DNA from: Faecalibacterium taiwanense
Lineage (GTDB): Bacteria > Bacillota > Clostridia > Oscillospirales > Ruminococcaceae
Reading direction: 5' to 3'
Length of the DNA stretch: 64,000 bases
NCBI RefSeq assembly: GCF_036632915.2
Contig: NZ_CP155552.1
Span: 1,612,001 to 1,676,000 of the forward strand
In this document: one piece after another, positions 1-64,000 of the stretch
How the letters are laid out: every line of letters starts with the position of its first letter
How positions within the stretch are numbered: position 1 is the first letter of the stretch
The notes under the pieces: generated by a model
What the model was told of the DNA's origin: nothing
The model's input: only the letters and a program-made list of their open reading frames with translations
Databases searched by the model: none
Position numbers and translations under genes: made by a program

Positions 1-50
1 TGGGTGAGATCATACCCAAAACCGAACAGGAAATCACTGTAAAATACTGA
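1..50 (+). CDS. C-terminal tail of an upstream gene, possibly selD
   Basis: The first 50 bases hold the last 15 codons of a gene that starts before the window; the tail reads GEIIPKTEQEITVKY and ends in TGA at 48-50. A glycine-glutamate-hydrophobic stretch followed by a short beta strand is how many SelD (selenophosphate synthase) proteins end. The next genes (yedF, a cysteine desulfurase, DUF3343, XdhC-like, yqeB) are known companions of selD in genomes that use selenium for molybdenum hydroxylases. The identity rests mainly on context and should be treated as a guess. Confidence 0.35.
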   Translation, partial: GEIIPKTEQEITVKY

Positions 51-65
51 TGGAGACCTACAATT

Positions 66-674
66 ATGATGCTGAAAGTTGATGCCCGTGGTGACGCATG
101 CCCGCTGCCCGTTGTAAAAGCCAAAAAGGCGATCTCTGAACTGAAGGGTGCCGGTGAGGTGGAAGTGCTGGTGGATAATGAGATCGCCGTGCAGAACCTT
201 ACCAAAATGGCCCAGCAGAAAGGTTATCAGTACAGCGCCGAAAAGCTGGCCGAGCGGGAATACCGCGTGCTGTTCACGGTCGGCGAAGCGTCCGAAACAC
301 CCACTGAAGAAGCACCGGCCTGTGCACTGGACACCCGCACGGACACGGTGGTTGCCATCAGCTCTGATAAAATGGGCATTGGCGCAGATGACCTTGGCAA
401 GTCCCTGCTCAAGGCCTTTGTGTTCGCACTTACCCAGCAGGATCAGCTGCCCAAAACAGTGCTGTTCTATAACGGCGGCGCGTCCCTGACCTGTGAGGGT
501 TCGCCCATGCTGGATGACCTGAAGACACTGGAAGCACAGGGCGTGGAGATCATGACCTGCGGCACCTGCCTGAATTTCTATGGCCTGACCGAAAAGCTTG
601 CTGTTGGCAGTGTGACCAACATGTACACCATCGTGGAAAAGCTGACGCAGGCAGGCAACGTGGTGAAACCGTGA
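66..674 (+). CDS. yedF: YedF: TusA-like plus DsrE-like sulfur/selenium carrier protein
   Basis: A 202-residue two-domain protein. Residues about 3-70 form a TusA/SirA-type fold with the CPLP motif at C12-P15; its cysteine is the expected persulfide or selenide carrier. After a short acidic linker, residues about 90-200 resemble DsrE-like domains, with a conserved TCGTCLNFYG stretch near 170-180. This arrangement is that of YedF (TIGR03527), which occurs with SelD. It probably hands activated sulfur or selenium from the neighbouring cysteine desulfurase to the molybdenum hydroxylase pathway in the cytoplasm. A GGAG lies 10 bases before the ATG at 66. Its TGA overlaps the GTG start of the next gene (GTGA), suggesting translational coupling. 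Confidence 0.88.
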   Translation: MMLKVDARGDACPLPVVKAKKAISELKGAGEVEVLVDNEIAVQNLTKMAQQKGYQYSAEKLAEREYRVLFTVGEASETPTEEAPACALDTRTDTVVAISSDKMGIGADDLGKSLLKAFVFALTQQDQLPKTVLFYNGGASLTCEGSPMLDDLKTLEAQGVEIMTCGTCLNFYGLTEKLAVGSVTNMYTIVEKLTQAGNVVKP

Positions 675-1810
675 TCTATCTGGATAACGCTGCCACGACC
701 CTGCGCAAGCCGCCGCAGGTAGAGCAGGCTGTGCTGGACGCAATGCGCACGGCAGGCAATCCGGGACGGGGTGCTCATGAGCCCACGCTGCACGCAAGCC
801 GTCTTGTTTATGCTGCGCGGTGCGCAATGGCAAAGCTCCTCCACGCACCAGACCCGTCCTGTATTGCTTTTGCGGCAAATGCAACGGAGGCCTTGAACAT
901 TGCATTGGGTGGTCTTTTTGCACCGGGTGATCATATCATCACAACGGTATGTGAGCATAACTCTGTTCTGCGGCCGCTCTACCGGCTGCGGGAACAGGGC
1001 TTGCAGTTCAGTTTTGCAGGCGTGGATGAGCGCGGACGGCTGCAATATGATGACTGGGATAAGCTGGTTCAGCCCAATACAAAAGCGCTGGTCGTAACAG
1101 GTGCTTCCAATGTGACCGGCAACGGAACGGATCTTGCAAAAGCAGCGGGTTTTGCGCACCGGCACGGCCTGCTGCTGATCGTGGATGCGGCCCAGACGGC
1201 GGGTTCACAGCCCATTGACGTACAGGCACTGGGCATTGATGTGCTATGCTTCACCGGGCATAAGGCGCTGCTTGGCCCGCAGGGAACAGGCGGCTTGTAT
1301 GTGCGCCCGGGGCTTTCCATCCAGCCATTGGTAGTGGGAGGCAGCGGCGTACACAGCTTTGATGAACAGCATCCCGCACAGATGCCCACCGCTCTGGAAG
1401 CCGGGACGCTCAATGTTCCGGGTCTGGCGGGCCTGTGTGCCGGTGTGGAATGGATTCTGGCTCAGGGCGTGGAAACGCTGTGTGCAAAAGAAACTGCACT
1501 GGCGGCGCTCTTTTATAAAAACATTCGAGATCTGCCGAACGTGAAGATCTACGGCGACCCGGAAATGGCGCTGCACGCTCCCATTATCTCGCTCAACATC
1601 GGAGACGAAGATTCAGCCCGCATTGCAGATATTCTGTGGGAGGACTACAGCATCTGTGTGCGTGCCGGTGCGCACTGTGCACCGCTGATGCATAAAGCGC
1701 TGGGCACGGTGGAACAGGGCGTGGTACGGTTCAGCTTTTCGCATTTCAATACGGAAGCCGAAGTGCTTCAGACAGCAGCCGCTGTTCAGGAGCTTGCACA
1801 GGAGACCTGA
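671..1810 (+). CDS. Cysteine desulfurase family protein (EF2568-like, class V aminotransferase)
   Basis: A 379-residue PLP enzyme of the NifS/SufS fold. Visible marks are the N-terminal YLDNAATT, the cofactor region VDAAQTAG, the Schiff-base lysine K198 in FTGHKALLGPQGTGG, and the catalytic cysteine C336 in RAGAHCAP. It should release sulfur from cysteine as an enzyme-bound persulfide, or selenium from selenocysteine. The short form next to YedF and DUF3343 matches TIGR01977 (EF2568), a subgroup tied to orphan-selD and selenium-dependent molybdenum hydroxylase loci. It starts with GTG overlapping the yedF stop. Its role in supplying sulfur or selenium to a hydroxylase cofactor is inferred from context. 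Confidence 0.85.
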   Translation: MIYLDNAATTLRKPPQVEQAVLDAMRTAGNPGRGAHEPTLHASRLVYAARCAMAKLLHAPDPSCIAFAANATEALNIALGGLFAPGDHIITTVCEHNSVLRPLYRLREQGLQFSFAGVDERGRLQYDDWDKLVQPNTKALVVTGASNVTGNGTDLAKAAGFAHRHGLLLIVDAAQTAGSQPIDVQALGIDVLCFTGHKALLGPQGTGGLYVRPGLSIQPLVVGGSGVHSFDEQHPAQMPTALEAGTLNVPGLAGLCAGVEWILAQGVETLCAKETALAALFYKNIRDLPNVKIYGDPEMALHAPIISLNIGDEDSARIADILWEDYSICVRAGAHCAPLMHKALGTVEQGVVRFSFSHFNTEAEVLQTAAAVQELAQET

Positions 1811-1811
1811 T

Positions 1812-2042
1812 ATGCGCATCAAAAAAACTTATATTGTTCTTTCATTCCGCACAACGCTGGATGCCATGGAATGGGAAAAGCAGTGCCTTGCGGAGAAGGT
1901 TCCGGGCAGGCTCATCCCACTGCCGCGCGAGATCTCCGCAGGCTGCGGCCTTGCCTGGCGGATGCTGCCGGAAGAATTTGAGCAGTGGCAGAACCGGCTG
2001 GACCCGGCACGTTACGATCAGGCCGCAGCAGTAGAACAGTAA
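1812..2042 (+). CDS. DUF3343 family small protein
   Basis: A 76-residue protein starting at the ATG at 1812, with GGAG 7 bases upstream inside the end of the previous gene. The pattern (a YIVLSFRTTLDAMEWEK start, an LIPLPREISAGCGLAWR core with a conserved Cys, then an acidic helix) is that of DUF3343. These are small soluble proteins found beside selD, yedF and cysteine desulfurases in Firmicutes. The lone cysteine in SAGCGLA could carry sulfur or selenium, but no biochemical function is established. It sits 1 base after the desulfurase stop, so the two are almost certainly co-transcribed. Confidence 0.8.
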   Translation: MRIKKTYIVLSFRTTLDAMEWEKQCLAEKVPGRLIPLPREISAGCGLAWRMLPEEFEQWQNRLDPARYDQAAAVEQ

Positions 2043-2067
2043 TAAAGATAAAACAGGAGAATGACGC

Positions 2068-3123
2068 ATGGGTAAAATGCCGCTTTATACAATGCTGCAA
2101 AAAGCCCGTTCTATGGGCGGCTGGACGATGGTAGCCCAGTTAGAGGGCGATGCCGCGGGGAGCCAGCTGCTTTTGCTGGAGGGCAGGCCTGTGTGGCAGA
2201 GGGGAGACAGCACCGTACTGCTGCAGCACCTGACAGAACTGCAGGGCTGCACAGCAGCTGGTATCCACTCTGTTGCAGGCACAGACATCTTTGCGGAGCG
2301 CTTTGGCGCGGTGCCGCAGCTGGTAGTCTGCGGCGGTGGACATGTGGCTGCAGCCGTTGTGCAGCTTGCAAAGCTGCTGGGCCTGACGGTCCTTGCAATG
2401 GATGACCGCGAGGAATATGCACAGCAGCTGCGGCTGGCCGGAGCCGATAAAGTGCTCTGCCTGCCGTTTGATAAAGCGCTTGCGCAGGTACCTGACGGCG
2501 CAGAGACTTATTTTGTGGTCGTCACCCGGGCACATGCATTTGATGTGGACTGCCTGAAGGTGATATTAAAAAAGCCTGCAGCCTATGTTGGCATGATGGG
2601 CAGCCGCGGGCGTGCCGCACTGGTGCGCCGTCAACTTCTGGAAGCCGATATCGATGCCGAAAGAGTGGAGGCGTTGTACGCACCCATCGGGCTTTCCATC
2701 GGCTCACAGACGGCAGAGGAGATCGCACTTTCCATTCTGGCACAGATCGTATCGATCAAGAATGCGCGTCCGCAGACGGAGGGCTTTTCATCTGCCCTTC
2801 TGGAAGCCATGGCTCAGACAGATGCCGCCGGGCAGCAGGCGGTGCTTGCCGTGATTGCGGCGCGGCACGGCTCTACGCCGCGGGAAATCGGCGCAAAAAT
2901 GCTGGTTCGCACAGACGGCTCTATTGTGGGCAGCGTGGGCGGCGGTATTATGGAGCACCGCACCATTCTGGCTGCACAGGAAATGCTGACGGGAGCTGCT
3001 CCGGCGTATCAACGGCTGCATTTTTCGGCAGACGGCAAAAATGATGATGCAGCAATTGCTGCCTGCGGTGGGTCTATGGAGATCGTATTGACTCGACTCC
3101 AGCCCGGAGAGGAGATCAAATGA
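2068..3123 (+). CDS. XdhC/CoxI family molybdenum hydroxylase accessory protein, swapped domain order
   Basis: A 351-residue protein of the XdhC family, which helps load sulfurated molybdenum cofactor into xanthine-dehydrogenase-type enzymes. The Rossmann-like part comes first (VVCGGGHVA at about 87-94, then GMMGSRGR). The CoxI-type part comes last (ARHGSTPREIGAKM and GSVGGGIMEH, about 268-300). In textbook XdhC the CoxI part is N-terminal, so the order here is reversed. This arrangement is seen among accessory proteins of selenium-dependent hydroxylases. The first 80 residues are divergent. It starts at an ATG with AGGAG upstream and overlaps yqeB by 4 bases (ATGA). Confidence 0.82.
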   Translation: MGKMPLYTMLQKARSMGGWTMVAQLEGDAAGSQLLLLEGRPVWQRGDSTVLLQHLTELQGCTAAGIHSVAGTDIFAERFGAVPQLVVCGGGHVAAAVVQLAKLLGLTVLAMDDREEYAQQLRLAGADKVLCLPFDKALAQVPDGAETYFVVVTRAHAFDVDCLKVILKKPAAYVGMMGSRGRAALVRRQLLEADIDAERVEALYAPIGLSIGSQTAEEIALSILAQIVSIKNARPQTEGFSSALLEAMAQTDAAGQQAVLAVIAARHGSTPREIGAKMLVRTDGSIVGSVGGGIMEHRTILAAQEMLTGAAPAYQRLHFSADGKNDDAAIAACGGSMEIVLTRLQPGEEIK

Positions 3124-3935
3124 AGAAGGATGCACTGATCCTTGTGCGCGGCGGTGGCGACCTTGCTACCGGCACCATTCACCGGCTGTGGAGCGCAGGC
3201 CTGCGTGTGCTGGTGCTGGAAGCGGAGCATCCGGCGGCGATCCGGCGGCAGGTTTCTCTGTGCGAAGCCGTTTATGAAGGTGAGACCGCCGTTGAAGGTC
3301 TGCGTGCGGTACGGATCGAAACTCTGGCGCAGGCAGAAGAAATCTGGAAACAGAATGCCGTTCCTGTTCTGGTAGACCCGCAAGGAAAAAGCATTGCGCC
3401 CGCAAAGCCGGATGTCCTTGTGGATGCGATCCTTGCCAAAAAGAATCTTGGCACAACGCGGGATATGGCACCCCTGACCATTGCACTCGGCCCCGGTTTC
3501 ACGGCCGGGCAGGATGTGGATGTGGTGGTGGAGACCAAACGCGGCCACCGGCTGGGACGCATCATTCGGGAAGGCAGTGCCATCCCTGATACCGGCATTC
3601 CCGGAATCGTTGGAGGCTACGGAAAAGAGCGCGTGATCCATGCCGGCACGGCCGGTATATTTATGGATCTCCGCAAAATTGGAGATATTGTGGAAGCGGG
3701 TGAGACCATTGCGCAGATCCGCACGGCAGATGGTGCCATGATCTCTGTGACCACGCAGATCACGGGCATTCTGCGCGGACTTCTGCGCAGCAGTTATCCG
3801 GTAACGCCCGGTTTTAAGGTGGCCGATATAGACCCTCGCAAAGAGGAACTTTCCAACTGTTTCCTCATTTCGGATAAGGCCCGCTGCATCGCGGGCAGTG
3901 TGCTGGAACTTGTCTGCGCTCAACTGTGGAAATAA
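3120..3935 (+). CDS. yqeB: YqeB: selenium-dependent molybdenum cofactor maturation protein
   Basis: A 271-residue protein matching the YqeB (EF2563) family. It has an N-terminal nucleotide-binding type start (LILVRGGGDLATGTIHRL), the central ALGPGFTAG and a late region with HAGTAG. The family marks genomes with selenium-dependent molybdenum hydroxylases (TIGR03309). It is thought to act in maturing the labile-selenium cofactor, though the reaction is unknown. Translation is coupled to the XdhC-like gene by ATGA. It ends the selenium cluster and is followed by a strong terminator. No hydroxylase structural gene is visible in the window; it may lie upstream. Confidence 0.85.
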   Translation: MKKDALILVRGGGDLATGTIHRLWSAGLRVLVLEAEHPAAIRRQVSLCEAVYEGETAVEGLRAVRIETLAQAEEIWKQNAVPVLVDPQGKSIAPAKPDVLVDAILAKKNLGTTRDMAPLTIALGPGFTAGQDVDVVVETKRGHRLGRIIREGSAIPDTGIPGIVGGYGKERVIHAGTAGIFMDLRKIGDIVEAGETIAQIRTADGAMISVTTQITGILRGLLRSSYPVTPGFKVADIDPRKEELSNCFLISDKARCIAGSVLELVCAQLWK

Positions 3936-3949
3936 ACCTGTAAAAGCAA

Positions 3950-4004
3950 AAACCTCCGCTTCCCAGCGGCAGTATCGACAGGGAAGCGGAGGTTTCTATT
4001 TTTC
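3950..4004. terminator. Bidirectional terminator between yqeB and the DUF3873-like gene
   Basis: Perfect 15-bp arms at 3950-3964 and 3981-3995 (AAACCTCCGCTTCCC and its complement) with a 16-base loop. T-rich tracts lie on both sides, so it can stop the rightward selenium operon and the leftward small gene. Confidence 0.9.
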
Positions 4005-4007
4005 ATT

Positions 4008-4202
4008 TCAGTTGCGGTAGCAGCGGTCCTGACCTACCAGCCAGTCCTCACACAGGCGCTGGGCTTCCTCCAAACTGCGGCTCTCGCAGTCGAAGAATGC
4101 ACCGTGCATCGAGCGATAGGAGTAGTGAACTCTCGGAATACCGTTGCCATCCTTGAAGCGTTCGCAGCGTTCTTCACCGGGCATCAGAAAAAGTTGTTTC
4201 AT
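4008..4202 (-). CDS. Small DUF3873-like protein
   Basis: A 64-residue protein. The ATG at 4202 is chosen because AAAGGAGAAGG lies just before it; a longer frame lacks such a site. The sequence has a PGEERCERF start, an aromatic VHYSYRSMHGAFFDC core and a SLEEAQRLCEDWL end. This follows the DUF3873 pattern (PGxExYE, YxYRxxDGxLFSC, LExCRxxRDxWL). These tiny proteins are common in gut bacteria, often on mobile elements, and have no known function. It is the only leftward gene between position 1 and 11.4 kb. It has its own extended -10 promoter. Confidence 0.6.
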   Translation of the reverse strand: MKQLFLMPGEERCERFKDGNGIPRVHYSYRSMHGAFFDCESRSLEEAQRLCEDWLVGQDRCYRN

Positions 4203-4269
4203 GGTTCCTTCTCCTTTGATTTCAGCATTCCGGAGCGGCCGGCCGGGTGCAAGCCGCACAACGCTTGCT

Positions 4270-4278
4270 ATTGTAGCA
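4270..4278 (-). promoter_or_regulatory. Extended -10 promoter of the DUF3873-like gene
   Basis: On the minus strand it reads TGC-TACAAT, an extended -10 element without a clear -35 box, about 68 bases before the start codon. The same TGN-TACAAT form recurs at phoH, radA and elsewhere in the window. Confidence 0.5.
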
Positions 4279-4513
4279 CGCAGGGGAGAAGTTTGCTATT
4301 GTCTTTTTGGCCAAAGATATGTTTTGTTTTTCTCTGTGGTTGTGGCACAAAAGGGCTTGACAAGATCATTCGTACAGGATGCATTCCTGTTCCTGCATTT
4401 TCTTTTTTGCCGCTGACGCTTTGCATGGGCAGCTGCCTTGGCGTATGAAAAAACCGATGGAACGGATGAAAATATTTTGTGTACTTTTCACAGTTTTCTT
4501 CTCGAGATTTTGG

Positions 4514-4522
4514 TGGTACAAT
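4514..4522 (+). promoter_or_regulatory. Extended -10 promoter of the phoH operon
   Basis: TGG-TACAAT lies 35 bases before the phoH ATG, with only a poor -35 (TTTTCT at 4494-4499, 17-base spacing). Confidence 0.6.
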
Positions 4523-4557
4523 AGAAGCATTAAAATATATCCTTTCAGGAGGAGCAC

Positions 4558-5517
4558 ATGGCAGAAAAGAATATTGAACTGGATAGTGTAGAGGTCGCCG
4601 CAGCTGTTTTTGGCAACTGCGACCGGAACATCCGTCTGCTGGAGAACGAATTTTCTGTTACGGCGGTCTGCCGGGGCACGCAGCTGCGGCTTTCAGGCGA
4701 ACCGGCCAATGTTGCCGCGGCCAGCCGCGCTGTGGAGGGAATGCTGCTTCTGATCGAGAATCATACACCGCTGGAAGACCAGACCGTGCGCTACTGCATC
4801 AGTCTGGCGCACGACGGAGCAGAAAAGCGGGTCAAGGAACTGACCGAAGATTTTGTTACCGTAACGGTCAAGGGACGGCCGATCCGGCCCAAAACACTGG
4901 GCCAGAAGGAATATCTCAATGCCATCCGCACCAATGCCATCACCTTTGGCGTTGGCCCGGCGGGTACCGGCAAGACCTATCTGGCCGTTGCCATGGCGGT
5001 AAAGGCTTTTAAAGCCAAGGATGTTTCCCGCATCGTGCTCACCCGCCCGGCAGTGGAAGCAGGTGAAAAGCTGGGCTTTCTGCCCGGTGATCTGCAGCAG
5101 AAGGTAGACCCTTATCTGCGCCCGCTGTATGACGGCCTGTTTGATATGCTGGGTGCCGAAACTTACGAGCGCCTTGTGGAAAAGCAGATCATTGAGGTTG
5201 CACCGCTTGCCTATATGCGCGGACGCACGCTGGATGATTCCTTTATCATTCTGGATGAGGCACAGAACACCACACCGGAGCAGATGAAAATGTTCCTCAC
5301 ACGTATGGGTGTCGGCTCCAAGGTGGTGGTTACCGGTGATGTGACCCAGATCGATCTGCCGGAACGCACCCGCAGCGGTCTTGTGGATGCACTGCACGTG
5401 CTTAAAAATGTAAATGGGATTGCACAGTGCTATTTTACTGAGAAAGATGTTGTGCGCCACCGTCTTGTGCAGGAGATTATCAAGGCTTACGAAAAGGCTG
5501 CACACCCTGAAAAATAA
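4558..5517 (+). CDS. phoH: PhoH-like ATPase
   Basis: A 319-residue cytoplasmic P-loop ATPase. Residues about 10-65 form a KH-like N-terminal part. The PhoH domain follows, with Walker A GPAGTGKT at 133-140, a Walker B-type FIILDEAQNTTPEQMK, and a C-terminal arginine-rich TRSGLVDAL. PhoH proteins are ATP-binding, probably RNA-related helicase-like enzymes. In Firmicutes they sit in front of ybeY and era, as here, pointing to rRNA maturation. GGAGGAGCAC precedes the ATG. It is the first gene of a long rightward operon reaching at least recO and probably mutS2. Confidence 0.92.
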   Translation: MAEKNIELDSVEVAAAVFGNCDRNIRLLENEFSVTAVCRGTQLRLSGEPANVAAASRAVEGMLLLIENHTPLEDQTVRYCISLAHDGAEKRVKELTEDFVTVTVKGRPIRPKTLGQKEYLNAIRTNAITFGVGPAGTGKTYLAVAMAVKAFKAKDVSRIVLTRPAVEAGEKLGFLPGDLQQKVDPYLRPLYDGLFDMLGAETYERLVEKQIIEVAPLAYMRGRTLDDSFIILDEAQNTTPEQMKMFLTRMGVGSKVVVTGDVTQIDLPERTRSGLVDALHVLKNVNGIAQCYFTEKDVVRHRLVQEIIKAYEKAAHPEK

Positions 5518-5570
5518 AATCACCAGAATTCATATAAAGCCATCAAAAACAGAAAGGAGTGGACTGATTT

Positions 5571-6062
5571 ATGTCCAATAAAGTTTTGATCACCAATTCA
5601 CAGAAGGCCGTCAAGGTTCCTTCCGGTCTGCGCATTCTCATCCGCCGTGCCTGTAATGCCGTGCTGGAGTATGAGCATTTTGAAGCTCCTGCAGAGATCA
5701 GCGTGACCTTTGTGGATAACGCCGCCATTGCTGAGCTGAACAACCAGTACCGCAACAAGCCCATGCCCACCGACGTGCTGAGCTTCCCTCTGGGTGTAGA
5801 CGGCAAATATGATGTTGACGAGAACAACGGCTGCAAAATGCTGGGTGACATCGTCATCAGTATGGAGCGTGCACAGGAGCAGGCAAACCTCTACGGCCAT
5901 CCGCTGCAGCGTGAGGTGGCGTTCCTGACGGTGCACTCCATGCTGCACCTGCTGGGCTACGACCACGAAAATGGCGGTCTGGAAGCCATGCGGATGCGTG
6001 AGAAAGAGGAAGCTGTTCTGCTGCAGCTGGGCCTGCCGCGCACCGTAAGCTATACCGAGTAA
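5571..6062 (+). CDS. ybeY: Endoribonuclease YbeY
   Basis: A 163-residue zinc-dependent rRNA maturation endonuclease. The metal site is H122-x3-H126-x5-H132 within HSMLHLLGYDH, and the typical TDVLSFPL stretch is at about 67-74. It takes part in 16S rRNA 3'-end processing and ribosome quality control. AAAGGAG lies before the ATG. It lies between phoH and era as in Bacillus, but the dgkA and cdd genes found there in Bacillus are missing. Confidence 0.93.
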   Translation: MSNKVLITNSQKAVKVPSGLRILIRRACNAVLEYEHFEAPAEISVTFVDNAAIAELNNQYRNKPMPTDVLSFPLGVDGKYDVDENNGCKMLGDIVISMERAQEQANLYGHPLQREVAFLTVHSMLHLLGYDHENGGLEAMRMREKEEAVLLQLGLPRTVSYTE

Positions 6063-6108
6063 TAGATTCACCGTGCGGTTGCCGCACAATACAGACAGGA
6101 GCTAGATT

Positions 6109-7047
6109 TTGAGTAACGCTACACCCATTCAGGGGCATTATGATACTTCTTCCGTTTTTGTGGCTGTCATTGGCCGTCCCAATGTAGGCAAATCCAGTCT
6201 GACCAACCTTCTGGTTGGCGAAAAGGTAGCCATCGTCACTTCCAAGCCGCAGACCACCCGTACCCGCATTACCGGCGTGATCACCCGCGGGCCGCTGCAG
6301 TATGTGCTGCTGGATACACCCGGTGTGCACAAGGCACGCAACAAACTGGGTAAACGGATGGATAAGACTGCCAGCGATTCCATTGCAGATGTGGATGTTT
6401 CCATGATGCTGTTTGAGCCTTACGGCGCACTGAATGAATCGGAAATGGTGCTGGTGGATATGCTGCGCAGCAGCGGCGGCCCGGCAATTGCAGTCATCAA
6501 CAAGACCGACCTTGTCAAGGAGCCTGCTGATCTGGAAGCCCGCAAAGAAGAGCTGAAGGCATTGGGTGTATTCGACGATATCTACACCATCAGCGTCCGT
6601 GATAACGACGGCTGCGAAGTGCTGTTCGATGCTTTGAGCCGCTATGCTGTGGAAGGCCCGCATTATTTTGATGATGATGCCTACACGGATATGCCGGAAA
6701 AGGAGCTTGTGGCGGAGGTCATCCGTGAAAAGGCCCTGCTGTTCATGCGCGACGAGATCCCCCATGGCATTGCTGTTGTGGTGGAGCGCTTCAAAGAGCG
6801 CCCGGGCACCGACCTGATCGATATTGATGTAAATATCTACTGCGAGCGCGAAAGCCACAAGGGCATGGTCATTGGAAAAGGCGGTGCAATGCTGAAAAAA
6901 ATTGCCAGTGCTGCCCGTGCAGACTGCGAAGAGTTTTTGGGCTGCCGCGTCAATCTGCAGTGCTGGGTAAAGGTAAAATCCGATTGGCGCGATAACGAGT
7001 TCCTGCTGAACAACTTTGGCTTCAAGCAGAACACCAATAACCGCTGA
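6109..7047 (+). CDS. era: GTPase Era
   Basis: A 312-residue GTPase for 30S subunit assembly. G1 is GRPNVGKS at 22-29, with DTPG for G3, NKTD for G4 and a C-terminal KH domain carrying GKGGAML. The start is a TTG at 6109 preceded by AGGAG; no better in-frame ATG is nearby. An N-terminal extension of about 15 residues precedes the G domain. A small hairpin (GTGCGG-TTG-CCGCAC, about 6074-6088) lies between ybeY and era. Era binds the 3' end of 16S rRNA, in keeping with its neighbour ybeY. Confidence 0.94.
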   Translation: MSNATPIQGHYDTSSVFVAVIGRPNVGKSSLTNLLVGEKVAIVTSKPQTTRTRITGVITRGPLQYVLLDTPGVHKARNKLGKRMDKTASDSIADVDVSMMLFEPYGALNESEMVLVDMLRSSGGPAIAVINKTDLVKEPADLEARKEELKALGVFDDIYTISVRDNDGCEVLFDALSRYAVEGPHYFDDDAYTDMPEKELVAEVIREKALLFMRDEIPHGIAVVVERFKERPGTDLIDIDVNIYCERESHKGMVIGKGGAMLKKIASAARADCEEFLGCRVNLQCWVKVKSDWRDNEFLLNNFGFKQNTNNR

Positions 7048-7132
7048 CACTTGCCAAAGCAGGACAGAATTCCCTTGGATGAACGGTTAAAATAAACCTG
7101 ACACTATCCGTAACAGGGAAGAGGTGCTGCAA

Positions 7133-7291
7133 ATGGATGCACAAGCAAGCTGGCAGGCGTTTGCCTGCACGGGAAACATTCTTCGTTATCTCGATTATAA
7201 ACAACAGCGGCCGGAAGAAACCCCGGCAGAGGACCAAGAAAATGGAAGCCTTTGTAACCACGGGTCTGGTGCTGAAGGAGACCCGCTATAA
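7133..7291 (+). CDS. yqzL: YqzL-like small protein overlapping recO
   Basis: A 52-codon frame starting at the ATG at 7133, after GAAGAGGTG, and ending at TAA 7289-7291. Its N-terminal half (SWQAFACTGNILRYLDYK) has the YqzL pattern W-x2-F-x2-TG-x-I-x2-YL-x-YK, and yqzL lies between era and recO in Bacillus too. The function of YqzL is unknown. The last 50 bases overlap the recO start region in another frame. The C-terminal half looks unconstrained, so the conserved part is short. Both gene order and motif support it as real, although gene finders would tend to extend recO leftward instead. Confidence 0.65.
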   Translation: MDAQASWQAFACTGNILRYLDYKQQRPEETPAEDQENGSLCNHGSGAEGDPL

Positions 7292-7988
7292 GGAATCGGA
7301 CCGCATTCTGACGATCCTGACACCGGAACTGGGCGTGATCTCGGCAGCAGCGCAGAGCAGCCTGCGGCTGAAGAGCAAGCTGTTCAGCGCGTGCGGGCTG
7401 TTCTGCTACTCCGAGTTCACACTGGTGCCGGGCCGCAACATGTACACTGTGCGGGAAGCAGAAGTGAAAAATGTCTTTCACGGCATCTCGTCCAGCATTG
7501 AGGGCATGAGTCTTGCCATGTATATGGCTGAAATGGCAATGACCCTTTCGCCCACCGGGCAGGAGGCACAGCGGGAGCTTCGGCTGCTGCTCAACTGTTT
7601 CTATATGATCAGCGAGAGCAAAACGGATCTGCGGGTGATCAAGGCCGTGTTTGAACTGCGTACCATGAGCGAGTGCGGCTTTATGCCGCAGATCGTGTGC
7701 TGCCGCGATTGCAGCGCCTATGATGGTGCTGCGTTCTATCTGGATGTGCAGGAAGGCCATCTGCTCTGTGCAGACTGCGCCGCAAAAGCAGGAAAGACCT
7801 GCAACCTTGATCAGGGCGCACTGTATGCGCTGCGGCACATCTGCCTTGTGGACGACAAAAAAATATTTGCATTCAAAATTTCTGTGGGCAGTCTGGAAAA
7901 GCTTTCCGCAGTGGCAGAGCGCTATGCACTGACCCACATGGACAAGCCTTTGAAAAGCTATGACTTTTTAAAGACCCTGCTGCCCTGA
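7242..7988 (+). CDS. recO: DNA repair protein RecO
   Basis: A 248-residue protein from the ATG at 7242, where the typical RecO start (MEAFVTTGLVLKETRYKESDRI) begins. An upstream in-frame ATG would add 35 residues that instead coincide with yqzL. It has an N-terminal OB fold, a helical middle and a C-terminal four-cysteine zinc site (CCRDC at about 150 and CADC further on). RecO anneals single strands and helps load RecA at gaps together with RecR. AGAGG stands 11 bases upstream. Its gene follows era and yqzL and precedes mutS2 by 15 bases. Confidence 0.9.
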   Translation: MEAFVTTGLVLKETRYKESDRILTILTPELGVISAAAQSSLRLKSKLFSACGLFCYSEFTLVPGRNMYTVREAEVKNVFHGISSSIEGMSLAMYMAEMAMTLSPTGQEAQRELRLLLNCFYMISESKTDLRVIKAVFELRTMSECGFMPQIVCCRDCSAYDGAAFYLDVQEGHLLCADCAAKAGKTCNLDQGALYALRHICLVDDKKIFAFKISVGSLEKLSAVAERYALTHMDKPLKSYDFLKTLLP

Positions 7989-8003
7989 GCATAAAGGGAA
8001 CCT

Positions 8004-10415
8004 ATGGAAACAAGTTACTTAAAAACTCTGGAACTGGATAAGATCGTCGCTCGTGCCGCAGAGGGCTGCGTGTGCAAGGAAGCGCGCGAAATGCTGCTTG
8101 CCACTCAGCCGCAGTGCGACCCGGACGAGGTGCGCTATGCGCTGGAACAGACCGATGCCATCAACACCCTGCTGATCAAAAACGGCTCCCCGCGCTTTGG
8201 CGGCGTGGAGAATGTCAGTCAGCTGGCGGCCCGCGCCGTAAAAGGCGGCGTACTTTCAATGGGCGAGCTGTTGATGGTGGCTGGTGCACTGCGCAATTTT
8301 CAGAATCTTTCAAGCTGGTATGGCGCTTCGGAGCACGACGCTCTGCCTACAGACGATCTGTTCTATGCGCTGGCACCGCAGCCGGGCCTGGAACAGCAGA
8401 TCTCCAGCGCCATTCTGGCACCGGATGCCATGGCAGACACGGCCTCTCATACCCTGAACGACCTGCGCAAAAAGATCCGCGCAACGGAGAATAGCATCCG
8501 TGACCGTCTGGAGAGCATGGTCCGCAATATGGATACCTCCAAGTATCTACAGGAAAGCGTGGTTTCCATGCGCAATGGCCGGTATGTTGTGCCGGTCAAG
8601 AGCGAATACCGCGGTGAGGTGAGCGGCATTATTCATGATGTTTCGTCTACCGGAGCCACCGTCTTTGTGGAGCCGCAGGCCGTTGTGGAAGCCAATGCCC
8701 GCATTTTGCAGTACCGTGCGCAGGAAGCGCAGGAGATCGAGCGCATTCTGGTGGCCTTTACCGCACAGGTGGCCGCCATTGAGCCGCAGTTCCAGTACAG
8801 CTACAAGGCTATGCTGGAGATCGATGTTCTGCTGGCAAAGGCACGGCTGGCTTTGGATCTCAAGGCATTCAAGCCTGCTGTCCGCACCGACGATTCCTTC
8901 TCGCTGATCCGTGCGCGCCACCCGCTGATCGATCCTAAAAAGTGCGTGCCTGTGGATATTGCTCTGGGCAGGGATTACGATTCTCTGATCATCACCGGAC
9001 CGAACACCGGTGGCAAAACCGTCACCTTGAAAACAGCGGGCCTGCTGTGCGCCATGGCGCAGTGCGGCTTTCTGATCCCGGCTGACGAGCGCAGCGAGAT
9101 CTGCGTATTTGACGAATTTCTGGTGGATATCGGCGATGAACAGAGCATTGAGCAGAGCCTTTCCACCTTCTCCGGTCATATGAAAAAGATCACCGGCATT
9201 CTGGAGCTTGCCATGCCGCACACACTGGTGCTGCTGGACGAGCTTGGTGCCGGTACCGACCCCGCCGAAGGTGCTGCGCTGGCTGTGGCCATCATTGAAG
9301 AGCTGCGCCGCCGCGGCGTGCTGCTGATGGCCACCACTCACTACGCTGAGCTGAAGGTGTTTGCTCTGGAAACCAAGGGCGTTGTCAATGCCAGCTGTGA
9401 GTTTGATCTGGAAACGCTGCGCCCGACCTATAAGCTGAGCGTCGGCGTGCCGGGCAAATCCAATGCGTTCCTCATCAGCGAAAAGTTGGGCATCCCGGAG
9501 CGCGTGATCGAAGCGGCACAGCAGCATCTTTCCGCAGAGGATAAGCGTCTGGATGCCGTTCTGGGACAGCTGGATGATCTGAAGCTGCAGCTGAAGGAAA
9601 GCCAGAACGAGGTGGAAGAGCTGAAAAATGAAGCTTCCCACCAGCTGGAAGCCGCGCAGAAAAAGCGTGATGAGCTGATCCGTCAGGGCGAAAATGAACT
9701 GGAAGCTGCCCGTGCTAAGGCTCGTGCGCTGGCACAACAGGTGGAAAGTCAGGCTTACGCCTTGACCGATGAACTGCGTCAGCTGCAGAAGGACGAGCGC
9801 ATGAGCACCCAGCAGAAAGCTCAGCGCGCCCGCGAGATCGCCAAAAAAGAATCGGAAAAGCTGTTTATCGGCTCTGAGGCGGTGCATAACCCCGTCAAGG
9901 AATTTGTGCCGCTGAAAGAGGTCAAGGTAGGGCAGGAGGTCTGCATTGCAGAGCTGAACCAGCTGGCCACCGTATTGGCCCTGCCGGATAAAAACGGCGA
10001 TGTTCTGGTGCGTGCAGGCATCATCAAGACCAAAGTTCCGCTCAAGGGCTTGAAACAGCCGGAAAAGCTGGTCAAGGAAAAGAAACCGCAGACTAAAGCA
10101 CAGCAGCGCTATTCCCGCCTGACCGGCGATGCCAACCGCCCGAACGGCAGGGTAGAGAGGGTACAGCGTTCCGCCAAGATGGAATGCAATCTGCTGGGCC
10201 TGACGGTGGACGAAGCGCTGCCGGAGGTGGATTCCTTTATCGACCGTGCCATCCTGAACGGACAGACAGTGGTTTATCTGATCCACGGCAATGGAACCGG
10301 TGCGCTGCGCACAGCTATCCACAAGCATCTGCGCGGCAACCGCATGGTCAAAAGCTTCCGTCTGGGCCGTTATGGCGAGGGTGAAAGCGGCGTGACCGTG
10401 GTAGAGCTGAAATAA
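8004..10415 (+). CDS. mutS2: Endonuclease MutS2
   Basis: An 803-residue MutS2. It has the MutS core with clamp, Walker A GPNTGGKT at about 332-339, LVLLDELGAGTDPAEG as Walker B, and TTHYAELK. A long coiled coil follows (about 510-630), then a C-terminal Smr nuclease domain with HGNGTGALR near 755-763. MutS2 suppresses homologous recombination and, in Firmicutes, acts on collided ribosomes. The Smr start reads NLLGLTVDEA; the usual LDLHG/LDLRG aspartate is not obvious, so nuclease activity is less certain. The gene is followed by a strong terminator. Confidence 0.93.
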   Translation: METSYLKTLELDKIVARAAEGCVCKEAREMLLATQPQCDPDEVRYALEQTDAINTLLIKNGSPRFGGVENVSQLAARAVKGGVLSMGELLMVAGALRNFQNLSSWYGASEHDALPTDDLFYALAPQPGLEQQISSAILAPDAMADTASHTLNDLRKKIRATENSIRDRLESMVRNMDTSKYLQESVVSMRNGRYVVPVKSEYRGEVSGIIHDVSSTGATVFVEPQAVVEANARILQYRAQEAQEIERILVAFTAQVAAIEPQFQYSYKAMLEIDVLLAKARLALDLKAFKPAVRTDDSFSLIRARHPLIDPKKCVPVDIALGRDYDSLIITGPNTGGKTVTLKTAGLLCAMAQCGFLIPADERSEICVFDEFLVDIGDEQSIEQSLSTFSGHMKKITGILELAMPHTLVLLDELGAGTDPAEGAALAVAIIEELRRRGVLLMATTHYAELKVFALETKGVVNASCEFDLETLRPTYKLSVGVPGKSNAFLISEKLGIPERVIEAAQQHLSAEDKRLDAVLGQLDDLKLQLKESQNEVEELKNEASHQLEAAQKKRDELIRQGENELEAARAKARALAQQVESQAYALTDELRQLQKDERMSTQQKAQRAREIAKKESEKLFIGSEAVHNPVKEFVPLKEVKVGQEVCIAELNQLATVLALPDKNGDVLVRAGIIKTKVPLKGLKQPEKLVKEKKPQTKAQQRYSRLTGDANRPNGRVERVQRSAKMECNLLGLTVDEALPEVDSFIDRAILNGQTVVYLIHGNGTGALRTAIHKHLRGNRMVKSFRLGRYGEGESGVTVVELK

Positions 10416-10417
10416 AG

Positions 10418-10456
10418 AAAAAGCTATCCGAAGGATTTTTCGGGTAGCTTTTTCTT
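10418..10456 (+). terminator. Terminator after mutS2
   Basis: Arms at 10418-10430 and 10441-10453 (AAAAAGCTATCCG / CGGGTAGCTTTTT) with a T-rich end. Confidence 0.88.
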
Positions 10457-10468
10457 ACATTGAAGGAA

Positions 10469-10496
10469 TTTGCAGAGCAGGATCGTATTCTATAAA
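10469..10496 (+). promoter_or_regulatory. Possible promoter of the amidase gene
   Basis: TTTGCA at 10469-10474 and TATAAA at 10491-10496 with a 16-base spacer, 28 bases before the ATG. The fit is moderate. Confidence 0.4.
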
Positions 10497-10524
10497 GAAT
10501 GCTAATATAAGGATGTAAGCCAAA

Positions 10525-11391
10525 ATGGCAAAACGATATTCCAATGCCGCGCACTCAAAAAGACGAAAACAGACTTCTCATGTGCTCAAAAATACGGTCA
10601 TTCTGCTTTTTTGCGCAGTGGGCATCTGGTTTGGCAGCTCACTCTGGCATGCAGCGCTGACTCTGCAGACAGCTCAGCCAGCGGAAAGCATCGCCGGTGA
10701 AGAATTCCGTCCGCAGGTCGGTGATCCGCCTTACCGCGTGGTGATCGATGCCGGGCACGGTGGAGCAGACCCGGGTGCAAGGGGAGTGATCGAAGAAAAA
10801 GATATGACCGCAGCAACCGCCTCGGAACTGATCCGGTTGCTGCAGCAGGACTCTAATTTTATTCCGCTGCAGACCCGTGACAGCTTTGATGAAACCACTA
10901 CGCCCGCCCAGCGTGCCGCCAGAGCGGACGAACAGGCACCGCAGCTGCTGCTTTCCATCCACGGCAACTCAGCTGCAAATGGCTCCACTGCATCCGGCTT
11001 TGAGTGCTATCCGGCAGTGCCGGGCCGGACTTGGCATCAGGAAAGCTTTTACTTTGCGCAGCTGCTTGCCAAAGGAATGCAGGCTGCAGGAGCATCTCTG
11101 CGTGGGCGCGGGGGAGTCCGATACATTTATTATCTGGAAAACGATCAGAAGCAACTGGTGGAAAGCACCCACACCGAGGTGCGTGCAGAGCGAAGCTTTA
11201 CGTTGCTGGAAGATGTAAATTGTCCGGCAGTGCTGGCAGAGCAATGCTTTGTAACGAATGAAGCAGATGTTGCACAGTTCGGCAGCGAAGAAGGTTGTAA
11301 AAAAACAGCCCGCGTTTATTACGAAGCGATCTGTGCATACTTTGGCACACAGCCGCAGGCCGAGCAGCTTGCCGGGTTCACTTTAAATTAA
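10525..11391 (+). CDS. Membrane-anchored N-acetylmuramoyl-L-alanine amidase (Amidase_3)
   Basis: A 288-residue protein with a basic N-terminus, one membrane segment at about 22-45 and an extracytoplasmic Amidase_3 domain (70-275). The zinc ligands are visible: H78 in DAGHGG, E90 or E91 in VIEEKD, and H146 in SIHGN. The catalytic glutamate is E239 in LAEQCFVTN. It should cleave the bond between MurNAc and L-Ala in peptidoglycan. CwlD, the spore-cortex amidase, has this size and architecture, so a CwlD-like role is possible in view of the spoIIIA genes, but the family is broad. It is the last rightward gene before the dif-like site. Confidence 0.85.
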   Translation: MAKRYSNAAHSKRRKQTSHVLKNTVILLFCAVGIWFGSSLWHAALTLQTAQPAESIAGEEFRPQVGDPPYRVVIDAGHGGADPGARGVIEEKDMTAATASELIRLLQQDSNFIPLQTRDSFDETTTPAQRAARADEQAPQLLLSIHGNSAANGSTASGFECYPAVPGRTWHQESFYFAQLLAKGMQAAGASLRGRGGVRYIYYLENDQKQLVESTHTEVRAERSFTLLEDVNCPAVLAEQCFVTNEADVAQFGSEEGCKKTARVYYEAICAYFGTQPQAEQLAGFTLN

Positions 11392-11469
11392 AAAGTATCA
11401 GCATAGCATCACCAAAGGAGAAGAAGCGATAACATTCTGAACCCAACACCATACAGCCATCAGTATTTT

Positions 11470-11517
11470 AAGACCGCTGAACTCATAACCAGAAGAGAAG
11501 GGCGGTCTTATTTTTTT
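11470..11517 (+). terminator. Terminator after the amidase gene
   Basis: Arms AAGACCGC (11470-11477) and GCGGTCTT (11502-11509), then ATTTTTTT. The sequence GAGAAGGG lies in the loop and 3' arm (11495-11502). Confidence 0.8.
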
Positions 11518-11527
11518 GATTGCATAA

Positions 11528-11555
11528 TTTTCGTATAATGCACGTTATGCGAAAT
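11528..11555. other. dif-like Xer recombination site
   Basis: A 28-base site of 11-6-11 form. The left arm is TTTTCGTATAA (11528-11538), the centre TGCACG (11539-11544) and the right arm TTATGCGAAAT (11545-11555). The arms are inverted repeats at 9 of 11 positions. The right arm agrees with the E. coli dif right arm (TTATGTTAAAT) at 9 of 11 positions, and the left arm shares its inner ATAA. The recombinase gene is the next gene to the right, and gene strand bias flips here. Identity as dif is inference from form, neighbours and orientation. Confidence 0.68.
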
Positions 11556-11687
11556 ATAGGGAAGTGAAAAATCTCTATTTTCCTGAATCTGGCCTTTTTC
11601 CGCGACCTGCGGATCTGCAGCCATCTGTAATACCGTATGATTCAACTTTTGCGTTTTTTATATTTTTGTGTCTCATTAGTATTTTGG

Positions 11688-11696
11688 TGCTACAAT
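11688..11696 (+). promoter_or_regulatory. Extended -10-like element in the gene-free region
   Basis: TGC-TACAAT on the plus strand without a good -35. Any transcript would run toward, and antisense to, the recombinase gene 3' end. No product is identified. Confidence 0.3.
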
Positions 11697-11990
11697 CTTT
11701 TTATGGACTTACAAATTACAAAGCTGCACAGTCTGCCGCTGCTATGCGCGCTTGCATTTTATTTTTCCAGATTCTCTTTTTATGTTGCTATAAGTTCTGT
11801 GGTCATTCTGATCTTTTTATTTTTCTGTGAACGACCATTTGCTCGTGCGATTTCAAATCGCTGGCCAGATCACAGCTTATCATTCCATTATTTATATAAA
11901 TATATCTATAAAAATACCGCCGATGACATATCCGCACTTTGGACGCGTCACAGACGGTATCGTTCCATTTTATGGGTATTCTTATGTGGT

Positions 11991-13196
11991 TCAGGAATTT
12001 CCGTTTCCAGCGTTCGCATCAGGCTTCATTGCAAGCACGGAAGCATCCAGCCCGATGCCATCCTGAGCCGCACCCTCAAAGGCTTTCATGGGCGCAGACG
12101 AAAGTTCCTCATCCAGAGCTGAATCCTCTGCTGTCTCCCCTGTTTCCTTTTCTGTTGTATCCAAGATGTGAGAAGATGCTTTGGGCTTTTTGACCTTGCC
12201 CAGCGGGTTTTCTTCAATAGCCGCGCGCACCTGAAATTCCTGTAGGTGCGTATAAATTTGTGTGGTAGACACGTTGCTGTGGCCCAAAAGCTGCTTGAGT
12301 GTAAGGATATCTACATTGCCGGTCTGATACATCAGAGTTGCGGCAGTGTGGCGCAGCTTATGTGTGGAAAAGCCTTTTAATCCGGCTGCTTTCATTGCAC
12401 CGGTCACTAGCTGTTCTACCCTGCGGTTCGAGATACGCTCTTTGCGCCGTCGGGTAATAAAGACCGCCTTTTCCTGCGGCAGAAGCCCCTCCATCGTATT
12501 GCGTTTGCCCAGATACAGCCGCAATGCTTCCATGCAGGCATCATTCAGATAAACCATGCGCTCCTTGTGGCCCTTGCCAAACAGGCGTATCTGGCGGTTT
12601 TCCAAATCAATGTCGTCCAGATTCATGCCGACAAGCTCTGCCAGACGCATTCCACAGTTCAAAAACAGCGTCACCATGCAATAATCCCGCTCCGGAAAAT
12701 CGCTTTGGGTCTGCGTGCTTTCCAATAACTCCATGGACTGCTCCGCCGTCAGATATTTGGGCAGTACCTTATCCTGTTTGGGTGGGTGGATGGCCGCAGT
12801 TGGATCTGTATCCAGCCGGTTGACCTGATTGACCAGGTAATCATAAAAGCCGTGCAGGCTTGCCAGCCGCCGGGCCGTTGAGGACTTTTTGTTGCCGCAC
12901 TCGCGGTTTAAAAAGTACAGATATTCGTAGATATCCTCCTTTGTTACGGAGGCCCAGAATGCGGTGTCCAGCCCTTTGGGGTCGATATCCTTCATCTCAC
13001 TGTCTTCGGGCACAAGCCCACGGCGGCGCTTCATAAAACGGCTGAATCCGCGCAGATCACAGTAGTAGCTGAACGCCGTGTTTGCGCTTTTGCCCGCGAT
13101 CACTTCCAGATAGCGGACGTATTCCACAATGTCCGGCGCAGCATCATCGAAGGGCTTGTGCTTGCCGGGATTTTTCTCGTCCAGATAGATCGACAT
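11991..13196 (-). CDS. Xer-type tyrosine recombinase with an acidic C-terminal tail
   Basis: A 401-residue tyrosine recombinase. An N-terminal SAM-like DNA-binding domain (about 20-135) precedes the catalytic domain, with R184 (NCGMRLAEL), K208, H279-x2-R282 (STHKLRH), H306 (LLGHSNVS) and nucleophile Y315 (QIYTH). It is XerC/XerD-like but longer: the usual protein ends near residue 330. Here an acidic, low-complexity tail of about 65 residues follows. It lies 11 bases behind radA, with AAGAGG before the ATG. The dif-like site lies about 440 bases beyond its 3' end. It may be the single Xer enzyme of this chromosome; a phage integrase is less likely given the conserved housekeeping context. 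Confidence 0.85.
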   Translation of the reverse strand: MSIYLDEKNPGKHKPFDDAAPDIVEYVRYLEVIAGKSANTAFSYYCDLRGFSRFMKRRRGLVPEDSEMKDIDPKGLDTAFWASVTKEDIYEYLYFLNRECGNKKSSTARRLASLHGFYDYLVNQVNRLDTDPTAAIHPPKQDKVLPKYLTAEQSMELLESTQTQSDFPERDYCMVTLFLNCGMRLAELVGMNLDDIDLENRQIRLFGKGHKERMVYLNDACMEALRLYLGKRNTMEGLLPQEKAVFITRRRKERISNRRVEQLVTGAMKAAGLKGFSTHKLRHTAATLMYQTGNVDILTLKQLLGHSNVSTTQIYTHLQEFQVRAAIEENPLGKVKKPKASSHILDTTEKETGETAEDSALDEELSSAPMKAFEGAAQDGIGLDASVLAMKPDANAGNGNS

Positions 13197-13207
13197 TGTT
13201 TTTCCTC

Positions 13208-14623
13208 TTATAAGCGGTCAGATTTCAGGGCATTGATCGCATCGGTGATATAAGCCGCGCCGATCAGCTGCATTCCAGGATAATCTGCCGGACTCAGATG
13301 ATTCAGGCTGTGCTTCGGGATCACCGCACGTTCAAAGCCGATACGCTCTGCCTCATGCAGGCGCTGTTCCAGATTGGGTACGCTGCGCACTTCACCGCCA
13401 AGGCCGACCTCGCCAATGGCGATCAGCTTATCGCTGACGGGCCTGTCCAGCAGCGAGGAGACCATACTCAAGCAGACAGAAAGATCACAGGCAGTATCAC
13501 GCAGCGCAATGCCGCCCACGATGTTGATATATACATCCAGGTTGCCAAAGAAATACCCTGCACGCTTTTCCAGCACAGCAATCAGCAGATTCATGCGGTT
13601 GTAGTCGTAGCCGCTGCAGGCACGGCGCGGTGCTGGAAAATTGGTTTTGGTTGCAAGGGCCTGAATTTCGCTCAAAATGGGACGGCTGCCCTCCATGGTA
13701 CAGGCCACACAGTTGCCGGAAACGCCAAGAGGACGGCCTTCCAGCAGCATCTGTGAAGGGTTTTCGATCTCAGCAAGGCCCTGCCCCGTCATATCAAACA
13801 TGCCCAGCTCATTGGTGGAGCCATAACGGTTCTTGGCCGCACGCAGGATGCGGTACGGCAGCATTTTATCGCCCTCAAAGTAAAGCACCGTATCCACGAT
13901 ATGCTCCATGACTTTGGGGCCTGCAATGGCACCGTCCTTGTTCACATGGCCCACAATGAACATGGGAATCTCCTGCTTTTTGGCCACGGCCAGCAGGCGG
14001 GCCGCACTTTCCTTGACCTGACTTACCGTACCGGCGGAGGACGAGATATCCATGCAGCGCATCGTCTGGATGGAGTCGATGACCACGAGGTCCGGCTTTT
14101 CTTTTTCGATCAGGCCGCAGATCTCGTCCACATCATTCTCCGCTGCCAGAAAGATGTTATCCTGCGGCACTTTCAGCCGGGCAGCGCGCAGCTTGACCTG
14201 CCGCACCGATTCCTCGCCAGTGATATACAAAACGCTGTGCTGGTTGGAAATAGCACCGCACAGCTGCAGAAGCATAGTAGATTTGCCCACACCCGGCTCA
14301 CCGCTCAAAAGCACAACGCCGCCCAGCACAATGCCGCCGCCAAGTACACGGTCCAGCTCCGAAATGCCGGTCAGAATACGGCTTTTTTCTTCGGTCATGC
14401 TGATCTCAGAAAGGCGTTTTGCGGTCAGGGTGGTCACCCCTTCCGGGCGGGCGGCTGCCGCCTGTTTGGCTGCGGCAGTACCTGCTTTGGGGGCTTCCGC
14501 TACAACGTCCTCGTTCATCGTGTTCCAGCTGCCGCAGCTTGGGCAGCGGCCCATCCAGCGGGGGCTTGTCTCGCCGCAGTTGGAACACACATATACAGTT
14601 TTCAGTTTTGGTTCCTTCATCAA
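13208..14623 (-). CDS. radA: DNA repair protein RadA (Sms)
   Basis: A 471-residue RadA. A four-cysteine zinc finger (C13, C16, C27, C30) is followed by a RecA-like ATPase with Walker A GEPGVGKST at 108-116, the RadA-specific KNRYG motif, and a C-terminal Lon-like domain. RadA is a hexameric helicase that helps branch migration during recombination. The start MMKEPK has two possible ATGs, of which the first has AGGAG. It is first in a two-gene operon with the tyrosine recombinase, linking two recombination functions near the presumed terminus. Confidence 0.95.
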   Translation of the reverse strand: MMKEPKLKTVYVCSNCGETSPRWMGRCPSCGSWNTMNEDVVAEAPKAGTAAAKQAAAARPEGVTTLTAKRLSEISMTEEKSRILTGISELDRVLGGGIVLGGVVLLSGEPGVGKSTMLLQLCGAISNQHSVLYITGEESVRQVKLRAARLKVPQDNIFLAAENDVDEICGLIEKEKPDLVVIDSIQTMRCMDISSSAGTVSQVKESAARLLAVAKKQEIPMFIVGHVNKDGAIAGPKVMEHIVDTVLYFEGDKMLPYRILRAAKNRYGSTNELGMFDMTGQGLAEIENPSQMLLEGRPLGVSGNCVACTMEGSRPILSEIQALATKTNFPAPRRACSGYDYNRMNLLIAVLEKRAGYFFGNLDVYINIVGGIALRDTACDLSVCLSMVSSLLDRPVSDKLIAIGEVGLGGEVRSVPNLEQRLHEAERIGFERAVIPKHSLNHLSPADYPGMQLIGAAYITDAINALKSDRL

Positions 14624-14662
14624 AAAAGCTCCTGTTACATTGTCTTGGCTTTATTATTCTCT

Positions 14663-14691
14663 ATTGTAGCATATAACAAGCAAACCCGCAA
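14663..14691 (-). promoter_or_regulatory. radA promoter
   Basis: On the minus strand: TTGCGG (14686-14691), a 17-base spacer ending in TGC, and TACAAT (14663-14668), an extended -10. Confidence 0.65.
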
Positions 14692-14704
14692 GAAAAGCCC
14701 TTGC

Positions 14705-15445
14705 TCAAAGCCTGCTTCCAATGCTTGCAAGCGCTGCAGAAATGCCGCACAGCGGCACAAATAACGTCAGCGTCAGCAGATACTGCCGGATGAATCCATG
14801 TGGCCGGACGATCTCCCGGTCAGGCCCTGCTGCAAAAAAGGAACAGACGCGGATCTGGCTGCTCACCCGCAGAGAATCTGTGCCGAGCGTGCACAGCCCT
14901 GCAGAAGCAGCTGCCGCAGGCAGAAATGCAAGCAGCAGAAGCCACGTTTCTCTTTTCAGTGCCGTGTCGGAAAGCAGCTGCACAAACAGCGTCCCGTTTC
15001 CCAGCCCATAGAACATCGTAAACAAAAAGATCAAAACCGGCCCCAGTGCGGAAAAGCCCATCAGGAACAGAAGGGTCGCGGCCGCAGCCAGCGTAAGATA
15101 TTCCATTCCGAAAAGGCTGGCCGCAGTATGTGCATCTGCAGCGGCAAACAGGCCGCGCCAGCTTTGCAGGTAATATTGCAGCCAGTCCGGCTGCTGCTTT
15201 TCGCAGAAAGCCAGAAGCACGCCAGCTGAGCCAGAGCCGATCAGAAAGGCACAGACGAGCAGCCAGCAGGTTTTCTGCCGGGTTTCCGTGTGATGTCTCT
15301 GCAGCGGTGAAGGCACTTCCGGTGCGGATCGTTCTGGCGGCAGTGTTTTCTGCGGCTGCGGCAGAAGCGCAGCTTCACCTGTGGGAAGCGGCTGCGCGGC
15401 TTCTGGCAAATGCGCTGGCGTTCCTGTTTGCTGATAGACCCACAT
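14705..15445 (-). CDS. Multi-pass membrane protein, possibly SpoIIM-like
   Basis: A 246-residue protein. The first 58 residues are proline-rich and cytoplasmic. About five membrane segments follow (roughly 62-82, 112-132, 136-158, 168-190 and 222-242). The stretch MGFSALGPVLIFLFTMFYGLGNG resembles the GxxxxGPxxxxxxxFxxGxxxG signature of SpoIIM/DUF95 proteins. SpoIIM takes part in engulfment with SpoIID and SpoIIP, and a complete spoIIIA operon lies 20 kb away. The family assignment is weak. AAGGAGGTTCGATC precedes the ATG. It closes the queA-tgt-yajC gene group. Confidence 0.4.
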   Translation of the reverse strand: MWVYQQTGTPAHLPEAAQPLPTGEAALLPQPQKTLPPERSAPEVPSPLQRHHTETRQKTCWLLVCAFLIGSGSAGVLLAFCEKQQPDWLQYYLQSWRGLFAAADAHTAASLFGMEYLTLAAAATLLFLMGFSALGPVLIFLFTMFYGLGNGTLFVQLLSDTALKRETWLLLLAFLPAAAASAGLCTLGTDSLRVSSQIRVCSFFAAGPDREIVRPHGFIRQYLLTLTLFVPLCGISAALASIGSRL

Positions 15446-15470
15446 GATCGAACCTCCTTGTTTTATTTGT

Positions 15471-15865
15471 TCAGCTGCGGCGCTTTTTCTCCCGGGTCAC
15501 CATGCCCAGCAATCCGCCAATACTGCCGCACAGGATCAGCACAGCAAACCGCAGCAGCGGCGGCTCTTCCGTAAGCGTACCGGAAGGAACGCTGAGCACC
15601 ACGAGCAATGCCGCATAAAACAGGCCCTGTACAAGCCCGCACAGCAGGCCGCGTTCCTTTTGCAAAATGCAGCGATCCAACCGCTGCAAAGGCTCCCTGC
15701 ACCAACGGCTGCTGTTGCCAGCGGCGGTGCGGCGGCACCAGAATAACCCTGAGCTGTCATCAGCGCTGCCATTGCGGCCAGCCCGCCCGCTGTGACCATA
15801 ACGCCGACTGCCCCCGCCAGCAGAAGAACCCGGAGTTCCGCCGGGAAAAGATTTTTCTCAGACAT
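15471..15865 (-). pseudogene. TIGR04086 family membrane protein, split by a frameshift
   Basis: Two frames together make one TIGR04086/YrzE-type membrane protein of about 130 residues. The first runs from the ATG at 15865 (MSEKNLFPAELRVLLLAG) to about the VGAGSLCSGWIAA stretch. The second then continues with KERGLLCGLVQGLFYAALL and ends IGGLLGMVTREKKRRS at 15471. The switch lies near 15662-15675, at a T4 / A4 run (TTTTGCAAAAGG on the minus strand). The family normally follows yajC in Clostridia, as here. It may be a real frameshift mutation, an assembly indel or recoding; the heptamer is not a classic slippery site. Confidence 0.65.
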
Positions 15866-15867
15866 AA

Positions 15868-15910
15868 AAACGCGCCTCCCTGCCAGTAATCTATGCAGGA
15901 AGACGCGTTT
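15868..15910 (-). terminator. Hairpin between yajC and TIGR04086 that contains the next ribosome binding site
   Basis: Arms CGCGTTT (15904-15910) and AAACGCG (15868-15874) enclose a second stem (GCAG/CTGC). On the minus strand it is followed by T5 and then directly by the ATG at 15865. The GGGAGG of the downstream gene lies inside the 3' arm, so folding would both end transcription and hide the binding site. Confidence 0.65.
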
Positions 15911-15940
15911 GATATGCTCTTAATTGTTTGAAGAGAAAGC

Positions 15941-16252
15941 TTACTTCTTGTCAGCCTTGTCCATGTTCAGCTTTTCAACAGCGGAAATTGCAGTCTTGGT
16001 GAAGCGGATCTTCACACGGTCAGCACCGGTCTCCAGAACAAAGGTATCGTCCTTGATTGCAACAACACGGCCAATGACACCGCCAATGGTGGTGACCTGA
16101 TCGCCGATCTCCAGGCTGCTGCGCATTGCGGCATCCTTCTTCTCCTGCTTCTTCTGGGGACGATAGATCATGAAGTACAGCAGAACCAGCATCAGAGCCA
16201 GTGTGAAGAACAGGCTGATGTAGCCTTCGGAAGTGGTAGTCAGAAATTGCAT
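15941..16252 (-). CDS. yajC: Preprotein translocase subunit YajC
   Basis: A 103-residue protein with one N-terminal membrane helix (about 12-30), the typical YFMIYRPQKKQEKK stretch just after it, and a cytoplasmic LEIGDQVTTIGGVIGRV barrel part. It works with SecDF in protein export. It lies 70 bases after tgt and before the TIGR04086 gene, the usual clostridial order queA-tgt-yajC. Confidence 0.95.
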   Translation of the reverse strand: MQFLTTTSEGYISLFFTLALMLVLLYFMIYRPQKKQEKKDAAMRSSLEIGDQVTTIGGVIGRVVAIKDDTFVLETGADRVKIRFTKTAISAVEKLNMDKADKK

Positions 16253-16325
16253 GGGGCAAAATCTCCTCTCAAAATTCAGATAAGTTTATTATACCTTTTT
16301 AAACGACCTGTTGCAAGGCTTATTC

Positions 16326-18597
<2,272 letters not shown>

Positions 18598-18619
18598 AGC
18601 GTTCAATTTGCCTTTCCGA

Positions 18620-18650
18620 TGATTGACACGGACACCGTATCAATGATATC
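18620..18650. repeat. Inverted repeat in the queA leader
   Basis: ATTGACACGG and CCGTATCAAT with a 3-base loop (one mismatch) lie in the queA 5' leader between promoter and start. It could be an operator or an RNA hairpin; nothing else identifies it. Confidence 0.45.
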
Positions 18651-18674
18651 ATAAAATCTGTATAAACAGTATCT

Positions 18675-18703
18675 ATTATATTGCATCGCTGTCCGGTTTG
18701 CAA
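18675..18703 (-). promoter_or_regulatory. queA promoter
   Basis: On the minus strand: TTGCAA (18698-18703), 17 bases, TATAAT (18675-18680). Confidence 0.8.
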
Positions 18704-18726
18704 GCCGTGAATCTATGTAATAGAAA
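18698..18726 (+). promoter_or_regulatory. asd promoter sharing the queA -35 box
   Basis: On the plus strand: the same palindromic TTGCAA (18698-18703), 17 bases, then TAGAAA (18721-18726), a weaker -10. Both promoters would use the one hexamer in opposite directions. Confidence 0.5.
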
Positions 18727-18767
18727 TATTTATTGAGTTCGCTTTCACGAAAGGAAAGGTGCTGGAA

Positions 18768-19850
18768 ATGGAAAAACAGTATAAAGTGGGTATCGTAGGT
18801 GCGACTGGTATGGTCGGTCAGCGTTTTGTGACGCTGCTGGAAAATCACCCCTGGTTCAAGCTGACCGTTCTGGCCGCATCCGGCCGCAGCGCCGGCAAGA
18901 CCTATGAGGAAGCTGTCGGTCCCCGCTGGGCCATGACCTCCCCCATGCCGGAAAGTGTCAAGAAGATGGTAGTTTTGGATGCATCCAAGGTGGAAGAGGT
19001 TGCTTCTCAGGTGAATTTTATCTTCTGTGCAGTCAACATGCCCAAGGATGAGATCAAGGCTCTGGAAGAGGCCTATGCAAAGGCTGAGTGCCCGGTGGTG
19101 TCCAACAACAGTGCAAACCGCTTTACCCCGGATGTGCCCATGGTGGTGCCCGAGATCAACGCCGACCACATCGAGATCATCCCCGCACAGCGCAAGCGTC
19201 TTGGCACCAAGCGCGGCTTTATTGCCGTCAAGTCCAACTGCAGCCTGCAGAGCTACGTTCCCGCCCTGCACCCGTTGATGAAGGATTTTGGTGTCAGCAA
19301 GGCTCTGGTGTGCACCTATCAGGCCATTTCCGGTGCAGGTAAGACCTTTGACCGTATGCCCGAGATCGTGGACAACGTGATTCCCTACATCGGCGGCGAG
19401 GAAGAAAAGAGCGAGCGCGAGCCGCTCAAGCTGTGGGGCCACATTGAGGGCGACCATATCGTGAACGCCGAAAAGCCGGTGATTACCGCACAGTGCTTCC
19501 GCGTGCCTGTCTCCGACGGCCACACCGCTGCCGTGTTTGTAAGCTTTGAGAAGAAGCCCACCAAGGAGCAGATTTTGGAGGCATGGGCAAACTTCCGCGG
19601 CCCCGCACAGGAGCTTGACCTGCCCAGCGCACCCAAGCAGTTCCTGCATTACTTCACCGAGCCGGATCGTCCGCAGCCCAAGCTGGACCGCAACACCGAG
19701 AACGGCATGGCTGTGTGCATCGGCCGCCTGCGCGAGGACACCCTGTTTGATTACAAGTTTGCCTGCATGAGCCACAATACTCTGCGCGGTGCCGCCGGCG
19801 GCGGTGTTCTGCTGGCCGAGCTGCTGGCCGCAAAGGGCTATTTCGACTAA
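18768..19850 (+). CDS. asd: Aspartate-semialdehyde dehydrogenase
   Basis: A 360-residue enzyme making aspartate semialdehyde from aspartyl phosphate with NADPH. The start at the ATG at 18768 (AAAGG upstream) begins directly before the GATGMVGQRF nucleotide-binding loop. The active-site Cys is in KSNCSLQ. The SGAGKTFDRM and IGGEEEKSEREP stretches place it in the archaeal/fungal-type Asd group rather than the E. coli type. It leads the rightward group asd-dapA-dapB for lysine and meso-diaminopimelate. A GTG nine bases earlier is less likely. Confidence 0.94.
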   Translation: MEKQYKVGIVGATGMVGQRFVTLLENHPWFKLTVLAASGRSAGKTYEEAVGPRWAMTSPMPESVKKMVVLDASKVEEVASQVNFIFCAVNMPKDEIKALEEAYAKAECPVVSNNSANRFTPDVPMVVPEINADHIEIIPAQRKRLGTKRGFIAVKSNCSLQSYVPALHPLMKDFGVSKALVCTYQAISGAGKTFDRMPEIVDNVIPYIGGEEEKSEREPLKLWGHIEGDHIVNAEKPVITAQCFRVPVSDGHTAAVFVSFEKKPTKEQILEAWANFRGPAQELDLPSAPKQFLHYFTEPDRPQPKLDRNTENGMAVCIGRLREDTLFDYKFACMSHNTLRGAAGGGVLLAELLAAKGYFD

Positions 19851-19891
19851 GTATATTTTGCGCAAAAGCGCATACAAAGGAGTTTTAGGCT

Positions 19892-20785
19892 ATGAAGAAT
19901 CCTGTCTTTACCGGCGCGGGTGTTGCCATTATCACCCCGATGTACGAGGACGGAAGCATCAACTTTGACGAGCTGGGCCGCATTATTGAGGATCAGATCG
20001 CGCACCATACCGATGCCATCATCATCTGCGGCACCACCGGCGAGTGCTCTACTATGACCGATGAGGAGCAGCTTGCCGCCATCAAGTATACGGTGGATGT
20101 TGTCAACCACCGCGTGCCCGTCATTGCAGGCGCTGGCTCCAACGATACCGACCACGGCTGCGCACTGGCCGCAAAGTCTGCCGAATGCGGCGCAGACGCT
20201 CTGCTGATGGTGACTCCCTATTACAACAAGACCACGCAGGCTGGTCTGGTTGCTCACTTTACCGCCATGGCTGAGGCCGGAGGCATCCCGGTGATCATGT
20301 ACAACGTGCCTTCCCGCACCGGCCTGAACATTGCCCCGGAGACTGCTCTGGAACTGAGCAAGCATCCTCTGATCAACGGCATCAAGGAAGCTTCCGGCAA
20401 CATCTCTCAGGTAGCCAAGATCGCACAGCTGTGCGGCGACGAGCTGAACATTTATTCCGGCAACGACGATCAGGTGGTTCCCCTGCTGGCTCTGGGCGGC
20501 AAGGGCGTGATCAGCGTCGTGTCCAATGTCAAGCCGGAGCTGGTGCACAACTGCTGCAAGGCATTCTTTGACGGCGATACCGCCAAGGCGCGTCAGCTGC
20601 AGTTGGAAATGCTGCCGCTGGCTGATGCGCTGTTCTGTGAAGTGAACCCCATTCCGGTGAAGTACGCCATGAATGTACTGGGCTGGGAAGCTGGCGAGTG
20701 CCGTCTGCCTCTGGTAGAGCCGAGCGAGGCACACAAGGAGTATATTGAAAAGGCTCTGCGTGCAGAGGGTCTTATTACAGAATAA
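19892..20785 (+). CDS. dapA: 4-hydroxy-tetrahydrodipicolinate synthase
   Basis: A 297-residue TIM-barrel aldolase that condenses pyruvate with aspartate semialdehyde. Signature parts are GTTGECSTM near the start, YNVPSRTG with the proton-relay Tyr, and INGIKEASGN with the Schiff-base Lys. AAAGGAG precedes the ATG at 19892. It stands 41 bases after asd and is separated from dapB by a hairpin. Confidence 0.96.
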   Translation: MKNPVFTGAGVAIITPMYEDGSINFDELGRIIEDQIAHHTDAIIICGTTGECSTMTDEEQLAAIKYTVDVVNHRVPVIAGAGSNDTDHGCALAAKSAECGADALLMVTPYYNKTTQAGLVAHFTAMAEAGGIPVIMYNVPSRTGLNIAPETALELSKHPLINGIKEASGNISQVAKIAQLCGDELNIYSGNDDQVVPLLALGGKGVISVVSNVKPELVHNCCKAFFDGDTAKARQLQLEMLPLADALFCEVNPIPVKYAMNVLGWEAGECRLPLVEPSEAHKEYIEKALRAEGLITE

Positions 20786-20795
20786 GTTTTTGGCT

Positions 20796-20834
20796 GCAAA
20801 ATGCCCGGCGGAGCGCTCTGTCCGGGCATTTTGC
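20796..20834 (+). terminator. Hairpin between dapA and dapB
   Basis: Arms GCAAAATGCCCGG and CCGGGCATTTTGC (13 bp, perfect). The T tract is short (TTTTGCGAT), so it may be a partial terminator or an mRNA-stability element lowering dapB. Confidence 0.7.
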
Positions 20835-20875
20835 GATATGCCGATATGCAAAACGGGCAGGAAAGGATAAAAATT

Positions 20876-21634
20876 ATGACGGATATTGTGATTCAGGGCA
20901 TCGGCGGCCGCATGGGCCATGTGCTGTGTGATATGATCGCACAGCGCGAGGACTGCCGCGTGATTGCAGGCATCGACATAAAGGATGGTAAACAGAACGG
21001 CATCCCTGTGTATGACAGCCTGGAAAAGCTGGACGGCAAGGGCGATGTGATCATCGATTTCAGCTCTCCGGCCGCTGTGGAAAAGGCTCTGCCCTACTGT
21101 GAAGCTCACAAGCTGCCCATCGTGGTGTGCACCACCGGCCTTTCGGAAGAGCTGCAGCTCAAGGTGGTGCAGCTATCCCGCACGGTGCCGGTGTTCAAGA
21201 GCGCTAATATGTCTATGGGCATCAATGTGCTGTCGGAGCTGTGCAAGCGCGCTTCGGCTATTCTGGGTGTGAACTACGATGTTGAGATCGTGGAGCAGCA
21301 CCACCACAACAAGCTGGATGCACCCAGCGGCACCGCTCTGATGCTGGCCGATGCCATCAACGAGCAGAATAATGGCGAATATCACTATGTGTATGATCGT
21401 TCTTCTGTCCGTCAAAAGCGCGACCCGAAGGAAATTGGTATCAGTTCCGTGCGCGGCGGCAGCATCGTGGGTGATCACGAAGTGCTGTTCTGCGGCCCGG
21501 ACGAGGTGATTACCCTCAAGCACACCGCTTACTCTCGCAATATTTTTGCAAACGGCGCTGTGAATGCAGCAGTTTACCTTGCAAAAAAGGAGCCAGGCCT
21601 GTACAATATGGGTGATATGATCGCTGCACTTTAA
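20876..21634 (+). CDS. dapB: 4-hydroxy-tetrahydrodipicolinate reductase
   Basis: A 252-residue enzyme starting at the ATG at 20876 with GGAAAGG upstream; the longer frame crosses the dapA hairpin. GIGGRMG is the nucleotide loop and EQHHHNKLDAPSGTA holds the catalytic His-Lys region. It reduces the DapA product toward diaminopimelate. The next gene begins about 55 bases after its stop. Confidence 0.95.
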   Translation: MTDIVIQGIGGRMGHVLCDMIAQREDCRVIAGIDIKDGKQNGIPVYDSLEKLDGKGDVIIDFSSPAAVEKALPYCEAHKLPIVVCTTGLSEELQLKVVQLSRTVPVFKSANMSMGINVLSELCKRASAILGVNYDVEIVEQHHHNKLDAPSGTALMLADAINEQNNGEYHYVYDRSSVRQKRDPKEIGISSVRGGSIVGDHEVLFCGPDEVITLKHTAYSRNIFANGAVNAAVYLAKKEPGLYNMGDMIAAL

Positions 21635-21688
21635 AAAGCCTGATTGCTCTGCTTTTGGCAGAAACATGGTGGAAGGATGTGGACGCGG

Positions 21689-22996
21689 ATGAACAAACAA
21701 TCCCCGCAACAGCACCGGCGCAGACCGACTGCAAAACGCCGCGCCAGAAGGCAGGCTTTCTGGACAGCCGGAGCGATGCTGATCGTATTTCTGTTCTGCC
21801 TGCCATTGCTGCCAAAGTTCTTTCTGCAGGAAAGCATACCGACGGCAGAACCGGTGAGCACGGAAAGCTCTTCTGCAGGTTCTGCCACTGTATCACAGCC
21901 GGAAGAAGCAGAGCCTGCGCCAGAGCCGGAACCGCAGCCGCTGGTTCAGACTGTCCGCTTTTCTGCAACAGGAGATAATCTGATCCACGCTCCCATTTAT
22001 AAGCAGGCGCAGCGCCGCGCTTCCGGAGAGGAAGCTTACAGTTTCGATTACTGTTACGAACATATTGCGCCTTTTTATGCACAGCATGATGTGAACTGGA
22101 TCAATCAGGAAACGCTCTGCACGGATGAATTGGAGCCATCCTCCTACCCATGCTTTTCTACGCCGGGCGATTGCGCCCGTGCGCTTTACCGGGCGGGTGT
22201 GCGAGTGTTCAGCCTGTCCAATAACCACACCTACGATAAAGGCGCTTCCGGCATTGCCGCTACCCTGCGCTTCTGGGGCAGTATGCCGGAGGATGTTGTA
22301 ACGACCGGTTTGTGGAAGGGAGAAAGCGACTACGGTCATATCCCGCTGCAGACTGTCAATGGTGTAACGATCGCATATCTTTCCTACACAGAGCATACCA
22401 ATGGCATCCCGCAGAACAGCTCCATGCAGGCCAATGTGATCTATACCAGCCAGACCGATGTGATCGAGCAGCAGGTAAAAGCGGCACGTCAGCTTGCAGA
22501 TTTTGTGGTGGTGGGTGTGCACTGGGGCGTAGAAAACAGCCATGCCATCGCAGATCCGCAGCGAACTCTGGCGCAGAACCTTGCAGACTGGGGTGCAGAC
22601 TTGATCATTGGCACCCACCCGCATGTGCTGCAAAATGCACAGTGGCTGACTGCAGCAGACGGCAGGCAGGTGTTCACGGCCTATTCTCTGGGCAATTTTA
22701 TCAGCACGCAGGAAAAGCCCGATCAGCTGGTCGGCGCAATTTTATCGGTTCAGCTTGAAAAAACGACCGAACCGGACGGCACTGTCCGTTGCAGCGTGCT
22801 CTCTCCCAGACTTCTGCCGACGGTGACCCACTATGATGCAGGCAAATCCAATGTGCGTACCTACCTGTTCCGCGATTATACCGAAGCCCTTACAAAGGCC
22901 CACGGAGTACGGAAGGCGTATCCAGATTTCAGCCTGGAAATGATTCAGTCCATTGCCCGGGAAAATATCGACCCGGAGTTTTTGCAGCTTACCTGA
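21689..22996 (+). CDS. CapA-like metallophosphatase-fold protein, membrane anchored
   Basis: About 435 residues from the ATG at 21689 (upstream ATGs at 21644-21677 are possible). The basic arginine-rich start and one membrane segment (about 22-45) are followed by a Glu/Pro-rich linker and an extracellular CapA domain. That domain has FSATGDNLIH, SLSNNHTYDKG, VVGVHWGVEN, IIGTHPHVLQ and YSLGNF. CapA/PgsA proteins act in poly-gamma-glutamate capsule synthesis, but the fold is widespread and no capB or capC is present here. Its place after dapB could mean a cell-envelope function. Confidence 0.8.
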   Translation: MNKQSPQQHRRRPTAKRRARRQAFWTAGAMLIVFLFCLPLLPKFFLQESIPTAEPVSTESSSAGSATVSQPEEAEPAPEPEPQPLVQTVRFSATGDNLIHAPIYKQAQRRASGEEAYSFDYCYEHIAPFYAQHDVNWINQETLCTDELEPSSYPCFSTPGDCARALYRAGVRVFSLSNNHTYDKGASGIAATLRFWGSMPEDVVTTGLWKGESDYGHIPLQTVNGVTIAYLSYTEHTNGIPQNSSMQANVIYTSQTDVIEQQVKAARQLADFVVVGVHWGVENSHAIADPQRTLAQNLADWGADLIIGTHPHVLQNAQWLTAADGRQVFTAYSLGNFISTQEKPDQLVGAILSVQLEKTTEPDGTVRCSVLSPRLLPTVTHYDAGKSNVRTYLFRDYTEALTKAHGVRKAYPDFSLEMIQSIARENIDPEFLQLT

Positions 22997-23046
22997 ATAT
23001 TTTTGTATTGTTGAAGCCCGCCTTTCGGGCAGAACGGAGGATCCTT

Positions 23047-23514
23047 ATGTACGGAGTATCGAAGATCAATATTGAGCCGAGCCTCATGATGATCAGTGTG
23101 CAGGATGTAGAGTTCAAGGGCAACAGCCTCGCACGTTACCTGCAGATCTTTGCAGATAACGGTGTGGTCGTAGATATGATCAGCCAGAGTGCACCCCATG
23201 GCACCACCATTGATTTCAGCTTTACCGCTTCCAGCAGTGATCTTCCGCTGGTGATGAAGGCTATTTCCGTTGCAAATCTGGACAAGGATGCCAAGGCTTC
23301 CCCGCTGATCAGCGTGGGTTATTCCAAGCTGAACCTGTTTGGTGAAGAAATGGTCACCAGCTGCGGCGTAGCTGCCCGTGCACTGAATTCTCTGGCAATG
23401 GCCGGCATTGAAGTACTGCTTATCACCACCAGCGATCTGGATATTTCCCTGCTGGTCCACGCAGAGAATGAGGATGCAGCTTACGAAGCATTGAAGAAGG
23501 CTTACGAGCTGTAA
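23047..23514 (+). CDS. Free-standing tandem ACT domain protein, aspartokinase regulatory-type
   Basis: A 155-residue protein, start chosen at the ATG at 23047 after AACGGAGG. It resembles the C-terminal regulatory half of aspartate kinase: a first ACT (EPSLMMISVQDVEFKGNSLARYLQIFADNGVVVDMIS) and a second with VAARALNSLAMAGIEVLLITTSDLDISLLV. There is no kinase domain. It lies at the end of the asd-dapA-dapB group, so it may sense lysine or threonine for this pathway or act as a separate subunit. A small hairpin (GCCCG-CCTTT-CGGGC) stands just upstream. Confidence 0.75.
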   Translation: MYGVSKINIEPSLMMISVQDVEFKGNSLARYLQIFADNGVVVDMISQSAPHGTTIDFSFTASSSDLPLVMKAISVANLDKDAKASPLISVGYSKLNLFGEEMVTSCGVAARALNSLAMAGIEVLLITTSDLDISLLVHAENEDAAYEALKKAYEL

Positions 23515-23551
23515 ATTCTGCAAGCAAGCGAGCAATCCTCCATCAAGTGAA

Positions 23552-23593
23552 AAAATGCCGGTGCACTCCAAAACAGAGTACACCGGCATTTTC
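23552..23593. terminator. Bidirectional terminator between the ACT gene and tyrS
   Basis: 17-bp arms (23552-23568 and 23576-23592, one mismatch) with A and T runs outside; it serves both converging genes. Confidence 0.88.
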
Positions 23594-23606
23594 ATGTTCA
23601 ATATTT

Positions 23607-24827
23607 TTACAGAGTGACCTTGTGGTAGATCTTCTTGCCCTTCTTGATCACAATACCCTTTGCCAGCTGCTCAGCAGTGAAGCCAACGGTGGGAGCGGCT
23701 ACCTTCTCGCCATCCACCAGAACACCGCCCTGCACGACCAGACGGCGTGCCTCGCCGTTGGATGCTGCCAGACCAGCCTTGACCATCAGGGTCAGGATGC
23801 CGATGGAGCCATTGGTCAGGTCGGCCTCGGTCAGCTGAGTAGAAGGCATGTGCTCGGTATCCATTGCGCTGCCGCTGAACAGTGCGCGGGCAGCATTCTG
23901 GGCCTTTTCGGCCTCTTCTTTGCCATGGACCATGCTGGTCAGCTCGTAAGCCAGAATTTCCTTAGCTTCGTTCAGGCGCTGATCCTTCCATGTGCTCATC
24001 TCGTCGATCTGCTCCAGCGGCAGGAAGGTGAGCATACGGATGCACTTCATCACATCGGCATCGCCCACATTGCGCCAGTACTGGTAAAACTCGAATGGAC
24101 TGGTCTTGTTGGGGTCCAGCCAGACAGCATTGCCGGCGGTCTTGCCCATCTTCTTGCCCTGAGAGTCGGTCAGCAGGGTGATGGTCATAGCATAAGCGTC
24201 CTTGCCCAGCTTGCGGCGGATCAGCTCGGTGCCGCCCAGCATGTTGCTCCACTGGTCGTCGCCGCCGAACTGCATATTGCAGCCGTAGTGCTGGAACATG
24301 TAGTAGAAGTCGTAGCTCTGCATGATCATGTAGTTGAACTCAAGGAAGGACAGGCCCTTCTCCATGCGCTGCTCGTAGCACTTGGCGCGCAGCATGTTGT
24401 TCACGGAGAAGCAGGCACCCACATCACGCAGCAGTTCCACGTAGTTCAGGTTCAGCAGCCAGTCTGCATTGTTCAGCATCAGTGCCTTACCCTCAGAGAA
24501 GTCGATGAACTTTTCCATCTGCTTTTTGAAGCATGCGGCATTGTGGGCGATATCCTCTTTGGTCAGCATCTTGCGCATGTCGGTACGGCCGGAGGGGTCG
24601 CCGATCATGGTAGTGCCGCCGCCGATCAGGGCAATAGGCTTGTTGCCTGCCATCTGCAGGCGCTTCATCAGGGTCAGGGCCATAAAGTGGCCTGCGGTCA
24701 GGCTGTCGGCAGTGCAGTCAAAGCCGATGTAAAAGGTTGCCTTGCCATTGTTGATCAGGTCGATGATCTCTTCATCGGTGATCTGGGCCACCAGGCCGCG
24801 GGCCTTGAGTTCTTCGTACAGAGTCAT
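23607..24827 (-). CDS. tyrS: Tyrosine-tRNA ligase
   Basis: A 406-residue class I synthetase from the ATG at 24827, with GGAGGAAAAAATC upstream. Positions further upstream belong to the T-box leader. The ATP site uses an AGHFMAL variant of HIGH and KKMGKT for KMSKS. GGDDQW is present, and an S4 RNA-binding domain forms the C-terminus. It charges tRNA-Tyr and is controlled by the T-box just upstream. Confidence 0.96.
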   Translation of the reverse strand: MTLYEELKARGLVAQITDEEIIDLINNGKATFYIGFDCTADSLTAGHFMALTLMKRLQMAGNKPIALIGGGTTMIGDPSGRTDMRKMLTKEDIAHNAACFKKQMEKFIDFSEGKALMLNNADWLLNLNYVELLRDVGACFSVNNMLRAKCYEQRMEKGLSFLEFNYMIMQSYDFYYMFQHYGCNMQFGGDDQWSNMLGGTELIRRKLGKDAYAMTITLLTDSQGKKMGKTAGNAVWLDPNKTSPFEFYQYWRNVGDADVMKCIRMLTFLPLEQIDEMSTWKDQRLNEAKEILAYELTSMVHGKEEAEKAQNAARALFSGSAMDTEHMPSTQLTEADLTNGSIGILTLMVKAGLAASNGEARRLVVQGGVLVDGEKVAAPTVGFTAEQLAKGIVIKKGKKIYHKVTL

Positions 24828-24861
24828 GATTTTTTCCTCCTGTTTGTGGGCAGAGGGAAAA

Positions 24862-25149
24862 ATAAAACACCCCCTGCCAAAAATGAATTTGGCAGAGGGC
24901 GAGAAAATTCGCGGTACCACCTCTGTTTGCCGCTTCCTCACAGAAACGACCTCACGAGTGCACACCCCAGAGTAGAGAGACACTCCTGCGTTTGTAACGC
25001 TCGCACGCGGCACAGCCTATTAACCTGAACGGCATTCAGCCTGCAGCTCCGGGAGGTATTTCCCCTGTTGCTCTGCGGCCCCTTACACCAACCGGGGTTT
25101 CTCTGGGCAGAACACTTCAAGGTACTTGTTCCCTTCATCGCCATTAACA
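24862..25149 (-). ncRNA. Tyr T-box riboswitch of tyrS
   Basis: The antiterminator bulge AGAGGTGGTACCGCG is at about 24910-24924 on the minus strand. The terminator arms (CCCTCTGCCAAA / TTTTGGCAGGGGG) with a T-rich end are at 24862-24900. The candidate specifier codon UAC (Tyr) is at 25122-25124 in GAACAAGTACC. Uncharged tRNA-Tyr should pair at both points and allow read-through into tyrS. Confidence 0.93.
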
Positions 25150-25155
25150 AGGACT

Positions 25156-25184
25156 ACTTTATCACAATGCTTCGGGCTTGTCAA
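25156..25184 (-). promoter_or_regulatory. Promoter of the T-box/tyrS unit
   Basis: On the minus strand: TTGACA (25179-25184), 17 bases, TAAAGT (25156-25161), just before the T-box. Confidence 0.8.
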
Positions 25185-25202
25185 CCCCTTATCTGCAGCG
25201 GC

Positions 25203-26867
25203 TTATTTTGCGCCAAGACCCAGCATTTCGCGGGCATTGGCACGCGAAAGCTCGGTAATGTGGTCGCCGGAAATCAGCCGGGCCAGTGCTTCCACCCTGC
25301 CCTCCTCATCCAGCGGATGGATCTCGGTATAGGTGCGGTCATTGGCTACATTTTTCTGAATCAGCAGATGGCAGTCCGCCAGTGCAGCGATCTGGGCTGT
25401 ATGGGTGATGCACAAGATCTGGTGGCCCTGTGCGCTCTGGCGCAGTACCTCACCAATACGCCCGGCGGCTTTGCCAGAAACACCGCTGTCGATCTCATCA
25501 TAGATCACAGTAGGCACGGCATCCTTATCGGCCATTGCATTTTTGATGGCCAGCGTGATGCGGCTCAGCTCGCCGCCGGAAGCAATTTTTGCAAGGGGTT
25601 TGGGCGCCTCACCGGGGTTTGTGGAAATGTAGAACTCGATGCTGTCCTGCCCATGGCTTGCCAGCGGGCCGCGGGTATGGCGCAGTGTCATGCGCACGCC
25701 CGGCATGTTCAGAAAATCCAGCGTGCCGGAAATACGCTTGTTCAGCTCTTCAAAAGCGCGCAGGCGCGTCTGGGTCAGTGCTTCTGCCTTTTCACGGGCC
25801 AGCGCATAAAGGCGGAGCTTTTCTGCCTGCAGGTGGTCATGCCGCTCCTGTGAGGACTGGATGCGCTCCAGTTCTTCCCTTGCATTCTGTCCAAAAGCGA
25901 TCACGTCTTCTACCGTATCACCATATTTGCGCTTGAGCTTGTAGATCAGATCCAGACGCTGCTCAATCTCGTCCAGCTCCGCATCGTTGGTATCATAGGA
26001 ATCCAGCCGACCGATCAAATCTGCGGCAACATCCTTTGCATTGTAATACAGATCCAGCAGCTGACTGGATGCACCGGCAAGTGCATCATCCAGCTGCGCG
26101 GCAGCATCCACTGCATTGGATGCCTCACCCAGCAGATCGACTGCGCCGGAGGCCTCGTCATCGCCCGAAAGCAATGCATAGCTCTGTGCGATCTTATCCC
26201 GGATGGCAGATGCATTGGCAAGGATCTTGCGGCGGCTTTCCAGCGTCTGTTCCTCTCCGGCGGTCAGTCCGGCATCCTCGATCTCCTGCACCTGATAGCT
26301 CAACAGATCAATCCTGCGCTGCTTTTCGGCTTCGTCGGTGATCATGGCATCCAGCTCCCGCTTGATGCGCACAAGCTCCCGGTACAGGACATAATAGTCC
26401 TGAAACTCCGCGCTGTTCTGCGCATAATCATCCAGAATGCCCAGATGTCTTGCCGGGTTCAGAAGGCCCACAGAGTCGTGCTGACCGTTGATATTGATAA
26501 GTCCTCCGCACAGCTCCCGCAGAACCGCAGCCGTTGCAGGCATTCCGTTGATGCGGCAGGTGCTTTTGCCCTCGGCTGTGATCTCGCGGCTGAGCATCAG
26601 TGCATCCGAGCGCTCGTAGCCCGCCTTCTCAAGGCTGTCCAGTACCGTACCGGGCACCTCCTCAAAGGCTGCACGGATCACCGCCTTAGAGGCCCCTGTG
26701 CGCACAAGATCCTTTGAAGTGCGGTTTCCCAGGATCGCATTGATGGAATCGATCAGGATCGACTTGCCGGCACCAGTCTCACCGGTAAGAACATTCAGGC
26801 CCGGCTTGAAATGTACTTCAGCCTTCTGGATCACAGCAACATTTTCAATTTGCAGGCTGCTCAGCAT
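25203..26867 (-). CDS. recN: DNA repair protein RecN
   Basis: A 554-residue SMC-like ATPase. Walker A GETGAGKS is at about 31-38, a long coiled-coil middle follows, and ASGGELSRI plus VIYDEIDSGVSGKAAGRIG form the C-terminal half-site. RecN gathers double-strand break ends. It ends the long asp23-to-recN operon, just after argR, as in Bacillus (ahrC-recN). Confidence 0.95.
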   Translation of the reverse strand: MLSSLQIENVAVIQKAEVHFKPGLNVLTGETGAGKSILIDSINAILGNRTSKDLVRTGASKAVIRAAFEEVPGTVLDSLEKAGYERSDALMLSREITAEGKSTCRINGMPATAAVLRELCGGLININGQHDSVGLLNPARHLGILDDYAQNSAEFQDYYVLYRELVRIKRELDAMITDEAEKQRRIDLLSYQVQEIEDAGLTAGEEQTLESRRKILANASAIRDKIAQSYALLSGDDEASGAVDLLGEASNAVDAAAQLDDALAGASSQLLDLYYNAKDVAADLIGRLDSYDTNDAELDEIEQRLDLIYKLKRKYGDTVEDVIAFGQNAREELERIQSSQERHDHLQAEKLRLYALAREKAEALTQTRLRAFEELNKRISGTLDFLNMPGVRMTLRHTRGPLASHGQDSIEFYISTNPGEAPKPLAKIASGGELSRITLAIKNAMADKDAVPTVIYDEIDSGVSGKAAGRIGEVLRQSAQGHQILCITHTAQIAALADCHLLIQKNVANDRTYTEIHPLDEEGRVEALARLISGDHITELSRANAREMLGLGAK

Positions 26868-26888
26868 ATCTTTTCTCCCGCGTTATTT

Positions 26889-27371
26889 TTATCCAATGTG
26901 TCTCGTCAGTTCCGAGCAGATCGTTTTTGCATCACGCTCCGACCGTGCAACGATCAGGAACGTGTCGTCGCCCGAAAGCGTGCCGACCACATTTTTCCAC
27001 TGCAATGCGTCAAAAACCTCGCATGCGGCGTTGGCCATGCCAGAATAGCACTTTACCAGCACAACATGTCCGGCGTAATCTACCCCCAGCACGGATTCAT
27101 GAAAGATCGTTTCAAACCTTCCCTGCGTTTTGGGGTTGAAGCTTTCGTTCCGGCTGGAGACATAGCGATACCCCTCTGCCGTGGCAGCTTTTACCAAACA
27201 CAGCTCCCGGATATCGCGGGAAACGGTGGCTTGTGTTACCTCGAATCCCTCTTTGGAAAGGTGATCCAGCAGAACTTCCTGCCGGCTGATCGGGTGTTCC
27301 TGCACAAGCCGGAGAATCACCTGCTGACGTTCTCCCTTGCTTTTTACATCTTCCTTACGGCTGCGCGCCAT
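26889..27371 (-). CDS. argR: Arginine repressor ArgR/AhrC
   Basis: A 160-residue repressor. The N-terminal winged helix (QEVLLDHLSKEGFEVTQATVSRDIREL) matches ArgR, and the C-terminal part carries the hexamer and arginine-binding domain (VLVKCYSGMANAACEVFDAL, GDDTFLIV). The GTGxD-like binding motif is changed to GDDTF, as is common. It senses arginine and controls its synthesis and breakdown. It lies between nadK and recN in the conserved operon. Confidence 0.93.
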   Translation of the reverse strand: MARSRKEDVKSKGERQQVILRLVQEHPISRQEVLLDHLSKEGFEVTQATVSRDIRELCLVKAATAEGYRYVSSRNESFNPKTQGRFETIFHESVLGVDYAGHVVLVKCYSGMANAACEVFDALQWKNVVGTLSGDDTFLIVARSERDAKTICSELTRHIG

Positions 27372-27389
27372 CGTAAACTCGCCTCCCCT

Positions 27390-28241
27390 TTATCGTCTGC
27401 TGCGAAGCTTCTGGTCAATGGCCTGGAACTGATCTGCTTTTCCGAAGGTGATCAGCTTTACCACCTGATCGGAGAGCCTTACTTCAGCCGTTGCGCCGGC
27501 CTTGAGCGGACAGCCAGCTCTGCCATCGCAGCTGATAAACACTTCATCATCGGCCACCTGTCCCACACAGATATTCAGCTTGCGCTCCTGCGCAAACACC
27601 ATGGCCGGGCTGGCCAGACTGTGCGGGCAGATAGGCGTTACAACAACGCCCTTCGTCTGGGAATCCAGGATCGGCCCGCCCGCCGCCAGCGAATACGCTG
27701 TGGAGCCGGTGGGCGTTGCAACGATCACACCGTCCCCACGGTAGTGCTCTACTAAAATATCATCGCAGTAAATGCTGAAATCGATCGCCTGCTGCAGGCG
27801 GCCCTTTGTGACCACCACGTCATTCAGGGCGTGGCCCTCCCAGCCATCGTGGCCAAGAACGCGGACATACAGCAGCATCCGGTTGTCTACGCTGAACTCT
27901 CCCCGTGCAACAGCGGAGAGCTTGGCTTCCATCTCGCTGACTTCGCAGGTAGCCAGAAAACCACAGCGTCCCAGATTGATGCCCAAGATCGGCTTTGTGT
28001 ACCGAAGCGAAAGATTTGCCTCATGCAGAATGGTGCCGTCGCCGCCAATGGTCAGGATCACATCTGCCTGCTCAAGGCATTCCTCCAGCGGCAGATAAAC
28101 CACTCCGGCCGTGCTGCAGCTTGCGCGCGGCTGTTCACACATCAGAACAGCTGCACCATGGTTCATTAGAATCTGCGCCGCGCGCAGTGCGATCTCGTTG
28201 GCAGAGGTCTTGCCGGGATTCGGCGAAATATAGATCGTCAT
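27390..28241 (-). CDS. nadK: NAD kinase
   Basis: A 283-residue kinase making NADP+ from NAD+. Marks are TIGGDGTILHEAN, PILGINLGRCGFL, the TPTGSTAYSLAAGGPI nucleotide site and the late ISCDGR. In Clostridia nadK sits between tlyA and argR, as here. Confidence 0.95.
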   Translation of the reverse strand: MTIYISPNPGKTSANEIALRAAQILMNHGAAVLMCEQPRASCSTAGVVYLPLEECLEQADVILTIGGDGTILHEANLSLRYTKPILGINLGRCGFLATCEVSEMEAKLSAVARGEFSVDNRMLLYVRVLGHDGWEGHALNDVVVTKGRLQQAIDFSIYCDDILVEHYRGDGVIVATPTGSTAYSLAAGGPILDSQTKGVVVTPICPHSLASPAMVFAQERKLNICVGQVADDEVFISCDGRAGCPLKAGATAEVRLSDQVVKLITFGKADQFQAIDQKLRSRR

Positions 28242-28279
28242 GCGGGAAGCTCCTTTTTCTGGTCTGATGGCAGAGCCGC

Positions 28280-29083
28280 TCAGCGGTCCAGCGTGCTGTG
28301 GCTTGCCGCCACCACCTGCTCTGCAACGCTGTCGTCCAGCACGGAAGGTTCACCGCTCTTCTGCACGAACATCAGGTATTCAATGTTGCCCTCAGGTCCC
28401 TTTACCGGGCTGAAATCCAATCCGCGTACAGCAAAACCGTTTGCAGCAGCATAGCCCATGGCATTGTGCAGCACTTCACGGTGGGTAGCAGGGTCGCGCA
28501 CCACACCGTTCTTGCCAACCTTTTCGCGTCCAGCTTCAAACTGCGGCTTGACCAGACAAACGCCCATGGCATCCGGCGTTGTGATTGCCTGTGCCACCGG
28601 GAAAATATGGTGCAGCGAGATAAACGAGACATCCACACTGAAAAACTCGATCTGCTCGGCAAGATCCTCCGGTTTGACATTGCGGATGTTCGTGCGCTCC
28701 ATGTTCACTACGCGCTCGTCTGTGCGCAGGCTCCATGCAAGCTGTCCATAGCCGACATCCACCGCATAAACCTTGACGGCACCGTTCTGCAGCATACAAT
28801 CCGTAAAGCCGCCGGTAGATGCTCCAATGTCCATGCAGACCTTGCCATTTGGTGTAAGCGGGAAACACTTCATAGCTTTTTCCAGCTTCAGGCCGCCGCG
28901 GCTGACATAGCCAATGTCGTGCCCGCGCACTTCCACCTTGGCATCTTCCTTAATCATCTCTCCGGCCTTGTCCACCTTTTGCTCATTGACAAAAACGATG
29001 CCGGACATGATCAGCGCCTTTGCGCGCTCACGGCTCTGTGTCAGACCATGCTGAACAAGATATTGGTCCAATCGAATCTTCAC
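28280..29083 (-). CDS. tlyA: TlyA family rRNA methyltransferase / S4 protein
   Basis: A 267-residue protein. The GTG at 29083 is chosen because AAAGGAG lies upstream and the S4 domain (IRLDQYLVQHGLTQSRERAKALIMSG) starts at once; the GTGA overlaps the dxs stop. An FtsJ-like methyltransferase domain follows (VCMDIGASTGGFTDCMLQ, FSVDVSFISLHHI, VKPQFEAGREKVGKNGVV). TlyA proteins are 2'-O-methyltransferases for rRNA and also have reported haemolysin-like activity. It stands in the typical dxs-tlyA-nadK order. Confidence 0.92.
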   Translation of the reverse strand: MKIRLDQYLVQHGLTQSRERAKALIMSGIVFVNEQKVDKAGEMIKEDAKVEVRGHDIGYVSRGGLKLEKAMKCFPLTPNGKVCMDIGASTGGFTDCMLQNGAVKVYAVDVGYGQLAWSLRTDERVVNMERTNIRNVKPEDLAEQIEFFSVDVSFISLHHIFPVAQAITTPDAMGVCLVKPQFEAGREKVGKNGVVRDPATHREVLHNAMGYAAANGFAVRGLDFSPVKGPEGNIEYLMFVQKSGEPSVLDDSVAEQVVAASHSTLDR

Positions 29084-30963
29084 AGTAAATTTTCTCCTTT
29101 CGTCACGGCCATCTGCACGGCCTGTACAAGATGCGCTGCATCCAGACCGGTTGCCTGTTTGATCTGTGCCACACTGGCATGCGGAAGACACGCGTTCCGC
29201 ACCGCGCAATGGATAAAGCGCCCATTCCATCCGTTTTGCTGCAAAGCATATTCCAGATGTTCACCAATGCTTCCGTTTGCAATGCATTCTTCCGCAAACA
29301 GGATTGTTTTATATTTCGACAGATCAGCGATCATTTTACCTGTAAAGGGATACAGCTTTACAGCCTTTATCACATCACACGCAATGCTTTTTTGCTGTAA
29401 TTCACGTTCTGCCTGCAAAAGGTCGGCCAGTTCGTCGGCGTAACTCACCAGAACGATTGTTGCATCATCCGCCTTGCGCAGGAAATCATAATCTTCGCCG
29501 GTGCAGCCAAATTCCGCCAGAGCTGCATCTTGCCCACCGCGGGGATAACGAATTGCCCGTGGGCCATGGAAGCGGTCACTCAACAGCTTCTGCAGCCAGT
29601 AATTCAGTTCCTGATAATTGGAAGGCGCATACAGCGGCATTCCAAGCTGGCTCAGGAAAGCGGGATCGTAAATGCCCTGATGCGTTTCGCCATCCGCTGG
29701 GACAAAACCGGCGCGGTCGATGGCAAAAACTACATTCTCCCGCAGCAGATTTACGTCGTGGATGATCTGATCATAGGAACGCTGCAGAAAGGTGGAATAA
29801 ATGCATACCACCGGCAGCATGCCCTGACTTGCAAGCCCGGCAGCAAAGGTCACAGCGTGCTGTTCTGCCATACCGACATCAAAAAAACGCTCCGGGTGGC
29901 TGTGCGCAAAAAACTGCAGGCCGGTGCCATACTTCATTGCTGCAGTGATGGCGCAGATATTCGGGTTCCGGTTGCCTTCCGTCACAAGAGCATTGCCAAA
30001 TACCGTCGAGAACGATTCCTTTGGTGCCACCTCCGGGTCGGGCATTCCATCCGGATCAAATGCCGACACGCCGTGATAGTTGCCGGGGTTTACCTCGGCC
30101 GGCTGATAGCCCTTGCCCTTTTTTGTGATCACGTGCAGAAAATGTGGCCCTTGCCGGTTGCGGATGGTGCGCAGTGTGCGTTCCAGCTCTTCCACGTTGT
30201 GGCCATCCACCGGCCCGATGTACTGGAAGCCCATATCCTCGAACATGGTAGAGTGGTACATTGCCCGACGCAAAAGCGTCTTGCACTCGGTGATGTTTTT
30301 TTTCAGTGGAGCGCCCACCAGCGGTACTCCATCCAAAAAGCTGCGCACATTATCCTTGGCATCAAAATAGGCCGTGGTCGTGCGCAAATGAGTCAGATAG
30401 CGGGCAAGTGCACCGACATTTTTAGAAATGGACATCTTGTTGTCGTTCAGGATCACAAGAAGGTTGTCCAGCTGTTCAATGTTGTTCATGCCCTCGTAGA
30501 CCATGCCGCCGGTAAAGGCACCATCGCCGATCACCGCGACCACAAGCCCTGCTTCATGATGCAGCTTTTTGGCCCACGCCATGCCGATCGCAAGCGAAAG
30601 CGCCGTGTTTCCGTGCCCGGCAATGAATGCATCGTGTTCACTCTCGTTCGGGTTCGGGAAACCGGAGATCCCGTCGAGCTGGCGCAGCTTATCAAACTGT
30701 CCGCGCCGACCCGTAAGGATCTTGTGTGTGTAGCACTGGTGACCGACATCAAACACGATTTTGTCCTGTGGTGTATCCAGAACACGGTGCAGCGCAACGG
30801 TAAGCTCTACCACGCCAAGGTTTGAGGCAAGATGGCCGCCCGTCTTGGAAATATTCTCCAGCAGAAACTGGCGGATCTCCGCGCACAGCTGTTTCACCTG
30901 CTGTTCATTCAGTTGCTTTAAATCTCTGGGCTGATTGATGCTGTCCAGCAGCAATGCTCCCAT
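29080..30963 (-). CDS. dxs: 1-deoxy-D-xylulose-5-phosphate synthase
   Basis: A 627-residue thiamine-diphosphate enzyme that makes DXP from pyruvate and glyceraldehyde 3-phosphate, the first step of the MEP isoprenoid route. ThDP motifs include VVAVIGDGAFTGGMVYEGMNN, with a later AITAAM and the FFDVGMAEQHAV transketolase segment. It lies close to ispA in the same operon, giving two isoprenoid steps together. Confidence 0.96.
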   Translation of the reverse strand: MGALLLDSINQPRDLKQLNEQQVKQLCAEIRQFLLENISKTGGHLASNLGVVELTVALHRVLDTPQDKIVFDVGHQCYTHKILTGRRGQFDKLRQLDGISGFPNPNESEHDAFIAGHGNTALSLAIGMAWAKKLHHEAGLVVAVIGDGAFTGGMVYEGMNNIEQLDNLLVILNDNKMSISKNVGALARYLTHLRTTTAYFDAKDNVRSFLDGVPLVGAPLKKNITECKTLLRRAMYHSTMFEDMGFQYIGPVDGHNVEELERTLRTIRNRQGPHFLHVITKKGKGYQPAEVNPGNYHGVSAFDPDGMPDPEVAPKESFSTVFGNALVTEGNRNPNICAITAAMKYGTGLQFFAHSHPERFFDVGMAEQHAVTFAAGLASQGMLPVVCIYSTFLQRSYDQIIHDVNLLRENVVFAIDRAGFVPADGETHQGIYDPAFLSQLGMPLYAPSNYQELNYWLQKLLSDRFHGPRAIRYPRGGQDAALAEFGCTGEDYDFLRKADDATIVLVSYADELADLLQAERELQQKSIACDVIKAVKLYPFTGKMIADLSKYKTILFAEECIANGSIGEHLEYALQQNGWNGRFIHCAVRNACLPHASVAQIKQATGLDAAHLVQAVQMAVTKGENLL

Positions 30964-31031
30964 AAATCACACGTCCTTCAAATGAAGATTTTCTGTTGCT
31001 GCAGTGCGTTCCTGCGTGAAAAAAGAATGTC

Positions 31032-31499
31032 TCAAGCCAGCGGATACAGGAAGCCGACGGCTGCGCCGACCAGTACGCCTGCCACGACCTGCAGCGGCGT
31101 ATGGCCGACCATCTCCTTCAGATGCATGTTCTGCAGGAAAGGAGCATTCTTCTCGCTCACTTCGATCCACTGATCGATCATCTGGTTCAGGACCTTGGCC
31201 TGCTCGCCAGTCTCATGCCGCACGCCCATGGCATCGTGCATGGTAATGATTGCCACCACGCTTGCCACTGCAAAAATGGCAGAGTCAACGCCCACACAGC
31301 GTCCGGTTGCAATGACCATGGCACAGACCGTTGCGCTGTGGGCACTGGGCATACCGCCATCACCCCACATGCGTTCCAACTGGAACTTGCCCAGCAGGAT
31401 AAAATTGATGATGGTTTTAAGCACCTGCGCCACAAGCCAGCCGAGCAGTGAAACCGTAAGGATCTGATTGAAAGACAGGATGTTTTGAATAAGCTGCAT
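31032..31499 (-). CDS. Divergent PAP2 family membrane protein (DUF212)
   Basis: A 155-residue protein with several membrane segments and the motifs GGMPSAHSATVCA and DAMGVRHETGEQAKVLNQ. These two motifs are those of DUF212, a branch of the PAP2 / vanadium haloperoxidase superfamily. It may act on lipid phosphates. Its place between ispA and dxs suggests a substrate from isoprenoid metabolism, such as a prenyl diphosphate, but that is inference. Confidence 0.85.
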   Translation of the reverse strand: MQLIQNILSFNQILTVSLLGWLVAQVLKTIINFILLGKFQLERMWGDGGMPSAHSATVCAMVIATGRCVGVDSAIFAVASVVAIITMHDAMGVRHETGEQAKVLNQMIDQWIEVSEKNAPFLQNMHLKEMVGHTPLQVVAGVLVGAAVGFLYPLA

Positions 31500-31531
31500 A
31501 ATCTTTTTCCTTTATTCTGTATGGATTATTT

Positions 31532-32413
31532 TTAGTTTTTACGCACAAGAAGCTGCTGCGCAAGCTGTTCCAGAAACGCAGCTTTTTCGCCAAAATTCCG
31601 GTGCAGTTCCGTGCAGGTCTCCTGATTCAGGTCATGTGCAAGCTTCATGGCACCTTCCGCACCATAAAGGGTCACAAAGGTAGTCTTTCCATTTTCGCTG
31701 TCGCTGCCAATGGGCTTTCCCAGCTGTTCCGGTGTGCTGGTAACATCCAGCACATCGTCCACGATCTGAAAAACAAGGCCCAGACCATAAGCATACTGTT
31801 CCAGCGCTCTGCACTGTGCTTCATCCGCTTTGGCCGCAGCCGCACCCATCTGAATGGCTGCATTGATCAGCGCACCCGTTTTATTGCGGTGGATCAGCCG
31901 AAGCTGGTCTTCTGTTGCGGCCAACGCTTCGTATTTCAGATCCAGTTCCTGCCCATAGACCATGCCGCGGCTGCCAGCGCCTGCACCCAGTGCCCGCGCT
32001 GCCTGTACACAGACAGACGCATCTGCCGGGGCATTGGCGACTGTCTCAAATGCTTCTGTCAGCAGCACATCACCGGCCAGCATGGCAGTTGCTTCGCTAA
32101 ACGCCTTGTGGCAGGAAGGACGGCCGCGGCGCAGATCATCATTGTCCATGCAGGGCAGGTCATCGTGAATGAGCGAATAGCAGTGCAGCATTTCTACAGC
32201 AGCTGCAAACTGCTGTGCCGCCTGCATACTGCCGCCCAGCATATCGCAGACGCTGAGAACAAGAACTGCACGGATCCGTTTGCCGCCGCCCATCAGGCTG
32301 TAGCGTGCCGCACGGCACACCTCGGATTCTTCCGGCAGAAAACGGCCGCAGGCCTTTTCCAGCGCGGCCATTGCCTGCGCCAGATAATTCTGATACTGCT
32401 CCTGATAGTCCAT
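31532..32413 (-). CDS. ispA: Polyprenyl (farnesyl) diphosphate synthase
   Basis: A 293-residue prenyltransferase. The first Asp-rich motif is HDDLPCMDNDDLRRG and the second is VDDVLDVT. The residues before the first motif (CYSLI) fit a short-chain, farnesyl-type product. Its ATG overlaps the xseB stop (TAATG). It continues the route started by dxs. Confidence 0.93.
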   Translation of the reverse strand: MDYQEQYQNYLAQAMAALEKACGRFLPEESEVCRAARYSLMGGGKRIRAVLVLSVCDMLGGSMQAAQQFAAAVEMLHCYSLIHDDLPCMDNDDLRRGRPSCHKAFSEATAMLAGDVLLTEAFETVANAPADASVCVQAARALGAGAGSRGMVYGQELDLKYEALAATEDQLRLIHRNKTGALINAAIQMGAAAAKADEAQCRALEQYAYGLGLVFQIVDDVLDVTSTPEQLGKPIGSDSENGKTTFVTLYGAEGAMKLAHDLNQETCTELHRNFGEKAAFLEQLAQQLLVRKN

Positions 32414-32628
32414 TAGCTTTCCTCCTGCACTGTGCCCGCAAGCTTTGCGTCGATCTCGTCAATCTGCAGCGATGTTTTTTCCAGTGCAGCATGGCAGTAC
32501 TCCATCAGAGAAGCGGCCTCTGCATACAGTTTGACCGAATCTGCAAGGGTCGTATCCTCGCTCTGCATCTGTGCAAGGAGCGTATTCAGCCGTTCCATGC
32601 CTTCCTCAAAACTTTTGGGTGTTCTCAT
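32413..32628 (-). CDS. xseB: Exodeoxyribonuclease VII small subunit
   Basis: A 71-residue coiled-coil subunit starting at the ATG at 32628 after GGAGGAGATCA. SFEEGMERLNTLLAQ and SVKLYAEAASLM are the family pattern. It overlaps the xseA 3' end by 23 bases and touches ispA. Confidence 0.93.
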   Translation of the reverse strand: MRTPKSFEEGMERLNTLLAQMQSEDTTLADSVKLYAEAASLMEYCHAALEKTSLQIDEIDAKLAGTVQEES

Positions 32629-33829
32629 TGATCTCCTCCACCGCTTCCACCCTGCACTTTGCACGGCGGGAAGCGCTGCGAACATAGATTGTTTTTTCCG
32701 GCTGCAGATCATCTGCATTTAAAATAGTACCGTTGGCTGCTGTGACCATCGTGTAGCCGCGCGCCAGCACCTTGTATGGATCCAGCGAACCAGTAAGTGC
32801 TGCCGCATGACCCAGCTGCAATTCTGCAGAATGCAGGCGTTTCTGCATCTGCTGACGGATGGCATCCTGCACCTGCTGCAGCTGACCCTGACTTTTTTGC
32901 CAGTTTCGGCGTGCAAGGCCCTGCTCCAACACAAAGTTGTATTGTTCCAGACCATTATAGCATAAATCAAAACGTTTTTGCATATTTTTGCGAATATTTT
33001 GCTGCAAATCCAGTAATATCCGTTCCTGCTCTGCCCGATCCGGTACAGCCAGCTCTGCTGCAGCCGAAGGTGTTGGGGCACGGCAGTCTGCCACAAAATC
33101 CAGAATGGTATAGTCGATCTCGTGGCCGATTGCGCTGATCAGTGGTTTTTTGCAGCGGTATGCAGCCCGGGCGATCATCTCTGCGTTAAAGACCCACAGG
33201 TCTTCCCGGCTGCCGCCTCCGCGTGCAACGATGATCTCGTCCACCTCTTTGCGCTGATCCAGCTTTTTGATGGCATCGGCCACCTGCTGCGCGGCTTCAA
33301 ACCCCTGCACTGTCACCGGACACAGCAGCAGCCGTACCGATGGCCAGCGCCGTGTGAGCACATTGCGGATGTCCTGCAGGGCAGCTCCCGTCTTGCTGGT
33401 AACAACACCGATGCATTTAGGAAATTCCGGCAGCGGCTTTTTGTGCTCCGGTGCAAACAGGCCCTCCTGCTCCAGTTTCGCCTTGAGCTGTTCCAACGCC
33501 AGCTGTGCGGCACCAATGCCATCCGGGAACATATCGTTCACGTACAGCTGAAATACGCCGTCGCGCTCATAAAGGGTAGCGCGGCAGCGCACGACTACAC
33601 GCATTCCCTCTTCCGGGCGGAAGGCAAGACGGCGGGCATCTGCGCGGAACATTACAGCCTTCACGCTGCTGGCTTCATCCCGCAGGGAAAAATAGCAGTG
33701 CCCGCTGCGCGCATTCTGTACAAAATTTGCGATCTCGCCGCGCAGGGCAAGGTCAAACAAAGCATCGTTGGCATCCAGCAGCGTTTTTACATAACGGTTG
33801 AGTGCTGAAACGGTAATCACTTCAGCCAT
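32606..33829 (-). CDS. xseA: Exodeoxyribonuclease VII large subunit
   Basis: A 407-residue nuclease subunit with an N-terminal OB fold (LRGEIANFVQNARSGHCYFSL) and a catalytic core with GVVTSKTGAALQDI, DEIIVARGGGSREDLW and AIGHEIDYTILDFVAD. It degrades single-stranded DNA with XseB. It overlaps the TsaD-like gene by 13 bases and xseB by 23, so all are translated as one unit. Confidence 0.95.
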   Translation of the reverse strand: MAEVITVSALNRYVKTLLDANDALFDLALRGEIANFVQNARSGHCYFSLRDEASSVKAVMFRADARRLAFRPEEGMRVVVRCRATLYERDGVFQLYVNDMFPDGIGAAQLALEQLKAKLEQEGLFAPEHKKPLPEFPKCIGVVTSKTGAALQDIRNVLTRRWPSVRLLLCPVTVQGFEAAQQVADAIKKLDQRKEVDEIIVARGGGSREDLWVFNAEMIARAAYRCKKPLISAIGHEIDYTILDFVADCRAPTPSAAAELAVPDRAEQERILLDLQQNIRKNMQKRFDLCYNGLEQYNFVLEQGLARRNWQKSQGQLQQVQDAIRQQMQKRLHSAELQLGHAAALTGSLDPYKVLARGYTMVTAANGTILNADDLQPEKTIYVRSASRRAKCRVEAVEEINENTQKF

Positions 33830-34758
33830 AATCCGGCCTCCCGCGCTGCCAGGATCGAAACACCGATGGCATTATCGCTGGAATACTGTCCCGGCACAAA
33901 GTAGACCTGCGGCAGACGTTTCTGCACCCATGCACGGATGATATCGCTGCTCATCACTCCGCCAGCACATACCACCGGCAGGCCGGGGTATTCCTTCTGT
34001 GCAGCTTTGGTCATTTTTACCACTGTATCCGCCACACAGAGCAGGCAGTATTTGCACACATATTCCGGCGTTTTGCCTGCGGCAAGCAGGGCATTGCACT
34101 GGTTTTCCAGCCCGGAAAGGCTGCATTGCATCCCCTTCACGCTGGATTTTGGCTTGATCTCCTCAGTGCACTGTGCAGCCAGACGGGAAACCTCGGCACC
34201 CGCCGGGAAGCCAAAGCCAAGCCTGACCCCCACACGGTCCACAGCCTGTCCGGCATAAAGGTCTGTGCTGGTGCCAAGCGTTGTGATCCGGCGCACCTGA
34301 TCGCAGAGCAGCAGGTCCGTGGTGCCGCCGGAAATATGGAACAGCAGAACTTTTTCAGCAAACAGCTGTTCCCCCTTAGCTGCAAACAGCGCTGCGGCAG
34401 CGTGACCCTGCTGATGGGTCGTCAGCACAAGTGGGATCCCTTTTGCATGTGCAAAGGCCGTTGCAGCATTGACACCTGCAAGAAAGCAAGGCATATAGCT
34501 GCCTTCTACCGGGCGGGGCTTTTGCGATACGCCCACAGCATCAATCTGCGTCAGATCAAATTCCTGCGCCAGTTCCTGCATCATCTCCGGCAGCGCGACC
34601 GTATGATGAAACAGTGCATCGCTTTGCCGCAGGCCCAGCTGGCCCGCTTTTACCGGCAAAAAGCGCTTCTTTGCGCAAACAACCTCTCCAGCTGTATCAA
34701 ACACTGCCAGAGAGGTTGCATAGTTGCTTGTATCAATGCCAAGCGTATAACGGCTCAC
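33817..34758 (-). CDS. TsaD/Kae1 paralog (M22 fold)
   Basis: A 313-residue ASKHA-fold protein like TsaD, with the metal motif H115-x3-H119 (TTHQQGHA), SGGTTDLLL and a late AGGVMSSD. True TsaD is about 340 residues and forms t6A37 in tRNA; this shorter version is typical of a second clostridial copy placed between nusB and xseA. It may lack synthase activity. In Bacillus folD occupies this place; here folD lies 18 kb away. Confidence 0.8.
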   Translation of the reverse strand: MSRYTLGIDTSNYATSLAVFDTAGEVVCAKKRFLPVKAGQLGLRQSDALFHHTVALPEMMQELAQEFDLTQIDAVGVSQKPRPVEGSYMPCFLAGVNAATAFAHAKGIPLVLTTHQQGHAAAALFAAKGEQLFAEKVLLFHISGGTTDLLLCDQVRRITTLGTSTDLYAGQAVDRVGVRLGFGFPAGAEVSRLAAQCTEEIKPKSSVKGMQCSLSGLENQCNALLAAGKTPEYVCKYCLLCVADTVVKMTKAAQKEYPGLPVVCAGGVMSSDIIRAWVQKRLPQVYFVPGQYSSDNAIGVSILAAREAGLWLK

Positions 34759-35189
34759 TGTTCGGCCTGCTCCGCATCCAGACCGTGATCCCGGGCCACT
34801 GCGCCAAGCAGACCGTTCACGAACTGGTAATCTTCGTCCGCACCATACTTTTTCGTCAGTTCCACCGCCTCGTTGATGGCAACACCGGGCTTATTCTCGC
34901 CGCCAAACAGCATCTCGGCAACTGCCAGACGCAGGATGGTCAGGCTGACACGAGGCAGGCGCTCCATGGTCCAGTTGCGCAGATGTGCACGGATCTCATC
35001 ATCCACCTCGGCAGAATGATCGTAGTATGCGTTCAGCAGATGCTTGCTGAAACCATCCACAGGGTGCTCTTCATCGTTTTCTTCATGGCTGGTAATGGCC
35101 TCTGCCAGCGGGATATCACCAAAGGTCTGCGAAAATGCCAGCAAAAATGCATTCTCGCGTGCTTCTCTACGGGGCAAAATATTTTCCAT
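34755..35189 (-). CDS. nusB: Transcription antitermination factor NusB
   Basis: A 144-residue all-helical protein. The ATG at 35189 follows GAGAGGAAC and starts MENILPRREARENAFLLAF, the normal NusB start with its RNA-binding Arg-rich helix. The end has AINEAVELTKKYGADEDYQFVNGLL. It works with NusE on boxA RNA in rRNA operons. An acidic insert at about 30-45 (SHEENDEEH) is longer than usual. ATGA overlap couples it to the TsaD-like gene. Confidence 0.92.
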   Translation of the reverse strand: MENILPRREARENAFLLAFSQTFGDIPLAEAITSHEENDEEHPVDGFSKHLLNAYYDHSAEVDDEIRAHLRNWTMERLPRVSLTILRLAVAEMLFGGENKPGVAINEAVELTKKYGADEDYQFVNGLLGAVARDHGLDAEQAEQ

Positions 35190-35263
35190 AATGTTCCTCT
35201 CGCAGCACGAAGCCTCTCCGGCCAGAGCACAGAGAGGATCGGCTTCCAATTCTGAATTTTATT

Positions 35264-35635
35264 TTACTTCTCTGCTGCAGTGGTTTCTGCAAGGCCGGCG
35301 ATCACCAGATTGACGCGGCTCACAGTGACATTGGTCATGTTCTGCACAGCGTTCTTCACGTTTTCCTGCACCTTTTCGGCTACAGCAGGAATGCGTGCGC
35401 CAAAGCTCATCATCAGGTTCAGAGTGATGTTTGCGGTACCATCCCGCATTTCCACCACGACCGGAGACTGGATGCTGGATGCTTCCAGCAGATCCTTGAG
35501 CTTTTTATTTTGTCTGCCGCAGGAAACCTCGGCAACGCCGTCAATTTCCAATGCTGCGCAGCGTGCGATCTTGCCAATGACTTCGGTGGAGATCTGAAGG
35601 CTGCCGCCCCGAAGATCTGTATTCTGAAAATCCAT
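35264..35635 (-). CDS. Asp23/Gls24 family envelope stress response protein
   Basis: A 123-residue protein. The second ATG (35635) is the likely start because GGAGG overlaps codons of a longer frame. The ISTEVIGKIARCAALEIDGVAEV start and the NITLNLMMSFGARIPAVAEKVQENVKNAV body are typical of Asp23/YqhY. It heads the operon ahead of nusB as yqhY does in Bacillus. YqhY mutants affect fatty-acid synthesis there, but accB/accC are not next to it here. Confidence 0.88.
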   Translation of the reverse strand: MDFQNTDLRGGSLQISTEVIGKIARCAALEIDGVAEVSCGRQNKKLKDLLEASSIQSPVVVEMRDGTANITLNLMMSFGARIPAVAEKVQENVKNAVQNMTNVTVSRVNLVIAGLAETTAAEK

Positions 35636-35749
35636 TGTGTTGTCCTCCATTCAAAAGCGGGCACAGCCTGCTTTTTCTTGTTTGAAATGGTCCTGCCTGA
35701 AACGATCAATGCCATACGCAGGACAACATCATTCTTTATTGGTAGAGTT

Positions 35750-35779
35750 ATTATACCATCAAAGCGGGTGCGATTTCAA
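35750..35779 (-). promoter_or_regulatory. Promoter of the asp23-nusB-...-recN operon
   Basis: On the minus strand: TTGAAA (35774-35779), 18 bases ending TGG, TATAAT (35750-35755). It separates this operon from spoIIIA just upstream. Confidence 0.72.
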
Positions 35780-35810
35780 TACTTGTTTCGGAAAACTCTG
35801 CCGCACCTTC

Positions 35811-36437
35811 TTATTTGACCTCCACCACCGTGATGTTCTGGGCAGTCACAGTGCTTTTGTTCAGCACCACATCCCGGATCTGTGCCACCTGTTCCGCTGT
35901 GAGCGGTTCACCGGAGGTCATCACGGTAAGGTCTGCCCGGCCGGACTGCAAAAAGCACAGGCAGTCTGCAAAACCTTTGGCTTTGATCAGCGTTTCGATC
36001 TCATTCTCCGCATTCAGATCTTCCAGATTTGCGGTCATCTGGGCGGTATATTCCTTCTTTTCCTCTGCGGAAAGCGACGAGGATTTCATCGTTTTCTTGA
36101 TGGAATCCATCGCCTCATCGTGGGCCTTCTGTCGCTTAAGCCGAGCCTGCTCAAAAAACTTTGCACCGCTGTCACTGGCAACGCTTACAAGCTGCGCTTC
36201 ACCATAGTTTTTGTTGGCGCTGGACACCGCTTCGGCCTCTGTGGGCAGCTCATCCAGAACCGTCTGCGCCTGTACCGGGACATCCTCAGCCTCTGCCGCG
36301 ACCATTGCAGCATTGTCCGGCAGTTCCGTGGGCACATCGCTGCGGGCGTACTGCCAGTTCAAGTATACGGCAATCACCAGTGCGGCAGCCAATGTAACAG
36401 CTGTGGCCCTGCGGGTATTTCTGGAAAGTGCTCTCAT
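35811..36437 (-). CDS. spoIIIAH: Stage III sporulation protein AH
   Basis: A 208-residue protein with one N-terminal membrane helix (about 12-28) and an extracellular domain like YscJ/FliF ring formers; conserved parts include FFEQARLKRQKAHDEAMDSIKK. SpoIIIAH pairs with SpoIIQ across the septum to form the mother cell-forespore channel. The ATG at 36437 follows AAGGAGG. It is last in an apparently intact eight-gene set. Confidence 0.9.
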   Translation of the reverse strand: MRALSRNTRRATAVTLAAALVIAVYLNWQYARSDVPTELPDNAAMVAAEAEDVPVQAQTVLDELPTEAEAVSSANKNYGEAQLVSVASDSGAKFFEQARLKRQKAHDEAMDSIKKTMKSSSLSAEEKKEYTAQMTANLEDLNAENEIETLIKAKGFADCLCFLQSGRADLTVMTSGEPLTAEQVAQIRDVVLNKSTVTAQNITVVEVK

Positions 36438-36469
36438 AAATCGTTCCTCCTTATAAAAGCTGCAGGGTC

Positions 36470-37003
36470 TCAGCCCTTGCGCTGTTCCACACAAATGCGG
36501 TTGGATGGCAGATCCAGCAGTGCGCTTACCAGTTCGGTGATCCGGGCAGCAACGCGGATGTCTCCGCCGCCCTCGCACAGCACGGCCACACCGCACACCT
36601 GCGGCAGACATACCGTTTCGGTCAGGGCTGAACCATCTTCCAGCAGGACATGGGTCTGCTGGGACTGCATTTCTCCGGACTGTGTATCCAGCGCATAAAT
36701 GGCTTCTTCCCCAGTCTCCAGCGTGACCATCACGGTCGTTTTGCCCGCACCGCTCATCTGTGAGATCAGATGTTCCAGCCGGTTCTCCAGCTGTGCCTGA
36801 TATTCCGTGCCGCTCTGGGCAGACTTTGTGTTTTTTGTGCTGCCCGCTGCCGCGTTCTGCGGAAAAAGTTCCGACAGCAGGATCAGCAGCATTGCCAGAA
36901 CGCCTACTGCCGCAGCAAGCCTTGCTCTACCCTGTTTTCCTTTACATTTCCGGGCAAAATCTTTCACGGAATCTCCGAACGAAATGCCCCCTGCTTCTTT
37001 CAT
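36470..37003 (-). CDS. spoIIIAG: Stage III sporulation protein AG
   Basis: A 177-residue ring-forming protein with one membrane helix (about 27-47) and an extracytoplasmic ring-building part (LEHLISQMSGAGKTTVMVTLETGEE). The start ATG (37003) follows GGAGGACACCG and overlaps the spoIIIAF stop (ATGA). SpoIIIAG forms a large ring in the intermembrane space in Bacillus. Confidence 0.88.
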   Translation of the reverse strand: MKEAGGISFGDSVKDFARKCKGKQGRARLAAAVGVLAMLLILLSELFPQNAAAGSTKNTKSAQSGTEYQAQLENRLEHLISQMSGAGKTTVMVTLETGEEAIYALDTQSGEMQSQQTHVLLEDGSALTETVCLPQVCGVAVLCEGGGDIRVAARITELVSALLDLPSNRICVEQRKG

Positions 37004-37470
37004 TCGGTGTCCTCCTGTACTTCCAGTATCGGTGCCATGCCAAGCTCCTGCTGCAGATATGCCGCGATCCGGCTCTGCTCTGCGGATGTGCACGCCGCCG
37101 GGAGGATCACAAGCACCTTTTCTGCCCGAACGGTCTGTTCTGTCCGGGTCAGTGTGATCTCAAGTTTCACCTTTGTACCAAAGCGCCGCTCACACTCTGC
37201 GCAAAGATCCGCTTCCAGCCGTTCCTGCGCTCCCTGCAAGAGCGATGTCTCCGTACTCTGGATGTTGACCGCTGCCGGAGCAGCCGCCGCTGCACTTTTC
37301 AGTTCCAGCTTCATCTGCGGGGCCAGCCGGAACAGGATCACTAGAATATATAGCCCGGCAACGGCTTTTATGCATCTGCCCGCCCAGCCTGCGCCCGCCA
37401 GCAGCGTCGTGATCTCCGCACAGATACAGGCAATGCAGAACGCCGATGCCGCCGTCTGAAATGCGTGCAT
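37000..37470 (-). CDS. spoIIIAF: Stage III sporulation protein AF
   Basis: A 156-residue protein with two membrane helices (about 10-26 and 31-49) and a C-terminal ring-like domain. It is recognised mainly by place between spoIIIAE and spoIIIAG and by its hydrophobic pattern. Its stop overlaps the spoIIIAG start. Confidence 0.82.
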   Translation of the reverse strand: MHAFQTAASAFCIACICAEITTLLAGAGWAGRCIKAVAGLYILVILFRLAPQMKLELKSAAAAAPAAVNIQSTETSLLQGAQERLEADLCAECERRFGTKVKLEITLTRTEQTVRAEKVLVILPAACTSAEQSRIAAYLQQELGMAPILEVQEDTE

Positions 37471-37473
37471 TTC

Positions 37474-38556
37474 CTATCCGCCTCCCGTCATCATCAGAAG
37501 CCCCACACCTACCGTCAGCAGTTCAAAAAACAGTGCCGTTACTGCTGCCATGCATTTTACCGCTTCGGCCATGCAGTCAAACAGCGCCTGACAGCGCCGG
37601 TTCTCCGCAAGGCCGCACAGAAGCCTGCATCCTGCAAGGAATAGCAAATGGAGCAGAAGCTGCAGATACAGTGGCAGAAATTCGGCCCCGATCACGGCAA
37701 GTGCCGCAAAACCCAGACTGCTTTTGAGCAGCTGCATTCCGGCAAGAAATACTTCTGCCGTATCGCTCAGAGCCTGCCCGATCACCGGCACGCCGCCGGT
37801 AAGCAGCTGGCCCAACCGCAGTGCAGAACGGTCCAGCTGAACCGTTACCGCTCTTTGCAGCCCTAACAGCACTGCAAAAATCCGCCCAGCCCAGACAAGC
37901 CCCCTGCGCAGCAACGCGCCCATGACACGGCACGTTTCCGAAAGCCCCTGCTGGGTGCTGATGCAGCACGCCATGCTTACCGCAAGGTAGCTCTGCAGCA
38001 GCGGACTGACCACAAGCACCGTACCCTGTGCCAGAAAGCACAGCCCGGTCAGCAGCAGACCGCTTGCCGCTGTGCTGGCATTCACCTCTCCACCGGCAGC
38101 GAGCACACCGCTGTACACCGGAAGAAAACCCAGAAGGTAGTTTTTCCACCCCTCCATCCGCTCACAGGTCAGCTGTGCAAGGCTGATCAGATCTCCCCAC
38201 AAAAGAGTGCCGCAGCCCACAGCCGCAGCCAGTTCCAACAAGGCGCTGTCGGCTGCTCCTCCCACCAGAAATGAAAGCACGATCAGCAACAGTAAAAACA
38301 GCAGAACATCCGCATAGCAGTGTGCCATCTGCCGGATCATCTCTGCCGGTGATCCCGGCAGGAGCGCGAGCAGAGATTTGAGCGGATCTTTGGCAAAGGA
38401 CTCTGCGCTTTGCGGAGCTTTTTCCAGATAAGGCTGCCAAAGCTCCTGTCCGGGCAGGCCCTGCAGCTGTGCCGCAGCGGCATCAGGTGCAAAAGCCAGA
38501 AAGCATACGGTGCACAATACAAACGCTGCCGCTTTTTGCAGGAATTTTTTTATCAT
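37474..38556 (-). CDS. spoIIIAE: Stage III sporulation protein AE
   Basis: A 360-residue polytopic membrane protein with a signal peptide ending near AFAPDAAAA and about eight hydrophobic segments. GGEVNASTAASG, QRAVTVQLDR and TGGVPVIGQALSDTAEVFLAG are typical SpoIIIAE signatures. The ATG at 38556 overlaps the spoIIIAD stop. It is thought to be the membrane export core of the SpoIIIA complex. Confidence 0.92.
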   Translation of the reverse strand: MIKKFLQKAAAFVLCTVCFLAFAPDAAAAQLQGLPGQELWQPYLEKAPQSAESFAKDPLKSLLALLPGSPAEMIRQMAHCYADVLLFLLLLIVLSFLVGGAADSALLELAAAVGCGTLLWGDLISLAQLTCERMEGWKNYLLGFLPVYSGVLAAGGEVNASTAASGLLLTGLCFLAQGTVLVVSPLLQSYLAVSMACCISTQQGLSETCRVMGALLRRGLVWAGRIFAVLLGLQRAVTVQLDRSALRLGQLLTGGVPVIGQALSDTAEVFLAGMQLLKSSLGFAALAVIGAEFLPLYLQLLLHLLFLAGCRLLCGLAENRRCQALFDCMAEAVKCMAAVTALFFELLTVGVGLLMMTGGG

Positions 38557-38936
38557 GCGGCAAGCCCCCAGATCTTCTGGCAGATCTCTTCCAGCAGAGG
38601 AAATGCTGCCGCCAGAACCAAACATCGGCCCGCAAACCCGGCGCACCATGCCAAAGTATCCGCACCAGCTTCTTCGCACAGAGTCCGCGCGTAATCGGTC
38701 AGCAGCAAAATTCCGGCACAACGCAGCAGACAGTCAAATGCAGGCCCGTCCACCCGGCGGCTGAAAGCCAATATATTCCGAAGCAGCTCCTGCACCGCCA
38801 CTCCAAGCTGCAGCAGCACAAACAATGCTGCGCCAACGGACAGCAGAAACGCATAGGCCGGTGCATCCTTCCGCAGCAGAAGCTGCGCTGCTGCAAAGAC
38901 GACCACTGCCCCCAGAATGGAAAAAGATGTACTCAT
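38553..38936 (-). CDS. spoIIIAD: Stage III sporulation protein AD
   Basis: A 127-residue membrane protein with about four segments. The ATG at 38936 starts MSTSFSILGAVVVF and overlaps the spoIIIAC stop by ATGA; longer frames are not credible. Like SpoIIIAC, it resembles inner-membrane parts of type III systems. Confidence 0.85.
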   Translation of the reverse strand: MSTSFSILGAVVVFAAAQLLLRKDAPAYAFLLSVGAALFVLLQLGVAVQELLRNILAFSRRVDGPAFDCLLRCAGILLLTDYARTLCEEAGADTLAWCAGFAGRCLVLAAAFPLLEEICQKIWGLAA

Positions 38937-39127
38937 AGTGCAAACAGCGACTTGATGGTAACGAACAGTGCGCTGATCTGCTTGACAAGGATGGAAAGCA
39001 CTACCACAAGACCCGCAAGGGTCGTCATCATGGCCTGATCCTCCCGGCCGGAACGGATCAGCAGCTGGTTCAGGACTGCCACGATAATACCGATCGCTGC
39101 AATTTTGAACACAAGGTCGATCTCCAA
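38933..39127 (-). CDS. spoIIIAC: Stage III sporulation protein AC
   Basis: A 64-residue protein with two membrane helices and the family's VFKIAAIGIIVAVLNQLL start. It starts 18 bases after the spoIIIAB stop, and the overlap with spoIIIAD supports co-translation. Confidence 0.92.
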   Translation of the reverse strand: MEIDLVFKIAAIGIIVAVLNQLLIRSGREDQAMMTTLAGLVVVLSILVKQISALFVTIKSLFAL

Positions 39128-39145
39128 GTTTTCGTCCTCCTGCCA

Positions 39146-39610
39146 CTACAAAAGAATCAGTGCTGCCACCGCGCCGGCTGCAAGGCCAAGCCTGCACGGT
39201 AAGCCTTGCCCGGATGCCGCTTTCTGCTGCGCCTGGTGCAGGAATGCTTCAAAACGGGCAGAGTAATAATCCAGTCGTTCGCATTCCTGTGCCGCTTCGC
39301 TTTGGCCAAGGCCGGCAAAGCACTGCTCAAAGCAAAGGCGTTCCGCATCATCAAATCTTTCCGGTGCCGGAATTTCCTGCAGTTTTGGCGCTGCATCGCT
39401 TTCCAGCAGCTTTTCCTGCACGAGACACCGCTGCAGTTGTTCCAGATCCAGCCTGCGGTAAGCAATCTCCTGCCGGATGCGCTGCAGCAGCTCCACGGTG
39501 CGCTGCAGCTGCAGGATATGCTGCTCTGTTCTGACCTGAAATGCCGAACCGGTCAGCCACCCGCACAGCAGGAGCAGTGCAGCCGCTGCCCAATGAAAAA
39601 GCCGCATCAT
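39146..39610 (-). CDS. spoIIIAB: Stage III sporulation protein AB
   Basis: A 154-residue protein with an N-terminal signal-like helix, a soluble middle with LQRTVELLQRIRQEIAYRRLDL, and a C-terminal hydrophobic end (GLAAGAVAALILL). This is the SpoIIIAB form, similar to T2SS/T4P GspF-type parts. It overlaps spoIIIAA by 4 bases. Confidence 0.88.
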   Translation of the reverse strand: MMRLFHWAAAALLLLCGWLTGSAFQVRTEQHILQLQRTVELLQRIRQEIAYRRLDLEQLQRCLVQEKLLESDAAPKLQEIPAPERFDDAERLCFEQCFAGLGQSEAAQECERLDYYSARFEAFLHQAQQKAASGQGLPCRLGLAAGAVAALILL

Positions 39611-40500
39611 ACCGTGCAGACCTGCCGGACTTTTCCCGGCGCTGTGCAGCCGTGCAGCAGTACAAATGCACGCAGCATTCCATGCCGCTGTAGCGCCTGC
39701 ACCTGCGGCCGCCGGGCGGCTTCTTCCACGCTTGCGGCATGGACGCTTGCAACAAAGTCCACCCCGCTGTAAAAGCCCTGTTCCAGCGCTGCAGTTTCGG
39801 CAAGCGTGCCCAGCTCGTCCAGCAAAATAACCTGCGGCGAAAGCGTGCGCAGTGCCATCTGCACGGCCCGTTCCTTAGGGATGCCGGACAGCAGATCCAG
39901 CGGCGGCATCTTCTCGGAATCACCCGGCGGAAAGATCTCGCAGCGCTCGTCCACCACGCAGGCTCGCCGCTGCATCCCGGCCAGTTCTCGTGCGATCTGA
40001 CGCAGCAGCGTCGTCTTGCCGCTGTCCGGCTCGCCGACCAAAAGCATCCCAATAAAATGCTTTTTCAGTTGCACCAGAAGTTCGTCCGGCAGCTGTACCG
40101 GAACCGCCCTTGCAATGCGCAGGTTCAACCCCTGCACCTGCTGCAGAACCGTCTGGCCGTCGCGATCCACATAGCGTCCTGCCACACCCACCCGACAGCC
40201 GGAGGGTGTGGTCAGAAATCCATACGCAAGCTCCGTCTGGTGTGCATGTACCGCGCCGCCGCACAGGGTGTGAAAGATCTCTTCGATCTGAAACTGATCC
40301 AATACACGCTCCCTCAGCTGCAGCGGGCACTCCGGCAGGTCCTGCAGCGGGAGCTGCCGACCCGACAATGTAACAAAAACACCACAGCCTGTCCGGAACC
40401 GAAGTTCATGGATCTGCGCTGCCGTCTGTGCTGGCAGCTGTCCCAATGGCCCGGCCAGCCATGAGGGAAGCAGGCGTATCGCCCGATAATACTCATCCAC
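39607..40500 (-). CDS. spoIIIAA: Stage III sporulation protein AA (secretion ATPase)
   Basis: A 297-residue GspE/VirB11-like ATPase. Walker A GEPDSGKTT is at 156-164 and VILLDELGTLAE is the Walker B. The start is GTG at 40500, with AAAGGAGAGG upstream. The third P-loop residue is Asp-Ser (DSGKTT), a small departure from the usual GxGKT. It powers the SpoIIIA channel during engulfment and is the first gene of the operon. Confidence 0.92.
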   Translation of the reverse strand: MDEYYRAIRLLPSWLAGPLGQLPAQTAAQIHELRFRTGCGVFVTLSGRQLPLQDLPECPLQLRERVLDQFQIEEIFHTLCGGAVHAHQTELAYGFLTTPSGCRVGVAGRYVDRDGQTVLQQVQGLNLRIARAVPVQLPDELLVQLKKHFIGMLLVGEPDSGKTTLLRQIARELAGMQRRACVVDERCEIFPPGDSEKMPPLDLLSGIPKERAVQMALRTLSPQVILLDELGTLAETAALEQGFYSGVDFVASVHAASVEEAARRPQVQALQRHGMLRAFVLLHGCTAPGKVRQVCTV

Positions 40501-40537
40501 ACTGTCCTCTCCTTTTTCAGGCTCATTGCCTGCTATG

Positions 40538-40566
40538 AGTATATGCCTGTCCCTGCCGGATAGAAC
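40538..40566 (-). promoter_or_regulatory. Candidate sigma-E-type promoter of spoIIIA
   Basis: On the minus strand CATATACT (40538-40545) differs from the sigma-E -10 consensus CATACANT at one place. It is preceded, 14 bases upstream, by a weak -35 (GTTCTAT). Its place 38 bases before the GTG is right, but the -35 fit is poor. Confidence 0.4.
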
Positions 40567-40574
40567 CTGCGGAC

Positions 40575-40611
40575 ATAAAAATATCCCCGCAGCACAAAAC
40601 TGCGGGGATAT
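40575..40611 (-). terminator. Terminator after ligA
   Basis: Arms 40581-40592 and 40600-40611 (ATATCCCCGCAG / CTGCGGGGATAT) followed on the minus strand by a T5 tract. It separates ligA from spoIIIA. Confidence 0.88.
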
Positions 40612-40628
40612 CCATTGGAGCGGTTTTA

Positions 40629-42668
<2,040 letters not shown>

Positions 42669-42704
42669 CTACCGCCTGAAAATGCATCGCAGAAAACTAT
42701 TTTG

Positions 42705-42733
42705 ATTATAACACATCCAGCCGCGCTCTGCAA
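42705..42733 (-). promoter_or_regulatory. ligA promoter
   Basis: On the minus strand: TTGCAG (42728-42733), 17 bases, TATAAT (42705-42710). Confidence 0.75.
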
Positions 42734-42963
42734 AGAGAAAACGGATACAATTTGTATAAGTGCTTTGAAATCTGCACGTGTAATCGTTTTCAATCATCGC
42801 TGCGGATTGATTTAAAATCAACACGTGGAGATACTCTTTGTTTATTCTTTTAATAAAGCAACGTATTATCGTGTGATTTCTCAACATCCATGACGAGTGA
42901 ATCGTCCTGTGGTATCGTTAAGTCACCAGCCAAAACACACACAGAAAGGGCAACGCATTCGTC

Positions 42964-43179
42964 GTGAATGCTTCAGGCCTTTACCCCCGGCATCGTCCTC
43001 ATGATGGTCGTGTTCCGTTCGTCACCACGGCAAAGAAAGCCGGTGTGGATGAGCATGTCATTAAAAAGATTGTCGGCCACTGTATTGATGATGTTGCCGA
43101 AAAGTCGTATACTAAAAGAGGCATTGAAAGAGGCATTGAGTGGATTCGTCATTTCATGCAATGCATCGTACCATCCTAG
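42964..43179 (+). pseudogene. Integrase remnant (C-terminal tyrosine-recombinase fragment)
   Basis: About 60 codons match the C-terminal end of phage or ICE integrases: HRPHDGRVPFVTTAKKAG, then IKKIVGHCIDDVAEKSYTKRG. In working enzymes the HxxR box reads HDTRHTF/HDxRVTF; here it is HDGR. The Tyr is present (SYTKR), but the rest of the enzyme is missing. A 12-base tandem duplication (43115-43138) repeats RGIE in frame. It is the only mobile-element trace here supported by protein similarity. Confidence 0.72.
43115..43138 (+). repeat. 12-base tandem duplication in the integrase remnant
   Basis: AAAGAGGCATTG occurs twice in a row, duplicating four codons in frame. Confidence 0.85.
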
Positions 43180-43262
43180 ATTTTGTACTATTATTTTAGG
43201 AGAAAAGCTGTTCCGATTTGTGAATTAAGTATCATACCGTTTCAAGAGGAGATCAAGCTGCC

Positions 43263-43838
43263 ATGGATTGGGAAACATTAAGATCAAGCTGTCTTGCCTG
43301 CACCCGCTGCGAGCTGTGCAAGACCCGCACCAATGTGGTGTTCGGTCAGGGTGTGGAAGATGCCGAAGTTCTGTTTGTGGGCGAAGGCCCCGGCCAGAAT
43401 GAGGATGAGCAGGGTCTGCCCTTTGTGGGGCGCAGCGGCCAGCTGCTGGACAAATATCTGTTTGCCATCGACCTTGACCGCACGAAGAACTGCTATATTG
43501 CAAACATCGTCAAGTGCCGCCCGCCGCAGAACCGTGACCCCCAGCCTGCTGAGAGCGAAGCCTGTATGCCCTGGCTGCGGGAGCAGTTCCGCCTGCTGAA
43601 GCCAAAGATCGTGGTCTGCCTTGGCCGCATTGCCGCCCAGCGGATGATCCGAAAGGATTTCTCCGTGACCAAGGAGCATGGCCAGCTGTACGAAAAGGGC
43701 GGCATCCTGTTCATGGGTACCTTCCACCCCGCCGCTCTGCTGCGCAGCCCGCAGAACAAGCCTGCAGCCTTTGCTGATTTTACTGCCCTGCGGGACAACA
43801 TTGAAACGGTGTGCAAACACACCTATCATAAAGACTGA
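43263..43838 (+). CDS. Uracil-DNA glycosylase, family 4 (iron-sulfur)
   Basis: A 191-residue glycosylase. FeS cysteines C13, C16, C85 and C101 are spaced as in family 4 enzymes, and the motif GEGPGQNED (41-49) forms the uracil site. TFHPAALLR near the C-terminus is the second active-site loop. It removes uracil from DNA. AAGAGGAG lies about 13 bases before the ATG at 43263. It is followed by an NTPase and a helicase on the same strand. Confidence 0.92.
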   Translation: MDWETLRSSCLACTRCELCKTRTNVVFGQGVEDAEVLFVGEGPGQNEDEQGLPFVGRSGQLLDKYLFAIDLDRTKNCYIANIVKCRPPQNRDPQPAESEACMPWLREQFRLLKPKIVVCLGRIAAQRMIRKDFSVTKEHGQLYEKGGILFMGTFHPAALLRSPQNKPAAFADFTALRDNIETVCKHTYHKD

Positions 43839-43908
43839 ATCATTCCCGCTGCAAGAACCAAACACCTTCCTTTTGCATACTCTAAAACAAAAAGAGAGGT
43901 GTTCGATT

Positions 43909-44994
43909 ATGGAAACTGCACGACATGATTCCATTGATTTCTTTCTGGGTGCCACAACGCCTGCCGGTTTCAAGGGCTATTTTGAACCGCTGCGCCACGA
44001 ACCCGGTATGCAGATGTACCTGATCAAAAGCGGGCCGGGCTGCGGCAAATCCACCCTGATGAAGCGGCTTGCCCGTGCTGCCGAACAGCGCGGCGAACTG
44101 ACGCAGCGCATCCACTGTGCCAGCGACCCGGACAGTCTGGACGGCGTGATCCTGCCCGGGCAGCACAGGGCCATCGTGGATGCCACTGCGCCCCATGTGG
44201 TGGAGCCGGATGCTCCCGGTGCGGACGAAGTGGTGGTGAGTTTGTACCACACTATCGATGCAGAAAAGCTGCACCAGTGCACCGATGAGGTCAAGGCGCT
44301 GTTTGCCCGCAACGCCCTGCTGCGCAGCCGCGCTGCACGATATATTGCATCGGCAGGCAGCCTTTTGCTGGACAGCCGCCGCGCCGAAGCCTGCAGCGCC
44401 AATTTTGACAAGGTGCGCCGTTATGTCAAACGGCTGTGCACCCGGGTGATGCCGCGCACGGAAGGCATTGGCAGCGAAGAGCTGCGCCTGCTTTCCGCCG
44501 TCACCCCCAAGGGTGAAATGTTTTATCAGGGCACTGCACAGGCATTGGCGGATAAGTTTATCGTGTTCCGGGATGACTACGGCGCGGTGTCCCGCCTGCT
44601 GCTGGAGCTGATTCGTGCCGAAGCCCTGACGCGGGGCTACCACATTATTACCTGTCCATGCGCCATGCACCCGGAGGATAAGATCGACCATATCCTGATC
44701 CCGGAGTTGAAGCTTGCCTTCCTGACGGATAATCGCTGGCATCCGGTGCATCTGCCCAGTGTGCAGGCTGTGCGGTGCACCCGCTTCCTTGACAGGGAAA
44801 ATCTGGCAGCGTACCGGGCACGGCTGCGCTTTAACGAGCGTGCTGCCGCCGAACTGCTGGAACAGGCCAGTGCCCTGATGGCACAGGCCAAGAGCTGCCA
44901 CGATGAGTTGGAGACCTATTACCGTGCAGCGGTGGATTTTGGCAAAGTGGATGAAGCGGCAGCAGAATGCATGGAGATGTTCGGCCTGAAATAA
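43909..44994 (+). CDS. P-loop NTPase of the PRK06851 type, function unknown
   Basis: A 361-residue protein. The ATG at 43909 follows GAGAGGTGTTCG; upstream codons of the same frame lie inside the UDG gene. The P-loop GPGCGKST is at 42-49, preceded by FFLGATTPAGFKGYF and followed by HCASDPDSLDGVILP, AIVDATAPHVVEPDAPGA and a helical middle. The pattern matches a Clostridia-specific NTPase family without assigned function. Its place between UDG and a helicase hints at nucleic-acid repair, but there is no domain evidence for that. Confidence 0.7.
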   Translation: METARHDSIDFFLGATTPAGFKGYFEPLRHEPGMQMYLIKSGPGCGKSTLMKRLARAAEQRGELTQRIHCASDPDSLDGVILPGQHRAIVDATAPHVVEPDAPGADEVVVSLYHTIDAEKLHQCTDEVKALFARNALLRSRAARYIASAGSLLLDSRRAEACSANFDKVRRYVKRLCTRVMPRTEGIGSEELRLLSAVTPKGEMFYQGTAQALADKFIVFRDDYGAVSRLLLELIRAEALTRGYHIITCPCAMHPEDKIDHILIPELKLAFLTDNRWHPVHLPSVQAVRCTRFLDRENLAAYRARLRFNERAAAELLEQASALMAQAKSCHDELETYYRAAVDFGKVDEAAAECMEMFGLK

Positions 44995-45006
44995 TCAGTT
45001 TACGTC

Positions 45007-45124
45007 GACGAACCGGGAGTTTCTCTGAAGACCGTCCGCTGGGGTGGGACCCTGTTGCCGTGAGGCAATAGGGCGGGCGATGGAATGGCCCGAATCGTGT
45101 CTGAAGAGAAATTACCGGTTCGTC
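45007..45124 (+). ncRNA. Structured RNA (or ssDNA) element before a helicase gene; ssNA-helicase-motif candidate
   Basis: The outer helix pairs 45007-45016 with 45115-45124 (10 perfect bp). Inner pairs 45020-45026/45105-45111 lead to a symmetric loop in which both strands read UGAA (tandem sheared G-A geometry possible). Pairs 45030-45032/45099-45101 follow. Inside lie a 10-bp hairpin 45050-45059/45064-45073 with a GUGA tetraloop, and a small helix 45078-45081/45094-45097. Alternative pairing of 45033-45039 with 45073-45079 exists. It ends 30 bases before the helicase start. The position fits the ssNA-helicase motif described in Clostridia. Confidence 0.72.
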
Positions 45125-45154
45125 AGTGTATCCCAAAAGCGGAGGTGAAATGCT

Positions 45155-47641
45155 TTGGCAACGGTTCATCTGCCCATCCGGCAGCTGGTGGAATTTCTGC
45201 TGCGGACCGGCAGCATTGACAGCCGGTTTACGGGGTTTGACCGTGCACTGGAAGGTGCCCACATCCACCGCAAATTGCAAAAAGCTGCCGGAGACGGCTA
45301 TCAGGCTGAGGTATTTCTCTCCGTAGAGCGGCAGGCAGAGGACATCACTTTTACCCTTGAGGGCCGGGCTGACGGCATTTTTACCGATGAGACTGGCACG
45401 GTAGTCATTGATGAGATCAAGACCACCGCTGTGCCGCCGGAAGAGATCACTGAGGATATGAACCCCTGCCACTGGGCACAGGGCATGGTGTACGGTGCCA
45501 TTTATGCCACACAGCAAAGCCTGCCGGAACTGAACGTCCGGCTGACTTATTATCAGATAGACACCGATCAGATCATCCGCTTTATCCGCCGCTTTACGCA
45601 GCAGGAGCTGGATGAATTTCTTGACAAATTATTGTGCCAGTATGCTCCGTGGGCGCAGCGCCGGATAGCGTGGGATGTAAAGCGTACTCAGAGCCTTGCG
45701 GCACTGCAGTTCCCGTTTGCGCAGTACCGGCCCGGACAGCGGGCTATGGCGGGCGAGATCTACCGCGCCTGCCGCGCTGGCAAGACCGCCGACTGCAAGG
45801 GCGGTACGCGGCTGTTCTGTCAGGCTCCTACCGGCATTGGCAAGACCATGAGCGCGCTTTTCCCCGCGCTGAAAGCCATGGGCGAAGGCAACGGAGAAAA
45901 GCTGTTCTATCTCACGGCCCGCAACACGACCCAGACTGCCGCCGAGGATGCCTTGACCCGGCTGCATACGGCCCAGCCAGAGCTTGCCCTGCGCAGTGTG
46001 ACGTTGACCGCCAAGGAAAAGGTCTGCCTGCATCCGGACGCAGAGGGACATCCCGCCTGCCTGCCGGAGCTTTGTCCCTACGCCAACGGCTACTACGACC
46101 GCATCAAGGATGCACTGACAGCTCTGCTGGACGGTACCGGCAGCTTTGACCGCGCAGCGCTGGCCGGGGCGGCAAAGCGTTTTTCGGTGTGTCCCTTTGA
46201 ACTGGGGCTAGACCTGAGCGAGTGGTGCGATGTGGTCATTGGGGATTACAATTACCTGTTCGATCCGGTGGTGCACCTGAAGCGGTTCTTTGATTCTTCC
46301 GGCGACTGGTTGTTTTTGGTCGATGAAGCACATAACCTGCCCGACAGAGCCAGAGCAATGTATTCTGCACGCTTTTGTAAAAGCAGCCTGACCGAGGCAA
46401 AACGCGCATTGGGCAAGGGCAAAAGTGCTTTAAAGACCGCTCTGACCAAAGCAGACAAAGCCCTGCTGGAAGCCCGGAAAGCCTGCATACAGCTTGCACC
46501 CCGGCACAGCAGCCAGACCGATGCCGCAGACCCGGCACAGACCAGTCTTTTGCCTGAAAACACTGCCCCCGCACTGGAACTACCCGAACCGCTGTATGCA
46601 CAGGACAGTACTGTGTTTTTGCAGGAGCCGCCCTCTGCCCTGCTCAGTCCGCTGCGGGCCGTACAGGCACCTTTGCAGGACTGGCTGGAAGCGAACCCGG
46701 ATGCCGAAGTACATGCACAGTTGCTGGAGCTTTATTTTGCTGTACAGGACATCACCCGTGCCGCCGAACGATACGACAGCCACTTTGTCACTCAGCTTAC
46801 CGCGCGCGGCAGAGAGCTTGAATTGCAGCTGCTGTGTCTGGACCCGGCACCTTTTGTGGATGCCAGCCTTGCCGCAGGGCGCAGCGCAGCGCTGTTCAGT
46901 GCAACACTGGCTCCGCCCTCGTTCTACCGCAGTGTTCTGGGCTGCAGCGGTGCACGTGCCGTCGCACTGGACAGTCCCTTCCCGGCTGAAAATCTGGGGC
47001 TGTATTGCCTGCCGAATATCTCTACCCGCTACCGCGACCGCGAAGCCAGCGTGCAGGCAGTTTCGGATGCACTGGCCCGGCTGGTGCAGGCCAGAACCGG
47101 AAACTACTTTGCCTTTTTCCCAAGCTACGCATATCTGCGGCAGGTACACGAAGATTTTGCAGCACGTTACCCGGGCATTCGCACCCTTGTGCAGGAAAGC
47201 CGTCTGGATGATGCCGCTCGGGCTGAATTTCTGGCTCAGTTTGTGCCGGACCCGGCCGAAACACTTCTGGGTTTTGGCGTGATGGGCGGTATCTTTGGTG
47301 AGGGAGTTGATCTTGCAGGCAGCCGCCTGATCGGGTGCGCCATTGTGGGTGTGGGCCTGCCGCAGGTAAATCCGCAGCAGGAAATGCTGCGCCGTTATTA
47401 TGACGCACAGAACGGCTTTGGATTTGATTATGCCTACCGCTATCCCGGCATGAACAAGGTACTGCAGGCCGCAGGGCGCGTGATCCGCACGCCGGAAGAC
47501 AGAGGTGCGGTGCTTTTGCTGGACGACCGGTTTGCCCAGCAGGAATACATCCGGCTGTTCCCTCCTCACTGGCGGCATATCCGCTATCTGCGCAGCTGCG
47601 AAGAGCTGGCCGCTGCCCTGCAGGACTTCTGGAATAAATGA
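45155..47641 (+). CDS. PD-(D/E)XK nuclease fused to an XPD/DinG-type FeS helicase
   Basis: An 828-residue protein starting at TTG 45155 after GGAGGTGAAATGC. Residues about 1-180 hold a RecB/Cas4-like nuclease: D73, E87 and K89 (GRADGIF...VVIDEIKTT) with Q109 and Y113. Residues about 190-820 are an SF2 XPD/DinG helicase: Walker A APTGIGKT (224-231), likely FeS cysteines C291, C302, C307 and C346, DEAH at 390-393, and the C-terminal helicase motif with Q-x2-GR (QAAGRVIRTPEDRG). It probably unwinds and cuts DNA at repair intermediates. The structured element upstream is its most unusual feature. Confidence 0.9.
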   Translation: MATVHLPIRQLVEFLLRTGSIDSRFTGFDRALEGAHIHRKLQKAAGDGYQAEVFLSVERQAEDITFTLEGRADGIFTDETGTVVIDEIKTTAVPPEEITEDMNPCHWAQGMVYGAIYATQQSLPELNVRLTYYQIDTDQIIRFIRRFTQQELDEFLDKLLCQYAPWAQRRIAWDVKRTQSLAALQFPFAQYRPGQRAMAGEIYRACRAGKTADCKGGTRLFCQAPTGIGKTMSALFPALKAMGEGNGEKLFYLTARNTTQTAAEDALTRLHTAQPELALRSVTLTAKEKVCLHPDAEGHPACLPELCPYANGYYDRIKDALTALLDGTGSFDRAALAGAAKRFSVCPFELGLDLSEWCDVVIGDYNYLFDPVVHLKRFFDSSGDWLFLVDEAHNLPDRARAMYSARFCKSSLTEAKRALGKGKSALKTALTKADKALLEARKACIQLAPRHSSQTDAADPAQTSLLPENTAPALELPEPLYAQDSTVFLQEPPSALLSPLRAVQAPLQDWLEANPDAEVHAQLLELYFAVQDITRAAERYDSHFVTQLTARGRELELQLLCLDPAPFVDASLAAGRSAALFSATLAPPSFYRSVLGCSGARAVALDSPFPAENLGLYCLPNISTRYRDREASVQAVSDALARLVQARTGNYFAFFPSYAYLRQVHEDFAARYPGIRTLVQESRLDDAARAEFLAQFVPDPAETLLGFGVMGGIFGEGVDLAGSRLIGCAIVGVGLPQVNPQQEMLRRYYDAQNGFGFDYAYRYPGMNKVLQAAGRVIRTPEDRGAVLLLDDRFAQQEYIRLFPPHWRHIRYLRSCEELAAALQDFWNK

Positions 47642-47652
47642 GACCCAAGCAA

Positions 47653-47700
47653 AAAGGCACTGCCGCACCCAAAACAGGAGCGGCAGTGCCTTTGCTTCTT
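47653..47700. terminator. Bidirectional terminator between the helicase and the ketopantoate-reductase-like gene
   Basis: 14-bp arms at 47653-47666 and 47680-47693 (AAAGGCACTGCCGC and complement) with A and T runs outside. Confidence 0.88.
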
Positions 47701-47707
47701 TTTTGTT

Positions 47708-48679
47708 TTATTTTGCTGCTTTCCGGTTCTGCTGCAGGCTATCCCACGAGGGCATTTCATTGCGCAGCTTTTCCCACATGGGCATTGCCGTGCCGGTCTG
47801 CCTGCGCAGAGCATCGAACGCTTCGTCCAGATACTTCATTTCGGACACTGCGTGCATGGCGTGATCCGAAACGCACAATCTGCCCAGCGGTGTTTTTGTC
47901 ATGGTAAACACCATCGCTTCCATCTTACGGCGGGCCGATGTGCCGGGCTGGAAATTATCGGTGTTGTTGGCATCGTTCACCGGGATGCCCGCATCCTTGA
48001 GCATCAGGCAGGCTTCATAGGCGGCATCCAGAATGGCGCCGCGCTGCTGCTTGGTGGCCCGGTGCAGATCGCCGTTGCAGGCATAGCATACATAGCACGC
48101 CGGCAGAACGAATGCAATGTGGCACTTGAGCCATTCATCCATATCGCCATAGAAGGTCAGCTTGTATTTTGCACCGTCAAAGGCGGTCTTGAGCCGGGTT
48201 CGGAAGGTGCCAGAAAGCGGAGTTGTGGCACCGCCCACCGTCATGCCAGCACTGGCGTACACACTGACCACATGGTCGTGTTCACGGCGGCCTGCCGTGC
48301 CCTGAAAGCCGAATGCGATCTTATCCGCCGGGCGCTGCATGAATTCCAGCACCTGCTTTGCCTGCGGGTTGTTGCCCACAAACACAAAATACTGGCTCTT
48401 GTTGGCCTTGAGCACAGGAAGCACATCCGGCAGCTGGCCCGCCTGCACGACCACAAAGACGAGATCATAATAATCATCCGGGGCGAGAGTGTCCACGGTT
48501 TTGATCCGTTCCGTTGTGGTCTTGCGCTGCACCCAGTGGCGGATGACCAAACCCTTCTGGTCGATCATTTCCTTCCACTCTCCGCGTGCAAGAAGCGTGA
48601 CAACGTTCTTTTTGTTCTGCATCAGCACATGGGCCAGCTCGCAGCCCAAAACGCCTGCACCGTAAACCAGAATCCTCAT
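47708..48679 (-). CDS. Ketopantoate reductase family protein
   Basis: A 323-residue oxidoreductase with the Rossmann start ILVYGAGVLGCELAHVL and the ApbA/PanE arrangement of an NADP domain (1-165) and a helical C-terminal domain. It is longer and more divergent than true PanE, and no other pantothenate gene is near, so its substrate is unclear. It follows an HMA-domain gene by 35 bases and may be co-transcribed with it. Confidence 0.8.
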   Translation of the reverse strand: MRILVYGAGVLGCELAHVLMQNKKNVVTLLARGEWKEMIDQKGLVIRHWVQRKTTTERIKTVDTLAPDDYYDLVFVVVQAGQLPDVLPVLKANKSQYFVFVGNNPQAKQVLEFMQRPADKIAFGFQGTAGRREHDHVVSVYASAGMTVGGATTPLSGTFRTRLKTAFDGAKYKLTFYGDMDEWLKCHIAFVLPACYVCYACNGDLHRATKQQRGAILDAAYEACLMLKDAGIPVNDANNTDNFQPGTSARRKMEAMVFTMTKTPLGRLCVSDHAMHAVSEMKYLDEAFDALRRQTGTAMPMWEKLRNEMPSWDSLQQNRKAAK

Positions 48680-48714
48680 CCAGATACGCCTCCCTTATGT
48701 GTGTTAAGGTTTGC

Positions 48715-48975
48715 TTACTTTTTCAAAAACGAGAAAAAGCCTTTTTTCTCGTAAGGTGCACTGCTTACGCCCTTGACCTCATAGCCGGTTGCATTGATGG
48801 CATCCCGCAGCTTCTGCTCGTCCAGCGGCTGTTCCGAGTGGATCACCGTCTGGGCTTTTGCCTGCGAGGACGACACCCTTTTCACCTCCGGGAAGGCCTT
48901 GCGCACGGCTTCGTTGACATGGCTCTCGCACATGCCGCACATCATACCATCTACTTTTACGATCGTTTCAATCAT
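48715..48975 (-). CDS. Heavy-metal-associated domain protein (copper chaperone-like)
   Basis: An 86-residue protein starting at the ATG at 48975 after GGAGGAGAATAAA. The metal motif is MMCGMC (C13 and C16) in an HMA fold. The tail is basic-aromatic (EKKGFFSFLKK). It should bind Cu(I) or a similar ion and hand it to a transporter. No metal ATPase is in the window. The gene has a long leader (about 170 bases) with its own promoter. Confidence 0.85.
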   Translation of the reverse strand: MIETIVKVDGMMCGMCESHVNEAVRKAFPEVKRVSSSQAKAQTVIHSEQPLDEQKLRDAINATGYEVKGVSSAPYEKKGFFSFLKK

Positions 48976-49245
48976 TTTATTCTCCTCCAGATCTTCTGCG
49001 CGCATCGGCCCGTTGACGCAGAATCTGTTAGGAAGCGCTAACCGCAGTTTCAAACAAAACGCCGCCAGGAACTGCCCGGCAGCGGTGCGGAGCGGTTCCC
49101 TGTTCTGTGGTGGGTCTGCTCAGAAAATGCACGCATGATTTCTTGTCTTCATCATATCACACCAGTGGGCTAAATGCAAGATGATAAATACCCCATCCCG
49201 GTTTTTGCGCTTTTCACTCATGCACCCGGTATCCTGCTGCCGTGG
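48976..49245. other. 270-base leader and gap upstream of the HMA gene
   Basis: The transcribed leader (about 48976-49144) can fold: CAGGGAAC pairs with GTTCCTG around an inner CTGCC-G-GGCAG (about 49063-49105). It may be a metal-responsive leader, but no known riboswitch is recognised. The rest up to cobO shows nothing further. Confidence 0.45.
49151..49179 (-). promoter_or_regulatory. Promoter of the HMA gene
   Basis: On the minus strand: TTGCAT (49174-49179), 17 bases, TATGAT (49151-49156). Confidence 0.7.
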
Positions 49246-49761
49246 TCAGTATTCAATGCCCTGCCGGGCGGAAATTCCCCTCTGATAAGGGTGGCGGTGG
49301 CACTTCATCTCCGTGGCATAGTCGGCGGCATCCAGCATCCACTGCGGCGCAGCATGGGCAGTAAGCACGCATTCCTGCTCTGCCGGGCGTTCCAGCACAG
49401 CCTTTTGCAACAGGGCTTTATCCACCATATCCAGTTCCCATGCGCTGCCCGCTTCGTCCAAAATCAGCAGGTCGGCAGGGTCGGCCATGGCAGCTGTGAG
49501 GTTCGCATTCTGCAGCTGGCGGGTGGCTTCCTTTTCCGCTTCGTTCATCTGGAACACGAATTTCTGCCCCGCCTTGCCGCGGTACACCTTTGCACCCAGC
49601 TGTTCCAGCAGCGGCACCTCGCCGCTTTTGCCGCCTTTGAGGAACTGCAGGATCACCACCCGCTTTCCGCTGCCCATGGCCCGCAAAGCAAGGCCCATGG
49701 CAGCGGTGGTCTTACCCTTGCCATCACCGTAATATAGATGTAACAGTCCTGTACGCTTCAT
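49246..49761 (-). CDS. cobO: Cob(I)alamin adenosyltransferase (CobA/CobO type)
   Basis: A 171-residue enzyme from the ATG at 49761 after AAAGGAG; two codons earlier another ATG stands too close to that site. Walker A GDGKGKTT is near the start, then FLKGGKSGE, LLILDEAGSAWEL and the late TEMKCHRHPYQRGISARQGIEY. It adds the 5'-deoxyadenosyl group to cob(I)alamin. No other cobalamin gene is nearby, so it may serve salvage. Confidence 0.92.
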   Translation of the reverse strand: MKRTGLLHLYYGDGKGKTTAAMGLALRAMGSGKRVVILQFLKGGKSGEVPLLEQLGAKVYRGKAGQKFVFQMNEAEKEATRQLQNANLTAAMADPADLLILDEAGSAWELDMVDKALLQKAVLERPAEQECVLTAHAAPQWMLDAADYATEMKCHRHPYQRGISARQGIEY

Positions 49762-49807
49762 GGTCATTTCTCCTTTTGTCTTTGCGTTTATGGTAACACA
49801 AACCCAG

Positions 49808-49847
49808 CAAAAAAGGAAGAGGAAGCACCCGAAGGCGCTTCCTCTTT
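49808..49847 (-). terminator. Terminator after glyA
   Basis: Arms AAGAGGAAGC (49817-49826) and GCTTCCTCTT (49837-49846), followed on the minus strand by CCTTTTTT. Confidence 0.85.
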
Positions 49848-49862
49848 CAAACAATGCGATAT

Positions 49863-51116
49863 TTACTGATACAGAGGGAAATCCCGGGTCAGCTTCAGCA
49901 CACGGTCACTGATCTCGTCCTTCTTCTCGTCGTAGTGCCAGATGCAATCGGCGATGCAGTCGGCGATCACCTTCATCTCGGCCACGCCCATGCCGCGGGT
50001 GGTAACAGCCGGGGTGCCCAGACGCACGCCAGAAGTCACGAACGGGCTGCGAGTCTCGCCGGGGACAGTGTTCTTATTGGCGGTGATGTGCACGCTGTCC
50101 AGACGTGCTTCCAGCTCCTTGCCGGTGCACTCCTCGTCACGCAGGTCGATCAGCATGAGGTGGTTGTCGGTGCCGCCGGATACCAGCTTGACACCGCGTA
50201 CCTGCAGCTCTGCTGCCAGAGCCTGTGCATTCTCCACGATCTTGCGGGCATATTCCTTGAACTCCGGCTTCAGTGCTTCACCAAAGCAGACAGCTTTTGC
50301 GGCGATCACATGCTCCAGCGGGCCGCCCTGGGTGCCGGGGAACACGGCAGAATTGATGCGCTTTGCAAGAATGGGATTGTTGGTCAGGATCAGACCGCCG
50401 CGGGGGCCGCGCAGGGTCTTGTGGGTGGTGGTGGTAACAACATCAGCATACGGCACAGGGCTCTGGTGATAGCCGCCTGCCACCAGACCGGCAATGTGGG
50501 CCATATCCACCATCAGATATGCACCATAGCCGTGGGCGATCTCAGCAATCTTCTCAAAATCGATGGCACGGGGATATGCAGACGCACCGGCCACGATCAG
50601 CTTGGGGCGCACCTTCTTAACCTGCTTTTCCAGCTCAGCATAGTCGATCACGCCGTCGGCATTGACACCGTAAGAGACAAAGTTATAGTTCTTGCCGGAC
50701 ATGTTTACCGGAGAACCGTGGGTCAGATGGCCGCCCTGAGACAGGTCCATGCCCATGACAGTATCGCCCAGATCCAGCAGAGCAAAATAAACTGCCAGAT
50801 TGGCCTGTGCACCGGAGTGGGGCTGAACATTGGCATATTTTGCGCCGAACAGCTTGCAGGCACGCTCGATGGCAATGTTCTCCACCTCGTCCACATAGAC
50901 ACAGCCGCCATAGTAGCGCTTGCCGGGCAGGCCCTCGGCGTACTTGTTGGTCAGGATGCTGCCCATTGCGGCCATGACGGCGGGAGAGACGATGTTCTCA
51001 CTGGCGATCAGTTCAATGTTCTGGCGCTGACGGTTCAGCTCGCGATCCATGGCTGCGGCCAACTCCGGATCAACGGTATTGACCAGACCGATGGTGTCCA
51101 TCATTTCATTGTACAT
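49863..51116 (-). CDS. glyA: Serine hydroxymethyltransferase
   Basis: A 417-residue PLP enzyme linking serine, glycine and tetrahydrofolate. Typical parts are [13 protein letters not shown], the Schiff-base lysine in [16 protein letters not shown], and [13 protein letters not shown]. It is transcribed away from the 5-FCL-fchA-folD group, so all sit around one intergenic region. GAGGGG precedes the ATG. Confidence 0.97.
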
Positions 51117-51211
51117 AATATTCTACCCCTCTCAATTTCCGGAGAAAGCCCCGGATCTCTGGATCTCTTCAAGCCACCCTGCTCCGCGCACGAACCGAAT
51201 TGCTTTCTTTT

Positions 51212-51240
51212 ATCATAGCAGAAAGCTGCAGAATCTTCAA
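51212..51240 (-). promoter_or_regulatory. glyA promoter
   Basis: On the minus strand: TTGAAG (51235-51240), 17 bases, TATGAT (51212-51217). Confidence 0.7.
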
Positions 51241-51260
51241 CTTCCATTTTGCCAAAAGGC

Positions 51261-51289
51261 TTGCTTTTTTCGTCTGAAGTGTTTATTAT
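51261..51289 (+). promoter_or_regulatory. Promoter of the 5-FCL-fchA-folD operon
   Basis: TTGCTT (51261-51266), 17 bases, TATTAT (51284-51289). Confidence 0.7.
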
Positions 51290-51366
51290 ACTTGTATAAA
51301 AATGCAGTGTCGTTTTTGTATATTTTTCAAGTCAGTCAACCTTCAGATGAAGCGAGGTGTTCTCTG

Positions 51367-51939
51367 GTGACGGTCAGTGAAGCAAAGCAGACCCAGCGCA
51401 AAGCGGGCCGTGCCGCACGCAAGGCTCTCGGCCCGGAAGAACGCAAGGCTGCAAATGCCGCTTTGTGCGCATTCCTCTGGCAGCTGGCTGCCGTGCAGAA
51501 TGCGCAGACCATCCTGCTGTACGCAGCGTTTGGTTTTGAAGCCGACCTTGCTGCCTTTGCCGCCGAAGCAGCAGCTCAGGGCAAAACGCTGGCCTATCCG
51601 GTGTGCGGCGAGGCGTATTCCCTTACAGCCGCTGTGCCCGGCCCGGACGGCTGGGAGATGGGACAGTACGGCATCCGCACCCCCATCCTGAGCCGGTCGG
51701 AGATTCTGCTGCCGGAAGCGCTGGATCTGATCCTTGTACCCTGCACGGCTTTTGATGCAGACTGCTTCCGGGTCGGCATGGGCAAGGGCTATTACGACCG
51801 GTATCTTCCCCGCTGCAAAAACGCGGTGAAGATCGGCATTGCATTTGAGGCACAGCGGGTGGAACATGCTGCTGTAGACGAGCACGACCAGCGGCTGGAT
51901 GCCTATGTAACAGAGAGGGGTATTTACAAATGGAAATGA
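51367..51939 (+). CDS. 5-formyltetrahydrofolate cyclo-ligase
   Basis: A 190-residue enzyme starting at the GTG at 51367 after GAGGTG; an open frame continues upstream but has no start signal. It makes 5,10-methenyl-THF from 5-formyl-THF with ATP. LDLILVPCTAFD and GMGKGYYDRYLPR are diagnostic. It overlaps fchA by 10 bases. Confidence 0.93.
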   Translation: MTVSEAKQTQRKAGRAARKALGPEERKAANAALCAFLWQLAAVQNAQTILLYAAFGFEADLAAFAAEAAAQGKTLAYPVCGEAYSLTAAVPGPDGWEMGQYGIRTPILSRSEILLPEALDLILVPCTAFDADCFRVGMGKGYYDRYLPRCKNAVKIGIAFEAQRVEHAAVDEHDQRLDAYVTERGIYKWK

Positions 51940-52565
51940 CTAAGCTGAGCTGTGAGAAATTTCTCGCAGAGCTGGCCAGCAAAGCCCCCACGCCGGGCGG
52001 CGGCGGAACGGCGGCGCTGGTGGGTGCTGCCGGTGTAGCGCTGGGTAATATGGTGGGCAACCTGACCACCGGCAAAAAGAAATATGCCGCCGTGGAAGCA
52101 GACATTCAGGCCCTGAACACAAAGGCCGATGCCCTGCGCAAAGAGCTGGAGGTGCTGGTGCAGGCCGATGCCGATGCCTTTGCGCCGCTGGCTGCGGCCT
52201 ACGGCCTGCCCAAGGACACACCAGAGCAGGCTGCACACAAAGCCGCCGTGCTGGAAAAGGCGCTGGATGCCGCCTGTGCCGTGCCACTTGAGATTATGGA
52301 AAAGTGCGCCGAGGGCATTGCTCTGGTGGAAGAATACGCCGCCAAAGGCAGCGTGATGGCCGTCTCGGACGCAGGCTGTGCAGCCGCTCTGTGCAAGGCA
52401 GCCTTGCAGGCCGCAAGCCTGAATGTGTTCATCAACACAAAGCTGATGGCAGACCGTGAGCGCGCTGCTGCGTTGGACGCAAAAACAGACAAACTGCTGG
52501 ATGAATTTGTGTCGCGGGCAGACGCTGTTTTTGCATCCGTGACGAACAAATTGCGGAATAAGTGA
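51930..52565 (+). CDS. fchA: Methenyltetrahydrofolate cyclohydrolase / formiminotransferase-cyclodeaminase domain protein
   Basis: A 211-residue helical protein of the FTCD cyclodeaminase family, with SKAPTPGGGGTAALVGAAGVAL near the start. Alone, without the transferase part, it usually acts as FchA (methenyl-THF cyclohydrolase) or as a cyclodeaminase in one-carbon or histidine use. It stands between 5-FCL and folD, which favours the folate role. The GTGAGGAAAAAT around its stop also serves folD. Confidence 0.88.
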   Translation: MEMTKLSCEKFLAELASKAPTPGGGGTAALVGAAGVALGNMVGNLTTGKKKYAAVEADIQALNTKADALRKELEVLVQADADAFAPLAAAYGLPKDTPEQAAHKAAVLEKALDAACAVPLEIMEKCAEGIALVEEYAAKGSVMAVSDAGCAAALCKAALQAASLNVFINTKLMADRERAAALDAKTDKLLDEFVSRADAVFASVTNKLRNK

Positions 52566-52576
52566 GGAAAAATATT

Positions 52577-53431
52577 ATGGCAACGATTTTGAAGGGCGCA
52601 CCCGTTGTAGCCGCTATGAACGAACGCAATGCGGCGCTGTGTGAGCAGCTCAAGGCAAAAGGCATCACTCCCACGCTGGCCGTGGTGCGTGTGGGTGAGC
52701 GGGAGGACGACCTCTCCTACGAGCGCGGCGTGATCGCCCGCTGCGGCAAGGTGGGTGTGGAGGTAAAGCAGTTTCTTCTGCCCGCCGATGCTTCGCAGGA
52801 CGATCTGCTGAAGGTGATCGCCGAGGTGAACGCAGAGGATACCATCCACGGATGCCTGCTGTTCCGTCCGCTGCCCAAGCAGTTCAATGACCGCACTGTG
52901 CGTGCGGCGCTGGCTCCGGAAAAGGACATTGACGGCATCACGGACGATTCTCTGGCCGGTGTGTTCACTAATACCGATCTCGGCTATGCTCCCTGCACCG
53001 CGCAGGCCTGCCTTGAGATCTTGAAGTATTACAACATTCCGCTTTCCGGCAGGCGCGCTGTCGTAGTGGGCCGTAGCCTTGTGGTAGGCAAGCCCGCAGC
53101 CATGATGCTGGACCGCGAGAACGCCACCGTGACCATCTGCAATTCCCGCACGCAGAACCTGCCCGCCATCTGCAAGGAAGCAGATGTGGTAGTAGTGGCC
53201 ATGGGCAAGATGGGCGCCGTGGGTGCCGACTGCCTGCGTGAGGGCCAGACCGTGGTAGACGTGGGCATTCATGTGAACGAAAATGGCAAGCTGTGCGGTG
53301 ACGTAAAGTTCAGCGAAGCAGAGCCGGTAGTGGATGCCATCACGCCGGTACCCGGCGGTGTGGGCACTGTGACCACCTCGGTGCTGGTGGGCCATGTCGT
53401 GCAGGCTGCAGTCAAAAAGGCCGGGCTGTAA
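52577..53431 (+). CDS. folD: Methylenetetrahydrofolate dehydrogenase / cyclohydrolase
   Basis: A 284-residue bifunctional enzyme from the ATG at 52577 (a GTG at 52562 is less likely). Typical parts are LAVVRVGEREDDLSYERG, the VVGRSLVVGKPAAMML nucleotide part and TPVPGGVGTVTTSVL. The active-site Tyr-x3-Lys appears as YERGV, with R in place of K-side residues; this is worth noting. In Bacillus folD lies in the nusB-xseA cluster; here it sits with fchA. Confidence 0.93.
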   Translation: MATILKGAPVVAAMNERNAALCEQLKAKGITPTLAVVRVGEREDDLSYERGVIARCGKVGVEVKQFLLPADASQDDLLKVIAEVNAEDTIHGCLLFRPLPKQFNDRTVRAALAPEKDIDGITDDSLAGVFTNTDLGYAPCTAQACLEILKYYNIPLSGRRAVVVGRSLVVGKPAAMMLDRENATVTICNSRTQNLPAICKEADVVVVAMGKMGAVGADCLREGQTVVDVGIHVNENGKLCGDVKFSEAEPVVDAITPVPGGVGTVTTSVLVGHVVQAAVKKAGL

Positions 53432-53452
53432 CGAATGATAGAACTATAAAAT

Positions 53453-53526
53453 AAAAGACGCTTGATACACTGCTGTATGCTTCCCTGCCGGGAAAACATA
53501 TTCAGACAAGACCAAGCGTCTTTTTT
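53453..53526. terminator. Bidirectional terminator between folD and mraY
   Basis: 12-bp arms AAAAGACGCTTG (53453-53464) and CAAGCGTCTTTT (53513-53524), with a 48-base apical part that can fold further. Confidence 0.85.
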
Positions 53527-53538
53527 GATTGCTATATT

Positions 53539-54498
53539 TTAGCCGCGGACAATGAGCAGCAGCAAAGCCGAAGCCACACACTGCATGATCAGCCAGCGGG
53601 CCACCACCTGCTCGTCGCTCCAGCCCTTATTCTTGCGGGCGTGGTCGTGCAGAGGGGTGCGGGTGTTCTTGAGGATGGAAATGTGCAAAAAGCGCTTCAG
53701 GCTGATCTTCAGGATGCCCAGACTGCCATCCACGATGAACACGATGGCTGCCAGCAGGAAGGCAAACGGATGGCCGCATTTGAGGGACAGCATTGCGATA
53801 AAGAAGCCCATTGCGCGGCTGCCGGCATCGCCCATCAGCAGGCTGGACGGCTTTGCGTTGGACCACAGATAGGCCAGCAGCGCACCCATGAACACAACGC
53901 CTGCGGTGCCGTACTCGGCCAGCTCTGTTTTATAGGCCAGCAGGTAGGTGCCGATGGTCACCACTGCAACACTTGCCGAAAGGCCGTCCACGCCGTCGGT
54001 GCAGTTGACCACATTGATGCTGGTCCAGATCAGAATAACGATCAGCAGCAGGTACACAGCATACGGCAGAGTGAAACTCCACTGCAGGAAATTCACACCG
54101 CAGCCGTTGAAGTTGAGGTAGGTCACACCTGCAACAATGGCAATGGCAAAATCAATGATACCCTTTTTATACTCGTTCCATGCAGTTTCAGCAGCATCAT
54201 CAAAGTAGCCGGACAGCATGGATGCAATGAGCAGGATGGTGTAGATGACGTATTCCACCTTGAACGGCAGGAATGCCAGCGATACCAGTGCGATGCACAG
54301 CACGAAGATCAGGCCGGAACCACGGGCCTTACCCTTGGAAAGCGCACCGTTCACCGCAAACTCGCGGCCATGGTCGTGCGGAAGCTTATCGTGAAAAACG
54401 GAGTCCATCAAAGCCGTAAGGGCAAACGCCAGCAGGAATGCCAGAGCATCGACACCGCGCTGTCCTACGACCGAAAGCAGTAATTCGATCATATTCAA
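53539..54498 (-). CDS. mraY: Phospho-N-acetylmuramoyl-pentapeptide transferase
   Basis: A 319-residue protein with about ten membrane segments. MraY landmarks are GYFDDAAET (catalytic Asp pair), NCTDGVDGL, LMGDAGSRAMG and a late PLHDHARKNKGWSDEQVV. It joins phospho-MurNAc-pentapeptide to undecaprenyl phosphate to give lipid I. It stands alone here, outside a dcw cluster, which is unusual for Firmicutes. The GW-x-E motif favours MraY over the WecA/TagO branch. Confidence 0.8.
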   Translation of the reverse strand: MNMIELLLSVVGQRGVDALAFLLAFALTALMDSVFHDKLPHDHGREFAVNGALSKGKARGSGLIFVLCIALVSLAFLPFKVEYVIYTILLIASMLSGYFDDAAETAWNEYKKGIIDFAIAIVAGVTYLNFNGCGVNFLQWSFTLPYAVYLLLIVILIWTSINVVNCTDGVDGLSASVAVVTIGTYLLAYKTELAEYGTAGVVFMGALLAYLWSNAKPSSLLMGDAGSRAMGFFIAMLSLKCGHPFAFLLAAIVFIVDGSLGILKISLKRFLHISILKNTRTPLHDHARKNKGWSDEQVVARWLIMQCVASALLLLIVRG

Positions 54499-54585
54499 AG
54501 TTCCTCTTTCTTTTATGTTTGTGAGAGAAGTGTATCACGCTATCCATAAAAAATCAATCATTCCCGGAGAAAAATCCACGTTTGA

Positions 54586-54614
54586 TTGACTTTCTGCAGC
54601 GCCGCACTTATAAT
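54586..54614 (+). promoter_or_regulatory. Promoter of the MATE gene
   Basis: TTGACT (54586-54591), 17 bases, TATAAT (54609-54614). Confidence 0.85.
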
Positions 54615-54663
54615 AGTATATCAGTCTGTCGAAAAAGTTTTTGTTTCTATAAAAGGAGAACTC

Positions 54664-56082
54664 ATGTCCATCTCTCTTGAGCAGCTTTCGGCGCAGATGC
54701 GCCGGGGCGAACAGGTGCCGCTACGGCACACCATGCAGGTGGTGCTCACACTGAGCATCCCATCCATCCTGCAGCAGATCGTGGTAACTGCGGTGGAGTA
54801 CATCGACGCAGCCATGGTGGGGCATATTGGTGCATCTGCTACGGCATCCATTGGCATCGTCAGTTCCAGCACGTGGCTCATGCATGGAATGCTGGCCGGT
54901 CTATATATGTCCTTTGCCATTCAGGTAGCACAGTATCTGGGTGCAGACCGGCAGAACGATGCACGCGGTGTATTGCGCCAATCTATGATCTTCAACCTTG
55001 TGGTGGGCCTCGCAGCTGCGGCCTTCGGCATTGGCATCAGCCGTTTTCTGCCCGGATGGCTGGGCGCCGACCCTTCCCTGCAGGCGGATGCATCGGCCTA
55101 CTTTGCCATCTGGTCGGCTTCCCTGCCCTTTTTGATGATCATGGGAACCTACTCTTCCATGCTGCGTTCCTCCGGCGATGCCCTGACACCGGGCCTTATC
55201 AGCGTGCTGACCTGCGTGCTGGATGTGATCTTTAACTTCTGCCTTATCAATCCCACCCGTGAGATGGTGGTGTTTGGCCGCACAATGACCGTCTGGGGCC
55301 TTGGCTGGGGGGTACCGGGCGCAGCACTGGGCACCGCCCTTGCTACCGCTATCAGCGGTGTGCTGACCCTTGCCATCCTACTGCTGCGGGACGGCCCGCT
55401 GTGCATCCACAAGCCCGGCTCCTGGCACATTACCAAAGCCTGCCTGCAGAACCTGTGGAAGGTAGGCGCACCGCTGGCTGCAGAGCGTGCAGTTCTTTCC
55501 TCGGCGCAGGTGCTGCTCATCCGCATCGTATCCGGCCTTGGCACCACCGCCATTGCTGCCAACAGTCTGGGCGTGAGCGCCGAAAGCCTGTGCTACATGG
55601 CAGGCTATGGCATTCAGGATGCATCCCTTGCACTGGTGGGGCAGGCCGTGGGCGCAAACCGTCGGGATATGGCAAAAAACTTTGCCTGGCTGTGCACCGG
55701 CATGGGCATAGGCATCATGGCGCTGACCGGTGTTGGCATGTACATTTTTGCGCCAAACCTGATGGGTATTTTCACCGCAGATGCGGCAGTTATTGCGCTG
55801 GGCGCACAGGTGCTGCGCATTGAAGCACTGGCCGAACCGATGTTCGGTGCCAGTATCGTTGCCAGCGGTGCCATGCAGGGTGCCGGAGACAGCACGGGAT
55901 GCTTTGTGCTGAACCTTGTCAGCATGTGGGGCATCCGGCTCACGCTGGCTTCCCTGCTGGCTCCGCATTTTGGGCTGGTGGGCGTATGGATGGCCATGAG
56001 CTTTGAGCTGACCATGCGCGGTGTGCTGTTCCTTGTGCGGCTGGTACGCGGCAGATGGCTGGACAAAGGGGCATTAGCCTGA
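54664..56082 (+). CDS. MATE family efflux transporter
   Basis: A 472-residue polytopic protein with twelve membrane segments in two halves. Typical residues are SIPSILQQIVVTAVEYIDAAMVG near the start and GAGDSTGCF late, the second-half repeat. It should export cationic drugs or metabolites using Na+ or H+. The ATG at 54664 follows AAAGGAGAACTC. It has a strong promoter and a terminator of its own. Confidence 0.9.
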   Translation: MSISLEQLSAQMRRGEQVPLRHTMQVVLTLSIPSILQQIVVTAVEYIDAAMVGHIGASATASIGIVSSSTWLMHGMLAGLYMSFAIQVAQYLGADRQNDARGVLRQSMIFNLVVGLAAAAFGIGISRFLPGWLGADPSLQADASAYFAIWSASLPFLMIMGTYSSMLRSSGDALTPGLISVLTCVLDVIFNFCLINPTREMVVFGRTMTVWGLGWGVPGAALGTALATAISGVLTLAILLLRDGPLCIHKPGSWHITKACLQNLWKVGAPLAAERAVLSSAQVLLIRIVSGLGTTAIAANSLGVSAESLCYMAGYGIQDASLALVGQAVGANRRDMAKNFAWLCTGMGIGIMALTGVGMYIFAPNLMGIFTADAAVIALGAQVLRIEALAEPMFGASIVASGAMQGAGDSTGCFVLNLVSMWGIRLTLASLLAPHFGLVGVWMAMSFELTMRGVLFLVRLVRGRWLDKGALA

Positions 56083-56117
56083 TCGACCGCTGGCGGATAT
56101 ATTTTCCTCTGAATAAC

Positions 56118-56166
56118 AGCTCCCCGGCCGGGAACCGCACTGCGGGACCTGACCGGGGAGTTTTGC
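56118..56166 (+). terminator. Terminator after the MATE gene
   Basis: Arms GCTCCCCGG and CCGGGGAG(TTTT) at 56119-56128 and 56153-56160, with T4 after. Confidence 0.75.
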
Positions 56167-56208
56167 TGTGGTTATACGATTTGAGAAGAAGAAAAAATGG
56201 AGAACAAG

Positions 56209-56808
56209 TTACTTTCTGCCGTGCAGGATGGGAGACAGCGGCTTGTAGATCAGCATACACAGCACTGCATCCAGCAGGCCTTTGACCAGCGTGAAGGGCA
56301 TATTGAAGATGACAAGGCACTTGATGAGGCTGTCTGCAGAAGGCAGGATGGCCTGATACATGCCGAGGATGGCTTCCAGCGGCATGTGGTAGAACTGTAC
56401 ATAGGCCGGATAGGTGATGAAGTAGTTGGACGGTACGCTGAACACAGCCATGGCTGCAGCGCCTGCAATAGCACCAATGATGGCGGTCTTGCGGCTCTTG
56501 TGGTGCTTATAGATAACGCCTGCCACAGCGGAGAAAACCGCACCCAGCATGAAGTTGCACAGCTCGCCCACGCATGCAGTGGAAGTGCCCTTGATAACGA
56601 TGTGCAGCAGGTTCTTCATAAAGCTGATGACCACACCGTACACCGGGCCGAGAGCAAAGGCACCCAGCAGAGCCGGCAGGTCAGAAAAGTCCATCTTGAC
56701 GAAGGACGGAATGAGCATCGGAATGGGAAACTCAATGAACATCAGGATAAAGGCCACCGCGCTGAGCATGGCGGCAACAGTAAGATTGTGAGTCGTGCTT
56801 TTTTTCAT
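56209..56808 (-). CDS. ribU: Riboflavin ECF transporter S component RibU
   Basis: A 199-residue membrane protein with about six helices, starting at the ATG at 56808 after GGGAAGGATC. EFPIPMLIPSFVKMDFSDLPALLGAFALGP is the RibU signature. It binds riboflavin and works with the common ECF energising module, which is not in this window. The FMN riboswitch directly upstream confirms the ligand. Confidence 0.93.
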   Translation of the reverse strand: MKKSTTHNLTVAAMLSAVAFILMFIEFPIPMLIPSFVKMDFSDLPALLGAFALGPVYGVVISFMKNLLHIVIKGTSTACVGELCNFMLGAVFSAVAGVIYKHHKSRKTAIIGAIAGAAAMAVFSVPSNYFITYPAYVQFYHMPLEAILGMYQAILPSADSLIKCLVIFNMPFTLVKGLLDAVLCMLIYKPLSPILHGRK

Positions 56809-56902
56809 GGTAATGATCCTTCCCGGGGTAAGATGCCCCTTACAAAAATTGTTCCGAAAGCTCTTTTCGTATCTTGTTTTTTGGAACGGGAAGGACAAAT
56901 AG

Positions 56903-56943
56903 AAAAGCGCCCTGCTGCAACAAAAACACTGCAACAGGGCGCG
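56903..56943 (-). terminator. Riboswitch expression-platform terminator of ribU
   Basis: GCGCCCTG(T)TGCA arms at about 56906-56920 and 56930-56943, followed on the minus strand by CTTTTCTATTT. It should form when FMN is bound. Confidence 0.85.
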
Positions 56944-56970
56944 TAGACAACGATTTGCCTGCCGTTTCTT

Positions 56971-57071
56971 GCATCCGGACTATACCGTTGGTCCCGGAGT
57001 TGCACCGGGTCAGCACCCTTGCGGGTGGTCGCGGACTTTACCGCCAGTGGGGAATCTCACCCCGCCCTGAA
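56971..57071 (-). ncRNA. FMN riboswitch (RFN element)
   Basis: On the minus strand the conserved RFN parts run in order: CAGGGCGGGGTGAGATTCCC, ACTGGCGGTAAAGTCCGCG, the variable arm, GGTGCAACTCCGGGACC, then CGGTATAGTCCGGATG. It controls ribU together with the following terminator. Confidence 0.97.
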
Positions 57072-57089
57072 ACGAACTTTCTGGCACAA

Positions 57090-57118
57090 AGTATAGCGTG
57101 GCAGGCCCAGCTTGTCAA
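57090..57118 (-). promoter_or_regulatory. Promoter of the FMN riboswitch / ribU unit
   Basis: On the minus strand: TTGACA (57113-57118), 17 bases, TATACT (57090-57095). Confidence 0.88.
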
Positions 57119-57186
57119 GAGGGCATCTTAAAATTTGTGCAAAAAATGTCAAAGTAACTCTTTCAAGCGCCCTTCTCTGTAAGCTC

Positions 57187-57215
57187 TTGCCCGGGTGGGT
57201 GCGGTATGGTATCAT
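57187..57215 (+). promoter_or_regulatory. mscS promoter
   Basis: TTGCCC (57187-57192), 17 bases ending TGG, TATCAT (57210-57215). Confidence 0.68.
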
Positions 57216-57246
57216 AGATGGGTCGTATAAAATTCAGGAGGTTATC

Positions 57247-58329
57247 ATGATCTTTTCTATTCGTGATCTTTCGTTTGAGCTTGGCTCTGTACTGCTGGAG
57301 GGCTGGTTTGCACTGGCTGCGCGCGCAGGGTGCGCACTGCTCATTCTGCTTGCCGCATGGCTGGTACGCCGCTGGCTGAGCAAAAGGGGCATTCCGGCAT
57401 TGCTGGCCCGCAAGTGGCACTTTAACGGCACTCCCATCCTGCTGCGCAGCTTTGCGGTACCCATCCAGCGCATGTGCACTGCGGTTGGCGTATATCTGGC
57501 GGCAGCTTCCCTGCCCTGGGCCATTCCCGGCATTGCCAAGCTGCTGTTGGTCTGCTTCCGCCTTGTCATGACCCTGCTGGTCTGCGAAGGCCTGTATGCG
57601 GCATCGGATCTGGCCGACCTGCTGCTGGCTTCCTGCAGCCCGGAGATCCGCTCCAACAAAACACTCTGCTCTTTGCTGGACACCGCCTACAAGGTGCTGG
57701 TGATCGTGCTGTGCGTGGCAGCGTTGGCACAAGAAGTGGGCTTTCCCATCGGCAGCATTGTCGCCGGTGCCGGTCTGGTTGGTCTGACCATCTCGCTGGC
57801 CGCACAGGAAAGCGCCAGCAACCTGTTTTCCGGCATCGTGATTCTGCTGGACAAGCCCTTCTCGGTGGGCGACTGGATCACTGTGGGCGATGTGGAAGGC
57901 GAAGTGATCGACATCAACTTCCGTTCCACCCGCATCCGCTCGCTGGATAAAACCATCAATGTGGTGACGAACAGTAAGATCTGCTCTTCCACCGTGCAGA
58001 ACGCCGCCCTGCGCACCATGCGGCCCTACAAGTTCAATCTGGGTGTCACCTATGGCACCACCCGCCCGAAGCTGGAACAGCTGATGAAAGACTTGCAGAC
58101 CATGCTGGACGCAAGCCCTTACACCAACAAGGGTACCAACATCGTACAGCTTGCAAACTTTGGCGATTCCAGCATCAACATTCTGGTCTCCGCCTACCTG
58201 CTGACCAACGCCTACGCGGAATTTTTGCAGATGCAGAACGACCTGAACCTGAACATTATGGACATCATGCAGGCCGACGGTGTGGATTTTGCGTTCCCCT
58301 CCACCAGCGTGTATATCGAAAAGAACTGA
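57247..58329 (+). CDS. Mechanosensitive ion channel, MscS family
   Basis: A 360-residue channel from the ATG at 57247 after AGGAGG. Four or so membrane helices lead to the pore helix GFPIGSIVAGAGLVGLTISLAAQ, then the beta domain (FSGIVILLDKPFSVGDWITVGDVEGEV) and C-terminal cytoplasmic cage. It opens under osmotic downshock. Its upstream region is shared with the divergent ribU promoter. Confidence 0.92.
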   Translation: MIFSIRDLSFELGSVLLEGWFALAARAGCALLILLAAWLVRRWLSKRGIPALLARKWHFNGTPILLRSFAVPIQRMCTAVGVYLAAASLPWAIPGIAKLLLVCFRLVMTLLVCEGLYAASDLADLLLASCSPEIRSNKTLCSLLDTAYKVLVIVLCVAALAQEVGFPIGSIVAGAGLVGLTISLAAQESASNLFSGIVILLDKPFSVGDWITVGDVEGEVIDINFRSTRIRSLDKTINVVTNSKICSSTVQNAALRTMRPYKFNLGVTYGTTRPKLEQLMKDLQTMLDASPYTNKGTNIVQLANFGDSSINILVSAYLLTNAYAEFLQMQNDLNLNIMDIMQADGVDFAFPSTSVYIEKN

Positions 58330-58567
58330 GCAAACCTGTAATGGGGCTGTTGCAAAATAGCGCTAACGAAAAGCGGAAAGCAAAAATCTCATCTTTTTCC
58401 CTCAAAAAGAGTAGAATTTTTCGGAACTGAAAATGCAAAAAGCTGAGCACCTGCTTTTTCACAGATGCTCAGCTTTTCTATACTCATTTTTTGAAATCTG
58501 CCTTTGAGACCTCAACATTCTGCCCGTTTTGTACGGTGAATGCGGCGGCTATTTTCAATCAGTCAGC
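58330..58567. other. Gap between mscS and pta
   Basis: It has a GGGGCTGTTGCAAAATAGCG sequence at 58343-58362, similar to ends of some insertion sequences, and a bidirectional terminator. There is no gene. Confidence 0.5.
58437..58478. terminator. Bidirectional terminator between mscS and pta
   Basis: 13-bp arms AAAAAGCTGAGCA (58437-58449) and TGCTCAGCTTTT (58466-58477). Confidence 0.85.
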
Positions 58568-59593
58568 TCAAGACTGGCAGGCAGTGATCAGGCTCATCTT
58601 GTAGACCTCGTCGGCGTTGCAGCCACGGGACAGGTCGTTGATGGGAGCGTTCAGACCCTGCAGGATGGGGCCGTAAGCTGCATAACCACCCAGACGCTGA
58701 GCAATCTTATAGCCGATGTTGCCGGCCTCGATGCAGGGGAAGATGAAGGTGTTGGCCTGACCAGCCACCTTGCTGCCCTTGCACTTGACCTGTGCAACTT
58801 CGGGAGCAACGGCAGCGTCAAACTGCAGCTCACCGTCCACAGCCAACTCGGGATCCATTTCCTGAGCCTTGATCACAGCGTCATGGCTCAAAGCAACGGT
58901 GCCGCCCTTGCCGGAGCCCTTGGTGGAGAAGCTCAGCACAGCAACCTTCGGATCGATGCCGAACAACTTTGCGGTCTTAGCGGTCTCAATAGCAACCTCA
59001 GCAAGCTTTGCAGAAGCGGCGATCTTGACCTCGCCGGTAGCCTTATCAATGGTATCGGTATAGTCGATGTTAACAGCACAGTCGCCCATGGCAATGCGCT
59101 TCAGGCCCTCTTCACCGCAGTCACGGTCCAGAATGAAGCAGGAGCTGACCAGATGTGCGCCCTTCTTGGTCTTGACCAGCTGCAGAGCGGGACGAATGGT
59201 GTCGGCAGTGGAGTAAGTAGCGCCGCCCAGCAGGCAATCAGCCTTGCCCATCTTCACCAGCATGGTGCCGAAGTAGTTGGACTTCTTCAGCAGAGCGGTG
59301 CACTCCTCAGCGGTCTGCTTGCCCTTGCGCAGCTCCACCATGGTGTTGACCATCTCATCGAAACCGGCATAGTTCTCGGGGTCGATGATCTCGGCAGCGG
59401 AAATATCAAAGTTACCGGCGGCAGCAGCAGCCTTGCACTCAGCCTCGTTGCCCACCATGACGACCTTCAGCACGCCCTCGGCCAGCAGCTTTGCAGCGGC
59501 CTCCAGAATGCGGGGATCATTGCCCTCGGTGAAAACGATCGTCTTAGGATTTGCCTTCAGCTGTGCTACCAGCGGTGCAAACATATCAGCCAT
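58568..59593 (-). CDS. pta: Phosphate acetyltransferase
   Basis: A 341-residue enzyme interconverting acetyl-CoA and acetyl phosphate. IVFTEGNDPRILEAA, LLGGATYSTADTIRPAL, SCFILDR, FSTKGSGKGG and ANTFIFPCIEAGNIGYKIAQRLGG are typical of single-domain Pta. GGAGGTAATCACA lies before the ATG. ackA is not beside it in this window. It belongs to fermentative acetate/acetyl-CoA balance. Confidence 0.96.
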   Translation of the reverse strand: MADMFAPLVAQLKANPKTIVFTEGNDPRILEAAAKLLAEGVLKVVMVGNEAECKAAAAAGNFDISAAEIIDPENYAGFDEMVNTMVELRKGKQTAEECTALLKKSNYFGTMLVKMGKADCLLGGATYSTADTIRPALQLVKTKKGAHLVSSCFILDRDCGEEGLKRIAMGDCAVNIDYTDTIDKATGEVKIAASAKLAEVAIETAKTAKLFGIDPKVAVLSFSTKGSGKGGTVALSHDAVIKAQEMDPELAVDGELQFDAAVAPEVAQVKCKGSKVAGQANTFIFPCIEAGNIGYKIAQRLGGYAAYGPILQGLNAPINDLSRGCNADEVYKMSLITACQS

Positions 59594-59668
59594 TGTGATT
59601 ACCTCCGAATTTACTTTCCAATATTCACATCCAGATATCTGTTGGACACAAGGATGCCTTTCTCTTTT

Positions 59669-59696
59669 ATTCTAGCACATACGGCAAAAAGTTCAA
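59669..59696 (-). promoter_or_regulatory. pta promoter
   Basis: On the minus strand: TTGAAC (59691-59696), 16 bases, TAGAAT (59669-59674), with TG at -14/-15. Confidence 0.7.
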
Positions 59697-59894
59697 GACA
59701 AAATTGGCTTTTTGTGCTACAATTTTTGCCTCACGCATCATCGTTATTTTCCTGCCAAAGTAGTAAAACACGCCCTGCGTATTCCTTCACAATTTCCCGT
59801 AATCCACCTTCCACAAATTTCAATTTTAAGCTATGCACTTTTCATCCACGATTTTTCTTTTTTAAAATGCAGAAAGCTCCAGTCAGTTCATATA

Positions 59895-59918
59895 TTTTTT
59901 GCGTTAAAACGCAAAAAA
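59895..59918. repeat. Perfect inverted repeat near the pfkA terminator
   Basis: TTTTTTGCGTT and AACGCAAAAAA, separated by AA. It might be a second terminator on the leftward strand or a regulator site. Confidence 0.6.
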
Positions 59919-59952
59919 GAGCCGTCCTCCCGATTCTTCGAGAGAACAGCTC
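59905..59952 (-). terminator. Terminator after pfkA
   Basis: Arms GAGCTGTTCTC and GAGGACGGCTC (imperfect), then TTTTTTGCG on the minus strand. Confidence 0.72.
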
Positions 59953-59974
59953 CATAGTATTGGCTTTATAAATA

Positions 59975-60949
59975 TCAGATAGAAATGGTGTTACACACGT
60001 CGATCAGCACCGGGTCAAGCGTCTTAGTCATTTCAAGAGCTTCATCCACAGGGTAATCCACCAGCTTTTCGCCCTTCATGCCGACGATGCGGTTATACTT
60101 ACCCTGCTCCAGCAGGCACACGGCATGGTAGCCCATTGCAGAAGCGTTCACACGGTCACGCAGAGTGGGAGAACCACCGCGCTGGACATGACCCAGAATG
60201 GTGGCGCGGGAGTCGATGCCGGTGCGTGCCTGAATCTCGTTTGCGATTTCCTGTGCATGGCCGACACCCTCGGCAACAATAATAATGAAGTGACGCTTGC
60301 CGGTCTTCTGAGTCTCAGCGATCTTATCCAGAATATCACGCTGCATGTCAAATTCCTTCTCCGGCAGTAGAACAGCCATAGCGCCGGAAGCAATTGCAAC
60401 ATTCAAAGCAATATAACCGGCGTTGCGGCCCATGACCTCGACCACACTGCAGCGGTCGTGGCTCTGGGTGGTATCGCGCAGCTTGTCGATCATCTCCAGC
60501 GCGGTGTTCATGGCGGTATCGTAGCCAATGGTGTAATCGGTGCAGGAAATATCGTTGTCAATCGTGCCGGGCAGACCGATCATCGGAATGCCGCGGTGGG
60601 CCAGCTCACGAGCGCCGCGGTAAGAACCGTCGCCGCCAATGACCACCAGCGCATCAATGCCCAGTTCGCGGCACTTCTCTGCACCCTTGTCCTGACCTTC
60701 CTTGGTCTTGAATTCCAGACAGCGGGCGGTATACAGAATGGTACCGCCTGCAGAGATGATGTTCGACACACTGCGCAGGTTCATCTCAAAGCATTCGCCG
60801 TTCAGCAGGCCATTGTAGCCACGCTGAATGCCGATCATGCGGTAACCCTTATGCAGGCCGGTACGGACTACGGCGCGCACGGCAGCGTTCATGCCAGGAG
60901 CATCACCACCGCTCGTCAATACGCCAATCGTTTTGATCTGCTTTTCCAT
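59975..60949 (-). CDS. pfkA: 6-phosphofructokinase
   Basis: A 324-residue ATP-type phosphofructokinase starting at the ATG at 60949 after GGAGGG. The start KTIGVLTSGGDAPGMNAAVRA, GGDGSYRGA (Gly at the place that marks ATP rather than PPi use) and PGTIDND are typical. It phosphorylates fructose 6-phosphate in glycolysis. dnaE lies upstream on the same strand; the pairing pfkA-dnaE is common in Firmicutes. Confidence 0.96.
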   Translation of the reverse strand: MEKQIKTIGVLTSGGDAPGMNAAVRAVVRTGLHKGYRMIGIQRGYNGLLNGECFEMNLRSVSNIISAGGTILYTARCLEFKTKEGQDKGAEKCRELGIDALVVIGGDGSYRGARELAHRGIPMIGLPGTIDNDISCTDYTIGYDTAMNTALEMIDKLRDTTQSHDRCSVVEVMGRNAGYIALNVAIASGAMAVLLPEKEFDMQRDILDKIAETQKTGKRHFIIIVAEGVGHAQEIANEIQARTGIDSRATILGHVQRGGSPTLRDRVNASAMGYHAVCLLEQGKYNRIVGMKGEKLVDYPVDEALEMTKTLDPVLIDVCNTISI

Positions 60950-61046
60950 ACGAGAGTTTCCCTCCAATTTGTTTCTTCATTTACCCAATGGTATCACAGC
61001 GCTCTCCGTTTTAACGCTGTCCAAAGCACTTCATTTGCCTTGAATC

Positions 61047-61075
61047 ATTATAACACAAACGCCTTATTTTGGAAA
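61047..61075 (-). promoter_or_regulatory. pfkA promoter
   Basis: On the minus strand: TTTCCA (61070-61075), 17 bases, TATAAT (61047-61052), so pfkA can be expressed apart from dnaE. Confidence 0.68.
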
Positions 61076-61119
61076 CAGCCATCCCGCCGGATTTGCGTTA
61101 AGATTCGTGCACGGAAATG

Positions 61120-64000
61120 TCATTTTGTTGCAATGTTGTCCGTTCCGACCAGCCTTTCCAGCTCTTTGAACAGCAGCGGATGGCCGGATGCGTACAGATG
61201 GCGCGGCACACGCAGATACTGCTTGGTATCGGTCAGATACAGGAGCACCGGCATGTCCCCATCAAAAATGCCAAGCAGATTGACCACCTTTGCATATTCC
61301 CTGCTGCTGCGGGAAGGCACACGGATATACAGCTTCTTTGCTGCCGTTTTCATCGGGTCCGGCCTGCCGTTATCCAGTCGGGCCGGATCGTAATTTTCGA
61401 TCGGGACGATGCTCTCTGCCAGCAGCTTGGAAGCTTCATCCTCCCGTACCGACAGTCTGCCATCGATCACGACGACTGCATTTTCGTGCAGTGAATCCCG
61501 GAAAGCATCCAGCACCTTTGGGAATACGATCACTTCCATGGTGCCGGTCAGATCTTCTACGCTGGTAAAAGCCATCATGCTGTTGGACTTTGTGGTCATC
61601 ATGCGGCTTTTTACCACCGCGCACACAATGCGCACTTTTTCTCCATCCTTCACATGGGCATCTTCCCCTGTAAGATCCTTGATGGTGTGGGATGCAATGC
61701 GTGCCGATTGTTCCCGGTAAGCATCCAGCGGATGACCGGACAGATACAGGCCGCTGACTTCCTTTTCCTGCTGGAGCAGTTCCTTATGGCTGTATTCCGG
61801 CAGCTGCTTTATTTCATAGTTATCCTCGGAAGCACCGCTCTGTGCTTCCCCGCTCATCACCGAGAACAGATCCAGCTGTCCATCCAGATTGCGCCGAGAG
61901 TCGGTCTCAATGCTCTTCAGAATGCCCTCTACGGCCTCCACATGGCTGTGGCGGTTGTTGCCCAGATGATCGAATGCGCCGGCCTTGATGAGGCACTCCA
62001 CTGCCCGGCGGTTCAGTTCATTGCCATGCATCCGCTTGCAGAAATCGTACAGGCTGGTGTAAGGCTTCTTCTGCCGCCCCTTCACCACATTCTCGATCAG
62101 GTTGCGGCCCACATTTTTGACCGCATTCAGGCCAAAGCGGATCTGACCGCTTCCATCCGCCGTGAAGCCGCCGTTGGAAACATTCACATCCGGCGGCAGC
62201 ACCTTGATGCCAAGGCGGGCACACTCGCCGGAATATTCAATGACCTTATCCGTGTTATCCAGCACACTGGTCAGCAAAGCCGCCATGAACTCACTGGGAT
62301 AATGGCACTTGAGGTAGGCCGTCTGGAATGCCACATAGGCATAGCAGGCCGCATGGCTCTTATTGAACGCATATGAAGCGAAACTGGACATTTCATCGTA
62401 GATCTCATTGGCCACTTTCTCAGAGATGCCGTTTGCCACACAGCCGGGACATTCGTTGCCGGGATCGGTGCAGCCGTACACAAAGTGCTCCCGCTCGGCC
62501 TCCATGACGGCATGTTTCTTTTTGCTCATGGCACGGCGGACATTGTCTGCCTGACCAAAAGAAAAACCTGCCAGCTCCCGGAAGATCTGCATGACCTGCT
62601 CCTGATAGACGATGCAGCCATTGGTCACATCCAGAATGTGGGCCAGCTGTGGGGTCTTATAGCTGATTTTGTCCGGCTCGTGGCGGTTGCGCAGGTAGGT
62701 GGGGATCGAATCCATGGGGCCGGGACGGTACAGGCTGATCAGAGCGATAATGTCTTCTAGGTTCTGCGGCTGCAGGCCCACAAGCACCTGCTTCATGCCG
62801 GAAGATTCCAGCTGGAACACACCCTCGGTGTCTCCCTGCCCCAGCATCCTGTAGGTGTCCGGGTCGTCGTAATCCAGCTTCTGGATGGAGAACTCCGGGT
62901 GGTGCTTCTGCACAGCAGTTTCCGCGTCATGAATGACGGTCAGCGTGCGCAGGCCCAGAAAGTCCATCTTCAAAAGGCCAAGTTCTTCGATCTCGGTCAT
63001 GTTGAACTGGGTCACAGGCAGGCCGTCGTTGGTGGCCAGCGGCAGATAGTAGTCCGTAGGCTCCGGGGTAATGACGACACCCGCCGCATGGGTGGAAGCA
63101 TGGCGGGGCATGCCCTCCACCTTCAAGGCCGTGTCGATCAGCTCTGTGACCTGCGGGTCGGTATCGTACATCCGCTTAAGTTCCGGCGATACCTCCAACG
63201 CACGCTTCAGCGTCATTTTCAGCTCCATGGGCACCTGCTTTGCCACAACATCTACCTGCTGATACGGAATGCCCATCACGCGGCCCACATCGCGGATGGC
63301 GTTGCGGGCGGCCATGGTGCCAAAGGTGACGATTTGAGCCACATGGTCTGCACCATATTTCCGGTTGACGTAATCGATCACTTCCTGACGGCGCTCGTAG
63401 CAGAAGTCCACATCAAAATCTGGCATACTGACGCGCTCCGGGTTCAGGAAGCGCTCAAAGATCAGGTTATAACGGATGGGGTCGATATCCGTGATGCCCA
63501 CGCTGTAAGCCGCAATGCTGCCTGCGCCGGAGCCACGGCCCGGGCCTACCGGGATACCCTGACTCTTGGCGTAGTTCACGTAGTCCCACACGATAAGATA
63601 GTAGTTCGTGTAGCCCATCTTTTTGACCACGCCGATCTCGTATTCCAGACGGTCTTTGTTGGCCTGCGGAACATTGGGGCCGTAGCGGCGCTCCAGACCT
63701 TCCCAGCAGAGCTTTTCAAAAAACGCCTGATTATCCATACCGTTCGGCGCTTTGTAATATGGAATTTTAGTATGTCCAAAATCAAAATCAAAGTTACACT
63801 GTTCGGCAATTTTGGCGGTATTCTCGCAGGCTTCCGGCACCATGGAGAACAGCTCGTACATTTCGTCTGTCGTTTTGACATAGAACTCGTCGGTCTGGAA
63901 CTCCATTTTATCCGCATCCTGAATGGTCTTTCCGGTCTGGATGCAGAGCAGGATGCCCTGCATTTTGGCATCCTCCTTGCGCAGATAGTGGGAGTCGTTG
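61120..64000 (-). CDS. dnaE: DNA polymerase III subunit alpha DnaE (5' end cut off)
   Basis: The last 959 or so codons of dnaE; the frame runs off the window edge (its first visible residues are NDSHYLRKEDAK, inside the PHP domain). The palm holds SMPDFDVDFCYERR with the catalytic Asp pair. GRGSGAGSIAAY, a C-terminal HhH part and an OB fold (IVCAVVKSRMMTTKSN) follow. This is the DnaE group, not PolC (no built-in exonuclease visible). Roughly 200 N-terminal residues are missing. Next to pfkA. Confidence 0.96.
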   Translation of the reverse strand, partial: NDSHYLRKEDAKMQGILLCIQTGKTIQDADKMEFQTDEFYVKTTDEMYELFSMVPEACENTAKIAEQCNFDFDFGHTKIPYYKAPNGMDNQAFFEKLCWEGLERRYGPNVPQANKDRLEYEIGVVKKMGYTNYYLIVWDYVNYAKSQGIPVGPGRGSGAGSIAAYSVGITDIDPIRYNLIFERFLNPERVSMPDFDVDFCYERRQEVIDYVNRKYGADHVAQIVTFGTMAARNAIRDVGRVMGIPYQQVDVVAKQVPMELKMTLKRALEVSPELKRMYDTDPQVTELIDTALKVEGMPRHASTHAAGVVITPEPTDYYLPLATNDGLPVTQFNMTEIEELGLLKMDFLGLRTLTVIHDAETAVQKHHPEFSIQKLDYDDPDTYRMLGQGDTEGVFQLESSGMKQVLVGLQPQNLEDIIALISLYRPGPMDSIPTYLRNRHEPDKISYKTPQLAHILDVTNGCIVYQEQVMQIFRELAGFSFGQADNVRRAMSKKKHAVMEAEREHFVYGCTDPGNECPGCVANGISEKVANEIYDEMSSFASYAFNKSHAACYAYVAFQTAYLKCHYPSEFMAALLTSVLDNTDKVIEYSGECARLGIKVLPPDVNVSNGGFTADGSGQIRFGLNAVKNVGRNLIENVVKGRQKKPYTSLYDFCKRMHGNELNRRAVECLIKAGAFDHLGNNRHSHVEAVEGILKSIETDSRRNLDGQLDLFSVMSGEAQSGASEDNYEIKQLPEYSHKELLQQEKEVSGLYLSGHPLDAYREQSARIASHTIKDLTGEDAHVKDGEKVRIVCAVVKSRMMTTKSNSMMAFTSVEDLTGTMEVIVFPKVLDAFRDSLHENAVVVIDGRLSVREDEASKLLAESIVPIENYDPARLDNGRPDPMKTAAKKLYIRVPSRSSREYAKVVNLLGIFDGDMPVLLYLTDTKQYLRVPRHLYASGHPLLFKELERLVGTDNIATK

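Follow-up and report, generated by a model that had tools for sequence, protein, structure and literature searches.

A dif-like site beside a Xer-type recombinase gene in Faecalibacterium taiwanense, and similar sites in Clostridia and their phages

The locus and its place in the chromosome

In this study we examined a window of 64,000 nucleotides from the chromosome of Faecalibacterium taiwanense (contig NZ_CP155552.1, positions 1,612,001 to 1,676,000), in which a 28-base site of 11-6-11 form had been proposed as a dif-like Xer site. The features around it, in window coordinates, are the following.

10525 to 11391, plus strand: N-acetylmuramoyl-L-alanine amidase gene (Pfam PF01520), the last rightward gene before the site
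11297, no strand: peak of cumulative G-C across the window, 231 bases to the left of the site
11528 to 11555, plus strand: dif-like site TTTTCGTATAATGCACGTTATGCGAAAT, 28 bp, 11-6-11, read as TTTTCGTATAA TGCACG TTATGCGAAAT
11556 to 11571, plus strand: one-sided conserved flank ATAGGGAAGTGAAAAA; right of the site 6 of the 7 motif letters match, left of it 3
11991 to 13196, minus strand: xer, single clostridial Xer-type tyrosine recombinase of 401 aa (Pfam Phage_integrase)
13208 to 14623, minus strand: radA/sms, the gene immediately upstream of xer (over the cut-off of NCBIfam TIGR00416 with 566 bits)

The site is present at the proposed place with the arms described, and both arm scores of the original prediction were recovered on recomputation: the arms mirror each other at 9 of 11 positions, and the right arm agrees with E. 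coli dif (as given in the accessible part of PMC3025954) at 9 of 11, the left arm at 7 of 11, with 19 of the 28 letters in common overall. A search for a second copy, which had been suggested as a check, placed the 28-mer at one position in the genome (2,955,389 bases, one contig) with up to 3 mismatches, and the reversed control gave none. Within the window the core of the site was likewise found at one place, matched on both strands, against a chance expectation of 0.02 per shuffled window at up to 3 mismatches. The site lies 435 bp past the stop of xer, on its 3' side. The nearest gene to the right, said to encode a Xer-type recombinase, is so if the nearest recognisable one is meant, as a 161-aa open reading frame (11637-12122) intervenes; it overlaps the end of xer on the opposite strand and has no Pfam or NCBIfam match.

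With dnaA at 166,365 and the site at 1,623,528, the two arms from dnaA to the site measure 1,457,163 and 1,498,226 bp, placing the site 20.5 kb from the antipode of dnaA. GC skew was taken from forty sampled 20-kb stretches of the chromosome and the window cut in four. It was positive in 20 of the 21 pieces from 225 kb to the window piece with the site (the sole non-positive one at 900 kb, with some other values near zero), negative in all 13 pieces from the site to 2.39 Mb, and of mixed sign in the other 10 sampled pieces around the origin. The sign therefore turns at the site, in the sampled stretches and in the cumulative G-C of the window, and the proposal of a chromosome terminus here agrees with this turn and with the position near the dnaA antipode. 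A flip in gene direction had also been claimed. By reading of the open reading frame list, 11 of 12 likely genes left of the site are on the plus strand. The counts of 13 of 14 and 38 of 51 were not reproduced: a crude greedy count gave 7 plus and 3 minus on the left, and 18 plus and 28 minus on the right. Gene direction is the weak part of the terminus evidence. What the window holds is a single 11-6-11 site at the replication terminus, as in known dif/Xer systems. Two properties count against reading it as dif, namely its imperfect symmetry (9 of 11) and its place outside the usual position relative to xer.

The palindrome and its flank in related genomes

The family set comprised 110 xer loci, out of 129 genomes with a recombinase match, and a site meant a 28-bp palindrome no more than 500 bp 5' of xer in which 9 or more of the 11 arm pairs match and 7 or more of the 8 inner letters are those of AAAT/ATTT. 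Sites of the type ATTTCGCTAAAT-N4-ATTTAGCGAAAT were found at 84 of these loci, at distances of up to about 370 bp 5' of the xer start, and 69 of them are perfect palindromes; one of the 84, the AT-rich L158, is probably a chance match. Palindromes with at least 10 arm pairs occurred in none of 2200 shuffled upstream sequences. The commonest arm, ATTTCGCTAAA, accounts for 42 of the 84. The mirrored pentamers at arm positions 3-7 are identical in 77 of the 84, and 20 of these differ from the commonest TTCGC; such mirrored changes fit one protein reading both arms. The 26 family loci lacking a site by this criterion count against the dif reading; among them L124, L181, L187 and L197 carry variants, and two loci have less than 110 bp of upstream sequence. 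Named records gave a site at 18 of 34 loci (L236 left out), 16 within 520 bp 5' and two on the 3' side, and the 16 remaining by the criterion are also counted against that reading. With a stricter pattern, 123 of 396 family genomes matched, 116 once and seven more than once (reversed-pattern control, 0 of 396). The xer gene is thus linked to its own site, 5' at 84 of the 110 family loci and 3' in the window; because a radA relative lies in the flanks of only 20 of the 110, gene context does not explain this linkage.

Eight relatives from the genus were fetched, and all seven with an xer at 78-87% identity keep the site 3' of xer, in line with the suggestion that the palindrome should be conserved in close relatives. 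In four of them 416-427 bp separate it from the end of the xer match and in one 863 bp; in two it lies about 2.5 and 3.8 kb away. Its arms mirror at 8-11 of 11 positions; with the window included, 8 of 8 genus sites are 3' of xer, at 0.4-3.8 kb. In G071, whose xer has 46% identity, a perfect palindrome lies 168 bp 5' of xer.

We also found that a motif, NNAGGGGAGNNAAAA in the family, abuts the palindrome on one side. When at least 5 of 7 letters of AGGGGAG were asked for beside 83 sites (the 84 without L158), the flank was on the xer side in 56, on the other side in 13, on both in one and on neither in 13, so that it is one-sided in 69 of the 83, compared with matches on either side in 18% of shuffled flanks; the 14 sites without a clear one-sided flank and this rate in shuffled flanks count against the dif reading. 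Both flank and spacer have a side at 66 sites, and in 65 of these the A-rich spacer half faces the flank. In the named set, which overlaps the family set (L203 is L076, and L214 is 89% alike to L177), the flank was present at 12 of 18 sites and spacer polarity agreed in 11 of 11 scorable ones, and by eye the flank stands beside 8 of 8 genus sites. The one-sided AGGGGAG-like flank makes the palindrome polar. As a guess, it may orient the synapse or dock FtsK gamma. Leading and lagging occurrences in 844 kb sampled were 73:28 for AGGGRAG and 30:9 for GAGAAGGG, with a ratio of 1.38 for all G5A2 heptamers and 1.15 for GGGRAGNG; a KOPS-like role of the flank is left as a guess because the last ratio is 1.15 and the flank points away from the site. 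The idea that the flank follows chromosome polarity was dropped, as the window and G330 have it in different orientations with respect to dnaA.

Position near the terminus was also observed in relatives. In G330 (one contig, dnaA at base 1) the site is at 0.487 of the circle, with a skew of +0.062 in the 20 kb before it and -0.029 in the 20 kb after. As fractions of the circle from dnaA, the site or xer lies at 0.54 in G120, 0.48 in G103, 0.52 in G043, 0.55 in G018 and 0.47 in G004. With six pieces sampled per genome (five for G004), skew in G120, G043 and G004 went from positive to negative at xer or the site; it was less clean in G018, where the same change holds except in the farthest left piece (-0.032), and in G103, where the expected sign appears on the left only in the adjacent 20 kb. 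G004 shows the sign change at xer and has no site by the criterion. In G107 (C1:2089476) xer lies at 0.30 of the circle from dnaA by the shorter way, with no site near xer; the skew turn at about 2.13-2.25 Mb is 40-160 kb from xer at 2.09 Mb, which counts against the dif reading, and a rearranged or misassembled genome is offered as an explanation.

Some genomes hold more than one palindrome. G322 has two extra sites with the chromosomal type of flank (L433:9660 on C22 and L434:9923 on C39) besides a third on C1. They could stem from second replicons, from a mixture of strains or from genuinely additional sites. G080 carries two (L444:4293 and L445:5946) with window-like ATAA/TTAT inner arms and different spacers.

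The recombinase and its spread

The window recombinase scored below the NCBIfam cut-offs of all four named Xer classes: 213 bits against 335 for XerC, 206 against 330 for XerD, 193 against 220 for XerA and 141 against 267 for XerS. Six further members of its group were also under these four cut-offs, and the controls passed, a Sutcliffiella protein as XerD and a Stutzerimonas protein as XerC. Its catalytic motifs align with XerD and XerA structures, and R184, K208, H279, R282, H306 and Y315, which we take to be its catalytic residues, are invariant in a 30-row alignment; the site therefore has beside it a Xer tyrosine recombinase with the catalytic residues, and this protein would be the one that acts on it. 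Among PDB matches, its likeness to XerH (1e-12 by single sequence, 1e-29 by profile) is weaker than that to XerD and XerA.

In a quick maximum-likelihood tree of 73 proteins, 38 of the window group, 27 XerCD and 8 XerS fell on separate branches, with SH-aLRT support of 93, 99 and 99 (95 being the mark for strong). The XerCD rows of this tree were 26 of 45 weaker loci (L238-L282), labelled by expectation, and one XerD-search match; 8 of the 34 better named loci were taken in, and XerH, XerL and XerA lie outside it. As far as these sequence comparisons go, the window recombinase groups apart from XerCD and XerS.

A relative of the recombinase was detected in 129 of 148 family genomes (E <= 1e-40), in four of them twice, and in 189 of 293 class genomes (E <= 1e-45), mostly one per genome, with 104 lacking it. 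Among the named records, a relative occurs for instance in Faecalibacterium, Gemmiger, Acutalibacter, Pseudoflavonifractor, Peptoniphilus, Clostridium hydrogeniformans and Proteiniclasticum. Eight of 398 phylum genomes had a XerS match over the cut-off, none of them in the class. The genome of F. taiwanense has 17 Phage_integrase matches, of which the next two after xer are 327-aa proteins, much alike by eye and probably mobile; its XerD-model matches comprise none over the cut-off and two under it, and the second, weaker one of these counts against the dif reading. An FtsK gamma domain was found in 12 of 12 genomes examined.

The first alternative is a canonical XerC/XerD dif, the adjacent gene being merely one of the pair. 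The 28-bp length, the 11-6-11 form and the agreement with E. coli dif at 19 of 28 letters speak for it, as does the fact that XerC and XerD are the best NCBIfam models for the recombinase. Against this, both scores are far under cut-offs that the control XerC and XerD proteins pass, and the XerD model, the one used for the survey, is exceeded in 3 of 148 family genomes, the own genome not among them, with four more at 289-310 bits. The two arms also change together, as one protein reading both would need, and the tree separates the recombinase from XerCD with support of 93 and 99. We regard a XerC/XerD dif as unlikely. The likeness to single-recombinase systems that had been pointed out earlier is borne out by the same scores, by the rarity of XerD in the family and by the site 5' of xer at 84 of 110 loci.

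A XerD-like gene was seen within a few kb of the single xer in some loci (L440:3825-4739, L332:6798-7688, L442:1409-2374 and L441), with a similar small protein, by eye, between the two genes in L440 and L332; it is possibly a XerCD relic or part of a two-recombinase variant.

Phages at the site and the reading of the locus

The site was also observed in viral contigs, 8 by the main pattern and 13 by a second outer-arm type; no viral contig matched a third pattern, TTTCGCAAAAT-N4. Of 80 viral loci bearing xer, the best 12 (E <= 2e-68; L327 and L332-L342) were looked at for phage genes, and inovirus-type Rep or Zot was over the Pfam cut-off in 9 (L327, L332-L335, L337 and L340-L342), Rep/Zot being below it in L336 and L338 and L339 lying outside the scan. 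Zot in such loci presumably belongs to the phage assembly ATPase family. The palindrome stands between the phage genes and xer in 7 of these 9, and no palindrome was found in L334 and L342. L335 and L324 come from the same contig, and so do L332 and L412. Lower among the xer-bearing viral loci, L357 has a G2P-type Rep too.

A provirus was recognised in G010, where xer and the site are separated by a 10.7 kb insert that carries Rep and Zot. At the far end of the insert stands the intact site, and the xer-proximal copy keeps the left arm and spacer intact with a degenerate right arm; about 27 shared bases, with a one-base indel, precede the site copies at both ends. Such ends are what integration by the host recombinase would be expected to leave. 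G117, of the same genus, has the site some 30 bp away from its xer match and no insert. In G187 the site adjoins a stretch aligning with the xer side of G010 but has reversed polarity, and the distal flank of G010 had no match in the pieces examined. A further 18 phage loci carry the site with no xer relative in the DNA at hand (L325, L326, L328-L331, L411 and L413-L423), and the flank was present in none of them, two being scored on one side only and several being near-copies. The clostridial site seems to be an inovirus integration site as well, probably used through this recombinase.

These observations bear on a second alternative, that the palindrome is an operator, promoter element or RNA hairpin which regulates xer and is conserved through adjacency. 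The 84 family sites close to the xer start would suit it, and a 12-bp stem with a 4-base, A-rich loop could fold. This is at odds with the genus, where the site is 0.4-3.8 kb 3' of xer, with G090 and G053, where it is on a different contig from xer, with its single copy at the skew turn, with the phage cassettes and provirus end at the site, and with the 18 phage loci just named. As the main explanation we consider it very improbable; an additional regulatory role beside the dif function is possible. That the site is the attachment remnant of a mobile element with the adjacent gene as its integrase, as the tyrosine recombinase beside it and the 17 integrase-family matches might suggest, is hardly credible given the lack of a second copy in the genome, the occurrence of the gene in 129 of 148 family genomes (as two copies in four of them), radA and the amidase gene as neighbours, and gene and site kept in 7 of 7 close genus relatives.

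We consider it highly probable that the 28-mer at 11528-11555 serves as chromosomal dif in a clostridial single-recombinase system, which would resolve chromosome dimers. Like subunits of the recombinase (11991-13196) would occupy the two arms, FtsK would bring together two sites of a dimeric chromosome so that they synapse at the closing septum, and strand exchange in the central 6 bp would resolve the dimer. Direction would come to the palindrome from its asymmetric spacer and the one-sided AGGGRAG flank, and filamentous phages are found at the same site, probably using the host recombinase. The spread over Clostridia, the one-sided flank and the inoviruses are additions to the original prediction.

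Judged by the passages accessible in the cited papers, comparable systems are known. XerS/difSL of Streptococcus and Lactococcus has a single recombinase whose gene lies beside the site at the terminus (PMC5357621, PMC2731167), and the window system is alike in all three respects; unlike difSL (31 bp, 11-bp centre) its site is 28 bp with a 6-bp centre, and its protein falls short of the XerS cut-off and outside the XerS branch. XerA/dif of Euryarchaeota combines a single recombinase with an 11-6-11 dif, predicted sites close to xerA and, in one group, a one-sided conserved 13-bp flank (PMC2958812). The clostridial system shares these four features, whereas Archaea are without FtsK, FtsK gamma is present in the clostridial genomes, and the XerA cut-off is not reached. 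Very probably a dif, the system works like XerS/difSL and XerA/dif and by the tests run is a member of neither. XerH/difH of Campylobacter and Helicobacter also has a single recombinase linked to its site in most species (PMC2731167, PMC5357621), with a difH resembling difSL (PMC2731167); it shares linkage with the clostridial system, in which the recombinase matches XerH less well than XerD or XerA. XerL/dif of Legionellales, found through a mobile element integrating at the site, has a single recombinase and a palindromic site near the terminus (PMC9765430), as here, but in other bacteria and with XerL, outside our tree, as a distinct Xer clade according to the same passages.

Inoviruses integrated at dif are known as CTXphi-type elements (PMC5357621, PMC5666396, accessible parts), and the clostridial cassettes at a dif-like site resemble them; those elements use XerCD, whereas one recombinase is at hand in most clostridial genomes examined. 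The available passages on Enterocloster inoviruses mention flanking direct repeats and hold no word starting with 'Xer' (PMC10061712), and the same holds for such a word in those of PMC6813254. In the part of PMC3025954 at hand, dif prediction is limited to strains with XerCD orthologs; of 100 single-chromosome Firmicutes 97 had a predicted dif, and two of the three without one were Clostridium. Among the titles and starts of abstracts listed in a literature search, which covered papers other than subscription papers and preprints, none dealt with a clostridial single-Xer/dif system or with inovirus integration at dif in Clostridia.

A wider reading, which we offer tentatively as something that may well fall short, is that in most Clostridia a single recombinase from a subfamily not yet described has taken the place of XerCD and acts on a palindromic dif linked to its own gene, with the AGGGRAG flank docking or orienting (perhaps FtsK gamma) and inoviruses integrating through the system; the flank would then tell two identical subunits apart. 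If the dif reading of the locus holds, a further single-recombinase system of dimer resolution would cover much of Clostridia, common gut genera included, and how one recombinase on a symmetric site chooses its first cut would become directly testable. It would also explain where many clostridial inoviruses integrate, and the site would mark the terminus in genomes with weak skew.

Four of the phage contigs with the site, L326, L328, L329 and L331, are closely alike; their dif-like palindrome is perfect and lacks the chromosomal flank. These contigs are probably from tailed phages, with a terminase-like gene seen below the Pfam cut-off only, and they may integrate via the host recombinase or resolve their own dimers.
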